Made by a program: the position numbers and the translations under genes
Source: Leucothrix mucor DSM 2157
Lineage (GTDB): Bacteria > Pseudomonadota > Gammaproteobacteria > Thiotrichales > Thiotrichaceae
Length of the DNA: 64,000 nt
Assembly: GCF_000419525.1 (NCBI RefSeq)
Contig: NZ_ATTE01000001.1
Coordinates: 1,364,001 to 1,428,000 of the forward strand
Reading direction: 5' to 3'
Shown here: positions 1-64,000 of the stretch, one piece after another
Position numbering within the stretch: the stretch's first letter is position 1
Layout: each line of letters opens with the position of its first letter
The notes under the pieces: model-generated
The model's input: the letters and a program-made list of their open reading frames with translations, nothing else
Database searches by the model: none
Told to the model about the DNA's origin: nothing

Positions 1-508
1 ACTCCGTATTCACTTGCCGCGCCAGTCGCCAATAATCATTGGCGGACTTGTTTCTGACGACTAACAATTTAGGCATGTGGTGTTCACCGACCAAATTCAG
101 CACCGTCCAAATCACTTCAAAAGGTAATTCCCAATCCTGTAATTTGAAGGCTAAATAAGAGCGCCCAATATCCTCATGCTGTGGCGCACCAATACGGATT
201 GTTCCCTGAATATCTATTTCACGGGTACGAATTGGCTTGGCGATGTCATGAAGAATCACGCCTAAAATAAGCGCCTGACGCTGCCATCCTTGTATATGAC
301 TCGCCTCATTTCCAAACAATAAATACAGCTCATCCAACACCATGCCAGTGTGAATATGCACATCACCTTCGCCATGCCATTCTGGATCTTGCGGCGTACA
401 TTTGAAACGATTTAGGTAATCAATGTGCGGGCCTAACATCTCTACACACTCATCGATATCAGGCGCTGCATCGACTGCCAGACTTTCTAACCAGACTGTT
501 ATTTTCAT
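1..508 (-). CDS. HD-domain end-healing protein, probable HD-Pnk (partial, 3' end beyond window)
   Basis: Reading from an ATG at 508 to the window edge gives about 169 residues of an open frame with an HD metal-phosphohydrolase pattern: an early HIHTG, then LHDIAKP, a following HED and a later GEHHMP. The first codon overlaps the stop of the RNA ligase gene (ATGA) and has a strong AGGAGGG ribosome site inside that gene, so the two are translationally coupled. A known bacterial enzyme, Runella HD-Pnk, joins an N-terminal HD 2',3'-phosphatase to a C-terminal P-loop 5'-OH polynucleotide kinase and is encoded near an RNA ligase. I infer the same here from the HD domain and the neighbour. The kinase half would lie left of base 1 and is not visible, so a stand-alone HD phosphatase remains possible. 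Confidence 0.72.
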   Translation of the reverse strand, partial: MKITVWLESLAVDAAPDIDECVEMLGPHIDYLNRFKCTPQDPEWHGEGDVHIHTGMVLDELYLLFGNEASHIQGWQRQALILGVILHDIAKPIRTREIDIQGTIRIGAPQHEDIGRSYLAFKLQDWELPFEVIWTVLNLVGEHHMPKLLVVRNKSANDYWRLARQVNTE

Positions 509-1164
509 GATGTGCCCTCCTTTTTCTGAGCCTGTAAACCAGCCTGCAAGCCATTCGGCACTATCTCAGCTTGCATCCAATGTTGGTCGGTTTGCACGTG
601 GTTTGGCCGCACCCATTTGGCAACACTCTGCTTAAATTCATCATAAGCAAACTGCTCAGCCAAGCGCGCGACATAGCCTTCCACCACACCTTGATCAATA
701 TGAATGTCACGGATCAACGCTTCATCCCACACGCCACGATAAAGCACCGGCGGGGTATGGATACCCAGTAGTTCAAACCATTCCTCGGTTTCGGTCCAAC
801 TCATGCAGTTGTTATCAGCACTCCATACGGAGAAGCCATAAAAATAGCTCTGTAAATTTTGATACGCCACTGAGTGCCGGGCGTACAGGTTTTCACCGCA
901 GATACGCCATCCCTCGGGAATCTCATGTGCGATAGTGCTATGCCAGCGCTTGACCCAATCGCGAGAAGGGTGATTTCGGCTATCCAAAGAACGCGCATGG
1001 GTATGGTCACGATAGAGCGTGGTATTTTCGCCATCCATTTTTTCGGTGACGATAATCTCGCGCCCCACAAAATGATCGGTATTGGCTGTGCACACATCAT
1101 CGCTGCTTACACCCGGAGACCAAGGTAAGTGATGCGTGCGCGGATATTTTATGTAATTTGACAT
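505..1164 (-). CDS. ATP-dependent RNA ligase (Rnl family)
   Basis: A 219-residue nucleotidyltransferase-type ligase. Motif I, EKMDGEN with the adenylylated lysine near residue 42, is clear. A GENLYARH element fits motif III, VEGYVAR fits motif IV and AKWVRP fits motif V. The protein is short, about the size of a bare ligase catalytic core. I chose the ATG at 1164 because AGGA lies about 9 bases upstream; a GTG at 1185 would add seven residues and has no better ribosome site. It is followed with an ATGA overlap by the HD protein, so sealing and end-healing activities appear to be co-produced. Such enzymes join 5'-phosphate and 3'-OH RNA ends in the cytoplasm. The substrate is unknown; tRNA broken by anticodon nucleases is a reasonable guess only. 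Confidence 0.85.
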   Translation of the reverse strand: MSNYIKYPRTHHLPWSPGVSSDDVCTANTDHFVGREIIVTEKMDGENTTLYRDHTHARSLDSRNHPSRDWVKRWHSTIAHEIPEGWRICGENLYARHSVAYQNLQSYFYGFSVWSADNNCMSWTETEEWFELLGIHTPPVLYRGVWDEALIRDIHIDQGVVEGYVARLAEQFAYDEFKQSVAKWVRPNHVQTDQHWMQAEIVPNGLQAGLQAQKKEGTS

Positions 1165-1185
1165 TGTCTTAATCCTACGGAACAC

Positions 1186-1472
1186 GCCAAATGTTCAATT
1201 AGATATTAGATTGAATTTAGCTGGCTCCAAACACTTTTAAAGCACACGAATTCGAACGACTGAGTATTAAAACTGAGTAGTTAAGCGCCGTTAAAGAACG
1301 ACATCGTGCGTTAAGTTATTGCTGTGTTTGATTAAGATAATTACATGACTCTGATGGAGTTGTCGGCCATAGGCCTAGTTAGAATTATTCTCCGAGAGTA
1401 AATGGTTTACTTCCGGCTGTCTACCAGTGAATTTCAGGAAAGGAAGTAAAGTGTTGAGCCGGACTGAATAGG
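1186..1472. other. Non-coding gap upstream of the RNA ligase
   Basis: This 287-base gap lies upstream of the RNA-repair genes and downstream of the WYL regulator, both on the minus strand. It must hold the promoter of the ligase operon. I see no convincing open frame, hairpin terminator or RNA gene in it. Confidence 0.5.
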
Positions 1473-2174
1473 TTATTGATCGTCGCAACGACTTTGCTCC
1501 AACTGCATTCTCGCCAGACAGTCTTGCAAGCTTTGCCCGGGCTCATCGTTAAAGACACGTGCTAACACCTTAATACTTTGAATACGGTCCAAGCGAAAAG
1601 TACGAAACGTTTGGCGCAGTTCACACCATGCGCTGAGCGTCCATACATTACCCCAGAAAAATAGGCCTAGCGGCTTCACTTCGCGCTGGCTAAGTTCTCC
1701 ATCGGCACGTTGATAACTCAGCTCAATATAATGATGGTCGTGAATGGCTTTACGGCAAATATCGAGGGTACTTTCCAAGTCTTCACGCTGGCCAAAGCGG
1801 GGCGCATAGAGCTTGCTGTCATCCAGCACATGTCGCAGCTCTTCGGGGATGACGGCATAGACTTTATCCATCACCGACTGCGCGCTAATGCTTAACTCCG
1901 CACCGCCCCAGGATTGCAGCATGCGAGAACCCAAAACCAAGGCTTCGATCTCGTCAGCATCAAACATCAATGGGGGAATATCCAGCGAATAACGCAAGTG
2001 GTAACCGACGCCTGTTTCACCTTCAACAGGCACGCCGGAGAGACTCAAATCCTGCATGTCGCGATAGATAGTCCGGGGCGAAACTTCTAAGCGATCAGAC
2101 AGTTCTTGCGCTGTTACCAAGCGCTTATTCCGCAGTATTTGTACGATTTGGAATAGTCGGTCAGCACGGCGCAT
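1473..2174 (-). CDS. YafY-type transcriptional regulator (HTH_11 plus WYL domain)
   Basis: A 233-residue regulator of usual length for the YafY family. Residues about 1-60 form a DeoR-like winged helix (MRRADRLFQIVQILRNKR, then RTIYRDMQDL as recognition helix). Residues about 140-215 form a WYL domain, with YIELSYQRADGE, a VKPLGLFFWGNVW segment and a FRTFRLDRI segment. WYL domains sense small ligands or nucleic acids and often regulate neighbours. The VOC-family gene lies 17 bases upstream on the same strand, so the two are probably one operon and the regulator probably controls it. The region around its start codon is partly duplicated at 9069-9087. Confidence 0.88.
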   Translation of the reverse strand: MRRADRLFQIVQILRNKRLVTAQELSDRLEVSPRTIYRDMQDLSLSGVPVEGETGVGYHLRYSLDIPPLMFDADEIEALVLGSRMLQSWGGAELSISAQSVMDKVYAVIPEELRHVLDDSKLYAPRFGQREDLESTLDICRKAIHDHHYIELSYQRADGELSQREVKPLGLFFWGNVWTLSAWCELRQTFRTFRLDRIQSIKVLARVFNDEPGQSLQDCLARMQLEQSRCDDQ

Positions 2175-2186
2175 AGTCAGATATCC
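2168..2186. repeat. 19-bp exact direct repeat, copy 1 (start of WYL regulator gene)
   Basis: The 19 bases ggcgcatagtcagatatcc span the first codons and leader of the WYL regulator gene. The identical 19 bases recur in the same orientation at 9069-9087, just after the LLM oxidoreductase gene. Flanks diverge. Chance identity of this length within 64 kb is unlikely. Confidence 0.8.
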
Positions 2187-2191
2187 TTTGC

Positions 2192-2563
2192 TCAGTTCAT
2201 TGAATATAAACCGATACGATTGCCTTCGCTATCTAAAAACTGCGCGAAATAGCCTTTGTCGTCGCCAATGTTAGTTTTAGGAACCAGTACCTTACTGCCT
2301 CGTTCAATGGCGCGATCGAGTATGGTGGTTAAGTCGTCTGCACCGAAGTAAATCACTTGTCCGGTCGCCGATGGTTCATAGTCTTCTGCCTCTATTAACA
2401 TGCCGCAAGTATCCGTTTCGGAGCCATCGAACATCGACATTTTCATACCCGGCATATCCTCATCGCGAAACGTGCTTTGGGTGACATAGCTGTAAAACTG
2501 TTTGGCACGGGCCATATCTGTTACGGGGATTTCGAACCATACTGCTACTTTACTCATTTCCAT
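2192..2563 (-). CDS. VOC (glyoxalase/bleomycin-resistance fold) family protein
   Basis: A 123-residue single VOC module pair: the first beta-alpha-beta-beta-beta unit begins VAVWFEIPVTDMARAKQFY and the second begins TGQVIYFGADDLTTILDRA and ends FLDSEGNRIGLYS. This is the usual length for small VOC proteins such as the YaeR/PhnB-like group. The C-terminal SEGNRIGLYS carries a common near-metal motif, but no function can be assigned. AGGAG lies 8 bases before the ATG at 2563; an ATG two codons later is possible. It precedes the WYL regulator by 17 bases in a likely operon. Confidence 0.87.
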   Translation of the reverse strand: MEMSKVAVWFEIPVTDMARAKQFYSYVTQSTFRDEDMPGMKMSMFDGSETDTCGMLIEAEDYEPSATGQVIYFGADDLTTILDRAIERGSKVLVPKTNIGDDKGYFAQFLDSEGNRIGLYSMN

Positions 2564-2728
2564 TGGGAAGCTCCTTTGTGTGTTGAATGAGAGTTGAGTA
2601 TGCAGGGGTCTTACTGACAGCTTTATGTCAGTAGTGGGGTTAGCAAGCTAAAACTAAAACTCTGTCACCCTCAATATCGCAGTCCAGAAACTACGAGTGA
2701 CCCAATATCATTTTTTTCGCTAAACACT

Positions 2729-3060
2729 GAAAATGTGATTATCGATGAGGCGCAGCAATACCCGGAATTGTTTCGTGTATTGAGGGGGGGGTAATTGATG
2801 CGAACCGCAAATTAAAAGGGCGTTTCCTGCTGACGGGGTCCAGCTCGCCTGAGATAGTGAAGGGGATTACTGAAAGTTTGGCAGGTCGTATTGCAACGGT
2901 AGAAATCAAGCTGAATTCTGTTATTAAACGACAAGCGCTTCGTGGGCTGGAAAACTTTATCACAGACGTGAAATGCCCTTATGGCATTGTGATCAATAGG
3001 GGCAAACGGGTTGAGTTTCTCACTGAAAAAATTGTGCAGATACCGGTGCAATTTATCTAG
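2729..3060 (+). pseudogene. Relic of an AAA_14/DUF4143-type P-loop ATPase
   Basis: The frame from 2729 reads ENVIIDEAQQYPELFRVLRG, the Walker B region of this ATPase family, then hits TAA at 2792 after a run of eight G (2784-2791). Two bases out of frame it continues as VIDANRKLKGRFLLTGSSSP and SLAGRIATVEI, the usual continuation. About 15 codons later the frame jumps to the family's C-terminal end: ALRGLENFITDVKCPYGIVI and LTEKIVQIPVQFI then TAG. The Walker A end and some 200 central residues of the DUF4143 part are missing. So the gene carries an N-terminal loss, a frameshift and an internal deletion. Full-length members have about 380-420 residues. No intact copy is in the window. Confidence 0.82.
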
Positions 3061-3249
3061 AAGTGGTACGCATATCGATAGGTAATCACCAGAATCACCA
3101 CGAATTGATTTTCATAAATATTTAAATTAATTGCAGTTTTTTAGTTTTTCTCTCCTATGCTTAATTTCTTAAGTAGTCAACGAACTGACTCCTAGGGGCA
3201 TTGTAAGATCGCTACGATTCAAAACGTACACAACCCAGAGAATAATTAA

Positions 3250-3960
3250 ATGGACTCAGTTTCCAACCGCTCTTTTTTTTATATTTCAACATTCACTATC
3301 ATCTCAGCACTGCTTTTAAGTGTTGCCATGAGCCTGCTATCAGTCGCTCACGCCACCTCATGGAGGCCACCACCAGGGGAAGTGACAGGCTACAATCTCA
3401 AATTTGCAACCGTTGTAAATAAAGTCAATCAGTACACCGATTTCGTTCAAACCCGTGGCAAAAAATGGGTCGAGAAAAACAGTGCAGACCGTGTCATCCA
3501 TAGCTATACAGAAGCAAACCGGGATGCTTCGTCAGTTTATCTAAAGGATCACTCGCGTAAATTGCGACTTGAGCTCAATTTGCAAAATAAGACGCTCTAT
3601 GTTTATGACCATTGGAAGTTTGGATCAACGAAGCGGGATATTGGCCTTATCCACCACAGCTTTTTAGTAGTGCCACCAAAGATACAACCCGCGCCAGTGT
3701 CCCCTAGTGAAGCGTGTCGTAGAGCCGGTGGAGAGATGAAGTCGGGTCTGGGGGTAGGGAATATATTTTGTGTTAAGCCGGCCAAGGATGCTGGCAAACG
3801 ATGCACCGATAGTAGCCAATGTGAAGGGCGTTGTGATTATAAACCATTGGTACCAGGTGGTACGTCCGAAGTCATTGGTCAGTGTCAGGTGACTATTCCA
3901 TCTTCCAACTGTTATCAGGAAATGAGAGCTGGTCGGGTTGGCCCCAAAATTTGCCCTTAA
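3250..3960 (+). CDS. Secreted cysteine-rich protein of unknown function
   Basis: A 236-residue protein with a long Sec signal peptide (hydrophobic stretch about residues 11-34, likely cleavage after AHA near 36). The middle is polar, without a fold I recognise. The last 85 residues hold eight cysteines in a pattern including DAGKRCTDSSQCEGRC, which I recognise as a recurring C-terminal module in secreted gammaproteobacterial proteins, probably disulfide-bonded. It stands alone on the plus strand between the ATPase relic and arginase. The ribosome site is weak (agaga). A perfect 14-bp hairpin follows the stop. No function can be assigned; the periplasm or exterior is the likely location. Confidence 0.75.
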   Translation: MDSVSNRSFFYISTFTIISALLLSVAMSLLSVAHATSWRPPPGEVTGYNLKFATVVNKVNQYTDFVQTRGKKWVEKNSADRVIHSYTEANRDASSVYLKDHSRKLRLELNLQNKTLYVYDHWKFGSTKRDIGLIHHSFLVVPPKIQPAPVSPSEACRRAGGEMKSGLGVGNIFCVKPAKDAGKRCTDSSQCEGRCDYKPLVPGGTSEVIGQCQVTIPSSNCYQEMRAGRVGPKICP

Positions 3961-3976
3961 GTAGTGTCAGCATTGT

Positions 3977-4010
3977 GCAGCTATGGCCATTGTAATATGG
4001 CCATAGCTGC
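3977..4010. terminator. Perfect 14-bp hairpin between convergent genes
   Basis: Arms gcagctatggccat and atggccatagctgc pair perfectly around a six-base loop. It lies 16 bases after the stop of the secreted protein and 30 bases before the stop of arginase, so it probably ends both transcripts. There is only a short T-rich tail (ttattt) on the plus side. Confidence 0.7.
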
Positions 4011-4040
4011 TTATTTCATCAGACTCTCTGGGAATTTGGG

Positions 4041-4973
4041 CTATAAAATGCACTCACCCAAAGCACTTTTAATCAACAACACCGCACGCTCAGCAGACAC
4101 GTTTTTATGGTCTAAAAACGGGTTCAACTCCACCACATCCATCGCCAACATGTTCTGGCTCTCAGCGCACAGCTCTAGCAGCAAATGCGCTTCGCGGTAG
4201 TTCACGCCACCTTGTACCGTGGTGCCGGTGCCGGGAATAACCGAAGGATCACAGCCATCCAGATCAAAGCTCAAATGGAAGCCTGCCGTATTATGGCCCA
4301 CTAATCGAATCGCTTCGCGGCTTACCGCAGCCATGCCCATCTCATCAATATCGCGCATAGTGAACACGTGAATGCCCGCATCGCGAATGATTTTCTGCTC
4401 ATTGCTATCGATATCACGCACGCCGATCAGTACCACATTTTCCGGTTTAACTTTTGCGCCAGGGGCCAGAATATCAATCAGATCCTGATCGCCTTTGCCC
4501 AGTAAATGCGCCAGTGGCATGCCATGAATATTGCCGGATGGGGATGACTCCGGCGTATTCATATCGCCATGTGCGTCGAACCAAATCAAGCCGATTTCCT
4601 GTTGCTTCGTCTCGCGGTAAAAATGCGAGGTCGCAGAGACTGAGCCCATGGCCACCGAGTGATCGCCACCGGTAATCAGTGGGAAATTTCCCTGCTCCAG
4701 CGTAGCATAAGCCACATTGGCCAGATCAGTACAAACCTGCAGTATTTCTTGCTTGTAACGGGCTGAGCTTTGGCCGTCGACTTTGCGTTCCTGTGTTTCT
4801 TTTTGCGGAACGCTAATGTCGATATCGCGGGCCACTTCATAACCCATTTTGCGCAATGCGGCGCGTAAGCCAGCCACTCGTAAAGCCGAGGGGCCAGCGT
4901 CGGTGCCACGGCGTGATGCGCCTAAATCGAGCGGCACGCCGATCACTTGGATCGTGGTTTGATGTCTGGTCAT
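4041..4973 (-). CDS. rocF: Arginase
   Basis: A 310-residue ureohydrolase that splits arginine to ornithine and urea. The Mn-binding signatures are present in order: GGDHSVAMGS, then WFDAHGDMNTPESS with a SGNIHGMPLA substrate loop, then SFDLDGCDPS. The last differs slightly from the common DVDALDP but keeps both metal-binding aspartates. The SGNIHG loop favours arginase over agmatinase. The gene starts 30 bases downstream of the ornithine cyclodeaminase stop on the same strand, with AAGGAAT before the ATG, so the two form an operon for turning arginine into ornithine, then proline. The AsnC/Lrp-type regulator across the divergent promoter probably controls them. Confidence 0.95.
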   Translation of the reverse strand: MTRHQTTIQVIGVPLDLGASRRGTDAGPSALRVAGLRAALRKMGYEVARDIDISVPQKETQERKVDGQSSARYKQEILQVCTDLANVAYATLEQGNFPLITGGDHSVAMGSVSATSHFYRETKQQEIGLIWFDAHGDMNTPESSPSGNIHGMPLAHLLGKGDQDLIDILAPGAKVKPENVVLIGVRDIDSNEQKIIRDAGIHVFTMRDIDEMGMAAVSREAIRLVGHNTAGFHLSFDLDGCDPSVIPGTGTTVQGGVNYREAHLLLELCAESQNMLAMDVVELNPFLDHKNVSAERAVLLIKSALGECIL

Positions 4974-5003
4974 AGCGTTATTCCTTGCGTTAAACGTTAA
5001 GCA

Positions 5004-6089
5004 TTAAGCGATTTTTGAAAGAGCACCGGAGCGACGAACCATTCCGTACAGGTCACGTGGGTCATCTGGGTCGGCAATCATATCAAGGTTTTCATACATG
5101 CCCGTCATGCCTGGCTTGCCCAGTTGATCGCGAATATAGCGCAGTGCTGAGAAATCTTCCGTTGCAAAGCCAACGCTATCAAACAGGGTGACTTCTTCGT
5201 CATTCTTACGACCAGCCAGCTCACCACGAATCACTTGCCACATTTCATTGACTGGGTAGTCGGCCGCTAATTGCTGTAATTCACCTTCGATGCGTGTTTG
5301 AGGTGGGTATTCAACAAACAAACTAGCGCGCAATACTAAGGCTTTTTCCAGCTCTGTTTTGCCGGGGCAATCACCGCCAACGGCATTGATATGAACGCCA
5401 GGGCCAACCATGTCATCAGTTAGGATCGTGGCATTTTGCTTATCAGCCGTAACGGTGGTAATGATGTCTGCACCTTGAGCCGCTTCACGAGCCGATGAGC
5501 ATACGGTGATATCAAAACCATAGCCTTGCAGGTTCGCTTTGCACTTGTCAGTTGCCGCTGGGTCAATGTCGTACAAGCGTAGCTGATCAATGCCTAATAA
5601 GGTTTTGAATGCCAGCGCCTGAAACTCCGACTGTGCGCCGTTACCAATAATCGCCATGCAGCGTGAATCTTTACGGGCCAGATACTTTGCGGCAACCACA
5701 GAGGTTGATGCGGTACGCAATGCGGTCAGAATCGTCATTTCAGAGAACAGAATCGGGTAGCCGGTGTACACTTTTGACAATACGCCAAAGGCAGTTACCG
5801 TTTGTAAGCCTTCCTTCATATTCTTTGGGTGGCCATTCACGTATTTGAAGCCGTATAGCTCGCCATCGCTGGTTGGCATTAATTCGATCACGCCTTTATC
5901 TGAGTGCGACGCAACGCGTGGGGTTTTATCAAATAATTCCCAGCGTTTGAAATCTTCTTCGATGTACTCTGCAATGCCTTTCAGCATGTTTTCCATGCCA
6001 ATTTTGCCAACAATTTTCATCATGTGATCAACACTGACAAAAGGCACGATATTCAGGTCCTTATTCATTTGCATGTTGCTTACCGTCAT
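5004..6089 (-). CDS. Ornithine cyclodeaminase
   Basis: A 361-residue member of the ornithine cyclodeaminase/mu-crystallin family, converting ornithine to proline and ammonia with bound NAD. A Rossmann motif IIGNGAQSEFQALAF and the catalytic-region motif AVGGDCPGKTEL are visible. Length is typical of the proteobacterial long form. I chose the ATG at 6089, which has GGGAG 8-12 bases upstream; the 21 codons ahead of it are not protein-like. It is first in the operon with arginase, an arrangement that directly supports arginine to ornithine to proline. The divergent AsnC-family gene begins about 120 bases away. Confidence 0.93.
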   Translation of the reverse strand: MTVSNMQMNKDLNIVPFVSVDHMMKIVGKIGMENMLKGIAEYIEEDFKRWELFDKTPRVASHSDKGVIELMPTSDGELYGFKYVNGHPKNMKEGLQTVTAFGVLSKVYTGYPILFSEMTILTALRTASTSVVAAKYLARKDSRCMAIIGNGAQSEFQALAFKTLLGIDQLRLYDIDPAATDKCKANLQGYGFDITVCSSAREAAQGADIITTVTADKQNATILTDDMVGPGVHINAVGGDCPGKTELEKALVLRASLFVEYPPQTRIEGELQQLAADYPVNEMWQVIRGELAGRKNDEEVTLFDSVGFATEDFSALRYIRDQLGKPGMTGMYENLDMIADPDDPRDLYGMVRRSGALSKIA

Positions 6090-6092
6090 TTT

Positions 6093-6210
6093 TAATCTCC
6101 CATTCCAAGTATGCTCGGCAGGTGTACCGCAGCAATGAGAAAAGTTTAGCAACCTTGAATATCAATCAAAATAGCAATAATATACAAATATTTACTATTA
6201 AATTGCCATT
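6093..6210. promoter_or_regulatory. AT-rich divergent promoter region of ocd-arginase and the AsnC-type regulator
   Basis: The gap between the two divergent starts is strongly AT-rich. It includes aatagcaataatatacaaat followed by atttactatt, whose ends aatag and ctatt are inverted. Lrp/AsnC proteins bind degenerate AT-rich palindromes, so this is the likely binding zone. The exact sites cannot be set by eye. Confidence 0.45.
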
Positions 6211-6675
6211 ATGTCAGTGGTGATTGACCAAATTGACATTATTATGAATAATTACACTCACGATAGCCTCGACCGGCAACTGATTGCGCTCTTGCGCTTG
6301 GATGGGCGTGCGTCCTTATCGAAGCTGGCGGATAAGCTCAAAGTCTCACGCGGTACGGTGCAAAATCGGCTTGATCGTTTGGAAGCCTCGGGAACGTTGT
6401 TGGGCTTTACCGTACGGGTACGTGAAGACTACGGGCTGGATACCATTCGCGCGATTATGATGATCGAAGTGGTCGGTAAATCGACCTCGCAAGTGATTCG
6501 TTTGCTGCGCGGTTTTCCGGAGTTGATTACCTTGCACACGACTAATGGCTCGTGGGATTTGGTGGCCGAAATGCAGGCGTCGAGTCTGGCGGACTTTGAT
6601 CGGGTGCTGCGGGAAATTCGGGTGATTGATGGGGTGTTGAATAGCGAAACCAGTATTTTATTGAGTACGGTTTAG
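6211..6675 (+). CDS. Lrp/AsnC family transcriptional regulator
   Basis: A 154-residue regulator of typical size. The N-terminal helix-turn-helix reads LDRQLIALLRLDGRAS followed by SKLADKLKVSRGTVQNRLDR. The C-terminal half is an AsnC ligand-binding domain (residues about 75-150). It is divergent from the ornithine cyclodeaminase-arginase operon and is followed 22 bases later by an MFS carrier. Arginine- and ornithine-responsive Lrp relatives commonly sit beside such genes, so I infer it is their local regulator. The start could also be the ATG at 6244, eleven codons in; neither start has a clear ribosome site. Confidence 0.9.
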   Translation: MSVVIDQIDIIMNNYTHDSLDRQLIALLRLDGRASLSKLADKLKVSRGTVQNRLDRLEASGTLLGFTVRVREDYGLDTIRAIMMIEVVGKSTSQVIRLLRGFPELITLHTTNGSWDLVAEMQASSLADFDRVLREIRVIDGVLNSETSILLSTV

Positions 6676-6697
6676 GGGAGGGGGATTGTAACGGGGG

Positions 6698-7867
6698 ATG
6701 TCTAATCTAACTTCAATCGAGCCATCATCGCGGCTGACACTGTCGCTGGGTGTCACGCAAACCATTGCCTGGGCCTCAAGCTATTACCTAATTGCGATTT
6801 TGGCGACTCCCATGTCGATGGCATTAGGGGTTACTACGGTTAACATCTATGCCGCTTTCTCCACGGCGCTAATTCTGAGCGCGATTGTTGGTCCGGCAGC
6901 AGGGCGCTTAATTGATCGGTTTGGCGGCAAGCCGGTGCTGTTGTTGACTAACCTGATTTTTGCGGCGGGGCTTGCCATTTTATCCGTAGCAGACACTATT
7001 TTCGTGCTGTGGCTAGGGTGGATCACGCTCGGCTTGGCTATGGGCATGGGGCTCTACGAAGCAGCGTTTGCCACACTGGCAAGGTTGCTAGGCGCTAATG
7101 CACGGCAGTCAATTACCGGAATAACATTGATTGCCGGGTTCGCAAGCACTATCGGCTGGCCTTTAACAACCTGGAGCGAAGCCGAGTTTGGTTGGCGCGC
7201 GGCCTGTCTGATTTGGGCAGGGGTTCATCTAGTCATCGCCATGCCATTAAACTACTACTGTATTCCGGATATTGAGAAACCAGTAGTAGATACACCAACA
7301 AACGATGCCGGGAACAAGGTAACGGTTGATTTGAATATGATACTCCTGGCTGTTGCGTTTGGTGCCTTGTGGACGGTGGCATCCGGCGTTGCGGCGCATT
7401 TGCCGGGTATATTACAAGAGGCGGGTATTACGCTGGCGATGGCGGTTCTGGCGGGGATGTGTCTGGGGCCTGCGCAGGTGTTAGCCAGAATAATTGAGTT
7501 TGGTTACCTCAAACAATATCACCCGATTATCTCTGCAAAATTCTGTGCGCTCGCGCATCCCTTGGGGGCATTGTTGCTGATATTGGGATTACCGTTTAAA
7601 GCTTTTTTGTTTGTGATCTTACACGGCGTGTCATCGGGGCTGACCTCTATTATCAAAGGCACTTTACCGTTGTCCATTTATGGTGCTGAGCATTACGGCT
7701 ATCGCCTCGGATTAATCGGTATTCCCGGTCGCATTGGGCAAGCGATTGCGCCCGTGTTTTTTAGCATTGTCATTGAGCACTACGGGTTAAATGTGTTGTG
7801 GCTGACTAGTAGTTTGCTGGTGATTGCGCTGGTTTGCTTTTCTGTGCTGAGTAAACGGGTTTGTTAG
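6698..7867 (+). CDS. MFS transporter
   Basis: A 389-residue protein with about twelve hydrophobic segments. The conserved cytoplasmic loop after helix 2 reads GRLIDRFGGKPVLL, the major-facilitator signature. A central hydrophilic stretch (residues about 190-205) separates the two six-helix halves. It lies 22 bases after the AsnC-type regulator on the same strand and is likely co-transcribed. The substrate is unknown. Its setting suggests an amino acid or related compound linked to arginine or ornithine use, but MFS carriers next to regulators also often export drugs. Confidence 0.85.
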   Translation: MSNLTSIEPSSRLTLSLGVTQTIAWASSYYLIAILATPMSMALGVTTVNIYAAFSTALILSAIVGPAAGRLIDRFGGKPVLLLTNLIFAAGLAILSVADTIFVLWLGWITLGLAMGMGLYEAAFATLARLLGANARQSITGITLIAGFASTIGWPLTTWSEAEFGWRAACLIWAGVHLVIAMPLNYYCIPDIEKPVVDTPTNDAGNKVTVDLNMILLAVAFGALWTVASGVAAHLPGILQEAGITLAMAVLAGMCLGPAQVLARIIEFGYLKQYHPIISAKFCALAHPLGALLLILGLPFKAFLFVILHGVSSGLTSIIKGTLPLSIYGAEHYGYRLGLIGIPGRIGQAIAPVFFSIVIEHYGLNVLWLTSSLLVIALVCFSVLSKRVC

Positions 7868-7978
7868 TTTCATGAGCATACCCCCCGGTCATATAATCGG
7901 TGTCGTACTTAACTTTGATTGTCAGCAGGGTTTTGTGTGACAGCTGTTTTTATCTATGTTAACTATAACGCTCAGTTG

Positions 7979-8025
7979 TGAAGTGAACTAGGCGATATGC
8001 TCGTTAAGCATGCCTAATCACTTCA
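7979..8025 (+). promoter_or_regulatory. 47-nt interrupted palindrome in the leader of the LLM oxidoreductase gene
   Basis: Three nested arm pairs fold into one long hairpin: tgaagtga with tcacttca, aggc with gcct, and atgct with agcat, around a five-base cgtta loop. It ends 24 bases before the ATG of the next gene. It has no T-run, so it is not an ordinary terminator. It could be an operator for a dimeric regulator or a 5'-UTR RNA structure. Confidence 0.55.
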
Positions 8026-8049
8026 TATCAATTTAATCAGGAATAAGTA

Positions 8050-9045
8050 ATGGCCTCCACATCGCTAAAAACCCCTTTATCCATGCTCGACTTAGCCACT
8101 GTACGCGAAGGTAAATCAGTCGCGGATGCATTGCAGACCAGTGTGAAAACCGCACAACATGCAGAAAGCCTCGGCTTTAATCGGTATTGGTTGGCCGAAC
8201 ATCATAATATGGGGGGAATTGCCAGCTCAGCGACGGCCGTTTTAATCGGACATATCGCAGGCAAGACAAACACTATGCGCATTGGCTCAGGCGGCATTAT
8301 GCTACCGAACCATGCGCCATTAGTGGTGGCAGAGGCGTTTGGTACATTGGCTGAGTTATATCCCGGCCGGATTGATTTGGGCTTAGGGCGCGCGCCGGGA
8401 ACCGATCAGGCAACGATGCGGGCATTGCGTCGTAACCGCTTAAATAGTGCAGAAGATTTTCCTAATGAAGTAAGTGAGCTTCAGCGGTTATTAGCCGCGC
8501 CCAGCGCAGGTCAAGTCATCACCGCCACACCGGGCGCAGGTACTAATGTGCCGATCTGGTTATTAGGCAGTAGTTTATTTTCGGCACAATTGGCCGGAGA
8601 GCGCGGACTGCCATACTCGTTCGCCTCGCACTTTGCGCCACGGATGTTGTTAGAGGCATTGCAGGTGTATCGCCGTTCATTTAAGCCCTCAGCGGCCTTA
8701 GACAAGCCCTATGTCATGATTGGCGCCCCCGTGATCGCGGCTGACACGGATGATGAAGCAGAGTATTTGGCTAGCAGTATCTATCAGCGCATTCTTGGCT
8801 TACTGAAAGGTGATCTCGGCAAATTACCTGCACCGGTCGATAATTATTTGAATAGCCTACATCCACAAGAACGGCACGCCATTAAAGATTTCTTGGCTGC
8901 TGCTGTGATTGGTAGCCCTGAAACGGTTGCAAGCGGCTTGCAGGAATTGATTGCATTGACTCAAGCGGATGAGCTGATGTTGGTGTGTGATGTGTATGAG
9001 CCTGAGTTGCGGTTTAAGTCCATGAGTATCGCGGCGCAGGTCTGA
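8050..9045 (+). CDS. LLM-class flavin-dependent oxidoreductase (YhbW-like)
   Basis: A 331-residue bacterial luciferase-fold protein. Characteristic stretches are [17 protein letters not shown] near residue 45, [20 protein letters not shown], and [16 protein letters not shown] near residue 110. Length and these motifs match the YhbW group of predicted FMN-dependent monooxygenases, whose substrate is unknown. AGGA precedes the ATG by about 9 bases. It is a single gene with a conspicuous palindrome in its leader. A 19-bp copy of the WYL regulator start lies just after its stop. Confidence 0.9.
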
Positions 9046-9068
9046 TAGTTGTGTCAGTCGCAAGGCGG

Positions 9069-9087
9069 GGCGCATAGTCAGATATCC
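9069..9087. repeat. 19-bp exact direct repeat, copy 2
   Basis: Identical over 19 bases to 2168-2186, the start region of the WYL regulator gene. On the minus strand the copy again begins an ATGCGCC reading start, but the frame soon departs from the regulator. It looks like a scrap left by an old duplication or recombination. Confidence 0.75.
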
Positions 9088-9129
9088 GTCAAACATCAAC
9101 ATTTACGTATTTCTCTGGCGTGTACAAAG

Positions 9130-9161
9130 GTAGTGTATTAAAGTGTATTACAAATCACTAC
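9130..9161. promoter_or_regulatory. Probable operator of the toxin-antitoxin pair
   Basis: Two near-identical tandem 10-mers (tagtgtatta, aagtgtatta) are bracketed by inverted ends gtagtg and cactac. Ribbon-helix-helix antitoxins bind closely spaced repeats in their own promoters. The block ends 16 bases before the antitoxin ATG. Confidence 0.5.
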
Positions 9162-9177
9162 ATATGCAGGAGTGTCT

Positions 9178-9444
9178 ATGAGCATCACAAGTATCAGGCT
9201 TAACGAAGATATAGATAAGCCATTAGAGTCCTTGGCAAAAAAAATGGATAGAAGTAAAAACTATCTTATAAATCAAGCGATAAGGGAGTTTCTGGCAAAG
9301 CAGTTAGTCGAAGACTCCCGATGGGAGGACACGCTCGAAGCGCTTGATTCGATAAAGGCCGGAAAGTCTATAGATGAGGATGATGTTAATGCATGGCTAA
9401 ACTCTTGGGGTACAGGAAGTCGGGGACCTAAGCCAGAAGTATGA
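9178..9444 (+). CDS. Ribbon-helix-helix antitoxin (CopG/ParD-like)
   Basis: An 88-residue protein opening with SITSIRLNEDIDKPLESLAK, the beta strand and first helix of a ribbon-helix-helix fold, then RSKNYLINQAIREFL as the second helix. The acidic C-terminal tail (residues about 50-88) fits the toxin-neutralising part. I prefer the ATG at 9178, five bases after GCAGGAG, over a GTG at 9172. The stop overlaps the start of the ParE-like gene by four bases (ATGA). Antitoxins of this type repress their own operon; repeats at 9130-9161 are a candidate site. Confidence 0.9.
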   Translation: MSITSIRLNEDIDKPLESLAKKMDRSKNYLINQAIREFLAKQLVEDSRWEDTLEALDSIKAGKSIDEDDVNAWLNSWGTGSRGPKPEV

Positions 9445-9728
9445 AGATAAAGTACTCACCAGAATCTATCGATGATCTTACTCGCGTCGTTGAGTTCATT
9501 GAAAACAAAAATCCATATGCAGCCCGTCGAATTGCCATAGACCTTCAGGAGGGCGTGGATCGGCTTAAGCAGTTTCCAGAAATTGGCTTGCCTGTGTTGA
9601 AGGCAAACGATCCGGAAAAAATTCGTGACCTGTATATTCGGGATTACACTGTTCGCTACCTTATCAATGAAGATATTATTTATGTCTTACGGGTTTGGCA
9701 TAATAAGGAAAACGAAAAAAACTTATAA
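9441..9728 (+). CDS. RelE/ParE-family toxin
   Basis: A 95-residue protein of typical size. It has KIKYSPESIDDLTRVVEFIE at the N-terminus, a central RLKQFPEIGLPV segment and a C-terminal RDYTVRYLINEDIIYVLRVWH. This is the usual RelE/ParE pattern, with the late arginine and histidine near the expected toxic surface. It overlaps the antitoxin by four bases. Whether it poisons gyrase (ParE) or cuts mRNA (RelE) cannot be told from the sequence. The gene appears intact. Confidence 0.9.
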   Translation: MKIKYSPESIDDLTRVVEFIENKNPYAARRIAIDLQEGVDRLKQFPEIGLPVLKANDPEKIRDLYIRDYTVRYLINEDIIYVLRVWHNKENEKNL

Positions 9729-10080
9729 TCTGGTCGCCATGTGTCTCAACCTAATGGAAGTGTTTTTTCGTCTGGATTCAGCAAGCTATCTAAGATTAAA
9801 ACAGGAAGTAGCCGATAAACCAGCCACCCCTTTAACTATTATCTTCATTAAGTTAAGTATTTAAATATTTTATTGTAAGATAAACCTCTGAAGTTTAAGA
9901 AGTTTTCATTTGGCTGACTTTTCACGCACGTGATTTATACAAAAACTCGCCGTTTACTGATGTACACTAGGGGTAAATAGGCCACAGTATTCGACCAGTA
10001 CTCATAAGTATTTTAAATAACGAGGTATTTTGGTTAAAGACTGTCATTCTAACCCCCGAGAATTTTAAGGCAGGCCCTTA
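9729..10080. other. Non-coding gap between toxin gene and diguanylate cyclase
   Basis: This 352-base AT-rich stretch must hold the promoter of the cyclase-binding protein operon. One 79-codon open frame (9625-9864) overlaps the toxin gene but has no ribosome site or recognisable motif. I see no clear hairpin terminator, RNA gene or repeat. Confidence 0.5.
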
Positions 10081-11373
10081 ATGGCGAGATATGATAAGCG
10101 CTATAGTGTTAAGCGGATAAGCATCATTGCCTTTCTGTTTGTCGCTATGCTGATTATCGCTTGCTCCTTTTTGATCAGTTGCAATTTAAGGCTGCAAAAA
10201 AACATGCTGGAAGCTTCTAGCGTGTCGTATGAACTCCGCATTTTGATTGATCGCACTACCAGTCAGGCTAACTTACTATTCAACCCCGAGAATATCAGCC
10301 AGCTGAGTGACAGAATTCTATTCAATGTCCGTGATGACTTAGTCAAAACAACCGGAAAAATTTCTGAAAACAATGAACAGCTACGAAAGCTGCTACTAAG
10401 TGGGCAGGGCCTTTGGGTAATGGTCACACCAAGTCTGGATCGCCAACAAGTATCCGTTGAAATGGATAAAGTAGATAAAACTTGGGCCCGCTTTCAGGCG
10501 CGAGTTGATGATATTTCCAACTACAATTTAATCACCTTGCGTGCGGGTAATAAGTATTGGCAGCCAGTCGATGCATTGATTGCCACTAATGGCCCTTTGT
10601 TTAATAGCATCACGAAGCTCAACCAATTAATTTATGAGGCCTCTCTGCTGCAAAATACCCGATTGCGAATGCTCTATGCAGCCGTATTGGCGCTGGTACT
10701 TGCAGGCATTTGGGCTGTTTGGTTTTTAACGCTTCGACCCTTAGCGCGCCGTTTAAAAGCAAGCTACCTTGAGATCATGGATAAAAATCAACACCTTGAT
10801 TATCAGGCAAATCATGACTCACTAACAGGCTTATCCAATAGGACGTGTTTTAATACCAAGGTTCATCACATTGAGAATCGGGTATCGGCGGTTGATGCCT
10901 GCTGTTTGGTATTGGTCGATCTTGATGATTTTAAAATGATAAATGATAGCTTGGGGCACGACGCCGGAGATGCCATGCTTAAAAAAGTGGCGCGTGATTT
11001 ACGCCGTCTGCAGCTGCATGGTGAGCAAGCGTATCGTTTGGGTGGGGATGAATTTGCATTGCTGATTGATGAGCCGACGACTCGCGAAGATTTAACCGCG
11101 CGGCTGGATCGTTTACTCAGTTATGTGCGCGAGCCATTGACGTTTCAGGGAATGCAAATTCATTGTTACTGCAGTATTGGCGTAGCGTGGGGCGGGGAGC
11201 ATGGCGCTAGAACCCTGACTGCTTTGTTCAAAGCGGCTGATAATGCATTGTACCGAGTGAAGCAAAGCGGCCGGAATAATTACTGTTTTTATACAGACAT
11301 TAGTGATGACGATATTCTCGGAGTCAATACCGCGGATGAGAACCAGTTATCCGCATCCCGTTATATTCAGTAG
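10081..11373 (+). CDS. Membrane-bound diguanylate cyclase with periplasmic sensor region
   Basis: A 430-residue protein: one transmembrane helix (about 13-34), a periplasmic region of some 160 helical residues, a second helix (about 198-217), then a GGDEF domain (about 240-400). The active site RLGGDEF sits at 319-325, and DLDDFKMINDSLGHDAGD carries the metal and substrate residues, so it should make c-di-GMP. The RxxD inhibitory site usually found just before the motif is absent (LHGE there). A binding-protein gene starts 15 bases after the stop, suggesting the periplasmic part reads the ligand state of that protein, as NspS does for MbaA in Vibrio. No output effector is encoded nearby. Confidence 0.92.
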   Translation: MARYDKRYSVKRISIIAFLFVAMLIIACSFLISCNLRLQKNMLEASSVSYELRILIDRTTSQANLLFNPENISQLSDRILFNVRDDLVKTTGKISENNEQLRKLLLSGQGLWVMVTPSLDRQQVSVEMDKVDKTWARFQARVDDISNYNLITLRAGNKYWQPVDALIATNGPLFNSITKLNQLIYEASLLQNTRLRMLYAAVLALVLAGIWAVWFLTLRPLARRLKASYLEIMDKNQHLDYQANHDSLTGLSNRTCFNTKVHHIENRVSAVDACCLVLVDLDDFKMINDSLGHDAGDAMLKKVARDLRRLQLHGEQAYRLGGDEFALLIDEPTTREDLTARLDRLLSYVREPLTFQGMQIHCYCSIGVAWGGEHGARTLTALFKAADNALYRVKQSGRNNYCFYTDISDDDILGVNTADENQLSASRYIQ

Positions 11374-11388
11374 GGGCCATTACAGGTA

Positions 11389-12666
11389 ATGACAACTTCT
11401 ATGGGGAAAAATCTAAAGACACTATTAATCACTGTTTCGCTTGGTCTGCTAGGTAGCGTGGCCATGGGTGATGAGCCGCAAACAGAAGTAGAGCTAACGC
11501 ATTGGTGGAATCAGCCCGGTGAGGTAGCGGCTTTAAATGAGATAAAAAAAGGGGTTGAGCAGCGCGGAGGCCGCTTTGTTGATACACCGATCGCTACTTG
11601 GGATAAGCTGCGTTCCGGCATTATTAACCGGATTACAGTTGGCTACCCACCCGCTGCTACGCATTGGCTGGTCGATGACGATATCTTTGACTTATATAAG
11701 ATGGGCGTCGTTCATGCGGCCCCAATGGAACACAATGGCCAGCCGATTAAAGAGGTCTTGCTTGAGAAGATCTATGACGATGTTACCGAGAATGGCCAGT
11801 TAGTCGTTTTGCCATTGGGGATTCATGTTCAGAATTCTACCTTGTTTAATGCCTCGATTTATCGGGAACTGAAGCTGCCGTTGCCAACCACTTGGAATCA
11901 AGTCTTTGCTCAAGCTCCTGCAATCATTGAAGCGGGTTATTTGCCTGTTGCGATCAGCAATGAGGCTTGGCAACTTCACTTAGTGTTTAACACCATTTTG
12001 CTGGAAGTCATGGGCCATGCGGATTATGAAAAAATCTATCTGAAAAATCACTCGATTGAACCTTGGAGAGAGCAGTTGACGAGAAGCTTTGAGCTTTTCT
12101 TACAACTAAAAGCGATCGCGGATGAGGGTCAGAAAACCCGTTCCTGGGATATGGCGGCGCGCATGGTGGGGAATAAAAAAGCCGCGATGCATGTCATGGG
12201 TGATTTTGCGAAAGCGGAACTCACCAAACAAGGCTTGAAAGCGGGCGATGATTTTCTCTGTTCACTATCTCCCGGCTCTGGGAATACGATTATTTATGCC
12301 ATTGATGCTTTCTTAATGTTGAATGTGAAAGAGCCTTACTTAAAAAGAGGGCAGGATTTACTGTTTGAGGTGGCACTTGATCCTATAGTGCAGGCAGCTT
12401 ACAACGCTAAAAAAGGCAGTATTCCGATTCGCCATGGGGTTGATTTAAGTCAGTTGGATGCCTGTGCTCAGGCAAGCTATCAGCAATGGGTTAACCCTGA
12501 CACGCAGGTTACGCGTTTTTCAGGCGTTGCAAATCCGTTACGGACTTCCTTTTTTCAGGCGGCGTTGAGTAGGGCTTGGAAAGAAACTGGCCTCAGCGCT
12601 GAGCAATTGGCGGATGAGTTGATTAAGAGTGATGAGTCGAGCATGCAGCCGAGAGCTAGAAAATAG
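11389..12666 (+). CDS. Orphan periplasmic binding protein (solute-binding family 1, sugar type)
   Basis: A 425-residue protein with a Sec signal peptide (hydrophobic core LLITVSLGLLGSVAM, cleavage near residue 27). The mature start VELTHWWNQPGE and later VLPLGIHVQNSTLFNASIY and MHVMGDFAK follow the family 1 extracellular binding-protein pattern used by sugar ABC importers. No permease or ATPase gene lies on either side. Instead it follows the diguanylate cyclase by 15 bases. I infer that it works as a ligand receptor for that cyclase rather than, or in addition to, feeding a distant importer. A carbohydrate ligand is likely from the family, but unproven. Confidence 0.9.
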   Translation: MTTSMGKNLKTLLITVSLGLLGSVAMGDEPQTEVELTHWWNQPGEVAALNEIKKGVEQRGGRFVDTPIATWDKLRSGIINRITVGYPPAATHWLVDDDIFDLYKMGVVHAAPMEHNGQPIKEVLLEKIYDDVTENGQLVVLPLGIHVQNSTLFNASIYRELKLPLPTTWNQVFAQAPAIIEAGYLPVAISNEAWQLHLVFNTILLEVMGHADYEKIYLKNHSIEPWREQLTRSFELFLQLKAIADEGQKTRSWDMAARMVGNKKAAMHVMGDFAKAELTKQGLKAGDDFLCSLSPGSGNTIIYAIDAFLMLNVKEPYLKRGQDLLFEVALDPIVQAAYNAKKGSIPIRHGVDLSQLDACAQASYQQWVNPDTQVTRFSGVANPLRTSFFQAALSRAWKETGLSAEQLADELIKSDESSMQPRARK

Positions 12667-12687
12667 TTGGGTGTGCGCTGAAATAAG

Positions 12688-12710
12688 CCCGTATTCCATG
12701 ACTTTACGGG
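12688..12710 (+). terminator. Possible weak terminator after the binding-protein gene
   Basis: Arms cccgta and tacggg flank an 11-base loop, 22 bases after the stop. The tail (gtttcaagg) is only mildly T-rich, so termination efficiency is doubtful. Confidence 0.35.
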
Positions 12711-12841
12711 GTTTCAAGGCGAATTAACTGACTTCTTCCTAAAGTAAAATTGATCTGTTGCGGGGTAGGCTTTAAACTTGCGATCAATTTGCCCCTGAGC
12801 GTAAGCTCAAATTTTTACCTAATCGACTGTAAGGAAGACAA

Positions 12842-13738
12842 ATGACAATCAAGCGTGTTGGCCATCGATATATTGACGTTGCAAGTGGAAAGACAATTGA
12901 TACGTGGTTCCCGCGTGCGAATAAGGAAATTGCCAGAAGTTGTTTGGCACAAAAAGTCGGTTTAATTAAGAGCGATTTTGTTGAGCTGGAGATCGATGTT
13001 GATGCTGCTCCGGCAACTACTGAGGACGTTTACCTGAGACTGCATTTGCTGTCTGAGTGCGCATACAAGCCGCATGAAATCAATCTGGATGGCATGTTTG
13101 GTTTGCTGCCAAATGTTGCATGGACTTCAGCTGGCCCGGTGATGCCTGCGACCGTTGAAGAGCTGCGTGGTCTGATCGCTGAAGAGAACCAGCACCTGAC
13201 CATTACTTCCATTGATAAATTCCCACGTATGACTGATTACGTGATCCCAGAAGGCGTGCGTATCGGTGATGCGGATCGTGTTCGTTTGGGTGCGCATCTG
13301 GCATCTGGCACCACGGTAATGCATGAAGGCTTTGTAAACTTCAATGCGGGTACTTTGGGTGATTCAATGGTTGAAGGCCGCATCAGTGCTGGTGTAATCG
13401 TTGGTAAGAACTCGGATATCGGTGGTGGCGCGTCTACCATGGGTACGCTGTCTGGCGGTGGTAAGCAGATTATTTCTGTCGGTGAAAAATGCCTGCTGGG
13501 CGCTAACTCTGGCTTAGGTATTCCACTAGGTGATGAGTGTATCGTTGAAGCGGGTCTGTATTTGACTGCGGGCGCTAAAGTGAAAACACCAGAGGGTGAG
13601 GTGGTTACTGCCCGTGAATTGGCGGGTAAGTCTGGCTTATTGTATCGCCGTAACAGTGTGAATGGCGCAATTGAAGCCGTTGCTACTAGCTCTGGTTTGT
13701 GGGGCGGTCTGAATGAGACGCTGCACAGCAATGATTAA
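12842..13738 (+). CDS. dapD: Tetrahydrodipicolinate N-succinyltransferase
   Basis: A 298-residue enzyme of lysine and diaminopimelate synthesis that succinylates tetrahydrodipicolinate using succinyl-CoA. The C-terminal half is a left-handed beta-helix of hexapeptide repeats (around VRIGDADRVRLGAHLASGT, then EGRISAGVIVGKNSDIGGGA). GANSGLGIPLGDECIVEAG and the final loops also match the family. The N-terminal part resembles the longer DapD type seen in actinobacteria and many gammaproteobacteria rather than the short E. coli type. AAGGAAG lies 6-12 bases upstream of the ATG. It is a single gene closed by a strong terminator. Confidence 0.93.
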   Translation: MTIKRVGHRYIDVASGKTIDTWFPRANKEIARSCLAQKVGLIKSDFVELEIDVDAAPATTEDVYLRLHLLSECAYKPHEINLDGMFGLLPNVAWTSAGPVMPATVEELRGLIAEENQHLTITSIDKFPRMTDYVIPEGVRIGDADRVRLGAHLASGTTVMHEGFVNFNAGTLGDSMVEGRISAGVIVGKNSDIGGGASTMGTLSGGGKQIISVGEKCLLGANSGLGIPLGDECIVEAGLYLTAGAKVKTPEGEVVTARELAGKSGLLYRRNSVNGAIEAVATSSGLWGGLNETLHSND

Positions 13739-13758
13739 GCGCTAAGCGTTATCGATTT

Positions 13759-13790
13759 AAAAAAGCCGGTGATATTCGCCGGCTTTTTTT
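13759..13790 (+). terminator. Rho-independent terminator of dapD
   Basis: A GC-rich stem (agccggtga with tcgccggct, one G-T pair) flanked by an A-run before and seven T after. It begins about 20 bases past the dapD stop. Confidence 0.9.
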
Positions 13791-13809
13791 ATGAGCGCGT
13801 ACAACACAA

Positions 13810-13944
13810 TTAATCATCGTTGTCGTCTAACACATATCCGTAGCCGATGTTAACCAGACCGACGTAGCTCACCTTCCCAGAGGCATCCATTCTTTCCTGA
13901 ACCGTGATATAGCTGTTCGCTTTAATGTTTAAAGAGCCATAGAT
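13810..13944 (-). other. Possible C-terminal scrap of a lost gene
   Basis: An open frame of 44 codons without a start lies between two terminators. It reads, in part, ITVQERMDASGKVSYVGLVN and ends GYGYVLDDNDD, which looks more like coding sequence than chance, with alternating strand-like residues. I do not recognise the parent gene. A chance open frame of this length is possible. Confidence 0.3.
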
Positions 13945-13952
13945 TTACACAC

Positions 13953-13983
13953 AAAAAAAGACCGGTTAATAAACCGGCCTTTC
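13953..13983 (-). terminator. Rho-independent terminator of the porin gene
   Basis: On the minus strand a stem ggccggtt with aaccggtc (one G-T pair) around a tatt loop is followed by seven T. It lies about 70 bases after the porin stop. Confidence 0.88.
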
Positions 13984-14053
13984 CGACTTCATACCCTAAA
14001 CATGGGGAAATGTATGTTGGATAAAAGTCTACAGAACACAACTTGTGTGAGTA

Positions 14054-14950
14054 TTAGAACTGAACTCTCATACCCGTTAGGTAACCGAAGTCGCTACCAT
14101 CTTCATCATTGTCACCAATCTCAGCGAACACGCTCACATTGTCGTTATACGCGTGTGTTGCATTTGCATACCAGTGAACAATATCATCGCCACCGTCTGG
14201 TGATTCCAACGTGGCACCCACTGCGCCAGTTGTTTTGCTCATCAGCGGAAATTCAACCACGGCATTGGTGAAGTCAGCATCGTCATTGGTGCTGTAATCA
14301 AGGCCAACGTTAGTTTTGCCCAGATCAAATGACGCCATAATACCAGTGGTTTGAATGGAATCAGCAGAGGCGGTTTCTTTATAGTCTTGGTAAACTAATC
14401 CCAGATCAGCAGGGCCAAGCTTAGTCGTCAGCAATAAATCGGTTACTGAGTCATCATCATTTTCTTCAAGATCATGCGATAAAACTGCACTAAAGCGCGT
14501 ATTTTGGTAGCCGAACTTAACCGTGTCGTTGCCGCCTGTTTCAGGAAATGCGTTACCGCCATCCATTTCAACAGCCTTTTCTACACCAAAATCATCACTG
14601 CCCCAGTACTGGCGACCGATAGAGGTGCTAAATGAACCATTTTTCAGGCCGACATAGGCTTCATCGACTACTTCATCATCGCTGCCATCACCCTGATCTT
14701 TAAAGTCCAGAACCACGGTACCAAATGCTTCCATGCCGTTGTTCAGTTTGTAGTTTGCACCAAACGTTAGCTCCAGATCATCGTAGTCGATATCCAACTC
14801 TTCATCAGGACCGATTGGCTGATAGGCCTGAATTTGGTAGTCGCCTTCCAGTTTCAATGTCAGGTCATCCTGCTCATAGATGGTCGCCGCAGAGGCAACA
14901 CTGGACGCGGTCAAACCCGCAATAACGCTTGTAAGGATCAGTTTTTTCAT
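14054..14950 (-). CDS. Outer-membrane porin (general trimeric type, acidic)
   Basis: A 298-residue protein with a Sec signal peptide (MKKLILTSVIAGLTASSVAS, cleavage after ASA). The mature chain alternates short beta strands with acidic loops and ends in a C-terminal phenylalanine (GMRVQF), the sorting signal for the barrel assembly machinery. The strand pattern DDLTLKLEGDYQIQAY and EAYVGLKNGSFSTSIGRQYW is that of gram-negative porins. The start at 14950 has GAGAAG upstream; the longer open frame is not signal-like. Loops are rich in aspartate, which would favour cations. Its promoter carries a palindrome much like the CusR/PcoR box, and the two-component genes lie just upstream. Confidence 0.9.
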   Translation of the reverse strand: MKKLILTSVIAGLTASSVASAATIYEQDDLTLKLEGDYQIQAYQPIGPDEELDIDYDDLELTFGANYKLNNGMEAFGTVVLDFKDQGDGSDDEVVDEAYVGLKNGSFSTSIGRQYWGSDDFGVEKAVEMDGGNAFPETGGNDTVKFGYQNTRFSAVLSHDLEENDDDSVTDLLLTTKLGPADLGLVYQDYKETASADSIQTTGIMASFDLGKTNVGLDYSTNDDADFTNAVVEFPLMSKTTGAVGATLESPDGGDDIVHWYANATHAYNDNVSVFAEIGDNDEDGSDFGYLTGMRVQF

Positions 14951-15052
14951 TGTCTTCTCGCAGTCAATTTTAAAATAATTTTCTGCCGATGAGCCAAGGG
15001 AGCACATCAGAGTATTGGCAGCCAATGTTGCTTTAACGCAACATATGGAGCG

Positions 15053-15106
15053 AGTATAGAGACAGTTTTCTGGCAAAGCGCTGACATGAAAATGACATTA
15101 ATGTCA
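15053..15106 (-). promoter_or_regulatory. Porin promoter with copper-box-like palindrome
   Basis: The perfect palindrome TGACATTAATGTCA (15093-15106) resembles the CusR/PcoR box (AAAATGACAANNTTGTCATTTT), and a further tgacat lies 11 bases away at 15082-15087. On the minus strand a TATACT -10 (15053-15058) sits with 17-base spacing from a poor -35 at 15076-15081, directly next to the box. This is the layout of an activator-dependent promoter. Confidence 0.7.
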
Positions 15107-15114
15107 GAAAGTGT

Positions 15115-16479
15115 TCAGGCGGGATTTGAGGGCGGGAAATGAATCTCAAAGCAGGTTTCTCCCGCTTCAGATTGCGCGGTAATGGTGCCGTCGTAGGTTT
15201 CAATAATGGACTTGGTGATTGCCAGCCCAAGCCCCGCACCAATACTGCAATCATTCTCTCTTGAGCTATCGCCACGGTAAAACCGGTCGAAAATAAAGGG
15301 CAGGGAGGCTTTGGAGATGGTGTCTCCGGTATTGGCAATGGTGATGCTCAGGCCGCTATCTAATTGCCGGATAGCAATGTGAATGACTGAGCCTTCTGAA
15401 GCGTGTCGTATGGCGTTGGATAAGAGATTATTGATCGCGCGCTGCAGCATGTGTTTATCGACATACAGCTCGCCATCGCCGCTGAGCTCAATGGTGATGG
15501 CTTTGTCATCAGCCAGTATTTGATGGTATTCGATGAGTTGAGTAATTTCTTTGTTCAAATCCAGCTGCTCTTTATTTTGATACAGCAATAGGTTCTCTGC
15601 CTTAGCCAGATACAGCGTGTCGTTAATGGTTTTGTTGATTCGCTCCAGCTCTTCAAGGTTTGATCCCAGAATATCGCGGTACTCCGCAGAGTCACGATCT
15701 TGCGATAGCGCCACTTGCGTTTGAGTCGTCATATTGGTCAGTGGTGTTCGCAGCTCATGAGCGATATCGGTAGAGAAATCACTGAGCCGCTGAAAGCCCA
15801 GATCTAAACGGTCTAGCATTGAGTTTTGAACTTGGCCTAACGCTTCCAGCTCCGAGGGGAGCTTCTCAGTAGGTATCCGAATGTCTAGCTTGCCGGGGCG
15901 TATTTGGTCCAGATAGGTTTTAAATTGCTTTAAAGGCCGCAAGCCTCGATTGACGATTACGACACTATAGATACCGGCCAGAATACTCACGATGAGAGTG
16001 AACCAGAAAATCAGGGTATTAACGGCTTCAAAAAACTCAATGTGGTGATTGATATTGAGCCCAATGACTAAGGTATTGTGATCATCAACAAAGAAGGAGA
16101 CAGCGTGGTAATAATCGTTGTCATCCTTCCATTGTCGGACATAAGTCGCTGTTTTATCGCGAAGGAAAAAACTGGCGACATCTGGAGGTAATGATGTCGG
16201 GGAGTTCTGAAAGGTCACCTGTTGGTCTTTGATATTCCAGATGTTCACTAAGACTTTTTCGTAGCGAGATATGGTCTCTGGGTCGGTGTAATCCAAGGTC
16301 GAGCTCTTGCTCAATCCTTCAAATTTAGTTTCAAGACTCTTAGTGGTCAGATCATAAAAATGCGCTTTGATCATGTGCTCAGCGATATCGCCAACAATGA
16401 TGTGAACCAGAATGGTGCTTCCAAGAAACATCAGAACCAGCTTTCTGCGCACCGAGGACTTGCGGTTAAATAACATCAA
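15115..16479 (-). CDS. Sensor histidine kinase, CusS-like
   Basis: A 454-residue inner-membrane kinase. It has two transmembrane helices (about 14-32 and 152-175) enclosing a periplasmic domain, then a HAMP linker, a dimerisation domain with phospho-acceptor DIAHELRTPLTNM, and an ATPase domain with NNLLSNAIRHA and GAGLGLAI. Length and layout fit the heavy-metal sensor kinase family (CusS, CopS). No clear copper-binding cysteines or histidine clusters can be picked out by eye in the periplasmic part, so the signal is uncertain. The start overlaps the end of the response regulator gene by four bases. The porin gene lies downstream with its own promoter. Confidence 0.92.
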   Translation of the reverse strand: MMLFNRKSSVRRKLVLMFLGSTILVHIIVGDIAEHMIKAHFYDLTTKSLETKFEGLSKSSTLDYTDPETISRYEKVLVNIWNIKDQQVTFQNSPTSLPPDVASFFLRDKTATYVRQWKDDNDYYHAVSFFVDDHNTLVIGLNINHHIEFFEAVNTLIFWFTLIVSILAGIYSVVIVNRGLRPLKQFKTYLDQIRPGKLDIRIPTEKLPSELEALGQVQNSMLDRLDLGFQRLSDFSTDIAHELRTPLTNMTTQTQVALSQDRDSAEYRDILGSNLEELERINKTINDTLYLAKAENLLLYQNKEQLDLNKEITQLIEYHQILADDKAITIELSGDGELYVDKHMLQRAINNLLSNAIRHASEGSVIHIAIRQLDSGLSITIANTGDTISKASLPFIFDRFYRGDSSRENDCSIGAGLGLAITKSIIETYDGTITAQSEAGETCFEIHFPPSNPA

Positions 16480-17162
16480 GAATTTGCTTCGAATTTGTAA
16501 CCCATGCCGCGAATGGTATGGATGAGCAGTTTATTGTAGGGCTTGTCGACTTTGCTGCGCAGCCGTTTAACGGCGACATCAATGACATTAGTATCGCTGT
16601 CAAAGTTCATATCCCAGACCAAGGAGGCGATGGTGCTGCGCGATAAAACCTGTCCGGCTTTGCGCATAAACAGTTCCAGCAACAGGAACTCTTTGGCCGT
16701 TAAGGAGATCAATTCGCCTTGTCGGGTGGCGGTGCGTTTTAACAGATCCAACTCAAGGTCTTCGATCACGATGGAGTTGACGTTATTGGCCGAGGATTGC
16801 TTGGTGGTTTGCCGCAGGGCATTTTGAATACGGGCGAGTAGCTCGGCAAAGGCATAAGGTTTGACCAGATAGTCATTGGCACCCAACTCGAAACCTCTGA
16901 CCCGATCATCGACCTGATCTTTAGCGGTCAACATAATAATGGGCGTAGCAATCTCACTACTGCGTAGGGTGTTAAGCACCTGCCAGCCGTTGAGCTTGGG
17001 GAGCATGATATCCAGCACAATCAGGTCGTACGATTCACTACTGGCATGGTACAAGCCATCGACGCCGTCATGACATAAATCGACGGTATAACCGGACTCC
17101 GTCAGGCCTTTTTTTAAATATTCACCGGCTTTAACTTCGTCTTCAATAACCAGTAATTTCAT
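16476..17162 (-). CDS. OmpR-family response regulator, CusR-like
   Basis: A 228-residue regulator. The receiver domain (1-120) has the acidic pocket EDE near residue 7, phospho-acceptor aspartate in LIVLDIMLPKLNG near residue 51 and lysine in LVKPYAFAELLARI. The C-terminal winged helix (about 130-225) ends LIHTIRGMGYKFE, typical of CusR, CopR and related proteins. It is first in the operon, with a four-base overlap into the kinase. The TGACATTAATGTCA box before the porin gene is the best candidate target. I did not find the same box before this gene. Confidence 0.93.
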   Translation of the reverse strand: MKLLVIEDEVKAGEYLKKGLTESGYTVDLCHDGVDGLYHASSESYDLIVLDIMLPKLNGWQVLNTLRSSEIATPIIMLTAKDQVDDRVRGFELGANDYLVKPYAFAELLARIQNALRQTTKQSSANNVNSIVIEDLELDLLKRTATRQGELISLTAKEFLLLELFMRKAGQVLSRSTIASLVWDMNFDSDTNVIDVAVKRLRSKVDKPYNKLLIHTIRGMGYKFEANS

Positions 17163-17293
17163 AGGCTGAACCGAGTGCTGTGTGATTTATTGTGCAAGGC
17201 ATACTACCTCAAAATGGCTTTTGAATCATGGCCATAAGCCCTGCTAAACCAGACACAAGCGCCGTCATTGCTTAATTCGACTCAGCTTAAATT

Positions 17294-17326
17294 GCAAGCC
17301 GGAATGCGTTCACATCACCGGCTTGC
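17294..17326 (-). terminator. Hairpin downstream of the Rieske fusion gene
   Basis: Perfect 9-bp arms gcaagccgg and ccggcttgc enclose a 15-base loop, 14 bases past the stop on the minus strand. The following bases (aatttaag) are moderately T-rich. Confidence 0.6.
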
Positions 17327-17339
17327 AGGGTTTTACAGA

Positions 17340-19850
17340 TTAGTAAAGCAACTCAACATCCGTTAGTGGAGTAGAGCAGCAGGCCAAGATATAACCTTCT
17401 TCAATTTCCCGATCGGAGATGCCGCCGTTGTGCACCATATGTGTTTCGCCGGAGACCTTTTTGATCTTACAGGTTCCGCACACGCCAAACTGACAGGCAC
17501 TTGGGATATTTAATCCAGCCTTTAATGAGGTCTCCAAAATCGTGGTGCCTTGGTTCGATGGCATGGTGTGGCCAGAGGTCAGGAATTTGATCTGCGCCGT
17601 AATGCTTTCATCCGGAATAACATCGTGACGTTCAACGTTGTCGGCTTCAATAATCGGCGAATTAAAGCTTTCTTCGTGGTAACGGCTCATATCAAAGCCG
17701 GCGGCGTTTAGAATATCGCGCACAACTTGCATAAAGGGCTCAGGGCCACAGCAGAAGATTTCACGTTCGAAATAGTCTGGGGTTGTCAGCTCTAAAATCA
17801 GCTGATTAAAGCGACCGATATAGCCTGCCCACGGTTGGAACGGGTCACGCTCGGCAACAATCCAAGCGGGCTGAATGGTTGGTACCCGCGCTGACATTCG
17901 CTCAATCTCATCCCGCGCAATAATATTGGCCGGTGAGCGCGCGCAATGGATAAAGCTCACATCAATATCACCACCACGGTCAAACAAGTACTTGGTCATC
18001 GATATCATGGGTGTGATGCCGCTACCACCGGAAATAAAGCAGTATTTGGGTGCAGGGTGGTTGTAGAGATTGAAATCACCCACTGGTCCAAAGGCACGGA
18101 TTTTCATGCCTATTTTCAGGTTCTCAAACATCCAAGCCGTGCCAATGCTGTTCGGGCCTTGCTTAATCGTGACCGACATCGCTAAGGGGCGGGATGGGCT
18201 GGATGAGATGGTGTAAGTCCGGTAAATCGGACGCTCACCAATGGGTAGCTCTAGAGTGACAAATTGCCCCGGTGCGTAGTTAAACCAGTTGCTAGACTCA
18301 GTGCGGAACGAGAAAGTCATTACATCTGGCGCTTCAGGAATGATGTTAACCAGCACCAACATTTCAGTTTGTGCCTGCCATGGGCGGCCTTGATCAAGGT
18401 AGGAATACACGGCAGCGGGTGGCTTGCTGCCTTGATCAAATACCGTATCGGAGCGTGGTGGCGCGGTTTGCACTAAAGGCTGAGTTGCCATTGGCGGTGG
18501 TGGCATAAAGTCGACAGCAATCGGTTGTGCGGGTGGTGGCGCAGGGCGGCTTTCCACACTAACGGGTACGCGGCTTAGCTCTGCATCGTGAGGGTGCAGC
18601 GCCGGAATCTGAATTTGCTCATCCAACGCCGAGTGCAGTAACGCCTTTTCACTAAAATCACGATACCAGTTTACAAACTGAATCACGCCGCCTTCATGTA
18701 GCTCAGAGTAGGGGCCGGGGGTGTATTTTGGCGAGCTAACACCTTTGTGATTGTTCTCAACTAAGACTCTGTCCTGATCATTGGTGGCATCCCAGACTTC
18801 CGTTAAGTTGGCGATGTCGTAGTCTTTACCTTCTACCGCATCTTTGTGAACCAACCATTTGGTGGTGACCATGGTGCGATTGTGGCTGATGGGTGTCACG
18901 CGGAAGGTGACCGCATGGTCAGATAAGAAGTGGTTCCAGGTATTGGGGTAATGGAACATCATCAAGGTGCCGAGCGCCGCATCATCAACCTCGACCAATG
19001 GATGGGCGGAGCCAACTTTGCCATTCATGGTGAAGGATTCGCAATCTCGCTCTAGAGGCATCCGGGTAATGCGGTATTGGCCATCCTCACTCAGGTGGAA
19101 GGTTGAAGGTAAGCCCATTGACTCACACTTCTCCCAATGCGCTTTAACTACCTCGGGTGACTCGCTAATATCCTCAGGCACGCCGGTAATTACAGGGTCA
19201 TCAGAATAGGTACGGCACAACTCCGGATGGCTTCCTAAGCAGTGATAGCATTCCCGATTATTTTCAAGAACCAGCTTCCAGTTGCCCTCCTCGATAATAT
19301 TGCTTTCATGCGCGACTTTGGCATTGCGTAACTGGTGAGGGAGTATGTAAGGCTCGGCCAGTGCTTTTAACTTACTAAAGTCCGGTGCCTCATCTGCCAA
19401 ACACAGGTAGATGTTACCCGCTAAGGATTCGCAGTGAACGCTGTGCAAGCCATGTTGTTTGGGATCAAAGTCGCTGCCCATGTCTTTGGCGTAGCGCAGT
19501 TGGCCAGTCAGGTCATAAGTCCATTGGTGGTAAGGGCAGACCAATTGGGTTTTGTTACCTTTATGCTCATCGCAAAGGCGTGAGCCACGGTGGCGGCAGG
19601 TATTGTGAAAGGCGTTAATATCGCCATTGTGCGCACGGACAATAATGATGTCGTACTCGGCGATTTCATACAACAGGTAGTCGCCGGCCTCTGGAATCTC
19701 ACAATCGTGAGCGACAAAAATCCATTCACGAAAGAACAGGTTCTCAAGATCCTGCCGATAGATGGCTTCATCGGTGTAGAGAGCCTGTGGCAGGCTGTAT
19801 CCCGGTAGGCATTCTGCCAAACACTGTGCGAGGTTGGGTGCGGTTTTCAT
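17340..19850 (-). CDS. Fused Rieske oxygenase, flavin reductase and ferredoxin (GbcA-GbcB-like)
   Basis: One 836-residue frame carries a whole oxygenase system. Residues about 1-420 form a Rieske oxygenase alpha subunit with cluster ligands C85, H87, C105 and H108 (CRHRGS, CPYHQW) and iron ligands in NNRECYHCLGSHPEL (H203, H208). A proline-rich linker follows (about 425-500). Residues about 505-735 form an FAD/NAD(P)H reductase (PIYRTYTISSSPSRP, ISGGSGITPMISM, FCCGPEPFM). The end is a plant-type ferredoxin (CQFGVCGTCK and a later cysteine). The oxygenase part most resembles glycine betaine monooxygenase GbcA and the rest GbcB, normally separate proteins. It would demethylate betaine or a related quaternary amine. 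No dimethylglycine genes are adjacent, so the substrate is inferred. Confidence 0.88.
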   Translation of the reverse strand: MKTAPNLAQCLAECLPGYSLPQALYTDEAIYRQDLENLFFREWIFVAHDCEIPEAGDYLLYEIAEYDIIIVRAHNGDINAFHNTCRHRGSRLCDEHKGNKTQLVCPYHQWTYDLTGQLRYAKDMGSDFDPKQHGLHSVHCESLAGNIYLCLADEAPDFSKLKALAEPYILPHQLRNAKVAHESNIIEEGNWKLVLENNRECYHCLGSHPELCRTYSDDPVITGVPEDISESPEVVKAHWEKCESMGLPSTFHLSEDGQYRITRMPLERDCESFTMNGKVGSAHPLVEVDDAALGTLMMFHYPNTWNHFLSDHAVTFRVTPISHNRTMVTTKWLVHKDAVEGKDYDIANLTEVWDATNDQDRVLVENNHKGVSSPKYTPGPYSELHEGGVIQFVNWYRDFSEKALLHSALDEQIQIPALHPHDAELSRVPVSVESRPAPPPAQPIAVDFMPPPPMATQPLVQTAPPRSDTVFDQGSKPPAAVYSYLDQGRPWQAQTEMLVLVNIIPEAPDVMTFSFRTESSNWFNYAPGQFVTLELPIGERPIYRTYTISSSPSRPLAMSVTIKQGPNSIGTAWMFENLKIGMKIRAFGPVGDFNLYNHPAPKYCFISGGSGITPMISMTKYLFDRGGDIDVSFIHCARSPANIIARDEIERMSARVPTIQPAWIVAERDPFQPWAGYIGRFNQLILELTTPDYFEREIFCCGPEPFMQVVRDILNAAGFDMSRYHEESFNSPIIEADNVERHDVIPDESITAQIKFLTSGHTMPSNQGTTILETSLKAGLNIPSACQFGVCGTCKIKKVSGETHMVHNGGISDREIEEGYILACCSTPLTDVELLY

Positions 19851-19958
19851 GCGTTTTTATTCCAAAAAAATGACAGGACAATTGCGTGGGATGGTTAACT
19901 TTTTGAGACATTATCACCAAGTTCTATGCGCTGACGAACAAAAAAAACCGCTGTCAAA

Positions 19959-19974
19959 TGTAAGGAAACTTACA
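19959..19974. promoter_or_regulatory. Inverted repeat upstream of the Rieske fusion
   Basis: Arms tgtaag and cttaca flank gaaa, about 110 bases upstream of the oxygenase start in the divergent gap. The sequence shares its cttac/gtaag core with the second inverted repeat at 20061-20084, so both may bind one regulator. Confidence 0.45.
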
Positions 19975-20060
19975 GTGTCGAGCTAATCGATTATTACCTC
20001 TGAGGCGTTTTACAAAAATGGTGCAGCAAGGTGCTGAGTTGGTGCATTTTTAAGGGATTC

Positions 20061-20084
20061 AAACCTTACATAAAGGTAAGGTTT
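20061..20084 (+). promoter_or_regulatory. Inverted repeat with T-tail, operator or leader terminator
   Basis: Arms aaaccttac and gtaaggttt pair perfectly around ataaag, and the run of T continues to six. It lies 115 bases before the DoxX-like gene. It could be a weak intrinsic terminator in the leader, or an operator sharing its core with 19959-19974. Confidence 0.45.
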
Positions 20085-20199
20085 TTTGTGCATCCCTCGC
20101 TCAATACTCGCCGTAAAGGTAGTTAAAGCAAGTTCGCTTTGTAATCATTGTGCTGTCACTGCAGCGCGTATAATTCATCTAAGAAAGGTTAAAAAGTTT

Positions 20200-20655
20200 A
20201 TGTCTACTGTTACTGTTCCTCAGAAAAAAATTGCGTCGGTATTATTAGCGCTGAGGTTGGGAGTCTTTTTGGTATTAGCGATGTGGACACTGGATAAGTT
20301 TGTTAATCCAGGTCATACCGCAGCGGTGTTTGCCAAGTTCTATATGACTGAGGGTTTAAGCACAGGCCTTGTGTATGCGCTGGGTGCGTTGCAGGCAGTA
20401 ATTATTTTGGCTTTTTTGGTGGGTTTCCAAAAGCGCTGGTCTACCGGTATCGTGTTGGCAATGCACGCAGTGTCTACCTTAGCGCCAATGGCTTCGTACT
20501 TTAGCCCTTGGAGCAACTTATTATTCTTCGCGGCATGGCCAATGCTGGCAGCCATTGTAACGCTGTATGTTTTACGTGATTACGATACCTATCTTTCAGT
20601 TGAAACCAGCAAAGCGACTGACGAAAAGCTGGGCGATGCGGTACTTTCAAGCTAA
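20200..20655 (+). CDS. DoxX-like small membrane protein
   Basis: A 151-residue protein with four predicted membrane helices (about 12-30, 50-70, 80-98, 102-122), opening KIASVLLALRLGVFLVLAMW. The layout and length match the DoxX/DoxD superfamily, whose members act in respiratory or redox-linked membrane processes but mostly lack a defined role. The ATG at 20200 is preferred; the open frame reaches back to 20086 but that part is not protein-like and runs through an inverted repeat. It is divergent from the Rieske fusion and closed by a strong terminator. Whether the two share regulation is open. Confidence 0.7.
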   Translation: MSTVTVPQKKIASVLLALRLGVFLVLAMWTLDKFVNPGHTAAVFAKFYMTEGLSTGLVYALGALQAVIILAFLVGFQKRWSTGIVLAMHAVSTLAPMASYFSPWSNLLFFAAWPMLAAIVTLYVLRDYDTYLSVETSKATDEKLGDAVLSS

Positions 20656-20732
20656 TTTAGCGTGTGAGTTTAAGTACTAAACCCACTTAAGAGATTGCGC
20701 TGAGTGATCTTAAAAGTGGTTGTTTAGTTAAT

Positions 20733-20770
20733 AAGGCAGCGGGGCGGCATAGTCATCCCGCTGCCTTTTT
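20733..20770 (+). terminator. Rho-independent terminator after the DoxX-like gene
   Basis: Perfect 11-bp arms aaggcagcggg and cccgctgcctt, with three further T and a T-rich tail. It lies 78 bases past the stop. Confidence 0.85.
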
Positions 20771-20824
20771 GTATGTGTTAACTGGACGTTCGAGGTGCCA
20801 ATACAGTTTCTTATTAGTAGGCAC

Positions 20825-21040
20825 TCAAGCACGGTGACTAGCCACTGCGGTGAAGTGTGAGAACAACTCAGGGATATCATATTTGGTCCACAACTTCTCG
20901 TGAAAGTAGAACACCACGGTATTAACCGCTGGCTCGACCAAAGCAACCGCACCGCCTACGATGGCACTGCCCGTAATTAAGTAAGCAACTGTGAACGCGG
21001 TGGCGAAGTGAACTACAGCAAAAGTAATCGTTTTTAACAT
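20825..21040 (-). CDS. DUF2061 family small membrane protein
   Basis: A 71-residue protein with two hydrophobic segments (about 3-20 and 24-42), reading TITFAVVHFATAFTVAYLIT then GGAVALVEPAVNTVVFYFHE. The VEPAVNTVVFYFHEKLW segment is the typical conserved part of DUF2061 proteins. The ATG at 21040 has GGAG seven bases upstream; an upstream extension of 25 codons is not convincing. It is a single gene, convergent with the DoxX-like gene. Function is unknown. Confidence 0.8.
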   Translation of the reverse strand: MLKTITFAVVHFATAFTVAYLITGSAIVGGAVALVEPAVNTVVFYFHEKLWTKYDIPELFSHFTAVASHRA

Positions 21041-21262
21041 GACAAGCTCCAAAGGTGTCGTTGATGCTTTAAATAATAATGATTCCCATTTGCGTTTACA
21101 AGTAGATAATAACAACCGTACTGATAGATAGAAGCTATTGAAGCGAGGAGGGTAGATATACCTACCTATCTTGTTTGGCTGGTTAGCTATAAACTGTAGT
21201 CTTGGACTAAGGTATTTATGTGGTCATAGTTTCTTCAATTATAAATATAAAGAAGTGAAAAC

Positions 21263-21598
21263 ATGTCAGAAAATAAACTCGATAATGAATTGCTGGGCAC
21301 GGATCTTTGGTTGAAAGCTAAATACAAGCTCAAGGCTAGCGCCCAGAGTGCACTCACGACCAGCCTGACCCTGTTTTATACGGCGCGCGACAAACACACG
21401 CCGCTTTGGGTAAAGCTGACAGTGTATATGGCATTAGGCTATTTCATCTCACCGGTCGACTTCATTTCTGATGTTGCGCCGATCATTGGCTACTGCGATG
21501 ACTTTGCCGTTATCTTGATTGCAGCGACGGTGATTACCGCACACATCAGATCATCGCTCCAAAGCGGTTCGCACACTGGATTAACGCGATACGGGTAA
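21263..21598 (+). CDS. DUF1232 (YkvA-like) protein
   Basis: A 111-residue protein with the DUF1232 signature near residues 60-85: LGYFISPVDFISDVAPIIG followed by YCDDFAVIL. A short hydrophobic segment follows (about 84-100). Such proteins are small, membrane-associated and of unknown role. Single gene, divergent from the DUF2061 gene and upstream of the alcohol dehydrogenase, with AAGAAG before the ATG. Confidence 0.85.
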   Translation: MSENKLDNELLGTDLWLKAKYKLKASAQSALTTSLTLFYTARDKHTPLWVKLTVYMALGYFISPVDFISDVAPIIGYCDDFAVILIAATVITAHIRSSLQSGSHTGLTRYG

Positions 21599-21739
21599 AC
21601 AGGCTCTTCAAGGGGATGCAATTTTGTCGCTTTTCTTGATCTTAGTCATATTGCTACACAGCCGCTATTTTATACTTTTCCTATACCAAGACCTTTGGTC
21701 CACGTTGATAGTTAATTCAATCAAGAGGGAAATCCCACT

Positions 21740-22756
21740 ATGAAAGCAGCCGTCGTTAGTCAGTTTAAAGAAATTCTGGAAATCAAAGATATCCCGGTGC
21801 CAGAGGTTGGCCCGCGAGATGTCTTGGTTAAGATTCATGCCTGTGGTGTTTGCCATACCGACCTGCATGCTTGCCATGGTGATTGGCCGGTTAAGCCTAA
21901 GTTGCCTTTAGTGCCTGGCCATGAAGGCGTGGGCGAAATCGTTAAGCTAGGCTCTGAAATCCATCATTTAAGCCTTGGTGATCGGGTTGGCATTCCATGG
22001 TTGTACTCGGCTTGTGGCCAATGCGATTACTGCTTGGAAGGTAAAGAAACCCTGTGCATGAGCCAGCAAAATGCGGGCTATTCTGTGGATGGTTCATACG
22101 CTGAGTTTTGCCTTGCTAATGGCGAATACGTGGTGAAGATTCCGGATGAAGTGAGCTATGTTGAAGCCGCACCTTTATTCTGTGCAGGGGTTACCACTTA
22201 CAAGGCGTTAAAAGTTGCCGAGGTAAAACCGGGCCAATGGGTTGCGATTGTGGGCGCGGGTGGCTTAGGTCATTTAGCGATTCAATACGCAGTTGCTATG
22301 GGAATGAATGTAATTGCGGTTGACACTGGCGCTGAGAAAATGGCACTGGCTAAAGAGTTGGGTGCAGCTCACTGTATCGACTTCAAGCAGGACAAACCGT
22401 CTGAGAAAATTCAGGAATTAGTGGGTGGCGTGCATGGTGTGGTGTGTACGGCTGTGTCTAAGGTGGCGTTTGAAGAATCTTATCGCTCACTGCGTCGTGG
22501 TGGTACGTTTGTATTAGTCGGCCTGCCACCGGATGAGATGCCACTACCCATCTTCGATACCGTATTAAACGGTGTGAAGGTGGTTGGCTCTATCGTTGGT
22601 ACTCGTAAGGACTTGAAAGAATGCCTGCAGTTTGCGGCAGAAGGAAAGGTTAAAGCGATTATCGAAGTGAAGCCGATGGAGCAAATTAATGAGATCTTTG
22701 CCGATATGCTGGAGGGTGAAATTACCGGCCGTATCGTGATGGAAATGAAGTCTTAA
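21740..22756 (+). CDS. adhP: Zinc-dependent alcohol dehydrogenase, AdhP type
   Basis: A 338-residue medium-chain dehydrogenase, oxidising alcohols or reducing aldehydes with NAD. Catalytic zinc ligands are visible in [12 protein letters not shown] and PGHEGVGEI. The structural zinc cysteines lie in [17 protein letters not shown]. The coenzyme fold has [14 protein letters not shown] near residues 170-185. The length and motifs match ethanol-active AdhP/AdhA proteins. AGAGGGAAA lies about 9 bases before the ATG. It is a single gene closed by a strong hairpin shared with the convergent LysE gene. Confidence 0.92.
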
Positions 22757-22768
22757 TCGTGTGGTTTG

Positions 22769-22813
22769 CTGTCAGCTGAGTCGGGTCAAGTCACTCAGCT
22801 GACAGTCTTTTTT
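22769..22813. terminator. Bidirectional terminator between adhP and lysE-like gene
   Basis: Perfect 13-bp arms ctgtcagctgagt and actcagctgacag are followed by a T-run (tcttttttat) on the plus side, just before the stop of the convergent gene. Confidence 0.9.
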
Positions 22814-22821
22814 ATGGAGCT

Positions 22822-23463
22822 TTAGCTAGTGCCAAGCTTTAGTCCAAAGCCCATCAGCAGTACACCGGTTGCGCCATCCATTGTGGTGCTGACTGCCGGA
22901 CGCTGTAGCCAAATCCGTGCCTTGCTCACCATCAACACCAATAAACCCTGCCATACCATCGCAATCAGAAAATGCACGCTGGCCATCATCAGTGCCTGAG
23001 GAATGGGTGAGTAGTTGATGTCAATAAATTGTGGCAAAAATGCCATGTAAAAAACCACCGTTTTGGGGTTCAGCACATTAGATAGCAGACCTTCGCGCAA
23101 TGACTTTGAAGCGGGTACAAATGACACACCAGTCGCTTTTGCTAGTTGTAAGCCGCCGCCTTTAAACGCCGAGCGCAGGCTTTGAAAACCGAGCCAAAAC
23201 AAGTAAGCGGCACCGGCATATTTCAGCAAATTAAATAGCTCGGCTGAGCTCAGTAAAATGGCGGATAAGCCCGCCGCTGAAATAATCGCATGGGCAAATA
23301 AACCCAGGCAAATCCCAAAGCTGGTAAGGAATCCGTCTTTTCGCCCACCGCGAGCGGAGTTGCGCAGTACCAAGACGGTATCAACACCCGGAGATAAGGT
23401 CAGGACCGTAATCGCCAGCAAAAAAGGTAGCCACATAAAGTGTTCAAACATGATCGCAACCAT
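22822..23463 (-). CDS. LysE/RhtB-family amino acid exporter
   Basis: A 213-residue inner-membrane protein with six predicted helices. The N-terminal signature LTLSPGVDTVLVLRNSARGG, followed by GFLTSFGICLGLFAHAI, is characteristic of the RhtB group that exports homoserine, threonine or other amino acids. A central NPKTVVFYMAFLPQFID completes the family pattern. An alternative ATG lies at 23451, four codons in; neither start has a strong ribosome site. No neighbouring gene indicates the substrate. Confidence 0.9.
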   Translation of the reverse strand: MVAIMFEHFMWLPFLLAITVLTLSPGVDTVLVLRNSARGGRKDGFLTSFGICLGLFAHAIISAAGLSAILLSSAELFNLLKYAGAAYLFWLGFQSLRSAFKGGGLQLAKATGVSFVPASKSLREGLLSNVLNPKTVVFYMAFLPQFIDINYSPIPQALMMASVHFLIAMVWQGLLVLMVSKARIWLQRPAVSTTMDGATGVLLMGFGLKLGTS

Positions 23464-23625
23464 TCAAATGAGTTAGATTCCGTACAATAATCTGCAAATA
23501 AGTGCTTAGCAATAGTTTGTGTTGGTCGTGCTGTGATTCCGGTCGTGAATGCCACTTCAGTTGTCATGAATTAACTTGATGCGGCTGGCTGATTGCTTAG
23601 AATGAGCTAAAAAAGGAATCACACT

Positions 23626-23907
23626 ATGTACCAACCCAAGCCAATCGATACCAGCAAGATTCAACTCTCCGAAGAGCTTAACGAACTATTAGAATCACTC
23701 GCCTATAACACCCATGAAGTCTGGTCACAGCAACGCATGCGCGATGGTTGGCGCTATGGGGAACAGCGTGATGATCAGGCAAAGTTACACCCTGGACTCG
23801 TGCCTTATGAGGAGCTGTCGGAGTCTGAAAAAGACTATGACCGTAGTACCTCCAGTGAGGCGTTAAAGGCCATTATTGCCGCTGGGTACAAAATCGAAAA
23901 AGCTTAA
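23626..23907 (+). CDS. Free-standing RyR-domain protein
   Basis: A 93-residue protein made almost wholly of one RyR domain. It opens PKPIDTSKIQLSEELNELLE and has NTHEVWSQQRMRDGWRYG and HPGLVPYEELSESEKDYDRS, the invariant parts of the family first named from ryanodine receptors. In bacteria these domains occur alone or fused to ATPases and nucleotide-sensing modules, and have been proposed to bind nucleotide-derived ligands. Here it stands alone, with AAAGGAA before the ATG, between a LysE-type exporter and a LysR regulator on the opposite strand. No partner effector is adjacent. Confidence 0.9.
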   Translation: MYQPKPIDTSKIQLSEELNELLESLAYNTHEVWSQQRMRDGWRYGEQRDDQAKLHPGLVPYEELSESEKDYDRSTSSEALKAIIAAGYKIEKA

Positions 23908-23964
23908 TATGAAAAGGCCTGATACGAAATGGTTTATCTAAGTGATCTATCTAAGACTCAGGCT

Positions 23965-24846
23965 TTACTCTTTCCAATTGGCAAAGCGACGCACTAAAAA
24001 ATCAATTGCCAGTCGTGCGCGCATCGGTAGAAAACGCCGGTTCTGATACACAATCCAACTGCTGGAGCCTTTACTCCAAAAGGGTTCCAGCACTGGCTTT
24101 AAGCTGCCACGAATAATCGATTCCTGAAAATTACTCTTGGGCATATAAGCAATCCCCAAACCTTCCTCGCAAGCTTGAACCACGGCGTGTGCATTATTAC
24201 TGCGCCAGCGGCCATGTACCCGAAGGTTATCCGCATTGCCCGCGTGTTCAAAGGGCCAGTGATCGCTATTGGCAATGATGCAGCTGTGATTTTTTAGCTG
24301 GCGAGGATGCTCGGGAATCCCATATTCTTGTAGATAGGCTTCGCTAGCCGCCGCCATCATTGGGCGATCTAACAGCTTACGAGCGACCAAGCCTGAGTCG
24401 GCCAGCTTGCCGTAGCGAATCGCAAAGTCGATACCATCATCCACAAAATTTGCCATGCGGCTGTTGAAGTCCATATCGATGGTAAGCTCTGGATACTGCT
24501 GGGCAAACTCCATCAGCGCCGGTGCCACAAAGCGCTCAGCAAAGGTTCCGGCAGCGCTCACTCGCAAGGTGCCATTTAACTGGAACTGCTGCGAACTGAC
24601 TTGATCATTGGCTTGCTGCAAGCCGGTCACCAAATCTTTGCAATGTTGATAGTAGGCCAGGCCCGATTCGGTCAAACTCACTTGTCGGGTAGTGCGAGCG
24701 AGTAGGGTGCTGCCTAGGCGTTCCTCAAGTCGTGAGACCTGTCGGCTTACATGGCTCGTGCTACAACCTAGCTGTTTTGCCGCTGCTGAAAATCCCTGAG
24801 TCTCGGCAACTGCCACAAACTCAATCACCCCTTCAAAACTATCCAC
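23965..24846 (-). CDS. LysR-family transcriptional regulator
   Basis: A 293-residue regulator. The winged helix-turn-helix is near the start: VAVAETQGFSAAAKQLGCST then SHVSRQVSRLEERLG. The effector-binding domain follows (about 88-290). I chose the GTG at 24846, which has GGAG five bases upstream and gives a family-typical short lead; a TTG nine codons upstream is possible. It is divergent from the DJ-1/PfpI gene, about 130 bases apart, which is the usual arrangement for a LysR protein and its target. Confidence 0.9.
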   Translation of the reverse strand: MDSFEGVIEFVAVAETQGFSAAAKQLGCSTSHVSRQVSRLEERLGSTLLARTTRQVSLTESGLAYYQHCKDLVTGLQQANDQVSSQQFQLNGTLRVSAAGTFAERFVAPALMEFAQQYPELTIDMDFNSRMANFVDDGIDFAIRYGKLADSGLVARKLLDRPMMAAASEAYLQEYGIPEHPRQLKNHSCIIANSDHWPFEHAGNADNLRVHGRWRSNNAHAVVQACEEGLGIAYMPKSNFQESIIRGSLKPVLEPFWSKGSSSWIVYQNRRFLPMRARLAIDFLVRRFANWKE

Positions 24847-24979
24847 TGCGGCTCCATTGTTGCTGTATAGCAATAATCATTTGTCAATTCGCTATATTAT
24901 CATTTATATCGAAAGCAATTATAGTATTCCCATCTTAAATAAAACGACTAAGCACATCTTAGCCATAGAGGAATACACC

Positions 24980-25654
24980 ATGAAAAAAGTACTGATCCCA
25001 CTAACAAACCACGCAACACTGGGCGACACTGACGAAGCAAACGGCACATTCGCACCTGAGCTAACACACGCACTGCACGTATTATTAGCCGCTGGTGTTG
25101 AGTATGATTTGGCTTCTATCGAAGGTGGCAAAGCCCCTTTATATGGCACCGATATGGAAGATGATGCAGTAAACGCTGAAATCCTTGCCAATGATGATTT
25201 CCAGAACCGTGTAAACAACACGATTCCTGTGTCTCAAATCAATGCTGATGACTACGATGCAGTTTTCTACCCAGGTGGTTTTGGTTTGCTGTCTGATCTG
25301 GCGACTAACGAAGCGTTCGGTAAAATCAGCGCTAAGCATTATGAAGATGGCGGTATTGTTGCCGCTGTTTGTCACGGTCCGGGTGCATTATTGCCAATCA
25401 CGTTAAGCAACGGCGAAAAGCTGCTGGCTAATAAGTCGGTGACGGGTTTTACTCGTGAAGAAGAAGTGGACTACGGCACGATCAGCAAGATTCCATTCCT
25501 GTTGGAAGAGTCTTTAACGCGTACTGCAGCACGTTACAATAAAGTACAGCCTTGGAATGTGTTTGTTGTGGAAGATGACCGTGTAATCACGGGTCAGAAC
25601 CCAGCCAGCGCACATGCGGTTGGTAAGGCAATTGTTAAGCACTTAAACACTTAA
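24980..25654 (+). CDS. DJ-1/PfpI superfamily protein (Hsp31-like)
   Basis: A 224-residue protein of the class I amidotransferase-like fold. The nucleophile elbow reads GGIVAAVCHGPGALLP with cysteine near residue 130, and a YDAVFYPGGFG segment supplies the usual glycine-rich loop. Members near this length act as glyoxalase III, chaperones or deglycases for reactive aldehydes. The ATG at 24980 follows GAGGAA by seven bases; the open frame reaches further upstream but that part overlaps the promoter. The divergent LysR gene is the probable regulator. A strong hairpin follows. Confidence 0.88.
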   Translation: MKKVLIPLTNHATLGDTDEANGTFAPELTHALHVLLAAGVEYDLASIEGGKAPLYGTDMEDDAVNAEILANDDFQNRVNNTIPVSQINADDYDAVFYPGGFGLLSDLATNEAFGKISAKHYEDGGIVAAVCHGPGALLPITLSNGEKLLANKSVTGFTREEEVDYGTISKIPFLLEESLTRTAARYNKVQPWNVFVVEDDRVITGQNPASAHAVGKAIVKHLNT

Positions 25655-25727
25655 TTGCCCAAAAGATTGGAGTAAGCAGTACCGTAATTTTAGCTCCTGA
25701 CGGCTTGGTACTGTTTTGCTCCATATT

Positions 25728-25770
25728 AAAAAGCCGCTCGCTAATTTTAATTGTGGCGAGCGGCTTTTTT
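25728..25770. terminator. Bidirectional terminator between the DJ-1 gene and the ABC operon
   Basis: Arms aaaaagccgctcgc and gcgagcggcttttt pair perfectly around a 14-base loop, with A and T runs giving a terminator on both strands between two convergent transcripts. Confidence 0.92.
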
Positions 25771-25780
25771 AATGGGTGAC

Positions 25781-27421
25781 TTAAGCCTCAGCTTCCGCAT
25801 TGCGCTTTTCGACTAAGTTCTCCATCCAATCGGGGTCCATTTCTGGCACGGATGACAGCAGTAGCTCCGTGTACTCATGATGCGGCGGCATAAAGATTTC
25901 ATCCTTGCTGCCTTGCTCAACAATCTTACCTTGCAGCATTACCACTACCCGATCCGAGATCGCTTTTACCGTCGCTAAATCATGCGTGATAAACATATAC
26001 GCCAGATTTAACTCTTTCTGCAAACGATCCAGCAAGCGCAAAATTCCCTCAGCGACCAACTGATCCAGCGCAGAAGTCACCTCATCGCAGATAATAAACT
26101 TCGGCTCTGCCGCTAACGCACGGGCAATACACACCCGCTGCTTTTGACCGCCGGATAGCTCACCGGGATAGCGATTAATAAACTCATCCGGATCAAGCTC
26201 AATCAGCGTCAGCAATTCCCGAATGCGCTTTTCCAGCGCCTGACCTTTTAAGCCTAAGTAAAAAGTTAATGGGCGACCAATAATATCTCGAATACGATGG
26301 CGAGGGTTTATCGCCGTATCCGCCATCTGGTAGATCATCTGGATTTGTCGAAGCTGGTCTTTACTGCGGCTACGGTAATCCGCTGGCAGCACTTCACCTT
26401 GGAAGGTCACCTGGCCTTGACTGGGTGGCAGCAAGCCGGTAATCACACGGGCCGCAGTACTTTTTCCACTACCTGACTCGCCCACCACCGACACGGTTTC
26501 ACCGGGATGAATATCAAAGCTAATATCATGCAGTACCGGCACATCGCCATAAGCAGCCGTGACGTTTTCAACCCGAAGCAATGGGGATTGATCATGATCG
26601 ACTTCTTGCGAGGTTTTGGTAAATGAGCGCACCGCCCAGAGTGACTTGGTGTAATCCTCCTGCGGGTCAGACAGCATTTCCTGAGTGCTGGCTTCTTCCA
26701 CCAACTCACCATGGCGCAAGACCATAATGCGGTCTGCCATTTGGGCGACGACTGCCAAATCATGCGTGATATAAATCGCGGCCGTATTGAATTGCTTGAC
26801 GATATCTTTCATGGTCATCAGCACTTCAATCTGTGTGGTCACATCCAGCGCTGTAGTCGGCTCATCAAAGATAATCAGGTCAGGGCGGCAAGACATTGCC
26901 ATTGCGGTCATAGCGCGTTGCAGCTGGCCACCAGAGACTTGATGCGGATAGCGAAAACCAATATTTTCGGGGTCGGGAAGTTGCAGCTTATCGTAGAGAT
27001 CAACCGCATCGGCGTAGGCATCAGCGCGATTGCTTTTGCCATGCTCCACCGGGATTTCAGCAAACTGATCAATCAAGCGATGCGCAGGGTTAAATGAAGC
27101 GGCGGCACTTTGGGCAACGTAAGCAATGCGCATCCCGCTAAGCTCGGCTTTCTCCTCATCACTGGCATTGATCATGTCGATGCCATCAAAGGTGACCGAG
27201 CCGCCGGAGAAGCGACAGCCGGGTTTAACATAGCCCATGGAGGCAATGCCGATGGTTGATTTACCCGCGCCAGATTCGCCAATTAAGCCCAGCACTTCAC
27301 CGCGATGCAGGGTGAGGTCGATGCCTTTAACAATCTGATGCCATTCATCATCGCGCATACCTTCAATGCGAAGGTCGCGCATTTCCAACAGTACAGAGTC
27401 ATCTTTAGGTTTATTGTCCAT
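25781..27421 (-). CDS. Dipeptide/oligopeptide-type ABC transporter ATPase, two fused cassettes
   Basis: A 546-residue protein with two ATP-binding cassettes in one chain, equivalent to DppD plus DppF (as in GsiA). The first has Walker A GESGAGKSTIG, signature VSGGQLQRAM and Walker B LIIFDEPTTALDV. The second has GESGSGKSTAARV, LSGGQKQRVCIARAL and FIICDEVTSALDQ. It is last in the operon and its start overlaps the end of the permease gene by 11 bases. It would power the import of the peptide or other substrate bound by the family 5 binding protein. The stop is next to a strong terminator. Confidence 0.93.
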   Translation of the reverse strand: MDNKPKDDSVLLEMRDLRIEGMRDDEWHQIVKGIDLTLHRGEVLGLIGESGAGKSTIGIASMGYVKPGCRFSGGSVTFDGIDMINASDEEKAELSGMRIAYVAQSAAASFNPAHRLIDQFAEIPVEHGKSNRADAYADAVDLYDKLQLPDPENIGFRYPHQVSGGQLQRAMTAMAMSCRPDLIIFDEPTTALDVTTQIEVLMTMKDIVKQFNTAAIYITHDLAVVAQMADRIMVLRHGELVEEASTQEMLSDPQEDYTKSLWAVRSFTKTSQEVDHDQSPLLRVENVTAAYGDVPVLHDISFDIHPGETVSVVGESGSGKSTAARVITGLLPPSQGQVTFQGEVLPADYRSRSKDQLRQIQMIYQMADTAINPRHRIRDIIGRPLTFYLGLKGQALEKRIRELLTLIELDPDEFINRYPGELSGGQKQRVCIARALAAEPKFIICDEVTSALDQLVAEGILRLLDRLQKELNLAYMFITHDLATVKAISDRVVVMLQGKIVEQGSKDEIFMPPHHEYTELLLSSVPEMDPDWMENLVEKRNAEAEA

Positions 27422-28316
27422 CTTTCAATCCACTGGTTTTTTGCAGGAACCAATCCACAATGAAGTTAATCCCAACCGTTAACAGTGCAATGGCACCGGC
27501 TGGTAACAAGGGAGTGATGTCGCCATAAGTAATGAGTGTGGCATTGTCGCGTACCATGCTGCCCCAATCGGCCATTGGTGGTTGGATACCTAAGCCAAGA
27601 AAGCTTAAGGAGGCAATGGTGAGGAATACGAAGCAGAAGCGTAAACCGAACTCAGCCACTAGTGGCGGCATAATGTTAGGTAGTACTTCGCGTAGGGTAA
27701 TCCAGCCCATGCCTTCACCGCGCAAACGGGCGGCTTCGACATAATCCATGACAACCACATTCAGGCTCACGGCGCGGGTTAAGCGAAACACGCGGGTGGA
27801 GTCGAGTACCGCGATGATTACGATCAAAACAGGAATCGAAGTGCCGAAAATGGTCAGTAATAGCAGCGAGAAAATCAGTGCGGGAATCGCCATTAACACA
27901 TCGACAACACGGCTCATGATCTGATCAGCCCAGCCGCCGGTAATGGCTGCCACAATACCCATCACGCCACCAATTAGGAAGGCGAGACAAGTCGTGACAA
28001 AGGCAATACCAACGGTGTTACGTGCGCCATACAGTAAGCGGGTGAGCATGTCACGGCCCAGATTGTCGGTACCGAGCATGAAATCATCCCCCCATAAATC
28101 GAAAGGGTCGCCCACAATTTCGGACTCACCATAGGGCGTTAGCCATGGCGCGAAAATCGCGATAAAGATATAACAGAGAACAACAATGATGCCGAACTTG
28201 GCGGTAATCGGCGCTTTCCACAGCTCACGCAGAGCGGCGTTAAACGCACCGGGGCGTGGCGGTGGTGGCAAGGCATCGGCGGATAAAGAGGTTGGGTGTG
28301 TATTTTCGCTACTCAT
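27411..28316 (-). CDS. ABC transporter permease, DppC type
   Basis: A 301-residue inner-membrane permease. After a proline-rich cytoplasmic start (about 1-30) there are about six helices. The EAA loop reads YVEAARLRGEGMGWITLREV followed by LPNIMPPLVAE, which couples to the ATPase. This is the second permease of peptide-type importers. It overlaps DppB by four bases (ATGA) and the ATPase gene by eleven, so translation is coupled through the three genes. Confidence 0.93.
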   Translation of the reverse strand: MSSENTHPTSLSADALPPPPRPGAFNAALRELWKAPITAKFGIIVVLCYIFIAIFAPWLTPYGESEIVGDPFDLWGDDFMLGTDNLGRDMLTRLLYGARNTVGIAFVTTCLAFLIGGVMGIVAAITGGWADQIMSRVVDVLMAIPALIFSLLLLTIFGTSIPVLIVIIAVLDSTRVFRLTRAVSLNVVVMDYVEAARLRGEGMGWITLREVLPNIMPPLVAEFGLRFCFVFLTIASLSFLGLGIQPPMADWGSMVRDNATLITYGDITPLLPAGAIALLTVGINFIVDWFLQKTSGLKDGQ

Positions 28317-29269
28317 CGTGGGTGCAATAACCTTGGGTTGGTGGCAATCGACAAAATGTCAGCCGTCAGATTCAGGATTACATAGGTGGCGGCAAAGATA
28401 ATGCTACAAGCCTGAACCACGGGAATGTCGCGTTTTTGAACAGAGTCCACAATCAACTGGCCGAGTCCGGGGTAGACAAACACCACCTCGACAATCACCA
28501 CACCAACGATTAAATAGGCAAGGTTAATAGCGACCACATTGACGATCGGCGCCCAAGCGTTTGGCAGTGCATGGCGCAGGATAATGCGGGAGCGGCTCAT
28601 GCCTTTAAACTGTGCCATTTCGATATAAGGGCTGGCCATCAGGTTGATAATGGCGGCGCGTGTCATACGCATCATGTGGGCCATCACTACCAGTGTGAGA
28701 GTTAGTGCTGGCAAGAACACGCGATACAAGCGCTCACCAAAGGGGGTATCGGGGCTCACGCTGGAGAGGCTGGGGAACCAACCGAGCGTAATTGAGAACA
28801 CCAACATTAAAATATAAGCGACAAAGAATTCCGGAAATGAAATGGAAGAGAGGGTGAAGATATTGATCAGGCGGTCGAACCAGCTGTTACGGTATAGCGC
28901 GGCTAATAAACCCAAAACCAGTGACAGTGGTACTGCGATAACAGCAGCGACCATGGCTAGAAAAAAGGTGTTATATAAACGAACGCCGATTAGATCTGAG
29001 ATTTCACGACCATTGGCCATGGAGGTTCCGAAATCGCCCTGTGTGATATTGCCTAGCCATTCGAGGTAACGACCGGCGGCGGGTTTATCCAGTCCCAACT
29101 CTTCACGACAGACTTTGATGGTGGATTCAGTGGCTGATTGACCTTGTAGTTCTTGGCATAAGTCGCCCGGCAATAACTCAACGCCGAGAAATATAATGAG
29201 TGATACCGCAAACAGGACCAGCACGCCGAGGCCCAGGCGTTGCATGATCAGGCGCAAGATAGCTTGCAT
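28313..29269 (-). CDS. ABC transporter permease, DppB type
   Basis: A 318-residue permease with about six helices and the N-terminal arrangement of DppB/OppB: an initial helix ending VSLIIFLGVELLPGD, then a periplasmic loop. The EAA loop is YIEMAQFKGMSRSRIILRHA followed by LPNAWAPIV. The first permease of the operon, it lies about 90 bases after the binding-protein gene, with a hairpin in between that probably lowers its expression relative to the binding protein. Confidence 0.93.
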   Translation of the reverse strand: MQAILRLIMQRLGLGVLVLFAVSLIIFLGVELLPGDLCQELQGQSATESTIKVCREELGLDKPAAGRYLEWLGNITQGDFGTSMANGREISDLIGVRLYNTFFLAMVAAVIAVPLSLVLGLLAALYRNSWFDRLINIFTLSSISFPEFFVAYILMLVFSITLGWFPSLSSVSPDTPFGERLYRVFLPALTLTLVVMAHMMRMTRAAIINLMASPYIEMAQFKGMSRSRIILRHALPNAWAPIVNVVAINLAYLIVGVVIVEVVFVYPGLGQLIVDSVQKRDIPVVQACSIIFAATYVILNLTADILSIATNPRLLHPR

Positions 29270-29316
29270 GGTGACTCCTTTGCTAGGATGGCTAAGAGAT
29301 AGCTAAAGTGGGGGAG

Positions 29317-29345
29317 CCGGTGAGGTTCTTGCGAGCCCTCACCGG
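29317..29345 (-). terminator. Intra-operon hairpin after the binding-protein gene
   Basis: Perfect 9-bp arms ccggtgagg and cctcaccgg with an 11-base loop lie 16 bases past the binding-protein stop. There is no long T-run, so it probably acts as a partial terminator or 3'-end stabiliser, giving more binding protein than membrane parts. Confidence 0.6.
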
Positions 29346-29361
29346 ATTTAGCGTTGTTGCG

Positions 29362-30960
29362 TTAAGCTTCTTTCCACCAGCGTAAAACCGCGCGCTGTCC
29401 ATCCAAATCCCAATCGTTTGAGATTTCTTCAGGTGTACCGACTTTGCTAGAAACGGCATTAATGTAGTTATTAAACAGCGGCACGATGGTGCTGCCTTCG
29501 TCACTGACGATGGTTTGCATCACGCCATACATCTCAGCACGTTTCGCTTCATCCAGCTCAGAGCGCGCTTCAATTAATAACTTATTGAATTTATCGTTTT
29601 CCCAGAAGGCATCGTTCCATTTCGCGCCTTTGGAGTAGGCGGTAGAGAACATCCAATCTTCTGTCGGACGGCCACCCCAGTAGCAGAAGCAGAATGGCTT
29701 CTTCATCCAAACATTCGACCAGTAACCATCGTTTGGCTCGCGGACGATTTCAACATCAATGCCCGCTTTGGCTGCATGTTCTTTGTAAAGTACGGCGGCA
29801 TCGACTGCACCGGCAAAGGCGGCATCGGCGGCGCTCAGCTGAACCTTCAAACCTTCCTTGCCTGCTTTTTTCAGATGGAATCTGGCTTTATCCGGATCAT
29901 AAGCGCGCTGTGGCATCTCTTTATTCAGATAGCGGTTAGCACGGCCAATGGGATGGTCATTACCGATATAACCATGTCCGCGCAGGACTGTTTTCAGTAG
30001 CGCCTCACGGTCCATTGAGTATTTCAGGGCCAGGCGCACATCGTTATCTTTGTACGGGTCAGTATCAGAGCGCATTGGCATGGTGTAATGCGCATTACCA
30101 CTGGTTTCGATAATCCGAATACTTTTATTACGCTTCAGCAAATGCAGGGTTTTTACATCCATGCGATCGGCAACATCAATTTCACCGGTGGTGAGTGCAT
30201 TGATTCGCGCAGTCACATCAGCGATGGTGAGGAACTCAGCTGAGTCCAAATGAACCGCATCCGCATTCCAGTGATCGGCAAATTTCTCAAGCTCGGTTTT
30301 AACACCGGGATCATAGCTCTTTACTTTATAGTAACCACAGCCAATACCCGAGGTTGGGTCTACTTTGCCTTCGGCATTAGCCGGCAAAATCGCAAGGTGA
30401 TAATCACTTAACTGATACGGTAGGTCAGCATTACCATCGGTCAGTGTTAGCGCCAGCGTGTAATCATCTTCCGCTTTCATCTCAGAGATGGCATCAACGA
30501 TAACCTTGGCGGCAGACTTGGTGTCTTCACCACCGTGGTGGTTTAGCGAGGCGATAACATCCTTGACGGTCATTTTCTGGCCGTTATGGAAGGTGACATC
30601 TTTGCGGAGTTTGAATACCCATTTGGTCGCGCCTTCTGAGCCTTCCCAGCTTTCGGCAATTTCAGGGCCTAAAGAACCATCAACATTCACCTGTGTCAGG
30701 TAGTTGTGAATGGTTTTACCAATAGACTGCATGGCGTTGTTTTCGTAGGTCGCTGGGTCTAGGGAGTCTGTGGTTGAGCCGTGGCCGGTACCAATTTTAA
30801 GGTGGCCACCTTTTTTGGGTTCTGCTGCTTGAGCTGCGCTTCCGAGTAATATTGCAGGTGCTGCTGCAGTGAGTCCGAGCATTGCGCTCATCTTTACAAA
30901 GTCACGTCGTGATAATCGACCGTTTTTCAGGTCTTGTTCTAGTTGATCCATATCGGGCAT
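29362..30960 (-). CDS. ABC transporter substrate-binding protein, family 5
   Basis: A 532-residue periplasmic binding protein of the peptide/nickel class. The signal peptide carries a twin-arginine-type motif (LSRRDFVKMSAMLGL) and cleaves after AQA near residue 43, so export folded by Tat is likely. The mature part has the family's pattern: WVFKLRKDVTFHNGQKMTVK, then DNDVRLALKYSMDRE. The ATG at 30960 has AGGAG six bases upstream. It is first in a four-gene operon with two permeases and a double ATPase. Peptides are the default ligand, but members also bind opines, sugars or heme. Confidence 0.92.
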   Translation of the reverse strand: MPDMDQLEQDLKNGRLSRRDFVKMSAMLGLTAAAPAILLGSAAQAAEPKKGGHLKIGTGHGSTTDSLDPATYENNAMQSIGKTIHNYLTQVNVDGSLGPEIAESWEGSEGATKWVFKLRKDVTFHNGQKMTVKDVIASLNHHGGEDTKSAAKVIVDAISEMKAEDDYTLALTLTDGNADLPYQLSDYHLAILPANAEGKVDPTSGIGCGYYKVKSYDPGVKTELEKFADHWNADAVHLDSAEFLTIADVTARINALTTGEIDVADRMDVKTLHLLKRNKSIRIIETSGNAHYTMPMRSDTDPYKDNDVRLALKYSMDREALLKTVLRGHGYIGNDHPIGRANRYLNKEMPQRAYDPDKARFHLKKAGKEGLKVQLSAADAAFAGAVDAAVLYKEHAAKAGIDVEIVREPNDGYWSNVWMKKPFCFCYWGGRPTEDWMFSTAYSKGAKWNDAFWENDKFNKLLIEARSELDEAKRAEMYGVMQTIVSDEGSTIVPLFNNYINAVSSKVGTPEEISNDWDLDGQRAVLRWWKEA

Positions 30961-31152
30961 GCTGGCTCCTTGAGATATACATTTGTGAACACTCGATGAC
31001 AATACACCTGAAACGACAAGGCTCACAAGCACTTAAAGAGCCTGAGAATGCTAATAATTTGCGTCAAGTGGGTATGCTACAAAAATATTGTCGTCAAATA
31101 AGAAATTTTTTTATAGCAAGTATTAAACGGTTGTTTTTTAGAAAGGATTTAT

Positions 31153-32145
31153 ATGGCTGATAGTGAACGTGGCAAATACGCTGATTTAATCGATGAGCAA
31201 GTCTGGGCCTTCATTGAACGCAGTGTTAGCTGCTTTCCAGTGGATGCCGGTGAGCAATCGATGGCTACTCAACGAGCGCTTTATAATGCCATGAGCCAGC
31301 AGTTTTATGCGGGTAGGCCAGTCGGTGTGACTGCGCAGGATTATGAGTTTATATCAACCGAGGCCAGTGCCAACACGCTTCGGCTGCGGGAATATCAATT
31401 TGAAGGTGACCAATCCAACGTAAAAGCAAATCCCCAACCACGCGCCCAGATCTTGTATTTTCATGGCGGTGGTTATGTTGTGGGTGACCTTGAAAGCCAT
31501 GATGATGTGTGTGCTGAGATTTGTGCGCACACCGGATTGCTGCTCACTGCGGTGGATTATCGGTTGGCACCGGAACATCGCTATCCGGCAGCCTTTGATG
31601 ATGCCTTTGCCAGCTACCATCATGTGCTAGCGCGTAATCAGCTGCCGGTGATCTTAATGGGTGATAGTGCAGGGGCTAATCTGGCGGCGTCGGTGGCACA
31701 TCGGATTCGCGGGCAGGGCACGCAAGCGATTGGGCAGCTACTGATCTATCCGGTATTGGGGAGTGATTTTAGCCACGGTACTTATCTGGAACATGCCAAT
31801 GCGCCGCTACTCAGTACAAACGACATGTTGTTCTACCAGCGCCAGTTGTTAAATGGTGATGCACCATTAGAGACAGATTTAACGCTGCCAAAAGAAAGCT
31901 GGTTTGCGCCGTTAGATGACAATGACTTTAGTGGTTTACCACCAACCACCGTATTTACCGCTCAATATGATCCACTCGCGGGCGATGGTTTAGCTTACTG
32001 CCACCGTATTCAAGCAGCCGGTGGCGTATCGCATTGCTCTGAGGAAAAAGGATTAGTGCATGGCTATTTACGCGCTCGCCACTGTGCAACGGCGGCTAAA
32101 GATAGCGTTGGCCGAATACTCAAGTCGATTGCTGATTTTTATTAG
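31153..32145 (+). CDS. Alpha/beta hydrolase, hormone-sensitive-lipase family esterase
   Basis: A 330-residue hydrolase. The oxyanion motif FHGGGYVVGDLESHD near residue 103 and the nucleophile motif LMGDSAGANLAAS near residue 170 mark the HSL (bacterial family IV) esterases. The catalytic aspartate lies in TAQYDPLAGDG and the histidine in LVHGYLRA. It cleaves short acyl esters. AAAGGA precedes the ATG by 5 bases. It is divergent from the ABC operon and followed 84 bases later by an SDR gene on the same strand, so a linked catabolic route is possible but not shown. Confidence 0.92.
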   Translation: MADSERGKYADLIDEQVWAFIERSVSCFPVDAGEQSMATQRALYNAMSQQFYAGRPVGVTAQDYEFISTEASANTLRLREYQFEGDQSNVKANPQPRAQILYFHGGGYVVGDLESHDDVCAEICAHTGLLLTAVDYRLAPEHRYPAAFDDAFASYHHVLARNQLPVILMGDSAGANLAASVAHRIRGQGTQAIGQLLIYPVLGSDFSHGTYLEHANAPLLSTNDMLFYQRQLLNGDAPLETDLTLPKESWFAPLDDNDFSGLPPTTVFTAQYDPLAGDGLAYCHRIQAAGGVSHCSEEKGLVHGYLRARHCATAAKDSVGRILKSIADFY

Positions 32146-32229
32146 CCCTAGGCCACGTTTATTTTATTAGTGGTTATTCTCGCCATTGCTTAGACTGCTA
32201 TTTCGTCAATTACAGAGCAGGGGGGAGTC

Positions 32230-33003
32230 ATGCTATACGTGCTGATTACAGCAGGTGCATCCGGTATTGGCAGGGCCATGGCCAAAGCCTTTGATGAAGC
32301 CGGAGCGGCTATCTGGGTGGTTGATATTGATGACGCAGGCTTGCAAAACTCTCCAGACCATTGGTATCGCACCACGCTGGATGTCACCGATGAAAATGCG
32401 GTGGCCGCCTTATTTAAAGACATTCGCGAGCGCTGGGGTAAGTTAGATGTGGTATGTGCCAATGCTGGCATCGCAGGCCCAACCGCTCAAATTGAAGATG
32501 TGCAACTTTCCGATTGGCAACGTTGCTTGTCGGTAAATTTAGAAGGTGCCTTTTTATTTGCCAAATATGCTACGCCGATAATGAAAGCCCAACACAGCGG
32601 CAGCCTGATTCTGACCTCATCCACTGCTGGCCTGTATGGCTATCCAAACCGCGCGCCGTATTGCGCCGCCAAATGGGGCGTGATTGGGTTGATGAAAACT
32701 TTAGCGATGGAGCTTGGCCCTCATGGTATTCGAGCCAATGCCATTTGCCCCGGTAGCGTGGAAGGTGAGCGCATGAATGGAGTGCTGGACCGAGAGGCTG
32801 CGATTAAAGGCAGCACTCGTGAATATATTCAGGAAGCGTATGCCAGTGGTACCTCGATGCGCTGTTTTGTAACCGCTGAGGATGTGGCGGCAATGGCATT
32901 ATTTTTAGGCTCCGATGCCTCTCAAAGGGTTTCAGGGCAGGTGATGGCGGTGGATGGACATACCGAAAATCCTGACCCTAAGGTGCACATTAGCCCTCAA
33001 TAA
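32230..33003 (+). CDS. Short-chain dehydrogenase/reductase
   Basis: A 257-residue classical SDR. The coenzyme motif is ITAGASGIGRAMAKAF (usual TGxxxGIG with A in place of the first G), and VVDIDD indicates NAD preference. The structural NAG motif appears as CANAGIAGP. The catalytic serine lies in LILTSSTAG and Tyr-Lys in YCAAKWG. The C-terminal RVSGQVMAVDGHTE is typical. AGGGGGGAG is close to the ATG. It follows the esterase on the same strand and may act on the same compound. Confidence 0.9.
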   Translation: MLYVLITAGASGIGRAMAKAFDEAGAAIWVVDIDDAGLQNSPDHWYRTTLDVTDENAVAALFKDIRERWGKLDVVCANAGIAGPTAQIEDVQLSDWQRCLSVNLEGAFLFAKYATPIMKAQHSGSLILTSSTAGLYGYPNRAPYCAAKWGVIGLMKTLAMELGPHGIRANAICPGSVEGERMNGVLDREAAIKGSTREYIQEAYASGTSMRCFVTAEDVAAMALFLGSDASQRVSGQVMAVDGHTENPDPKVHISPQ

Positions 33004-33199
33004 ACCGGCATTAGTGTATAAAAGAATCTGTCGGGTATGGGCTGATTGTTTAACGGAATAATCAATGTGGCACTGCTTTTAGCTTAGTAAGGAGTTCCAG
33101 ACAATCGGTGGCGCAGGGCAACTCCTCGTGTCGGGTATCTGTAGACTTATTGTCAAGTATTGCTATATTTGTTGGCAATTAAAGGTATAACTCTAAGTC

Positions 33200-34420
33200 A
33201 TGCACCCATTTCAAGTAACCATGATTGTCAGTGCGACAGTGTTGGTTTTACTGACCGCTCTGTTTCTTATCATTCGTACGATGCCTTCGCGTCCGGGGAT
33301 CGAGTGGTGGACTGCTTCGTCAGCTTTTCAGTGTGTGGCTTACTTATTAGCACTTATTTTTTATGGCTCTGAAAAAACCATTGAGGCCGATATGGCCTTT
33401 TTTAGTTTGCAGACCATTGTTGATCAGGCAATCGTGATTGGCACCTTATTGTTTGTGGGAGTCCCCATCAAACTTAAGCGGTGGATACTCGCGCCCGTAG
33501 TGATCATTACGGTGTTGTGTACGCTGCTCCTCGCGGGGATGGAATCCCTCGCTGTTTTCCTGTTTGCAACCACCGCATCGGCAGTCTTTATCTATCCTGC
33601 TATTTTGATTTTCAGAGCCAAATTTAACAAAAAAAGTATCACGACCACCGCTGTACTGTTCTTTGCGGTAGGTATTCACTGGTTGAATTACCCCTTTCTC
33701 GGACGCAATCCTGACTACGCCCATATCGGCTTTATGATTGGAATGGTGCTTGCCGTCAGTATTGTTTTAACGCTTGCATTATTAGCTTTGCTGCAATTTA
33801 GAGATCACACCAAGGCCTCCGAATTACAGGCGATTTACGCCGCCACGCATGACCCCTTAACTGGACTTTATAACCGTAGTTATCTGGATACGTTATTTTC
33901 TCAATATGTGGATGATGCAGACCAAAAGCAGCAGCGTTTTATGCTGTTGTATTTAGACTTAGATGGTTTTAAGGCAGTTAATGATCGCTATGGGCATAAA
34001 TCCGGAGACTTGGTTTTAGCGACAATTGCCGAGCGAATGGAGAAATCTTTGGCTGATGATGGCGATGCAATCAGAATTGGTGGTGATGAGATCGTCGTCT
34101 TATTACGCCTTAGCGGTGAGTACTGCTTAGAAAAGACCTATCAATCCGCCAGAAGTTTGCTGGATCTTATTGAGCAGCCCATAACGGATGGCCAGCAAAA
34201 GCATCAGATTAGCGCGAGTATTGGAGCTTGCTGTTATCAGCCAAAGCAGGCTAATAAAAACCTGGATGACTTAATTAGCTGCGCGGATAAGTTGATGTAC
34301 AAGGCAAAACAATCAGGCGGTAAGTGCGTGTTCTTTGATGAGTATCAGCCTGAGGCCGTATTAGGTAAGCGGGTTGTATCTCTCAAGCGTCGCATTGAGG
34401 CTCCATCAGAGCCGGCATAG
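33200..34420 (+). CDS. Diguanylate cyclase with multi-pass membrane sensor, GGDEI variant
   Basis: A 406-residue protein with about seven hydrophobic segments in residues 1-198, resembling integral membrane sensory domains, then a GGDEF domain (about 210-385). The active-site loop reads RIGGDEI at 292-298, so the last phenylalanine is replaced by isoleucine, while YLDLDGFKAVNDRYGHKSGD retains the metal and guanine-contact residues. I expect activity, since the first four positions matter most, but it is unusual. The RxxD inhibitory site is absent. The ribosome site before the ATG is weak. It is a single gene. Confidence 0.9.
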   Translation: MHPFQVTMIVSATVLVLLTALFLIIRTMPSRPGIEWWTASSAFQCVAYLLALIFYGSEKTIEADMAFFSLQTIVDQAIVIGTLLFVGVPIKLKRWILAPVVIITVLCTLLLAGMESLAVFLFATTASAVFIYPAILIFRAKFNKKSITTTAVLFFAVGIHWLNYPFLGRNPDYAHIGFMIGMVLAVSIVLTLALLALLQFRDHTKASELQAIYAATHDPLTGLYNRSYLDTLFSQYVDDADQKQQRFMLLYLDLDGFKAVNDRYGHKSGDLVLATIAERMEKSLADDGDAIRIGGDEIVVLLRLSGEYCLEKTYQSARSLLDLIEQPITDGQQKHQISASIGACCYQPKQANKNLDDLISCADKLMYKAKQSGGKCVFFDEYQPEAVLGKRVVSLKRRIEAPSEPA

Positions 34421-34470
34421 AGCTCTGACACGACCATCATCGATTGCTGAATTGCTGAAGCTATGTGAGC

Positions 34471-34509
34471 GCTGACCAGTTCAAAAAATGCACTTTCAAA
34501 CTAGTCAGC
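34471..34509. terminator. Hairpin between convergent genes
   Basis: Arms gctgaccagtt and aactagtcagc pair over ten of eleven bases around a 17-base loop, between the stops of the cyclase and the hydroxyacid dehydrogenase. A-rich loop, no strong T-run. Confidence 0.5.
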
Positions 34510-34517
34510 GCGGCCAA

Positions 34518-35447
34518 TTACATGCCTCGGCTGCGATCAAATATCGGCTCAGGCAGCTCTCCCTGTTCCATACGCATGATATTCGCGGCAATCACTCTAA
34601 CCGCTGTTTCTGGCTGAGTTGGCCCTGCAATATGCGGCGTAATGGCTACTTTTGGGTGACGCCATAAGCGACTTTCTTTCGGCAATGGCTCAGCGCTGAA
34701 TACATCCAAGGCGGCACTGCTAATTTGTACTTTATCCAAAGCTTGCAGCAAGGCAGCTTCATCCACGATCGCACCACGGCTAATATTCACCAGATGACTT
34801 TTACGTGGCATAAGCTTGAGGAATGCGGCATTGATCAGCTGCTCGCTGCGACTATTTAAAGCCAGGCAACAGATAACCACATCAACCGGTTTGAGTAAGG
34901 TCGGTAGCGCCTCCATGCCAGAGTAGGTATCAATACCTTCAGCCGTTTTGGGTTTAAAGTCCCAGGCTTTCACATTGAAGCCCGCTTGCTGCACAGTACG
35001 CGCTACTTCACAGGCGATCCGTCCCAGCCCTAAGACGACGACGTTAAATCGCTCGGCAGGAGTTACATCCAATGGCTGCCAGTATTGATTGTTTTGTTGA
35101 CTGCGATATTGAGGGTAATGGCGATGCGCATTCATCACCCAGTACAAAGCATAGTTTGACATTTCCCGTGCCATTGCAGGGTCGCCGAGCGATACTAATG
35201 GCACTTCCGGTAGCTCGGGGTCGCTTAGCAAGTGCTCCATGCCAGCGCCCAATGACAAAATACTGCGTAAATTTGGATAGCGTTTCAAGTCGCCTTTGGG
35301 GTGATTCCACACCAGCGCATATCGAACGGCCTCCGGATCTGGAATGTTTGGGTAGGTATAAACGGGCATACCCGGTAACTGGCTAGCCAGCGCTTTTTGC
35401 CATTCGGCATTTCCGGAAGCACTGTTGTTGTTAAGTAAAATCGCCAT
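34518..35447 (-). CDS. D-2-hydroxyacid dehydrogenase, glyoxylate/hydroxypyruvate reductase A type
   Basis: A 309-residue NAD(P)-dependent dehydrogenase. It has a Rossmann motif VLGLGRIACEVARTVQQAGF, the substrate-binding arginine in VNISRGAIVDEAAL, a glutamate in FSAEPLPKESRLW and the catalytic histidine in TPHIAGPTQPE. The shape and length match GhrA, which reduces glyoxylate and hydroxypyruvate. The ATG at 35447 follows a GTG by one codon; either may be used. It is a single gene convergent with the cyclase. Confidence 0.9.
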   Translation of the reverse strand: MAILLNNNSASGNAEWQKALASQLPGMPVYTYPNIPDPEAVRYALVWNHPKGDLKRYPNLRSILSLGAGMEHLLSDPELPEVPLVSLGDPAMAREMSNYALYWVMNAHRHYPQYRSQQNNQYWQPLDVTPAERFNVVVLGLGRIACEVARTVQQAGFNVKAWDFKPKTAEGIDTYSGMEALPTLLKPVDVVICCLALNSRSEQLINAAFLKLMPRKSHLVNISRGAIVDEAALLQALDKVQISSAALDVFSAEPLPKESRLWRHPKVAITPHIAGPTQPETAVRVIAANIMRMEQGELPEPIFDRSRGM

Positions 35448-35552
35448 CACACACTGTCCACTGAGAATTTAATTACTAGCTTTAATTGAATTTTTGGGAT
35501 GATCCAAACGAAACTGAATAGTATCTTAAATCGACAGCGTGTAAATCCTCAG

Positions 35553-36413
35553 TTACAGGCAATTACTCGTTTCCGTACTGTAGGCAAAGCGGTCAATACC
35601 ATGCGGGTCTCGGGCTGATGCCATCACGCTGCGACTCAATACGCTGTGCTTGATCATGATTTGACTGATCGGCTTTGCAGGAATAATTCCAATCGTGTTT
35701 TCGATATTGTGACCAGAAAGCATCGTCCCTTTAAAGTTGTGCTCGCTATCAAATAGGTTAAGTTGTCCTGTTTTATCATCTCCCAGCAGGTGGCCATCGA
35801 TGTATACAACCACGTGTTCATCCGCATGAATCTCATAGCGCAGGGTGGGGTTGTTATCTTTTAGCGTGTCAAAAATATCAACAAGGTCGAAGCTAAAAGC
35901 GGTAACCGGCTCATTGAATGTAATGGAGACGGTGTAAACGTCACCCGCTTTCGGGCCTTGCTCCGGAAAGATAAAAACACCTGTGCCATTATTCCCTGAA
36001 ATAAAGGCATCGGCTTTGGTGGTGCGAAACTCGGCGCGGTTGGTGGTGATAAAGCTGCTGTTGTAGGTGAGTGTTCCGTTCTTAAACACGCCAACACTTG
36101 CGGCGGCGGTACCCGGGCCATCGGCACCGGTAAATGCGAAATCTTCTGGCCCGTTAAGTAGCGTCAGGCGCATCCCTTTATCCAGCACGGCTTTTTCAAA
36201 GCCTGACTCTTGATAGCCCAAGCCATTAGTATTCCCACCGATGGTGTACACCTTGAGCTTGTCATTCGACCAATGCCTCGCATCTGGCTGTGGTTTACTG
36301 GCGTTTGAAGCCGCATCGCATGGGAGTGGATCTGCGATGTTTGCTAAAGCCATTTGCGAAGTCATTGATAGCCCTAATACCACGGCTAATCCTAAACTAT
36401 TATTTGACATCAT
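35553..36413 (-). CDS. Secreted protein of unknown function
   Basis: A 286-residue protein with a signal peptide (hydrophobic core LGLAVVLGLSMTSQMALA, cleavage after ALA near 24). The body is rich in beta-strand patterns, with VYTVSITFNEPVTAFSFDLV and RYEIHADEHVVVYIDG, reminiscent of beta-sandwich surface or PEP-CTERM-type proteins, but no C-terminal anchor is present. The only cysteines are near each end (near 32 and 285), which could form one disulfide. An AAGGGGA ribosome site precedes a double ATG. It stands alone. I do not recognise the family. Confidence 0.75.
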   Translation of the reverse strand: MMSNNSLGLAVVLGLSMTSQMALANIADPLPCDAASNASKPQPDARHWSNDKLKVYTIGGNTNGLGYQESGFEKAVLDKGMRLTLLNGPEDFAFTGADGPGTAAASVGVFKNGTLTYNSSFITTNRAEFRTTKADAFISGNNGTGVFIFPEQGPKAGDVYTVSITFNEPVTAFSFDLVDIFDTLKDNNPTLRYEIHADEHVVVYIDGHLLGDDKTGQLNLFDSEHNFKGTMLSGHNIENTIGIIPAKPISQIMIKHSVLSRSVMASARDPHGIDRFAYSTETSNCL

Positions 36414-36567
36414 AGCGTCCCCTTTTTTTTAGCTATCACCGGAGGCCCACTCCGACATTAGCCAATCTATTCTTCATTTATATTAATAATACTCCCAAAG
36501 CCCTACATTCTGTCGGTTATTTGGAATACTCTAATGTATCGACTAAGCCGTCTTAAATGGAATACAC

Positions 36568-37152
36568 ATGAAAACAGTAAGTTTTACCGAGATGAAGCAC
36601 GGAACGAAACAGGATTACGACTATCTGGAAGTTTTGGAGCAGCCATACCGTGACGGCACGGCAAAGCGAATTCTGAAGGCGTTGGCAGCACAAGGTGAAG
36701 AAAGCCTTGCCGGTTATAAAGTGAGTCGTTTAGAACATGCGCTGCAATCGGCCACCCGAGCATGGCGTGATAAGGCGGATATTGATTGGATTGTTGGTAC
36801 CTTACTGCATGATATTGGCGATGGCTTAGCGCCACAAAATCATGATCGCTTTGCCGCAGAAGTGATTCGGCCTTTTGTGCGCGAAGATGTGACGTGGGTG
36901 GTGGAGCATCACGGTGCCTTTCAGATGATTTACTATGCGCATTATTATGATGGCTGGAACCCGAATGAGCGGGATAAGTATCGGGATAGCCCTTATTATC
37001 AGGCGGCTGTCGACTTTTGTGAAAACTGGGATCAGAGCAGTTTTGATCCGGACTATGACAGTAAACCGTTAGAGTTTTTTGCACCGATGGTTGAAGAGGT
37101 GTTTGCGCGTAAGGCTTATGATGAGACTTTTGTGAAATTTAACCGAGACTAA
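36568..37152 (+). CDS. HD-domain protein of the PhnZ/inositol-oxygenase-like group
   Basis: A 194-residue soluble protein. Metal ligands are visible in order: the histidine of SRLEHALQSA, the HD pair of TLLHDIGDGL, then NHDRFAAEV, EHHGAFQMIYYAH, and a late aspartate in NWDQSSFDP. This order and the YYAHYYDGW stretch resemble the mixed-valent di-iron oxygenases PhnZ and TmpB rather than nucleotide phosphohydrolases. The glutamate that gates the iron site in PhnZ aligns with a tyrosine here (GYKVSRLEH), so the substrate is probably different. It lies 74 bases before the OsmC-YcaO gene on the same strand, and co-transcription is likely. Confidence 0.75.
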   Translation: MKTVSFTEMKHGTKQDYDYLEVLEQPYRDGTAKRILKALAAQGEESLAGYKVSRLEHALQSATRAWRDKADIDWIVGTLLHDIGDGLAPQNHDRFAAEVIRPFVREDVTWVVEHHGAFQMIYYAHYYDGWNPNERDKYRDSPYYQAAVDFCENWDQSSFDPDYDSKPLEFFAPMVEEVFARKAYDETFVKFNRD

Positions 37153-37226
37153 TCGCCCGAAAAAACAGATAATCACCGCGATTAAGGCCTGCCGGTCGAC
37201 CGCACACAAGACTCTGGATATAAGTA

Positions 37227-39413
37227 ATGCAAATCAACGTTAATTTTCTCGATAATCTCCGACTTGAAGCTAAGTTTGATGATTTTACTGTCATCGCTGA
37301 CCAACCGATTCGTTATAAAGGTGATGGTTCTGCCCCTGGTCCTTTTGACTACTTCTTAGCCTCATCCGCTTTGTGTGCTGCCTACTTTGTGAAGGTGTAC
37401 TGCTTAGCGCGTGATATTCCTACAGAAAATATTCGCCTATCGCAGAATAATATCGTTGATCCTGAGAACCGTTATAACCAGATTTTCCAGATTCAGGTGG
37501 AGCTGCCAGAGGGCATTTCTGAGAAAGACCGTGAAGGCATCCTAAGATCCATTGATCGCTGCACAGTGAAAAAAGTCGTTCAGACCGGGCCTGAGTTTAA
37601 AATCGAGACCGTTAAAAGTCTGGATGAAGATGCGCAAGCGATGCTGATGAGCACACCCGATAGCGAGGCTAGCACCTTTATCTTAGGTAAAGACCTGCCG
37701 CTTGAGAAAACCATTGCCAATATGACCGGCATTCTGGCTGATCTTGGCATGAAAATCGAGATCGCCTCCTGGCGCAATATTGTGCCGAATGTATGGTCAT
37801 TGCATATCCGTGATGCGGCTTCGCCAATGTGCTTTACCAACGGGAAGGGCGCAACCAAAGAAAGTGCGTTATGCTCGGCTTTGGGCGAGTTTATTGAGCG
37901 CCTGAACTGTAACTTCTTCTACAATGATCAGTACTTTGGTGAAGAGATTGCCAATGCTGATTTCGTGCATTACCCAACCGAGCAGTGGTTTAAGCCGGGT
38001 GAGAATGATGCCTTGCCACAAGACATTTTGGATGCGTACTGCCTCGGTATTTACAATCCAGATGGCGAGCTGCGTGGTTCACACCTGATTGATACCAATT
38101 CCGGTAATGTGGCGCGTGGCATTTGCTCGATTCCGTATGTGCGCCAATCCGATGGCGAAACCGTGTATTTCCCCTCTAACCTGATTGAGAATTTATTCTT
38201 AAGTAATGGCATGAGTGCGGGTAATAATTTGGCCGAAGCGCAGGTGCAGTGCTTGTCGGAGATTTTTGAGCGCGCGGTAAAGCGCCAGATTATCGAGCAA
38301 GAAATTGTACTGCCAGACGTGCCACAGACAGTGCTAGATAAGTACCCAAGTATTTTAGCCGGTATTCAGGCGCTTGAAGAGCAGGGCTTTCCGGTCGTGG
38401 TCAAAGATGCGTCCTTAGGCGGTCAGTTCCCGGTGATGTGCGTGACGCTGATGAATCCGAGAACTGGTGGTGTGTTTGCCTCTTTCGGTGGGCATCCTAG
38501 CTTTGAAGTAGCGCTGGAACGTAGCTTGACTGAGCTATTGCAAGGTCGCAGCTTTGAAGGTTTGAATGATGTGCCTAAGCCAACCTTTAATAGCGCAGCG
38601 GTTTCTGAGCCTGAGAACTTTGTTGAACATTTTATTGATTCCACGGGTGTTATTTCATGGCGCTTCTTTAGTGCTAAGCATGATTATGATTTCTGCGAAT
38701 GGGATTTTTCCGGCACCAACGAAGAAGAAAGCCAGTGCTTGTTTGGTATTTTAGAGGCGATGGGCAAAGAATCTTACATGGCCGTGTTTGATAATCTTGG
38801 CGCGACCGCTTGCCGCATTCTGGTGCCGGATTATTCTGAAGTGTATCCGGTTGAAGATTTGATTTGGGATAACACCAATAAAGCGCTGAACTACCGCGAA
38901 GATATTTTGAATATCCATGCGCTGAGCGAAGATGCGCTTGTGGCATTGTATGAGCGCTTGGAAGAAAGCGAGCTGGATAATTACACCGACATCAAAACGC
39001 TGATTGGCATTGAATTTGATGAAAATACGGTGTGGGGTCAGCTAACGATTCTTGAGTTGAAAATCCTGATTTGCTTAGCGGTCGGTGAGCTTGAGGAAGC
39101 TATTGAATTAGTGGGTGGCTTCTTGCAGTTTAATGATAATACGGTTGAGCGTGGCTTGTTTTATCAGGCGGTCAATGCCGTGCTTGAAGTGACACTGGAC
39201 GATGAGCTGGAGCTTGATGATTTCATTGGCAACTTTAAGTGCATGTTTGGCGAAGCAACGATGGCTGATGTGGTTGGCTCAGTGAATGGTGAAATCCGCT
39301 TCCATGGCCTCACCCCAACCAGCATGAAACTGGAGGGTTTAGATCGCCATCTACGCCTGATCGACAGCTACAAAAAGCTGCATCAGGCGCGTGCTGATAA
39401 GCATCAATCCTGA
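37227..39413 (+). CDS. OsmC-YcaO fusion protein
   Basis: A 728-residue protein. Residues about 1-140 form an OsmC-like domain with both redox-type cysteines (C50 in SSALCAAYF, C112 in SIDRCTVKK). Residues about 155-560 match E. coli YcaO, with NVWSLHIRDA, FTNGKGATKESALCSALGEF and SEIFERAVKRQ carrying the ATP-binding acidic residues. The end (about 600-720) is a helical tail as in YcaO. YcaO proteins activate amide backbones with ATP; E. coli YcaO assists RimO in methylthiolating ribosomal protein S12. The joined OsmC domain suggests a thiol- or sulfur-related partner step. It follows the HD gene. Confidence 0.92.
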   Translation: MQINVNFLDNLRLEAKFDDFTVIADQPIRYKGDGSAPGPFDYFLASSALCAAYFVKVYCLARDIPTENIRLSQNNIVDPENRYNQIFQIQVELPEGISEKDREGILRSIDRCTVKKVVQTGPEFKIETVKSLDEDAQAMLMSTPDSEASTFILGKDLPLEKTIANMTGILADLGMKIEIASWRNIVPNVWSLHIRDAASPMCFTNGKGATKESALCSALGEFIERLNCNFFYNDQYFGEEIANADFVHYPTEQWFKPGENDALPQDILDAYCLGIYNPDGELRGSHLIDTNSGNVARGICSIPYVRQSDGETVYFPSNLIENLFLSNGMSAGNNLAEAQVQCLSEIFERAVKRQIIEQEIVLPDVPQTVLDKYPSILAGIQALEEQGFPVVVKDASLGGQFPVMCVTLMNPRTGGVFASFGGHPSFEVALERSLTELLQGRSFEGLNDVPKPTFNSAAVSEPENFVEHFIDSTGVISWRFFSAKHDYDFCEWDFSGTNEEESQCLFGILEAMGKESYMAVFDNLGATACRILVPDYSEVYPVEDLIWDNTNKALNYREDILNIHALSEDALVALYERLEESELDNYTDIKTLIGIEFDENTVWGQLTILELKILICLAVGELEEAIELVGGFLQFNDNTVERGLFYQAVNAVLEVTLDDELELDDFIGNFKCMFGEATMADVVGSVNGEIRFHGLTPTSMKLEGLDRHLRLIDSYKKLHQARADKHQS

Positions 39414-39844
39414 GATCTGATCTCTTGTCGACGCATGGGCATTTGATCAATCTCGCCCAGTAAGTCGTCGATATTAAATGCCCGCTGGCGCAGCTTTTCA
39501 CCCTGATCATAGCCGATCAAAATCACCCGAAACTCGCCAGCTGTCACTGCAAAGCGATCGTAAAATGCTTTTGCGGTGACGCGGCTTTTCTGTTTGCCTT
39601 CCAGTAGTACCGGTTTACCTGCCTCAATTGTCCATACCTGTAATTTGCGCTCGGCGAAGTCCTCAGCGTATTCCGTTTTGAATGCCCGAAAGTGTTTAAA
39701 AGCCTCGTTTTGCCTGTTTGGCGTGAATACGATTAACTGGCGCTTTTGCCACGCGAATTCGGCAAGCGCTTGGCTGGCGGTTTGCTCGGCTGCTGATAGC
39801 GTCATAGTGATCACCAGAAGAAATATGAATGATAGATAGCGCAT
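39404..39844 (-). CDS. DUF4174 secreted protein
   Basis: A 146-residue protein with a signal peptide (YLSFIFLLVITMTLSAAEQ). The mature part has AEFAWQKRQLIVFTPN near the start and FRVILIGYDQGEKLRQR near the end, the two conserved blocks of DUF4174, a thioredoxin-like fold lacking the active cysteines. AGGAG lies nine bases before the ATG. Its last ten bases overlap the end of the OsmC-YcaO gene on the other strand. Function is unknown; periplasmic location is likely. Confidence 0.85.
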   Translation of the reverse strand: MRYLSFIFLLVITMTLSAAEQTASQALAEFAWQKRQLIVFTPNRQNEAFKHFRAFKTEYAEDFAERKLQVWTIEAGKPVLLEGKQKSRVTAKAFYDRFAVTAGEFRVILIGYDQGEKLRQRAFNIDDLLGEIDQMPMRRQEIRSQD

Positions 39845-39993
39845 GGTTATTGGTCTCCTAAAATGACGATATCAGAAAGTGAGGGAAGGGATAAAACAGC
39901 CTTAATATGATTGTTGAATACAGTTGAGCTTGGGGTGCTTTGGTGCTAATTTAATTCAAGTACGCCCTTTACGTAGTACTTAGGTAAATAATC

Positions 39994-40326
39994 ATGAATG
40001 TTATAGGCATAAAAGAGCTTCAAACGAATCCCGGCAAGCTGAGTAAAATGCTACTGGGCGATAGCTATGCGCTCATCACGAGAAGAGGTGAGCCACTTGG
40101 TGTTGCTTTACCTTTTAGCGATAAGCTAATGGAAAATGGCCTTAAAACCTGGATGGCGCTTACCGCATTTAAAGAGGGAAATATCAGTTTGGGCCAACTG
40201 GCAAAGACCTTGGGTAAAAATAAGCATGAGATGCTGGCATTTTTAGGGGAGCTAAATATCCCTTTTGCTGATTATGATCTGGCTGAAGATTTACAGACTC
40301 TCGATGATCTGTTTCCGGCTTCATAA
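39994..40326 (+). CDS. UPF0175-type antitoxin
   Basis: A 110-residue protein. The start, MNVIGIKELQTNPGKLSKML, and ALITRRGEPLGVALP resemble Phd-type antitoxin N-termini. The C-terminal part GNISLGQLAKTLGKNKHEML is the UPF0175 pattern, a helix-turn-helix-like region. The gene overlaps the PIN-domain gene by one base (TAATG). Together they form a toxin-antitoxin pair in which this protein would bind the PIN protein and the promoter. No clear operator was picked out in the preceding 150 bases. Confidence 0.85.
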   Translation: MNVIGIKELQTNPGKLSKMLLGDSYALITRRGEPLGVALPFSDKLMENGLKTWMALTAFKEGNISLGQLAKTLGKNKHEMLAFLGELNIPFADYDLAEDLQTLDDLFPAS

Positions 40327-40808
40327 TGATCATTGTTAGCGATACAACGAGCTTAATTGTTCTAGAAAAGCTCGAAGTTTTAGACCTGCTTTGCCGTTTG
40401 TTTAAGCGCGTAATAATTCCACGAGTGGTGTTGGATGAAATTGCCGTAGGTTCTCCAGGTATATTCAAAACCTTTGAAACAATGAGTTGTTTTGAAATCT
40501 TGGACGTGCCCAAAACAAGCCGGCTACAGTCATTATTAGTGATTTTGGATGATGGTGAGGCCAATGCGATTGAGCTGGCAATGATCAAGCAGTTGCCGTT
40601 GATTATTGATGAGCGAAAAGGGCGTCAGGTTGCGCAACAGCTTGGTATTAAAGTCACTGGCTTTGCGGGCTTATTAATTCAGGCTTGTCGGAGCAAAATT
40701 ATAGAACGCGAAGAGGCGGTTAGCTTGCTGGATCAGGCTATGGAAAACGGGCTGAGGTTGTCTGATTCGCTGCAGTTACAGGTACGGAATAAATTATTGG
40801 ACGAGTAA
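40326..40808 (+). CDS. PIN-domain toxin (DUF3368)
   Basis: A 160-residue PIN-like nuclease. Acidic residues expected at the metal site appear in IVSDTTSLIVLEKLE at the start, DDGEANAIELA in the middle and IIDERKGRQVA late. This and the AQQLGIKVTGFAGLLIQA stretch are typical of DUF3368, whose members pair with UPF0175 proteins. As an intact VapC-like RNase it would cut RNA when released. It starts on the last base of the antitoxin stop codon. Confidence 0.88.
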   Translation: MIIVSDTTSLIVLEKLEVLDLLCRLFKRVIIPRVVLDEIAVGSPGIFKTFETMSCFEILDVPKTSRLQSLLVILDDGEANAIELAMIKQLPLIIDERKGRQVAQQLGIKVTGFAGLLIQACRSKIIEREEAVSLLDQAMENGLRLSDSLQLQVRNKLLDE

Positions 40809-40847
40809 GCATTATCGGTTTTATGTGGGTAGGTAGTTGTAATGTGT

Positions 40848-40877
40848 TTGACAAGTGAAGTATTTAAGATGATACTT
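40848..40877 (+). promoter_or_regulatory. Promoter with overlapping inverted repeat before marR
   Basis: TTGACA (40848-40853) is a consensus -35, with a GATACT -10 at 17-base spacing (40871-40876). Arms aagtat and atactt (40858-40863 and 40872-40877) form a palindrome across the spacer and -10, the usual place for a MarR autorepressor. Confidence 0.6.
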
Positions 40878-40909
40878 GCGTACTCAAACATAAAGCAAAA
40901 GAGTCAACC

Positions 40910-41329
40910 ATGTCAGAAAACACAGAAAGCGAGCTGGTGATAAACATCATCAACCTCCAAAGCAAAATCCAAAAGCAGGTCGGCGGCGCATTGTCTGTGC
41001 ACGGTATCGGCTTATCAGAATATCTCGTTCTAAATCAGCTATTCATTGCCCCCACTCAAAAGATGCGTCGCAGCGATCTTGCGGAGCGGGTGGGTTTAAG
41101 CCCATCTGGCATTACGCGACTTCTCAACCCAATGGAAAAGATTGGTCTTGTCCAAAAGGAAGAGAACCCTCGCGATGCCAGAGTTAGTTTGGTGACGATT
41201 TCAGAGACCGGAAAGCAGATTTATAAGGATGCGCAGGTCTCATTCAATCATGCTTCCGCTGCATTATTTAAGCCGCTGGATAAAAAACAGCTGAGTGGTT
41301 TTTCTGAGCTGTTAAAAGCGGTATCCTAG
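40910..41329 (+). CDS. MarR-family transcriptional regulator
   Basis: A 139-residue winged-helix protein. The DNA-binding part reads MRRSDLAERVGLSPSGITRL followed by the wing KEENPRDARVSLVTISETGK, with the conserved DAR. The size is typical. Its own promoter carries an inverted repeat suggesting autorepression. Its stop lies four bases from the stop of the convergent amidase gene. It does not share an operon with anything, and its targets other than itself are unknown. Confidence 0.92.
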   Translation: MSENTESELVINIINLQSKIQKQVGGALSVHGIGLSEYLVLNQLFIAPTQKMRRSDLAERVGLSPSGITRLLNPMEKIGLVQKEENPRDARVSLVTISETGKQIYKDAQVSFNHASAALFKPLDKKQLSGFSELLKAVS

Positions 41330-41332
41330 ATT

Positions 41333-42760
41333 TCAGTCTTCAGATGCCCATTGCTTCCAAGGCCTGTATTTTTCAATACAACGGGCCACTGCAAGCGCTG
41401 TTGGGTCATCAAATCGCTTACCCACTATCTGTACGGATGTGGGTAAGCCTGATTGGGTAAAGCCTGAAGGAATCGCAACAACGGGGCAGGCGGCGACGTT
41501 GTTAAAAATAGCGGTCATGTCCAAGCCCTGCAGTTTGCCATCCTCATTAAAGTTGTCAAAGTCAGAGTCTTTTGCATCGGCAGACGGCGCAGGCAATGCC
41601 ATTGTCGGGCAGATCAGTACATCATAGTGCTCGAACAATTTGGCCATCTTGCGCCATTGCTGGGTACGGATATGGGAGATTAGCTCTATATCGACGGCCC
41701 TTGCATTTTGCCCTTGGCGCATTAGATGCACCAGTTCCGGGTCCATCACATTCTCTTGTTTATCAAGCAAATGCCCGAAGCCTGCCGCCAAGTACACACC
41801 CCAATAATCGAACCAGCTGGTTGCGAACTCGGAAGGCCAGTCTAAGTTGACAGTTTCGACGTTAGCGCCTGTATTACTAAGGCTATTAGCGACCTGATAT
41901 AGATTTTCTAGAATATCAGGATGAACATCATAGAAGCCCAAGTCAGGGCTGATCGCGACTCTTAGATTAGCCAGCTTGCCTTCTATATTTTGGATGGAGT
42001 CCAGAGGCATAGAGTGTCGTTGACTCTGGATATCCGCATCGTCCGAGCCTTCTGTGACTTGTAGAAATAGGGTGGTGTCATCCACCGTTCTGGCAAGCGG
42101 GCCAAAGTGTGAGATGTCGTCAAACACGGTGCCTAAGATATCCATCGGAATGCGACCGTGGCTTGGTTTGAGTCCAACGCAACCACACAATGCGGCGGGA
42201 ATCCGAATAGACCCGCCCATATCGGTTCCCTCTGCTATCGAGACGCAACCCGTTGTCACGGCGACGGCTGAGCCACCTGAGGAGCCGCCGGAAGTCTTGG
42301 TTAGATCCCAAGGGTTACGGGTCACTCCCCATAGGCGGCTTTGGGTAAAGCTGGAATAGGCAAACTCGGGCGTGGTTGTCTTGGCTAGTATTATCCCGCC
42401 GGCATTCAGTAGCCTGTTTACAATGACGGGGTTTTGGTCGGGTATCCAGTCTTTATGAGTGACTGAGCCACGCGTTGTTCGGTGCCCTTTGGTGGGCGTG
42501 AAGTCTTTGATTCCCAATGGCAGGCCGTGAAGTGGTCCCGTTACCTTATCTCGCATAAGCTGCTTTTCTGCAATACGAGCCTGACGGCGAGCTTCCTCAT
42601 CCAATACTAAGGTAAACGGGTTAAATTTTGATTGAACCGTTTCGATGCGACTGAGGCAGCTATCAATTAATTCAACGGGTGAAATTGCTTTGCTACGAAT
42701 CAACTCTGCTTGAATGACGGCGGGTAAATCACAGAGTTGTTCGCTATATTTGGTATCCAT
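41333..42760 (-). CDS. Amidase signature family hydrolase
   Basis: A 475-residue amidase. The Ser-cisSer-Lys triad is visible: lysine in PLGIKDFTPTKG, the glycine-serine-rich signature TSGGSSGGSAVAVTTG, and the nucleophile region EGTDMGGSIRIPAA. Length matches bacterial amidases acting on amides or carbamoyl compounds. I prefer the ATG at 42760, about 9 bases after AGGTG, over a GTG at 42769. It lies downstream of an APC permease on the same strand, with a hairpin between, and both follow a LuxR-type regulator. The three may form an amide-uptake and hydrolysis unit. Confidence 0.92.
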   Translation of the reverse strand: MDTKYSEQLCDLPAVIQAELIRSKAISPVELIDSCLSRIETVQSKFNPFTLVLDEEARRQARIAEKQLMRDKVTGPLHGLPLGIKDFTPTKGHRTTRGSVTHKDWIPDQNPVIVNRLLNAGGIILAKTTTPEFAYSSFTQSRLWGVTRNPWDLTKTSGGSSGGSAVAVTTGCVSIAEGTDMGGSIRIPAALCGCVGLKPSHGRIPMDILGTVFDDISHFGPLARTVDDTTLFLQVTEGSDDADIQSQRHSMPLDSIQNIEGKLANLRVAISPDLGFYDVHPDILENLYQVANSLSNTGANVETVNLDWPSEFATSWFDYWGVYLAAGFGHLLDKQENVMDPELVHLMRQGQNARAVDIELISHIRTQQWRKMAKLFEHYDVLICPTMALPAPSADAKDSDFDNFNEDGKLQGLDMTAIFNNVAACPVVAIPSGFTQSGLPTSVQIVGKRFDDPTALAVARCIEKYRPWKQWASED

Positions 42761-42797
42761 TTTGTGCACCTACAATCATTTACTTTTAGGTTAAAAC

Positions 42798-42830
42798 ACT
42801 GGCTGCCTCGTTAGAGTTGAAGCAGCCAGT
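42798..42830 (-). terminator. Hairpin between permease and amidase genes
   Basis: Perfect 9-bp arms actggctgc and gcagccagt enclose a 15-base loop, followed on the minus strand by gtttt. It lies 16 bases past the permease stop and probably ends or attenuates that transcript before the amidase. Confidence 0.65.
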
Positions 42831-42845
42831 TAGTCTTTTGTGGGA

Positions 42846-44192
42846 TTAGTCTTCTGCGAAAATTAACTCAGGAGCCTTTTGTGAGAAGCCTTTGGTAATC
42901 CATGCCAAATAAGCGATGCCCAAGCCAAGCCAGATACAGCCGAGAACGATTGCTTTTGAATCAAGACTGGTCAGCAGGTACAGATTAAACAGCGCACCGA
43001 TGACGGGAATGATCAGGCCGGTTAACAGTCCGGTGCTAGCCATCAACTGGCTCTTTTTCAGAAACAAGCTGACAACGGATAGGTTCACAAAGGTGAATGC
43101 GAGGAAAGCGCCAAAGTTGATGAATGATGCAGAGGTTGCGACATCAAGGTAGAGCGCAACCATTCCCACTAAACCGGCGAGTGCCAAGTTATAGACTGGC
43201 GTATTGAACTTAGGGCTAACATAGCCAAATAAGCCGGTTGGTAAAACGCCATCACGACCCATTGCAAACAACAGGCGTCCAACACTGGTTTGAGCAGCAA
43301 GGCCGGATGCAAATTGTGCAACGACTAAGCCGAGAAGGAAGATACCGCTAAACACGTCACCACCAATTTTTGTGGCAATTTGGAAGGCAGCTGCATCGAC
43401 ATTGGTGAAGGTTCCACCCGGATGCACCAGCTGCGCAAAGTAAGCTGCGATAACAAATACCGCTCCGCCGATTAGTGCGATGAGGAAAATAGCCTTTGGC
43501 ATATTGCGCTTAGGGTCGATGGTTTCCTCGGTTAAGGTGGTTACGGCGTCAAACCCTAAGAAAGAGTAGGCCGCGATTGCAGCACCGGCGAAGGCGAATG
43601 AGAAAGGGATGTCTGCATTAAAGAAGGGTTCGACAGAGAGTAAGCCGCCAGGCCCTTGTGCGCCAACAATGTAATGAATGCAAAGCGCAATAAAGATAAC
43701 CACCATAATTGACTGAATCAGCATCATGATGAAGTTAATTTTGCTGGCAAATTGTATGCCTATAATGTTGATTGCCGTGGTTATAACGATGAAGCCAATC
43801 AGCCAGACTTGAGTGGGAATAGTCGGAAATGCTTCATTTAAGTAAGCGGCACCAATTAGCCAAATCACCATGGGTAGAAAAAAGTAATCAAGCAAAACGG
43901 CCCAACCGACCAAGAAGCCAGTGTTGGAACCAATGCACTTACGGGCATAAGTATAAGCCGAACCTGCGACTGGGAATATATAAGCCATTTTCCCATAGCT
44001 GACGGCGGTTAGTAGCACAGCGCACAATGCCAAAATATAGGAGGTTGGGACCATTCCCTGACTGGCTTCAGCTAAAATACCAAATGTTCCGTAAACGATC
44101 ATTGGTGTCATATAAGCGAGACCAAATAGAACAACGGCCCATAGCCCCAGTGATCGTGAAAGTGTTCCTTTATCGACTGTATCATCTGTCAT
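42846..44192 (-). CDS. APC-superfamily amino acid/amine permease
   Basis: A 448-residue inner-membrane transporter with about twelve helices. It shows the APC pattern: MIVYGTFGILAEASQGMVPT in helix 1, then GSAYTYARKCIGSNTGFLVG, and FLGFDAVTTLTEETIDPKRN before helix 6-7. The last motif is typical of PuuP-like and related permeases for putrescine or amino acids. I chose the ATG at 44192, with GAGG about 9 bases upstream; an ATG five codons earlier is possible. It lies between the LuxR regulator and the amidase on one strand. Confidence 0.92.
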   Translation of the reverse strand: MTDDTVDKGTLSRSLGLWAVVLFGLAYMTPMIVYGTFGILAEASQGMVPTSYILALCAVLLTAVSYGKMAYIFPVAGSAYTYARKCIGSNTGFLVGWAVLLDYFFLPMVIWLIGAAYLNEAFPTIPTQVWLIGFIVITTAINIIGIQFASKINFIMMLIQSIMVVIFIALCIHYIVGAQGPGGLLSVEPFFNADIPFSFAFAGAAIAAYSFLGFDAVTTLTEETIDPKRNMPKAIFLIALIGGAVFVIAAYFAQLVHPGGTFTNVDAAAFQIATKIGGDVFSGIFLLGLVVAQFASGLAAQTSVGRLLFAMGRDGVLPTGLFGYVSPKFNTPVYNLALAGLVGMVALYLDVATSASFINFGAFLAFTFVNLSVVSLFLKKSQLMASTGLLTGLIIPVIGALFNLYLLTSLDSKAIVLGCIWLGLGIAYLAWITKGFSQKAPELIFAED

Positions 44193-44363
44193 TGTCTGCA
44201 TCCTCATCAGCTGTAGTTGTGTGAGCCACTTCTAGCGGTGGTGACTCACAGTGAAAGTACCCCATAACTTGCCCTTATATTTTTAGCATAAGGCTTTTTG
44301 TGAGGTATATAACCCTCGCGTGGTACAGCTGACAGTGTGTTTTTGTTCTGTGGTGGCTAAGGA

Positions 44364-45143
44364 TTAAGCGGCAATCAGTGGCGTTAATAATGCGAACAAC
44401 TCAGCTTGAGAGGAAACATTGCATCGTGCATACAGCTGTTTGCGAAAAACGCGGACAGTTTGCCAGCTGATCCCCATTTCTTTGGCGATGGATTTTGAAG
44501 AGTGTCCGCGCAGTAGCAACACCGCGACCTGTGCTTGTCGAGGCGTGATCGAGACTGCATGGCACTTCTTGAGTTTTACAACCAGCATATTGTCGAGGTT
44601 TGGAAATTCTTCCTCGAAATTTAGCCTTAAAAGGTCGAAATGAAGCTCTAGCAGTGAACAGATACACTGAGCCAGTTCGTTTGCTTTTTTCAAAGCGCCT
44701 TTGCCAAACAGGCTTGATGAGGTCTCATCCCGACCTACGCAAACATTGATCGTCCAGCCATTTTTGACATAAGCGATAAAGGCGATTTCATCTACTATCG
44801 ACGTCTTTTTGTAGTATTCATTGAAGTAGCTGGTGGTGTTGAACTTATCGGGAGCGATATCACGTAAGCGATAGGCTCCGGGTGATACTTTGTTTAGATG
44901 AGCGCTGTAAAACGGGTCGAGTACGTATAAAGAAGGAACATATTGGCTCTCTAGGTCAGCATGCACTTTATTTGAACGGCTCGTTCGATTGAGCACTAAA
45001 GGGCGGCTTTCACCGTGGTATCCAATAACTAAAAAATTATCAAAGTCGAAAGCTTCTTCCAGTACGGAATAGAGAGCTTGATAGAATGCATCGGTTCCAA
45101 TTGCCCGTATTGTATTGCCTACCATGTCGTAAGTATTCGTCAT
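44364..45143 (-). CDS. LuxR-family transcriptional regulator
   Basis: A 259-residue regulator. The C-terminal helix-turn-helix reads ITPRQAQVAVLLLRGHSSKS then IAKEMGISWQTVRVFRKQLY. The N-terminal 190 residues hold no receiver domain or clear autoinducer-binding signature; they resemble ligand-binding regions of helix-turn-helix regulators found beside catabolic and transport genes. It is upstream of the APC permease and amidase on the same strand, with 171 bases between, so I infer it controls them. A short palindrome, ACCCCATTGGGGT, lies 29 bases before its start. Confidence 0.88.
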   Translation of the reverse strand: MTNTYDMVGNTIRAIGTDAFYQALYSVLEEAFDFDNFLVIGYHGESRPLVLNRTSRSNKVHADLESQYVPSLYVLDPFYSAHLNKVSPGAYRLRDIAPDKFNTTSYFNEYYKKTSIVDEIAFIAYVKNGWTINVCVGRDETSSSLFGKGALKKANELAQCICSLLELHFDLLRLNFEEEFPNLDNMLVVKLKKCHAVSITPRQAQVAVLLLRGHSSKSIAKEMGISWQTVRVFRKQLYARCNVSSQAELFALLTPLIAA

Positions 45144-45171
45144 TTCAAGTCCCCAATGTTTAAACTGGTAT

Positions 45172-45184
45172 ACCCCATTGGGGT
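45172..45184. promoter_or_regulatory. Palindrome before the LuxR-type gene
   Basis: ACCCCATTGGGGT is a perfect palindrome with a three-base centre, 29 bases upstream of the LuxR start. It may be an autoregulatory site or a short 5'-UTR hairpin. No other copy stands out upstream of the permease. Confidence 0.35.
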
Positions 45185-45355
45185 TATCTAACTCAACTAA
45201 GTGAGTATTTTAAGCGTTATATTTTTGCGTGATCGGCCAATTATGGGCATATTTAAGGGTGAGATTGTTATTTCAGTATTGCCAGCAAATAACTATATCG
45301 AACATTCTCACGTTGGGAAGGTCAACATATAATAATTACAGAATTCGAGGAAGTC

Positions 45356-46450
45356 ATGCGTAAAAAAGCAATACTAATCGGGCTGAGTGCATTACTCATT
45401 AGCACCTTTGCACAGGCCATTCCACCACCTGATGCGGTGATTTCCATCTGGCAATCCTTATTGCAGTTTTTAGGCGTGGCTTCTGTGTTTATCGGTGGCG
45501 CGATATTTAGCATGCGGCAGTTTTTTGGTCATTACATCGTGGGTTGGAAACGGACCGCTTTTTATAGTGCTCTGGCAATTGTCTTTGTAGGCCTTGTCTG
45601 GCTTATGCTCGCGCCTCAGGTGGCCAAAGCAAATACTGCAAACACCTTAGTTCGCGGCGAGCTAATCCCAATCAGCACACTCATCAAACGTGAAGAGAAC
45701 GACTGGATTCGCGAGTGGTTGCTGAAAACTGAACTTGAAATGCAGAAGGAGTTAAACCTTGCCCGTCAAAGCCGAGGGCTGGAGACGCTGAAATTTGGAA
45801 CAGTGCAGTCATTTTCTCCCAAAGCGCTGAATGACTTAATTAATACGCAAAACAAGCATATCTATGTGCTGGATATTCGTGAGGAATATGAGCGCTCGCG
45901 GTTTGGTATTCAGTCGCATGGCGTGGCTCGCTATGGTGATTTGATTAGTAATCTGCTGCCAAAAGATATTCCGGAGGATGCGGTGATTATTGTGCTGTGT
46001 CATTCGGGGCTGCGTGGCTATCTTGGAGCGAGTTTAATCCAAAATATGGGTATTAAGCAGGTGGCTTTTTTACAAGGTGGTTTGTCAGCTTGGAGTAAGC
46101 AGGGTTTTGCGGTTCGGGGTAATCCAGAATACAAGGCCAAGTCGCGTTGGTTGTTGAGCAAGCAAGAAGCTCGTAAAGCGATGGGGATGAAAGTGCAGGT
46201 GGATGCAGAAGGCAGCCAAGCGATTAAGGGCATTCCTAATGTGACCCAACTGCCCTATGAAACGGCTGCGAGTAGTTATTTGAAGCCGGTAATGGCTGCC
46301 TCAAAGCAGCAACCCGTTTTGCTGGCCTGTAATACCTATGGCGGCTGTTTTCACAGTACCAATTTGGCTTGGTTAATTGAGCATAATGGCGGCAAGGTAT
46401 TGGGGGTTTACGATGAAAGCGGCAAGCACATGAGTCAGTTCTTTGACTGA
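45356..46450 (+). CDS. Membrane-anchored tandem rhodanese protein
   Basis: A 364-residue protein. Three hydrophobic segments near the start (about 4-22, 34-52, 62-84) anchor it in the inner membrane. A first rhodanese domain (about 155-255) has IYVLDIREEYERSRFGIQSH and the active loop VLCHSGLRGYLGA with its cysteine. A second, shorter domain (about 260-360) has LLACNTYGGCFHSTNLAWL, a cysteine loop of different shape with two cysteines. Rhodaneses move sulfur or bind phosphorylated groups. The gene overlaps the next by eight bases, so this protein and the dikinase-like phosphotransferase are made together. The pairing is unfamiliar to me. Confidence 0.85.
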   Translation: MRKKAILIGLSALLISTFAQAIPPPDAVISIWQSLLQFLGVASVFIGGAIFSMRQFFGHYIVGWKRTAFYSALAIVFVGLVWLMLAPQVAKANTANTLVRGELIPISTLIKREENDWIREWLLKTELEMQKELNLARQSRGLETLKFGTVQSFSPKALNDLINTQNKHIYVLDIREEYERSRFGIQSHGVARYGDLISNLLPKDIPEDAVIIVLCHSGLRGYLGASLIQNMGIKQVAFLQGGLSAWSKQGFAVRGNPEYKAKSRWLLSKQEARKAMGMKVQVDAEGSQAIKGIPNVTQLPYETAASSYLKPVMAASKQQPVLLACNTYGGCFHSTNLAWLIEHNGGKVLGVYDESGKHMSQFFD

Positions 46451-48284
46451 GCAGGTCGGTTTACAGGGCGAGCAGTCGGTGCAGGCTAACAGTGTGCCTG
46501 CAAAGTATGCCACGTTGAAGCAGGCTGAGCGTGCGGGCTTAATTGTACCTCGTAGCTTATTGCTTGATGGCGAGCACTCTCAGGCTGATATTGAGCAGTT
46601 TTTGAACGCCTCCGCGGATAGCCGTTTTATTGTGAGAAGTGCGGTTGAGTCAGAAGATAGCAGTGAGCATTCATTGGCCGGGCATTTTTGGAGCTCTGCT
46701 GCGGTAGCGAGAGAGCTTGTTGCAGAGACAGTTATCCAAGCGCAGCAAGCTAATCAGGCAGTGCTCGACTCATTGCAGTCAGCATCACATCCCCAATTGA
46801 TTTTGCAGGAATATATTGAGCATACGGTTGGTGGTGTGTTGTTTAGCCCTTGGAGTTTTTTCACTGACTACGTCTATATTGAATATTCCGATGCAGGAGT
46901 GAAGCGGGTAGTTGAGGGTGGTGCGAGCCATAGTGCCGTGCTCTGCGTTGATGCGCAGTATGTTGATCCTTTGCCTTTGCTTGATGCCTTAAGTCACCTC
47001 AAATCTGAGCTGGCTTTGTTATGCAATCAGTTGCGTGGCATTTATGATTTTCCGGTTGATTGTGAGTGGGCTTATGACAGTCAAAAGCACTGCGTGGTGG
47101 TGCTTCAGGTAAGGCCGCAGACGCATTTTGTTGGGCCAGTGTTACCGTACTCAAAGGCTGATGCGCATTTGCTAAATGATTGGTCTGGGCATGGCATTGA
47201 TCAGGCGATAACGTCAGCTGACTTAAGTGAAGCTTGGCAATTTACGGCACTCTCTGAGAGCTTGGGTCGATTATCTCCACTGTCTTTTAGCTTGCTACAG
47301 CAGCTTTATACCGACTCGATACCCATGCTTCATTTGCTGGGATGGAAAGCGAAAGCAGTCGATTTTATGTGCTATACACCCGATGGGACGGTTTTGGTTG
47401 ACCCTAGCCGCGAGCAATCGTTTTATAAGCTGACGTTATTCGGTGGTTTTCAGCGAGGCATACACCAAGCCAAAATTCAGCAGGAAGCCCAGCGTGCCAT
47501 GAGTGAATACGATCATTCAGCGGCATTTTCTTATGACACACTATTGCAGTTATTCCGTTATTGGATTACGGCGAATATTTGTAGCGCAGGGGCAGGCAGA
47601 GAGAGTTTAGAGGGGAGCTTTGCATCCGACTCGCCACATGCTTACGAGCTGGCTTGGGTGACTGAGTTAGCCATTGAGAAACCCGATAAACTTAGTTCTT
47701 GGAATGAGCTTAATCGCTGGGGTCGGGCGTTGTTTCTATTTGAGTTGAATAAGCTTAAGCGTGAACTGAGGCAAGCCACTCAACAGGCTAATGATAAAAC
47801 AGAGCCGCACAATCCATCCCAGCAAAGTTCAAACGTTGAAAATTACAAATTATTTTGTACTTGGCGTGAGTATCAAGCCGGTGATTATCAATCAGGAAAA
47901 TCAGGACAGCATCAACAAGCCCCTTATGCCTTATACGACTTTGCATTCTTGTCTGCGGATGAGAGCGGTGATATTCAATCACTAGCCTCAAGCAAAACAG
48001 TAGAAGGGCCGGTATATATCATTGAAAACCCTTCTGTGGTTAATGGCATTCCGGCTGATTGCATACTGATCACACCGTATTTTGATAACCGTTGGGTGGG
48101 CTTGATTCGCCACTGTAAGGGTATTGTAGTGACTCGTGGCAGCCGCTTATCACACTCGGCAATTGTCGCCAGAGAGTACGATGTGCCTTACTACGTGATG
48201 CCGCAGTTGAGTTTGGACACGCTGCAAAGCGGCCAACAGATGGTATTGGATTCAGCCGGTTTAAAACCTGCAAAGCCGCCTTAA
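46443..48284 (+). CDS. Dikinase-like phosphotransferase (ATP-grasp plus swivelling-His domain)
   Basis: A 613-residue protein. Residues about 15-230 match the PEP-synthase ATP-grasp domain (GLIVPRSLLLDG, RFIVRSAVESEDSSEHSLAG, CEWAYD, VVLQVRPQT). Residues about 545-605 are a swivelling phosphohistidine domain (TRGSRLSHSAIVAREYDVPY). The usual PEP/pyruvate barrel is missing. About 300 unrecognised residues lie between instead, the order found in rifampin phosphotransferase. So it probably moves a phosphate from ATP through histidine to an unknown acceptor bound by the middle. The start is a TTG inside the end of the rhodanese gene; a GTG about twelve codons later is also possible. Confidence 0.82.
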   Translation: MTEQVGLQGEQSVQANSVPAKYATLKQAERAGLIVPRSLLLDGEHSQADIEQFLNASADSRFIVRSAVESEDSSEHSLAGHFWSSAAVARELVAETVIQAQQANQAVLDSLQSASHPQLILQEYIEHTVGGVLFSPWSFFTDYVYIEYSDAGVKRVVEGGASHSAVLCVDAQYVDPLPLLDALSHLKSELALLCNQLRGIYDFPVDCEWAYDSQKHCVVVLQVRPQTHFVGPVLPYSKADAHLLNDWSGHGIDQAITSADLSEAWQFTALSESLGRLSPLSFSLLQQLYTDSIPMLHLLGWKAKAVDFMCYTPDGTVLVDPSREQSFYKLTLFGGFQRGIHQAKIQQEAQRAMSEYDHSAAFSYDTLLQLFRYWITANICSAGAGRESLEGSFASDSPHAYELAWVTELAIEKPDKLSSWNELNRWGRALFLFELNKLKRELRQATQQANDKTEPHNPSQQSSNVENYKLFCTWREYQAGDYQSGKSGQHQQAPYALYDFAFLSADESGDIQSLASSKTVEGPVYIIENPSVVNGIPADCILITPYFDNRWVGLIRHCKGIVVTRGSRLSHSAIVAREYDVPYYVMPQLSLDTLQSGQQMVLDSAGLKPAKPP

Positions 48285-48295
48285 ACTGATATTTT

Positions 48296-48325
48296 TTGCC
48301 CACTTCCGCGACACACCTATATAAT
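48296..48325 (+). promoter_or_regulatory. Sigma-70 promoter of the metallopeptidase gene
   Basis: TTGCCC (48296-48301) and a perfect TATAAT (48320-48325) are spaced by 18 bases, starting just after the phosphotransferase stop. The metallopeptidase therefore has its own promoter. Confidence 0.7.
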
Positions 48326-48376
48326 GCCCCTCAGCCAATTATCCACTCTCTTTTTTTTTGGATCGAATATATACCT

Positions 48377-49576
48377 ATGAAAACATTTAAATGTACTTGT
48401 CCAGATGAGCAGATTTTATTTTTTGAAAGCAGCCATTGCCTGGCTTGTGATAGAACAGTGGGGCTTGATGACTGGTTCGATAAAGTAGAGCCGTATAATT
48501 TAGATGAAGAAAGTGGGCACTATTACAAAGACTCGAAGCCAGACGTTCATTATCAAAAATGTGACAACCATGCGGAATACAAAGTCTGTAATGGCATGGT
48601 CAATCTGGATACCTTTGTGCCGGTTGAAGACGAGGATGAAGTGCTGTGTTTCGCCTGCCGCTTTAATAAAACAATTCCAGATCTCACTGTGGTTGAGCAC
48701 ATTCCCTTGTGGAAAAAAATGGAAGTCGCTAAGCGACGCGCTATTTATACGCTGAAAGCATTATCACTGCCGCTGCGCAATTTTAATGAGGATGCGAAGG
48801 GCGGTTTGAGCTTTTCATTTACCACCGATCGTGATGTGAATGATAACTTCATTAGCCGATTAGAAGATCAGGAGCCGGTATTTACCGGTCATAGCAGTGG
48901 CCATATCACCATTAATCTGGCTGAAGCGAATGACGTAGCTCGCTCCCATACCAAGCTGGCCATGGGTGAGCGCTACCGCACTTTGCTGGGGCATTTCCGC
49001 CATGAGCTTGGACATTATTATTTTGAGAAGTTAATTTTAGGTTCGCCTGAAAAGCATGCCCTGTGCAAACAGTATTTTGGTGATGATGAGCTAAGCTACC
49101 AAGATGCGCTGGATCGGCACTATAAAGAGGGTGCACCCAAAAACTGGCGCGAGTCATTTATCAGCGAATACGCCACGATGCACCCTTATGAAGATTGGGC
49201 TGAAACGTGGGCGCATTATATGCACATTATGGATACGCTTGAGACGGCAAAGAACTTTTCGATTACTGGCTCGACGTCCGCCAATGCAGAGGAAACTGAA
49301 GAAGTTGAGGACTTAAGTTTGCCGCAGGATGCTTACTTCTTCTCTGGCCAAACCTCGATCACCAGTATTTTGGATACCTGGATAGACTTCTCGGTGATTC
49401 TGAACTCATTGAACCGCAGTATGGGAATGAATGATGCTTATCCCTTTGTGCTGACTCAGCCAGTGCGTACCAAGCTGTCATTTGTGCACCATGCCATTCA
49501 TGACCGCTTGCATCGTATGCCAAAGTTGACAGCAGCGGAGAGTAAGGTTAAGCCGGAAACAGTTGCTAAGGCTTAA
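48377..49576 (+). CDS. Zinc-ribbon metallopeptidase (DUF2248/Peptidase_Mx type)
   Basis: A 399-residue cytoplasmic protein. The start carries a zinc-ribbon-like set of cysteines (FKCTCPDEQILFFESSHCLAC and later CDNHAEYKVC, CFACRF). The catalytic motif HFRHELGHYYFEKL near residue 210 gives the HExxH-type variant HELGH, with later acidic residues in EDWAETWAHYMH. This order matches the putative zinc-binding metallopeptidase family. Its natural substrate is unknown. The longer open frame begins upstream, but the ATG at 48377 is preferred because the promoter and a poly-T tract lie before it. Confidence 0.88.
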   Translation: MKTFKCTCPDEQILFFESSHCLACDRTVGLDDWFDKVEPYNLDEESGHYYKDSKPDVHYQKCDNHAEYKVCNGMVNLDTFVPVEDEDEVLCFACRFNKTIPDLTVVEHIPLWKKMEVAKRRAIYTLKALSLPLRNFNEDAKGGLSFSFTTDRDVNDNFISRLEDQEPVFTGHSSGHITINLAEANDVARSHTKLAMGERYRTLLGHFRHELGHYYFEKLILGSPEKHALCKQYFGDDELSYQDALDRHYKEGAPKNWRESFISEYATMHPYEDWAETWAHYMHIMDTLETAKNFSITGSTSANAEETEEVEDLSLPQDAYFFSGQTSITSILDTWIDFSVILNSLNRSMGMNDAYPFVLTQPVRTKLSFVHHAIHDRLHRMPKLTAAESKVKPETVAKA

Positions 49577-49638
49577 CAGCCGCAAGCAATGTCAGGAGCC
49601 AGCAGTGGGATGCTGACTTCTTGGCAGGCGAGCTTGGC

Positions 49639-49875
49639 TTATTGCGCTTCTTTCACCCGAATTTTACTTTTAGCCACTTTACTTTCGTGCAGCGCTTTCA
49701 ACGCTGTTTTGGCTTCTGTTTCATCGGGCATTTCTACAAAGGCAAAGCCCTTCGATTGGCCGGTTGCTTTATCTAGCACCAAATCACAGCTTTCAACCGT
49801 TCCGTGAGCGGCGAATAGTTCGTGGATTTCTTTTTCGGTAGTGGTACGCGCAAGGTTTCTGACTAGAAGTTTCAT
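49639..49875 (-). CDS. RRM-domain RNA-binding protein
   Basis: A 78-residue protein that is a single RNA-recognition motif. RNP2 appears as KLLVRNLAR at the start and RNP1 as GQSKGFAFVEMP in the middle. Such small RRM proteins are common in cyanobacteria and many proteobacteria and are thought to act in RNA metabolism, some at low temperature. It is convergent with the metallopeptidase and divergent from the GGDEF-EAL gene. Confidence 0.92.
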   Translation of the reverse strand: MKLLVRNLARTTTEKEIHELFAAHGTVESCDLVLDKATGQSKGFAFVEMPDETEAKTALKALHESKVAKSKIRVKEAQ

Positions 49876-50030
49876 AATGAACCATTTGGTTAAATTGGCG
49901 CACAGTATACCTTACTTGTGAAGTTTCAGACGGACACACCACTGAATATCGGATAAAAACCAATAAACCTGACAGGTAGTGTATAACTAGAGCCAGAATA
50001 TAAAAATAATGTTAATTAAAAGTTACCCCC

Positions 50031-52001
50031 ATGAAGCTAGTTAACCCTAAATCTTCGCGTAAAGCAGCCTATTTTGCGGAATCTAAGCCGACGATTCGTA
50101 AGCGGTTAATGCCCGTTTTATTGATTTTGCTTGCCGCGTTTACGGTCGCTTTTTTGACTGAGGGGATTGTTGCGCTAGATGCCACTGCTCAGCTGCCCAC
50201 TAATTTCGCTTTTTTCATGAAGTGGATCGATGAAGTCATTCTGCTATCAACGATTGCAGGCTTGTGCGTTGGTATTTATCAGTTAAAAAAAGACCGTGTC
50301 CGCTCATCAACCAATTGGCTACTCTTTACCTGCACGGTCAGTATTATTGCACAGGCATTTACCAATGGAGGAATGGGGGAAACTCCGTTAATTATTTATC
50401 CTCTGTTGATTATGACCGCCGGCTTTTTTGCCAATATCCATACCATGGAAGTGGTCGCACGCTCATGCATGGTCAGTATTATTGCGCTTTACCTACTCGG
50501 TGTTTTTGGTATTAAGCCACTGGATTTGAGTGAAAAAGACCCGATCGAGACCTTTATGCGCCTTGATCAGATGATTTACTGCCTACTGATTATGGAAGTG
50601 TGTTTTCGAACCATCAAAATGTTCGTTGATGACTACGGCGCGATTTTGGATCGGGTTAGAAAAGACCGGAAAAAATTAGATTTTATTGCCAACCACGACA
50701 AGCTGACAGGCCTACCGAATCGCCATTCTTGCGAAGCGCATTTTGATGAGTTGTTCCGACTGAGTCCGGCCACTCCTGGCATGAGCCATTTATTGCTGTT
50801 CGTGGATATTGATAACTTTAAAAACATCAATACACGCTTTGGACACAACGGTGGTGATGAAGCACTGTCCACCGTCGCCAGACGCTTGGATCAAGCCTTT
50901 GAAAAAGATAATGCCGTTGTTAGCCGAATTGGCGGTGATGAATTTATTATCATGTTATTTATGCAGGCTGATCAGCTGGAAACCCGTTTGCATGGGATGA
51001 TGAAGCAGCTGGCTGAGCCATTAACTATTTTTGACCAGACCGAATATATTACCTGCTCAATGGGCGTGATCGAGATTAAGAACGATACGTCATCCTTTAA
51101 AGAGGAATATCGCAAAGCCGATATGGCAATGAATCGCGCTAAGAAGACGGGCAAAAACCGTTTCTGTTATTTCAACCAGTCGTTAAATGATACTGCAGTC
51201 AAGAATATTGAACTCGGTGCAGGCTTACATGAAGCCTTAAAGAATGATGAGTTTGTTCTGTTTTACCAACCTCAGGTCGATTTAGCCACCGGTAAAGTGG
51301 TCGGCGCTGAAGCCTTAATTCGTTGGTTCAGACAAGATGGGCAGATGATTTCCCCCGCTGATTTTATTCCGATTGCGGAGAAAAACGGTAGCATTATCGG
51401 CATGACGCTTTGGGTAATTCGCCAGTCTTGTATTGATTGCGCACGCTGGTATGCGGATGGGTTTAAAGACTTATTTGTCAGCGTGAATGTGCCATCGATG
51501 ATGCTGGCTGAAGGAAATTTACCGCAGATTATTCGCGAGGAATGTGCCGCAGTGGGTTTAGACCCTAAGTACCTAGAACTTGAATTAACCGAGTCGGTTA
51601 TTTTAGAAAATGGTGATGATATTCAACGTCAGCTACAAGATATTCGCGATATGGGCGTTAGCTTGGCGATTGATGACTTTGGTACGGGCTACTCAAATCT
51701 TAGCTACTTAAGCCGGTTGAATGTGCAGAAGTTGAAGGTCGATCAGTACTTTGTGATGAACCTGCTGAAGTCAAATTCAGACCGCACAATTGTGCATGCC
51801 ATCACACACATTGCGAGTAGCTTTGGAATGAAAACAGTGGCTGAAGGTGTCGAAGATACTGCGCTGATTAAGCCACTGCTGGATTTACACTGCACCATCG
51901 GGCAAGGTTATTTGTGGTCAAAGCCGGTGCCATTGGATTCATTTATGACGCTGTTAAATGACTACTCACCGACTAAGCAACTGGCTGAAGCCACCGCTTA
52001 G
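50031..52001 (+). CDS. GGDEF-EAL c-di-GMP enzyme with membrane sensor
   Basis: A 656-residue protein with about five or six hydrophobic segments in residues 25-195, a GGDEF domain (about 212-385, motif SRIGGDEF at 298-305) and an EAL domain (about 395-640). EAL catalytic residues are intact: EALIRW (427), ELELTESVI, DDFGTGYSNLSYL, LKVDQYF and AEGVED. The cyclase motif is also intact and lacks the RxxD inhibitory site, so both making and breaking c-di-GMP are possible. In such bifunctional proteins one activity usually dominates, here unknown. It is convergent with ilvY with two bases between stops. Confidence 0.93.
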   Translation: MKLVNPKSSRKAAYFAESKPTIRKRLMPVLLILLAAFTVAFLTEGIVALDATAQLPTNFAFFMKWIDEVILLSTIAGLCVGIYQLKKDRVRSSTNWLLFTCTVSIIAQAFTNGGMGETPLIIYPLLIMTAGFFANIHTMEVVARSCMVSIIALYLLGVFGIKPLDLSEKDPIETFMRLDQMIYCLLIMEVCFRTIKMFVDDYGAILDRVRKDRKKLDFIANHDKLTGLPNRHSCEAHFDELFRLSPATPGMSHLLLFVDIDNFKNINTRFGHNGGDEALSTVARRLDQAFEKDNAVVSRIGGDEFIIMLFMQADQLETRLHGMMKQLAEPLTIFDQTEYITCSMGVIEIKNDTSSFKEEYRKADMAMNRAKKTGKNRFCYFNQSLNDTAVKNIELGAGLHEALKNDEFVLFYQPQVDLATGKVVGAEALIRWFRQDGQMISPADFIPIAEKNGSIIGMTLWVIRQSCIDCARWYADGFKDLFVSVNVPSMMLAEGNLPQIIREECAAVGLDPKYLELELTESVILENGDDIQRQLQDIRDMGVSLAIDDFGTGYSNLSYLSRLNVQKLKVDQYFVMNLLKSNSDRTIVHAITHIASSFGMKTVAEGVEDTALIKPLLDLHCTIGQGYLWSKPVPLDSFMTLLNDYSPTKQLAEATA

Positions 52002-52002
52002 C

Positions 52003-52884
52003 TTATTCGATTAGCTCCCAAAAGGCTTTCACTAGCGGATTCTTCAGATTCCGCTTTAGTGTGAATAGCCCAATGTTGAAAGGCTCCAGTGCTGGCTGTA
52101 CGTTGAGTATCTGGATGCGTTCAGCCAGCGGACTATTATCCAAGACAATTTTAGGCACCACGCCCACGCCAAGCCCAAGGCTCACCATACTCACAATTGC
52201 CTCATAACCTTCTACTTGCGCATAGGTGCGAGGGTTAATCCCCATTGCTTTAAACCACTCATCCAAACGATTGCGGGCGATTCCGGTTTCAGATAACACC
52301 ATGGGCACACTGGCCCACGCTTCGGCGGAGTCTGGTTCGCTAATCGGGACATCAGGATCGAGTGGATTCACTGGCGCAATAAAGACCAGTGGGGTCATTG
52401 AGAGTGGTTTAAAGGTTACTTCACGCGGCAGCGAATTAGGGTGCGCCGCGATACAAATATCCTCATGACCGGCAGCAATTCGACTAATCGCAAGCTCCGG
52501 AACGCCCGTATGAAGTTTGATTTCAATCCCCGGATAGTCAGGCCGGAAGCGGTTTAGCAGGTCAAACAGAATGCTGTAAGAGGCGGTGACTGAGCAATAT
52601 AAACTAATTTTTCCCTGCAACTCGCCACTGTTATCGGCGAGCTCCTTGCGGATGAGTTGCCATTGATTGCTGGCTTCATTGGCATATTTCAGAAAGGTTT
52701 TCCCTTCATTGGTTAGCGTCACCTTGCGATTATCGCGATTAAACAGGCGCACATCCAACTCTTCTTCAAGCTGTCGAATATTTCGCGAGAGCGCTGAAAC
52801 GCTGACATTGCAGACCTCGCTGGCTTTACCGAAGTGCAGGCTTTTGGCGAGGGCTAAGAAGTTGTTTAGGTTGCGTGTGTTCAT
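52003..52884 (-). CDS. ilvY: IlvY, LysR-type activator
   Basis: A 293-residue LysR regulator whose motifs match E. coli IlvY: SLHFGKASEVCNVSVSALSR in the helix-turn-helix, LYCSVTASYSILFDLL early in the effector domain, YEAIVSMVSLGLGVGVVP, and the C-terminal PFNIGLFTLKRNLKNPLVKA. In E. coli it activates ilvC in response to acetolactate or acetohydroxybutyrate and sits directly beside ilvC. Here it is divergent from dsdA instead, and ilvC lies 2 kb away beyond two genes. DsdC, the usual D-serine regulator, is a different LysR subfamily, so the IlvY assignment is favoured. Confidence 0.85.
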   Translation of the reverse strand: MNTRNLNNFLALAKSLHFGKASEVCNVSVSALSRNIRQLEEELDVRLFNRDNRKVTLTNEGKTFLKYANEASNQWQLIRKELADNSGELQGKISLYCSVTASYSILFDLLNRFRPDYPGIEIKLHTGVPELAISRIAAGHEDICIAAHPNSLPREVTFKPLSMTPLVFIAPVNPLDPDVPISEPDSAEAWASVPMVLSETGIARNRLDEWFKAMGINPRTYAQVEGYEAIVSMVSLGLGVGVVPKIVLDNSPLAERIQILNVQPALEPFNIGLFTLKRNLKNPLVKAFWELIE

Positions 52885-52991
52885 GGGAATAATAGTAACT
52901 CAGTATCAGTGACTATGGTTTTAAGTTGTGAAAGTATGTAGGCCTAATGATCATAAATTTTATCCTCCACGATTTAATATAGGATGTCGCC

Positions 52992-54308
52992 GTGTCCCCA
53001 GTCTCAGATCTCCTCGACCAATACAAAACTACGTTTCCAGAAATCACCGATATTGCTCAAGCGAAAGAAGTATTTTGGAAAAATCCAAAGTTGTTGCCAT
53101 ATGAGCAAGCCAAGCATTTAAGTGAGTTTACTGAGGTTTCAGAGCAGGGTGCTGCTAATCGTTTAGCGCGCTTTGCGCCTTACATCATGAGTGCTTTTCC
53201 TGAGACTAAAGCGTCTGGTGGGATTATAGAGTCTGAACTGGTAGAAGTACCGAATGCGCTTGCCAAGTTAGAAGCCTACTACGGGAAAGCACTAGTAGGG
53301 CGCTTGATGGTAAAACTTGATTGCAACCTTCCCATTGCTGGCTCGGTAAAGGCGCGTGGTGGGATTTATGAAGTGCTGAAATATGCTGAAACGCTGGCCA
53401 TAGAAAATGGATTGGTATCGAAAGGTGATGACTATTCGGTGTTTGATTCAGATGGGTTTAGAGCGTTCTTTAGTGACTACTCGATTGTGGTCGGCTCGAC
53501 AGGGAACTTAGGGCTGAGTATTGGCATTATGGGCGCGAGTTTAGGGCTGAAAGCTACCGTGCACATGTCCGCCGATGCGAGGCAGTGGAAGAAGGATTTA
53601 CTGCGCTCTAAAGGCGTTACGGTTATTGAATATGAATCGGACTATAGCCATGCGGTTGAGCAAGGTCGCTTAGAGTCTTCCCAAGACCCCAAAAGTCATT
53701 TTGTGGATGATGAGTCCTCGAAAGACTTATTCCTTGGTTACTCAGTCGCAGCTAGGCGCTTACAGCAACAGTTGATTGCTCAGGGAATTGCGGTTGATGC
53801 TGAGCATCCGCTGTATATCTATTTGCCTTGTGGCGTGGGCGGTGGTCCTGGTGGAATTAGTTTTGGTATGAAGCTGGTATTTGGCGATCATGTGCATTGC
53901 TACTTTGTTGAGCCAACCCATGCGCCAGCGGTATTACTGGGAATGGGAACCGGACAGCACGAAAACATTAGCGCGCAGGATATTGGTTTGGATGGTTTGA
54001 CCGCTGCTGATGGCTTAGCAGTGAGTCGAGCATCTGGCATGGTGTGTCGGGAGATGGAGCCGCTTTTAGATGGTGTATTCACGCTTGATGATCAGGAGTT
54101 ATTTAAGTTGTTAGCGCTAGTGTTTGATGCAGAGGGAATCAAGGTCGAGCCTTCTGCGGCGGCGGGCTTGGCCGGTATTGCCAGAGTTTTACAAGCAGAT
54201 GGGGCTTTAGAGAGTAAGGCGACGCATATTGTTTGGGCTACTGGTGGCAGTATGGTGCCGGATGAGGAATGGCAGGGCTATTATCAAAACGGGGTAGAGG
54301 CACGTTAG
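52992..54308 (+). CDS. dsdA: D-serine ammonia-lyase
   Basis: A 438-residue PLP enzyme turning D-serine into pyruvate and ammonia. The PLP lysine lies in [14 protein letters not shown], the glycine-rich phosphate loop in [11 protein letters not shown], and a second glycine loop in [15 protein letters not shown], all as in DsdA. Length is typical. The GTG start has AGGA about eight bases upstream. It is divergent from ilvY with a gap of about 107 bases. The product pyruvate feeds valine synthesis through acetolactate, which could explain a shared regulator, but no DsdC-like protein or D-serine transporter is present. Confidence 0.92.
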
Positions 54309-54425
54309 TACTGACAATCCCCAAGAGGAATTAGGTGGAGGTATGTTTTAGCCGTAAAAGAGGCATTATATTGATGCGCCGTGTATAATACGCCGCTGAT
54401 TAAATTAGCCTGATAGGCAGGTAAC

Positions 54426-54809
54426 ATGAAAGAGTGTAATTCATGCGGCAAGTGCTGCATCAAATACAGCAACGGACAGCTTTCGGCCTCAGAAGAGGAA
54501 GTAAAGTACTGGGAAGTTTTCAAACCAGAAATCGCTGAATACGTGCGAAATGGTGAGCTTTGGTTAAGCCCTGACACGGGCAAACTAATCGAACGCTGCC
54601 CATGGTTGAAGAAAGCACCCAACTCCAATGTGTATACCTGCGATATTTACTACGACCGGCCTGATGACTGCCGTTTCTATCCCACCACCATTGCTGAAAT
54701 GGTTAAGGATGAATGCGAGATGCTGGAGTCCTACGACTTTGTAAACGTCAAGCAGGCGCAGATCAGGTTGGATAGAATCATGGCAGATAGCCGGCCAGCG
54801 GTAGAGTAG
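54426..54809 (+). CDS. YkgJ-type cysteine cluster protein
   Basis: A 127-residue protein with the YkgJ/YcgN pattern: CNSCGKCCIKYSNGQLSASE at the start, then CPWLKKAPNSNVYTC and later RPDDCRFYP. The cysteines probably bind a metal or an iron-sulfur cluster. It is preceded by a TATAAT (54384-54389) and lies between dsdA and ilvC. Function is unknown. Its position next to ilvC is probably neighbourly rather than functional. Confidence 0.85.
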   Translation: MKECNSCGKCCIKYSNGQLSASEEEVKYWEVFKPEIAEYVRNGELWLSPDTGKLIERCPWLKKAPNSNVYTCDIYYDRPDDCRFYPTTIAEMVKDECEMLESYDFVNVKQAQIRLDRIMADSRPAVE

Positions 54810-54837
54810 CGCGATACCGTTGCAAAAACTGGGATAC

Positions 54838-54869
54838 AGCATTTCATTTATATCAATTTACGAAATGCT
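54838..54869. promoter_or_regulatory. Inverted repeat upstream of ilvC, candidate IlvY operator
   Basis: Arms agcatttc and gaaatgct pair perfectly around a 16-base AT-rich centre. It lies 59 bases before the ilvC ATG and just before a TATAAA -10 candidate with a poor -35, the arrangement of an activator-dependent promoter. Confidence 0.5.
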
Positions 54870-54928
54870 GAGCATCCTATAAACTGCGCACATAATTCAT
54901 TCGATACACCCCACATACGGAAATTTTT

Positions 54929-56404
54929 ATGTCTAACAACTACTTCAACACCTTGCCACTCCGTGAGCAACTTGAGCAATTGGCAAAATGCCGCTTTATG
55001 GACCTGTCTGAGTTTTCAGATGGCGTTGCAGCGCTGAAAGGCAAGAAAATGGTCGTCATTGGTTGTGGCGCACAGGGCTTAAACCAAGGTTTGAACCTGC
55101 GTGATAGTGGTCTGGATGTATCTTACACCTTGCGTGCAGAAGCGATTGAGCAAAAGCGTCAATCCTGGAAGAACGCAACAGAGAACGGCTTCACAGTCGG
55201 TACTTATGAAGAGCTGATTCCGACTGCTGACGTGGTATTAAACCTGACACCTGATAAGCAGCACACTGCGGTTGTTAACGCGGTAATGCCTTTGATGAAG
55301 CAGGGCGCTTGTCTGTCTTACTCTCACGGTTTCAATATCGTTGAAGAAGGCATGAAGATTCGTGAAGATTTGACAGTCATCATGGTTGCACCTAAGTGCC
55401 CGGGTTCTGAAGTTCGTGCTGAATACGTACGTGGTTTCGGTGTTCCAACACTGATCGCAGTACACGAAGATAACGATCCTAAAGGCGAAGGTCTGGCTTT
55501 GGCTAAGGCCTACGCTGTCGGAACCGGCGGTCACAAGGCTGGCGTTCTGATGTCTTCATTCATCGCTGAAGTGAAGTCTGACCTGATGGGTGAGCAGACT
55601 ATCCTTTGCGGTATGTTGCAGACAGGTTCTTTGTTGTGCTTCGACAAAATGGTTGAAGAAGGCATCGATGCTGGCTACGCCTCTAAGTTGATTCAGTTCG
55701 GTTGGGAAACTGTGACTGAAGCACTGAAATACGGCGGCGTGACTAACATGCTGGATCGTTTGTCTAACCCTGCAAAAATCAAAGCATTCGACCTGTCTGA
55801 AGAATTGAAATTGATCATGCGTCCGCTATACAACAAGCATCAGGATGACATCATCGACGGTACTTTCTCTCGCACCATGATGGAAGATTGGGCGAATGAT
55901 GATAAGAACCTGTTGGGCTGGAGAGCTGAGACTGCTGAAACTGCATTCGAAAAGACACCTGCTGGCGATGTTGAAATCTCTGAGCAAGAGTATTTCGACA
56001 ACGGCATTCTGATGGTTGCGATGGTTAAAGCGGGTGTTGAGTTGGCCTTTGAGACCATGACTGCGGCGGGTATCGTTGCTGATTCTGCCTACTACGAGTC
56101 ACTGCACGAGACACCACTGATCGCTAACACGATCGCTCGTAAGAAGTTGTATGAGATGAACGCGACAATCTCTGACACCGCTGAGTACGGTTGCTACTTG
56201 TACAACCACGCGTGTCTGCCACTGTTGGGCGATTTCATGAAAGGCATCAAGACTGACGTAATTGGTAAAGGTCTGGAGCTGGATGATATGGGCGTTGATA
56301 ACGCGCGTCTGATCGAAGTGAACGCAGCACTGCGCAGCCACCCAGTTGAAGCGATCGGCGCAACATTGCGTGGTCACATGGCTGATATGAAGAAAATCGT
56401 TTAA
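54929..56404 (+). CDS. ilvC: Ketol-acid reductoisomerase, class II
   Basis: A 491-residue enzyme of valine and isoleucine synthesis that isomerises and reduces acetolactate or acetohydroxybutyrate using NADPH. The Rossmann motif [20 protein letters not shown] lies near residue 40, followed by [12 protein letters not shown]; the length and a duplicated helical domain match the long E. coli type. Metal-binding segments include [14 protein letters not shown] and the later repeat. Codon use is visibly optimised compared with neighbours, consistent with high expression. Its own promoter region carries a palindrome, and a strong terminator follows. Confidence 0.96.
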
Positions 56405-56457
56405 TTTACGATGAGTATTCAGGCTCATGCGCTATGTGTGAGCCTTGTTAGATGATT

Positions 56458-56491
56458 AAAAAAGGGCTGAGATTTTTCTCGGCCTTTTTTT
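56458..56491 (+). terminator. Rho-independent terminator of ilvC
   Basis: A stem agggctgag with ctcggcctt (two G-T pairs), flanked by an A-run and a T-run, lies about 55 bases past the stop. Confidence 0.85.
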
Positions 56492-56579
56492 CAGGTTTTT
56501 TATAGTGCTTGCTTGGCCTCAAAGTGGTTTAACTCTGATTTTTGAGCAGTGCAAGCGTGATATTTTGTGAGGTATTCCC

Positions 56580-58019
56580 ATGACGGATAAGGTCTCGGCT
56601 GTTGGTTCCATTGTTCTGAAGGACTTAACAGTCAACTTCGATGATCGTTTTCAGTTAAACACCATCAACTGGCAAATCGAGCCTAATCAGCATTGGATGA
56701 TTAGCGGAGCCAATGGTGCGGGCAAGTCAGCACTGGCGGCCGTATTGGCAGGCTATGGCGAGATTACCTCCGGTGAGCTTGAGGGAATTCCACCTCGCGT
56801 TGGTTTAGTCTCGTTTGAAGCTCAGGCCGAACTCATTGCGGCAGAGCTTAAAAAAGACGATGCCGATATCATGGATGTGATCTCAGAAGGTACGCCAGTG
56901 GCTGAACTGCTGGAGCGTGATTGTGCTGATCATGCCTTGGCTCTGGAGTTAGCCACCGCTTTTGGTATTGAGCCATTACTGGATCGTGCTTTCAGAAAGC
57001 TATCCACCGGCGAATCCCGCAAAGTCATGCTGATACGCGCGCTGGCCAATAAGCCAGACTTACTGGTGTTAGATGAGCCGTTTGACGGGCTTGATGTCAA
57101 TATGTTCGCGCTATTGCAGGACTACCTGACCAGCTTAAGCAAAACGGTTCCAATGATCATTGTGCTGAATCGCTTTGATGAGAGCCCGGCGTTTGTTACT
57201 GATATTGCCTATGTCGATAATGGCGAACTACGTCATCAAATCAAACGCAGCGATGAGCAGGCTTATGGTGAGCTTTATCAGCTGTTACATCTGAAAACCA
57301 CTGATCTTGAAGTGCCGCCAATTGACCCCGAAACCGCCATTCCTCAGCTTGATCCTACTCAGCCACTGGTACGCTTAAAAGGCGCAAGTATTCGCTATGG
57401 CGAGACAGAGATTTTCACAGATTTAGACTGGACCATTCAGCCCAATGAGCATTGGCAGTTAAGCGGCCCAAATGGTAGTGGAAAAACGGGATTGTTGTCG
57501 TTGATTACGGGTGATCATCCGCAATGCTATGTGAATGATATTTTTGTATTTGGTTTTCAACGCGGTAGCGGCGAAAGTATCTGGCAGATTAAGCAGTTTA
57601 TTGGCTATGTCTCGACTGCATTGCAGTGGGAGTATCGGGTTGGCACCAGCGTGCGCAATGTGATTATTTCAGGTTTTTACGACAGCATCGGTTTGTATAC
57701 CAAGTGTACTGATCGGCAGCGGGCGATTGCAGATCAGTGGTTGGAATTGTTGGGCATGACCGATCGAGCTGATCAGCCGTTTAATAAGCTCTCGTATGGC
57801 GACCAGCGTTTATTATTGATTGCACGAGCTATGGTTAAGCACCCGCCGTTGTTGATTTTAGATGAGCCCTGTTTAGGGCTGGATGATATGAATCGCCAAT
57901 TGGTGTTGGCGTTGATTGAGAAGATTTGTGCGGGGAGTGAAACAGCGGTGTTGTACGTTAACCATCACCCAGAAGATAAAATAAAAGGCATCGATCAGTA
58001 TTTGGCGCTGGGGAGTTAA
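56580..58019 (+). CDS. Double ABC ATPase, ModF/PhrA-like
   Basis: A 479-residue cytoplasmic protein with two ATP-binding cassettes. The first has GANGAGKSALAAVL, signature LSTGESRKVML and LLVLDEPFDGLD. The second has GPNGSGKTGLLSLI, LSYGDQRLLLIA and LLILDEPCLGLD. The protein resembles ModF (PhrA) of the molybdate locus, an ATPase with no permease that may act in molybdenum handling or DNA repair. No molybdate genes are adjacent. It lies 78 bases before the FadL gene; shared transcription is possible. Confidence 0.88.
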   Translation: MTDKVSAVGSIVLKDLTVNFDDRFQLNTINWQIEPNQHWMISGANGAGKSALAAVLAGYGEITSGELEGIPPRVGLVSFEAQAELIAAELKKDDADIMDVISEGTPVAELLERDCADHALALELATAFGIEPLLDRAFRKLSTGESRKVMLIRALANKPDLLVLDEPFDGLDVNMFALLQDYLTSLSKTVPMIIVLNRFDESPAFVTDIAYVDNGELRHQIKRSDEQAYGELYQLLHLKTTDLEVPPIDPETAIPQLDPTQPLVRLKGASIRYGETEIFTDLDWTIQPNEHWQLSGPNGSGKTGLLSLITGDHPQCYVNDIFVFGFQRGSGESIWQIKQFIGYVSTALQWEYRVGTSVRNVIISGFYDSIGLYTKCTDRQRAIADQWLELLGMTDRADQPFNKLSYGDQRLLLIARAMVKHPPLLILDEPCLGLDDMNRQLVLALIEKICAGSETAVLYVNHHPEDKIKGIDQYLALGS

Positions 58020-58097
58020 TCCCAAGCTTGGGCGTCGACTCAGGTAAGCCACACATTAAAAATCGATAATAAAAGTACTGCAAAATTGGAGAAAATA

Positions 58098-59501
58098 ATG
58101 ACCAAAAACTATAAAAGACGGTCGGGCTTATTAATAGGCGCTTTACTGGCGTCACCTTGTACCTTTGCAACCAACGGCATGTTGCTGGAAGGCATGGGGC
58201 CAGAGTCTGCGGGCATGGGCGGCGTTTCACAAGCCGTTGAAAATGGCACGGCGGCAATGATCAATAACCCTGCCACGTTGGGCTTGATGGATTCCGCGAG
58301 TGGGCGCTTTGATTTTGCGGTGGGTAACTTGCGCCCTGATGTCAGCACTGACTTTATGGGGATGAATGCCGAGTCAGATGGCGACTCGTATCTGATGCCA
58401 GCGCTTGGCTATGTACGCAAAGGTGAACGACTGGCTTATGGTATCGGCGTATTTTCTCAGGGAGGTATGGGAACAGAATATGGCTCGGATACCTTTTTAG
58501 GTCAGGCAGCGGGCGGCACTGCACGTTCCGAGGTCGGTATTGGTTCGGTACTGTTTCCCGTGTCTTATGATGTGAATGATAGGCTCACGGTTGGTGGTAC
58601 GTTGCAATATGTGTGGGGCGGCGTGGATATGATTTTTGGTATGCCAGTGGGTGATACCAGCGGCGTGACGGCTCCAAATCCCGGAACCTTTGCTGACTTT
58701 ACGCCAGGCGCACCAAATGTTTTGGGCTCGGCTAATGGCACGTTGTTTAATAGTTTAGGGCCTGCTTTAGCCGATGGCAGTATTGCGGGTAATGACTCGG
58801 CTGTCTTTAATTTTTCCAATGATAATGACTTCTCCGGTGAGGCGAATGGTGATGGCATTGGTGGCTCGTTGGGTCTGATGTATCAGGCAACTGCTCGCTT
58901 ACGCTTGGGTGGCTCATACCGTGCTAAAACCAATCTGAGTGATTTTAAAGGCAATGGCTCGATGGATATCGTTAGCGGGACTGATGGCTCCACCAAGATG
59001 AGCTTTCCTGGTGAATACACTATTAAAGACTTTCAGTTTCCGGCGGTTAGTTCCGTTGGCTTAGCTTACCAAGCGACCCCCGCCACTTTGCTGGCCTTGG
59101 ATGTCAGCCACATCGATTGGTCTGATGTAATGGACGATTTTAAAATGAGCTTTACGGCCGATGGCGGGGCGGGTTCGGTCGACGTTGCCATGAAGCAAAA
59201 CTGGAAAGATCAGAATGTGGTTAAGCTAGGTGTAGAGCATGCGATCAGTACTAAAACGAAAGTGCGCGCAGGGCTTAATTTGGCAAGTAATCCGGTACCG
59301 GATGAGTATTTAAATCCTTTATTTCCGGCAATTATTGAAAATCATGTGACAGCGGGTTTTACGCATCGTCTGAATGCCAAAAGTGCCGTTTCTGGTGCAA
59401 TTTCCCATGCGCCAGAGGTTGAGCAAACCAACAGCAATACGGGCATGACTTCCAGTCATTCCCAGACTAATCTGCAGTTTATGTATTCCCGTACTTTCTG
59501 A
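58098..59501 (+). CDS. FadL/OmpP1-family outer-membrane transporter
   Basis: A 467-residue beta-barrel precursor. The signal peptide (LLIGALLASPCTFA) is followed by the hallmark mature N-terminus ATNGMLLEGMGPESAGMGGV and then GTAAMINNPATLGLM, the hatch domain of FadL. The chain ends in phenylalanine (YSRTF), the barrel sorting signal. The family imports long-chain fatty acids or aromatic hydrocarbons. I chose the ATG at 58098, about 5 bases after GGAGAA, over a TTG at 58086. A long insertion of loops near residues 180-270 is within the family's range. No fatty-acid genes are adjacent. Confidence 0.93.
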   Translation: MTKNYKRRSGLLIGALLASPCTFATNGMLLEGMGPESAGMGGVSQAVENGTAAMINNPATLGLMDSASGRFDFAVGNLRPDVSTDFMGMNAESDGDSYLMPALGYVRKGERLAYGIGVFSQGGMGTEYGSDTFLGQAAGGTARSEVGIGSVLFPVSYDVNDRLTVGGTLQYVWGGVDMIFGMPVGDTSGVTAPNPGTFADFTPGAPNVLGSANGTLFNSLGPALADGSIAGNDSAVFNFSNDNDFSGEANGDGIGGSLGLMYQATARLRLGGSYRAKTNLSDFKGNGSMDIVSGTDGSTKMSFPGEYTIKDFQFPAVSSVGLAYQATPATLLALDVSHIDWSDVMDDFKMSFTADGGAGSVDVAMKQNWKDQNVVKLGVEHAISTKTKVRAGLNLASNPVPDEYLNPLFPAIIENHVTAGFTHRLNAKSAVSGAISHAPEVEQTNSNTGMTSSHSQTNLQFMYSRTF

Positions 59502-59540
59502 ATAAATCCTAAGGCGCGGCAGTTGTCGCGCTTGGAATTG

Positions 59541-59575
59541 CGAGGTTCGGTGCAGCAGTCGTCTGCACCGCCTCG
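59541..59575 (+). terminator. Hairpin after the FadL gene
   Basis: Arms cggtgcag and ctgcaccg pair perfectly around a seven-base loop, extended by cgagg with cctcg across a two-base bulge. There is little T-run after it, so a factor-dependent or weak terminator is likely. Confidence 0.55.
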
Positions 59576-59738
59576 TAATCTAAGTAGTTTCCACAGTTCC
59601 TTACGTACAACAACGAATAGTTTATTCACTGCAGATGAGTGACTATTCTATTTGAGATGGGCGTATTTTTACTGAATTAATGACTCAGAGTCTTCAGTAA
59701 GCAATGGCTCGATTAAATTAGTCATGTAAGGAAACCCT

Positions 59739-60596
59739 ATGTTGCAGTTTATCCCCGTATTTGATGGCAATACCATTGCCGTGCGTGCTTCCGGTAAATT
59801 AAGCCATGAAGACTACCAGAATTTTTTGCCCAAATTAGAAGAACAAATTAAGCAGTTCGGCAAGGTCTCGATACTGTTTGAATTTGAAGATTTCAGCGGA
59901 TGGGATCTGGAAGCCGCTAAAGATGATTACGACTTTGGCATGCAGCACCTAGATGACTTTGAACGCATTGCGATGGTCGGTAATAAAGCGTGGGAGCGCT
60001 GGATGTCTTTAATCGCCAAACCATTCTTGCCTTCAGGTGACGTGCGTTACTTTAATCATGAAAACTTGCAAGCAGCGTGGGATTGGTTGCGTGAAAATCA
60101 TGCGTCTGAAGAGACAGAAACATCCTTATCACCGTACAAAAACATTGTAGTTGCGGTCGACTTCTCCGACGCATCAAAGTACGCCTGCGAGCGCGCTATC
60201 GAACTAGCCAAGCTTTATGATGCCTCCTTAACCGTTTTAAGCATTGCCCCAGAGTATGGTTTTTTGGCTCTGTATGGCGACTCCATTGATGGCTATTTGG
60301 TGAATGATAATATGGTCGGTGATCAAGTCGAGCGGCGTATTAAAGCAACTGAGGCACAGATGAGTGCATTTGTGGGTGAGTTAAATGCTGGTGCTAAAGT
60401 GAATAGCAAAGTCATTTATGGCAATAAAAAATACAGCATCGTATCCTTTTTAGAAGCACAGAAGACCGACCTCGTTATCTTTGCTGCGGCTAAGAAAAAA
60501 GGGCTAAATACCTTGTTAGGCTCAACCCCGCAGTATGTTCAGAACCATAGCCGCGCTGAAGTATTACTTATTCCTGTTCAGGACTCAGCTTTTTAA
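59739..60596 (+). CDS. SpoIIAA-like/STAS-UspA fusion protein
   Basis: A 285-residue protein. Residues about 1-125 match the SpoIIAA-like family (PF11964): HEDYQNFLPKLEEQIKQFGK, then FSGWDLEAAKDDYDFGMQH. Residues about 132-283 are a universal stress protein: YKNIVVAVDFSDASKYACER at the start and GLNTLLGSTPQYVQNHSRAE, the ATP-loop region with GST, at the end. The nucleotide-binding UspA type is likely. The Crp/Fnr gene starts 48 bases later on the same strand, so stress response and regulator are probably co-expressed. The two domains are usually found in separate proteins. Confidence 0.88.
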   Translation: MLQFIPVFDGNTIAVRASGKLSHEDYQNFLPKLEEQIKQFGKVSILFEFEDFSGWDLEAAKDDYDFGMQHLDDFERIAMVGNKAWERWMSLIAKPFLPSGDVRYFNHENLQAAWDWLRENHASEETETSLSPYKNIVVAVDFSDASKYACERAIELAKLYDASLTVLSIAPEYGFLALYGDSIDGYLVNDNMVGDQVERRIKATEAQMSAFVGELNAGAKVNSKVIYGNKKYSIVSFLEAQKTDLVIFAAAKKKGLNTLLGSTPQYVQNHSRAEVLLIPVQDSAF

Positions 60597-60644
60597 TCGA
60601 TTTCCGTACTTCCTTAAGCCTTGCTCTTCAACGAGACTATTCAG

Positions 60645-61373
60645 ATGGGTGATCTAAATAATAATTCACGCCTGGACGTTGCGACCAACATACGCACCTT
60701 AAACCCTGGTGCGTTTGTTATTCAGGAAGGCGCATTTTTATTTAGAGCCGGCGATAGGCTGGATGGGCTTTACAGAGTCAACTCCGGCTCTGTAAAGCTA
60801 TACAGAATTAGCGAAGAAGGTGAGATTAAAATCATCGGGTTTTATTTGCAGAGTGATCTGATTGGCCTTGATGCTTTGGCTGATGGGATCAGTCGCTCAA
60901 ACGCGCTTACTATGGATATCTCTAATATCTCATTGATTCCTTTTACCACCATTTTCCATCATCCGAAGGGCTTTGATCACGAAGGCTTTATTCATAAGCT
61001 GGGAGCCAGTTATAACCGGGATATGCGGCACTCGATTGTATTATCGCAGTTGACTAGTCGCAGGTTGGCTTGGTTCCTGCTTGAGTATTCCGATGCAATG
61101 GCGAAGTGCCACTTTAGTCCTGTTGAGTTTATTTTACCGATGAGCCGCACGGATATTGCCTTGTTTTTAGGTATGGCGGTTGAAACCCTGAGTCGCATGT
61201 TTGCGGGCTTACGCAAGCAAGGCATTCTGAGTATTGAGCACCGAAAAGTGCGGATTCTGGAGGTTGATAGCCTTCGAAAAATTGCTGATGGCAATACGGC
61301 TGAAGAGAATGAGCGTTGGGGAACAGATATTAACGGGCAAATGAATGGCAAAAAATCGGCACATGGCCATTAA
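60645..61373 (+). CDS. Crp/Fnr-family regulator without Fe-S cysteines
   Basis: A 242-residue regulator. A cyclic-nucleotide-type sensor fold (about 10-125) has EGAFLFRAGDRLDGLYRVNS. The helix-turn-helix reads PMSRTDIALFLGMAVETLSR, with the E-xx-SR recognition residues of Fnr. The N-terminal cysteine cluster of true Fnr is absent, so oxygen sensing through a 4Fe-4S cluster is not expected; the signal is unknown. The target site should resemble the Fnr box. I prefer the ATG at 60645; a TTG eight codons upstream is possible. It follows the SpoIIAA-UspA gene. Confidence 0.9.
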   Translation: MGDLNNNSRLDVATNIRTLNPGAFVIQEGAFLFRAGDRLDGLYRVNSGSVKLYRISEEGEIKIIGFYLQSDLIGLDALADGISRSNALTMDISNISLIPFTTIFHHPKGFDHEGFIHKLGASYNRDMRHSIVLSQLTSRRLAWFLLEYSDAMAKCHFSPVEFILPMSRTDIALFLGMAVETLSRMFAGLRKQGILSIEHRKVRILEVDSLRKIADGNTAEENERWGTDINGQMNGKKSAHGH

Positions 61374-61397
61374 ATACACGCTTTTCTACTAAAAAAA

Positions 61398-61432
61398 GCC
61401 AATACACACCATAAAGCGTGGTGTGTATTGGC
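61398..61432. terminator. Perfect 14-bp hairpin between convergent genes
   Basis: Arms gccaatacacacca and tggtgtgtattggc pair perfectly around a seven-base loop. The A-run before it is a T-run on the minus strand, so it terminates the lipoprotein gene and probably also the regulator gene. Confidence 0.9.
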
Positions 61433-61443
61433 CATTGTTACAT

Positions 61444-61848
61444 TTACATAATGCGATATTCTTTCCAGAACTCAGCACTAATTTCATGCCATTTAGTGAT
61501 TTGGGCGTTATTCAATATCTTCTTTAACTCGGTGTCTTTTTCTTGAATCAGTTTTATAAACTCTGCGCGTTTGTCCGTTTTAGGGTTTGTGGATGCAGCC
61601 AAGATATTGTATCTGACCGAGAAATCCTCATTCAGCAGCGCTGCTCTCACTCGTTGGCTCTCGTTTAAGCTCAAGGTTTCCACCATTTTGGCGGTGATTA
61701 TGGCAGCACGGTCACTCGGGTCTGTTGCATTAATTGTGTTCTCAATGCCTTGCTCTTTCATCTTTTCATGGCGAACACTTTGATACTCACTACAGGCTGT
61801 AAGGCCCGATACCGCTAAAATACCGATCAGTAGGATAGTCTTTTTCAT
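61444..61848 (-). CDS. Small lipoprotein of unknown function
   Basis: A 134-residue protein with a lipoprotein signal peptide: KKTILLIGILAVSGLTACSE with the lipobox LTAC, cysteine at 19. The mature chain is highly charged and mostly helical, including KRAEFIKLIQEKDTELKKIL near residues 93-112. This is reminiscent of small periplasmic proteins such as the Spy/CpxP type, but the signature LTxxQ is absent; a SLNESQRVRAALLNE stretch is only loosely similar. It is a single gene. Function is unknown. Confidence 0.8.
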   Translation of the reverse strand: MKKTILLIGILAVSGLTACSEYQSVRHEKMKEQGIENTINATDPSDRAAIITAKMVETLSLNESQRVRAALLNEDFSVRYNILAASTNPKTDKRAEFIKLIQEKDTELKKILNNAQITKWHEISAEFWKEYRIM

Positions 61849-62019
61849 CGTAGCTCCTTAATTTATAAAATACTTCAAACACGATTCACGTTAAGAATCT
61901 AAATAGTTTATGAAGTAGATTATATTGCCGGGCGAGTTCCTTTTTAATCCGTAGATGTGCGTATGGCTCTACGTAGTTTGCACAGAGCTTATGACGCCGT
62001 ATTTATTGCTTGTTACGAG

Positions 62020-63699
62020 CTACAGCGTCATTAGGAAGGTACCGGCAAAGGTTAGGAATACATTGGCGAAGGTATAAGTCCCCGCGTAACCAATGGCCGG
62101 AACGCTGCTTTTAGAGGTTTCGGTCAGTACTGCCAGCGCTGGCGTGCTGGTCATGGCGCCGGTAAGTGAGCCTAATAACAAGGCCGGATTCATTTTCAGA
62201 AACTTACGTCCGACAAAGTAACCGATACCAATTGGCAATATGCTGACCAGCACGGCGCTAACAATCATCGGCAGGCCAACATTGAGTAAGCCTTCAACAA
62301 TACCACCGCCAGCATTCAGACCGATTGAGGCCATTAGTAACATCAGCCCCAGCTCCTGAAGCAAAAAGCGTGCAGCGCCCGGAACGCGTCCGAAGACGGG
62401 GTTAATTGAGCTGAGATAACCCACCAACAGCCCGACAATCAATAGTCCACCGGCACTGCCAAGGCCAATTCCAATGCCGCCGATTGAGAGGGTAATCAAG
62501 CCAATAAAAGCGCCCAATGCGATACCCAATGAAAAAGTCACCAGATCCGTTTCTACAATATCTTGCTCGATATGGCCAAGCAGGGTAGCCAGTTCGCGCA
62601 GATGCGACTCTTCACCAACGACCTGAATACGATCCCCTTTATTGAGTACCACCTCATCCGTGATCGGTAGCTGGATGCCGGTACGATTTAATCCGGTGGC
62701 GAAGCAGCCGTATACCGAGGTGAGGTGCAGATCTTTGATTTGCTTGCCCAGTGCATTTTGGTTGAGAACAACAATTTCCTGAGAAATAACCTGATAATTG
62801 AGCAGGTCAGCATCCAGTACTTCTTCACCTTCGAGGTTTTGTTGTAACCATTGGTGCGCGCGCAAGCTGGCAATGATTGAGAGCACATCGCCTTCTTGTA
62901 ACTCAAGCTTAGGATCAGGATCGATAAGCTCGCCATTACGGCGCAGTTTCAGCACAACGCCTTCTACTTCGGTTAACTCAGCATCTCGTTGTAAAATCGT
63001 TTTTCCGTAAGAATCAGGCATGATTTTATAGGCTCTGACCACGGGTAAGGTTGCTGCCGTGGTGTGGCGACCTTGCTTGCCCACGAGTAAGCCTTTATCC
63101 ATCGCATAAGTACGCGCCATGGCTTCCAGATTCATCTTTAATAGGCGGGGCGCATAGCGGATGACTAAGATAACGAGCATGGTGCCGATTAAATAAGTCA
63201 GCGCATAGCCCACGCCAATATTCTCGATAATCTGCCTTTGGGTTTCTGCATCGGCTCCGGTTGCGCCACTGGTGACTGCATCTTGTGTGGCAGCTAGTGT
63301 CGGAGTGCTGGTGAGCGCACCAGCCATTAAGCCTGCATTAAAACCAGGCGCAAAGTCGAAAATGGCCGACATGGTCACCGCGGTAGTAAAGCCTATCCCT
63401 GCGACTAACGCCGCTAGCGCGATGTACTTTTTACCGTCTTCCATAAAGGCGGTAAAAAAGCTGGGGCCAGCCTGTAAACCAACTGAGAAAATAAATAAAG
63501 CAAAACCAAAGGTCCCAAACTCGGTTGAGAGGGTTAGCCCGTAATGACCAAAAAACAGCCCGACTAATAAGACCCCGATGGCTGAGCCGACAGGGACACT
63601 GAAAAGCTTCATATTACCAATCAGGTAGCCAAAGCCGATCACCAGAAACAGCAGGATCAAGTCGTTGGTTTTTAATATCTGGTAGAGGTCAATATCCAT
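62020..63699 (-). CDS. AspT/YidE-type transporter with two TrkA-C domains
   Basis: A 559-residue inner-membrane protein. Two membrane halves of about five helices each flank a cytoplasmic region (about 205-375) with two RCK_C (TrkA-C) domains, seen as VEGVVLKLRRNGELIDPDP and VVLNKGDRIQVVGEESHLRE. Each half ends in a similar glycine-rich hairpin: AGALTSTPTLAATQDAVTSG in the first and GSLTGAMTSTPALAVLTETS in the second, the internal repeat of the aspartate:alanine exchanger (AspT) family. YidE and YbjL are E. coli relatives of unknown substrate. No aspartate decarboxylase is adjacent, so the substrate is open. Confidence 0.92.
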   Translation of the reverse strand: MDIDLYQILKTNDLILLFLVIGFGYLIGNMKLFSVPVGSAIGVLLVGLFFGHYGLTLSTEFGTFGFALFIFSVGLQAGPSFFTAFMEDGKKYIALAALVAGIGFTTAVTMSAIFDFAPGFNAGLMAGALTSTPTLAATQDAVTSGATGADAETQRQIIENIGVGYALTYLIGTMLVILVIRYAPRLLKMNLEAMARTYAMDKGLLVGKQGRHTTAATLPVVRAYKIMPDSYGKTILQRDAELTEVEGVVLKLRRNGELIDPDPKLELQEGDVLSIIASLRAHQWLQQNLEGEEVLDADLLNYQVISQEIVVLNQNALGKQIKDLHLTSVYGCFATGLNRTGIQLPITDEVVLNKGDRIQVVGEESHLRELATLLGHIEQDIVETDLVTFSLGIALGAFIGLITLSIGGIGIGLGSAGGLLIVGLLVGYLSSINPVFGRVPGAARFLLQELGLMLLMASIGLNAGGGIVEGLLNVGLPMIVSAVLVSILPIGIGYFVGRKFLKMNPALLLGSLTGAMTSTPALAVLTETSKSSVPAIGYAGTYTFANVFLTFAGTFLMTL

Positions 63700-63949
63700 G
63701 GGTGTTCCTGTCGAGCCTTATCGTTATTGTTAAGTGGAGCGCAGGGTATACCGGATGATCAGCGGATTCAATTTCGACGCGAATAAAACGCCAATGACTA
63801 AGTAGTAGCCGCAGTGATCTACGCATATATACGACTTAAATCCCGAGGGCTTTAGCGAGATGATAGTGAAACTAATCGAATAATTATAAAGGCGCTTATT
63901 CATAGGCTGATGAGCGTTTTTATAGTGACAACCGCAAGTGGAGCAGATC

Positions 63950-64000
63950 ATGAAGCATAAAAACCAACAACATCTGAACGATACACAGGTCTACATCATT
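63950..64000 (+). CDS. Start of an unidentified gene (partial, runs off window)
   Basis: An ATG at 63950 follows GGAG by six bases, and the frame stays open for 17 codons to the window end, reading MKHKNQQHLNDTQVYII. This is too short to identify. The divergent position from the AspT-type gene supports a real start. Confidence 0.5.
   Translation, partial: MKHKNQQHLNDTQVYII

Follow-up and report, generated by a model that had tools for sequence, protein, structure and literature searches.

The gene pair and its products

The window analyzed here, a stretch of 64,000 nucleotides from Leucothrix mucor DSM 2157, harbors two intact genes on the same (+) strand, to which all coordinates given below refer. 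Gene 1 (45356..46450) has an ATG start and encodes a membrane tandem rhodanese of 364 amino acids, as judged from the ORF list, Pfam, alignments, a structural model, and Foldseek. Gene 2 (46443..48284) encodes a predicted cytoplasmic dikinase-type phosphotransferase of 613 amino acids. A preliminary description of this locus had proposed an 8-base overlap and a tight coupling of the two genes, and both open reading frames were found in this arrangement, with 8 bases in common. The TTG start that it assigned to gene 2 is plausible, but there is an alternative in-frame GTG at position 46479. Promoter and terminator scans of the locus gave results no better than those for shuffled sequences, and no match to the PADLOC anti-phage defence models was obtained.

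The gene 1 protein is composed of a basic N terminus, a hydrophobic stretch, an A-x-A motif followed by IPPPD, two helices, a conserved linker, and two rhodanese-type domains. The predicted signal peptide (residues 1 to 21; 45356..45418) ends in the A-x-A motif just before the invariant IPPPD, an arrangement present in 10 of 10 homologues. Two transmembrane helices (45437..45613) are predicted from hydropathy peaks at residues 28 to 46 and 68 to 86, from the charge distribution, and from long helices in a low-confidence model, and the loop that connects them is positively charged. Based on the leader, hydropathy, and charge, the chain is predicted to leave the second helix outside the cytoplasm, irrespective of whether the leader is cleaved.

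Rhodanese domain 1 (residues ~150 to 252; 45803..46111) was recognized by the Pfam Rhodanese family PF00581 with 41.8 bits (cut-off 22.2). Its cysteine loop, C215-HSGLRG (45998..46018), contains C215, G218, and R220, which are invariant in the pair and in a group of larger fusion proteins described below; together with the Foldseek matches, these data identify domain 1 as a rhodanese fold with a CxxGxR loop. Domain 2 (residues ~257 to 364; 46124..46447) is divergent: it lies below Pfam detection and gave no PDB match by sequence. Its assignment as a rhodanese-type domain is backed by the AlphaFold model, by Foldseek hits extending over tandem rhodaneses, and by its alignment to the second domain of the fusions, which themselves carry two Pfam rhodanese stretches. 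The membrane protein with two rhodanese domains that had been anticipated is hence supported, and the same holds for its odd two-cysteine loop, C325-NTYGG-C331 (46328..46348), since C325 and the C331-F332 pair are unchanged in 17 proteins, namely, 10 pair proteins and 7 fusions. The D-x-R motif usual in rhodanese domains has been lost from domain 2, which may therefore be structural only.

Gene 2 opens with a short ATP-grasp domain (residues 15 to 228; 46485..47126) that contains the invariant residues K21, R65, S84, E208, Q222, and R224. It is followed by a middle domain of about 290 residues (229 to 515; 47127..47987), a putative acceptor-binding domain that belongs to no Pfam family, and by a swivelling phosphohistidine domain (residues 516 to 605; 47988..48257), assigned by PF00391 and by the structures of PEP synthase and rifampin phosphotransferase (RPH). 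Alignments place the catalytic histidine at H571 (codon 48153..48155). The Pfam PEP-utilizers family was matched with 50.6 bits (cut-off 23.1), and PPDK_N was matched with 31.4 bits (cut-off 27) over its C-terminal part only. Pfam revealed no PEP barrel family, and the protein stops 8 residues past the swivelling domain. This confirms the ATP-grasp and swivelling histidine domains without a barrel, as well as the unrecognized middle in an RPH-like order, that had been read from the sequence.

All seven catalytic residues (K21, R65, S84, E208, Q222, R224, and H571) are invariant in the 11 pair-type dikinases, so that the loss of the catalytic histidine, named beforehand as an observation that would speak against the initial reading, did not occur. 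Equivalents of K21, R65, E208, Q222, R224, and H571 are also invariant in seven fusions, a count from which S84 was left out. The ATP-site residues and H571 align with K22, R117, T136 (Ser here), E297, and H825 of RPH. RPH variants mutated at K22, R117, or T136 no longer conferred rifampin resistance, whereas the E297A mutant retained activity (PMC4844700); E208 is thus conserved, yet not essential by that mutant test. The middle domain contains the conserved motifs SES-G-LSPLSF and HAYEL, and its residues E272 and E402 are common to the pair and the fusions. E402 is located in HAYEL, which aligns with DYEL of the fusions, and this motif was not found in the DUF3419-linked dikinases compared. 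The AlphaFold model of gene 2 is of moderate confidence (pLDDT 74), its middle domain being too uncertain for a pocket to be modelled.

Conservation of the pair and its fused relatives

The distribution of the pair was surveyed in 63 genomes of the order of the window strain, all of a single family (Thiotrichaceae). The dikinase was identified in 11 of them, 10 of which also possess a full-length gene 1. In these 10 genomes, the two genes are adjacent, with gene 1 first, and they either overlap slightly or are separated by a small gap, which bears out the co-occurrence that the preliminary description had asked to be checked. The remaining genome, G027, is fragmented and encodes an intact dikinase without a detectable gene 1 partner. 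The same pair is present in Leucothrix arctica, a member of the same genus as the window strain.

The genes flanking the pair vary almost everywhere and encode, among others, a halogenase, an RTX protein, a glycosyltransferase, TerD, RtcB, and HipA. No candidate for a third partner gene emerged, as any one neighbour recurs at two or three pair loci at most; a LuxR-type regulator considered as a part of the module was rejected, since it adjoins just 2 of 10 pairs. The trees of genes 1 and 2 both join G038 (genus label g7) to G049 (g8), with a support of at least 99 percent each, both place G038 apart from the other g7 genomes, and both group G015 (g3) with g4. Furthermore, gene 1 and gene 2 distances correlate with r = 0.84. 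The agreement of the two trees against the genus labels and this correlation suggest joint inheritance of the two genes, and chance adjacency is ruled out by the conserved adjacency in 10 genomes, the differing neighbours, and the matching gene trees. Judged from these sequences, both genes appear to move or to be kept together, and they are distributed patchily. Outside the order, the pair was not found when 369 sampled genomes of the class were searched with gene 2 and 398 of the phylum with gene 1, with a few top-ranking candidates scored in each genome. Viral contigs contained no relatives, none were found in phage records, and plasmids contained no relative of the pair itself, sharing single domains only.

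Links emerge, on the other hand, between the pair and a group of fusion proteins of 1,340 to 1,500 residues from other gammaproteobacteria and Roseobacter plasmids, in which a YidC insertase domain is located between the rhodaneses and the dikinase. Examples are WP_014881854.1 (Phaeobacter inhibens pPGA1_262), WP_044026578.1 (Ruegeria sp. TM1040), and the proteins of genomes G187, G414, and G254. As in the pair, an AIPxPD leader and two helices are followed by the rhodaneses, with the cysteine loops of both, and by the dikinase, which in the fusions comes after the YidC core. The fusion of G187, retrieved in the class search, is an ORF of 1,396 amino acids with two rhodaneses, the YidC core, and the dikinase in one chain (PF00581 twice, PF02096, PF01326, and PF00391), and its leader ends in AWAIPSPD, similar to gene 1; AIPSPD or AIPSPE is the leader motif in those fusions whose leader was read. 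A profile of gene 1 residues 1 to 97 matched the fusions of G254, G414, and G187 (E = 2.5e-13, 2.4e-10, and 2.4e-8, respectively) and, weakly, the Roseobacter fusions, whereas no unrelated ORF was matched among the loci examined. The full gene 1 profile aligned collinearly to the fusion of G414, covering 358 positions (E 5e-18), hhalign aligned gene 1 with one fusion over 313 columns, and both the C..G.R loop of domain 1 and the C-x5-C-F loop of domain 2 are common to pair and fusions. In the dikinase tree, pair and fusions are joined only weakly as sisters, with a support of 81/65 and a very long stem. The best dikinase profile score outside the family was obtained for a fusion, although one DUF3419-linked dikinase also scored high. 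Given the weak support in the dikinase tree, the case for a common origin rests instead on the leader, the tandem rhodaneses, and the gene order. The pair differs from the fusions in that the latter are single polypeptides with a YidC core, have a larger, RPH-like middle domain, and are flanked by a binding protein and a sensor; the PF02096 YidC core was not detected by Pfam in genes 1 and 2.

Fusions were found in 4 of the 369 class genomes, including the degenerate case of G319, in 17 of 48 genomes of the order of G414, some of them partial, and in many copies on Roseobacter plasmids, including pPGA1_262 of P. inhibens DSM 17395, where the gene is PGA1_RS19240. Plasmid records name the protein merely "PEP/pyruvate-binding domain-containing protein". 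In 14 of the 16 fusion-type loci read, the fusion is adjoined by a PhnD-type binding protein, which belongs to PF12974 where tested, and by a membrane sensor. The sensors have the same membrane sensory domain, and their output, where tested, is that of a hybrid histidine kinase, with the exception of G187, where it is GGDEF-EAL. Neither the one-gene YidC fusions nor this cassette formed part of the preliminary description. G319 has retained the sensor and a dikinase remnant that is devoid of rhodaneses and YidC. In this remnant, the catalytic histidine is gone (LSRGSGIARE, H to R), as are ATP-site residues (K to D), which suggests, from the sequence of this one case, that a dikinase deprived of its membrane part is not maintained in working order. 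No binding protein and sensor were seen among the neighbours of the pair that were checked, and the sensor domain of the cassette, considered as a trans partner in the 63 relatives, does not track the pair; strong matches to it are encoded in G000, near transport genes, and in G029, which is devoid of the pair.

The fusions also bear on membrane topology. The part of YidC that precedes the conserved core lies in the periplasm, and its tail behind the core lies in the cytoplasm. Since the core is located between the two parts of the fusion, the dikinase should be in the cytoplasm and the rhodaneses on the outer side of the membrane, which is the layout obtained independently from the leader of gene 1. 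It is therefore highly probable, as far as sequence can tell, that the rhodaneses are at the periplasmic face and the dikinase is in the cytoplasm. A location on opposite sides of the membrane makes direct sulfur-to-phosphate chemistry between the two proteins unlikely, and the sulfur-phosphate group transfer that had been suggested is thus not supported as a reaction between them.

Relation to known systems and alternative explanations

The order of ATP-grasp, middle, and C-terminal swivelling histidine domain and the catalytic residues assign gene 2, at the sequence level, to the RPH-type small-molecule dikinases. Like gene 2, RPH has this domain order and equivalent ATP-site residues and histidine, but it is a single soluble enzyme of ~860 amino acids whose RIF-binding domain is different and which is not partnered by a rhodanese. 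PEP synthase and PPDK also have ATP-grasp and phosphohistidine domains; unlike these enzymes, gene 2 has no PEP barrel, and its histidine domain is C-terminal. A misannotated PEP synthase was rejected, because of the missing barrel and because a separate protein of 791 amino acids with the same swivelling domain is encoded elsewhere in the genome. HpeHI, CreHI, and PpsAB are likewise small-molecule dikinases related to RPH (PMC12167813), but they are split between the ATP-grasp and the swivelling domain, whereas here the dikinase is whole in one gene and its partner is a rhodanese.

Based on these relationships, the dikinase might phosphorylate an antibiotic or an aromatic compound for detoxification or catabolism, as RPH or the phenol kinases do, with the rhodanese as an accessory. 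RPH is the best match in domain order and fold, and relatives of the same order phosphorylate rifampin (PMC4844700) or, as the split HpeHI, hydroxyphenylethanones (PMC12167813). However, gene 2 scored 27.8 against 999 bits with the RPH NCBIfam equivalog and very low with that of PigC, its middle domain is shorter and of different sequence, no resistance or catabolic genes were seen next to the pairs, and a conserved periplasmic tandem rhodanese is not obviously needed for such a role. We consider this explanation unlikely, and the inactivation of rifamycins or other antibiotics, put forward in the preliminary description, received no specific support. Still less probable is a function in natural-product ligation, in which the dikinase would activate a substrate by phosphorylation for condensation, like the prodiginine ligases PigC and RedH. 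These ligases have related ATP-grasp and swivelling domains, their models match the swivelling domain of gene 2 and, in the dikinase of the fusions, either end, and in G049 a HapK-like gene is located a few bases downstream of the dikinase. The HapK match, however, is marginal (25.5 bits, cut-off 25) and confined to one genome, gene 2 is far below the PigC and RedH equivalog cut-offs, no prodiginine cluster was seen, and the surroundings of the other pairs showed no biosynthetic cluster.

Another explanation draws on the YidC part of the relatives and involves envelope or lipid assembly: the rhodanese/YidC part would organize membrane insertion or lipids, while the dikinase would phosphorylate a lipid or membrane precursor. 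In its favour, the relatives contain rhodanese and YidC in one chain, and Escherichia coli YibN offers a parallel. For YibN, which is reported to interact with YidC, effects on membrane insertion and on the production of lipids have been described (cited in PMC12282094); it is a membrane rhodanese with a link to YidC, and its loop has an unusual cysteine position, as does C-x5-C here. The pair, in turn, is devoid of a YidC domain, and the neighbours of the fusions are sensory rather than related to envelope assembly. YibN furthermore has a single rhodanese domain and no dikinase. Its rhodanese probably faces the cytoplasm, and the rhodaneses of gene 1 are predicted to be on the opposite side. 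This makes an envelope function rather improbable. Finally, both proteins may merely be co-transcribed and act separately. Their predicted location on opposite sides of the membrane and the isolated dikinase of G027 agree with this, but one-polypeptide fusions contain the same parts in the same order, the pair is co-inherited, and the dikinase has decayed where the rhodanese-YidC part is gone, so that we regard separate action as very unlikely.

A candidate transmembrane module

The reading that we favour, to which we give about an even chance, is that the pair forms one module spanning the membrane, with rhodaneses in the periplasm that sense reactive sulfur or the redox state, or relay it, to a cytoplasmic dikinase acting on a small molecule. 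The pair would then be a split, YidC-less relative of the larger rhodanese-YidC-dikinase fusion. Gene 1 would anchor the tandem rhodanese at the periplasmic face; the cysteine loop of domain 1 resembles the ordinary, sulfur-carrying type, and the C-x5-C-F loop of domain 2 might close into a disulfide or carry a persulfide. On the cytoplasmic side, ATP is likely to phosphorylate H571 with the release of AMP and phosphate, as the conserved residues indicate, and by analogy with RPH, HpeHI, and PEP synthase, the histidine domain would then likely swing to the middle domain, where the phosphate would be passed on to a small-molecule acceptor, probably a hydrophobic or membrane-associated compound. 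For gene 2, such phosphohistidine chemistry is strongly indicated by its residues. The periplasmic rhodaneses might sense or relay sulfane sulfur or the redox state and be coupled to the kinase via the membrane helices, thereby controlling or feeding its phosphorylation step, a proposal based on the invariant cysteines, the fusion, and the sensor neighbours; sulfur or redox control of the kinase is accordingly put forward as a tentative idea only.

With similar caution, pair and fusion may be considered two forms of an undescribed transmembrane class, whose tandem rhodanese in the periplasm would act across the membrane to control an ATP-to-phosphohistidine dikinase in the cytoplasm. In the fused form, the PhnD-type binding protein would join with a sensor, either a hybrid kinase or of the c-di-GMP type, to complete a cassette that serves marine and mostly surface-dwelling bacteria in signalling or metabolite handling. 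The individual domains are already known; what is new is the joining of rhodanese and dikinase activities. No paper in the literature searched joins rhodanese, YidC, and dikinase of the pair or fusion type, describes either form, or reports an experiment on any member, and publications found on pPGA1_262 genes do not mention the fusion gene, in line with the initial impression that no such system had been described; no match to a known pathway was found either.

If this reading is correct, extracytoplasmic sulfur or redox chemistry would be linked to ATP-driven phosphorylation in the cell, the YidC fold would be used outside general membrane insertion, and a new branch of small-molecule dikinases would be added beyond the rifampin and phenol kinases. 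The fused form is directly testable, since it is carried by pPGA1_262, the plasmid with the tropodithietic acid genes of P. inhibens DSM 17395, a model strain for which gene deletion has been published (PMC12379602).

Genes next to the pair

Homologous LuxR-type (GerE) regulators adjoin two of the ten adjacent rhodanese-dikinase gene pairs, namely, that of the window (regulator at 44364-45143) and that of locus L067 (regulator at 2868-3614; coordinates of loci are internal to each locus), and their orientation differs between the two. Immediately 3' of the window pair lies a gene for a putative zinc metallopeptidase (48377-49576), with zinc-ribbon and Peptidase_Mx domains, that is absent from the other pair loci. 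A HapK-like gene, assigned by a marginal Pfam match, lies a few bases 3' of the dikinase in G049 (L072:7739-8122), the sole compared genome with this arrangement.

The cassette around the fusion

The rhodanese-YidC-dikinase fusion forms a three-gene cassette with a PhnD-type binding protein and a membrane sensor, and this cassette is conserved in Gammaproteobacteria as well as on Roseobacter plasmids (L079, L080, L088-L090, L093, and L115-L122). In genome G187, the output of the cassette sensor is GGDEF-EAL in place of a hybrid kinase. The window also encodes a GGDEF-EAL protein (50031-52001), the N-terminal region of which has no relationship to the membrane sensory domain of the cassette sensor.

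Other dikinase forms

A dikinase remnant adjoining the cassette sensor in genome G319 (L091:6689-9325) is a decayed or pseudoenzyme form: its catalytic histidine has been lost along with the rhodanese and YidC domains. In a further dikinase branch (L081:6118-9672 and L041:1-3164), a DUF3419 domain (Pfam PF11899), which resembles lipid aminocarboxypropyl transferases, is either fused or adjacent.
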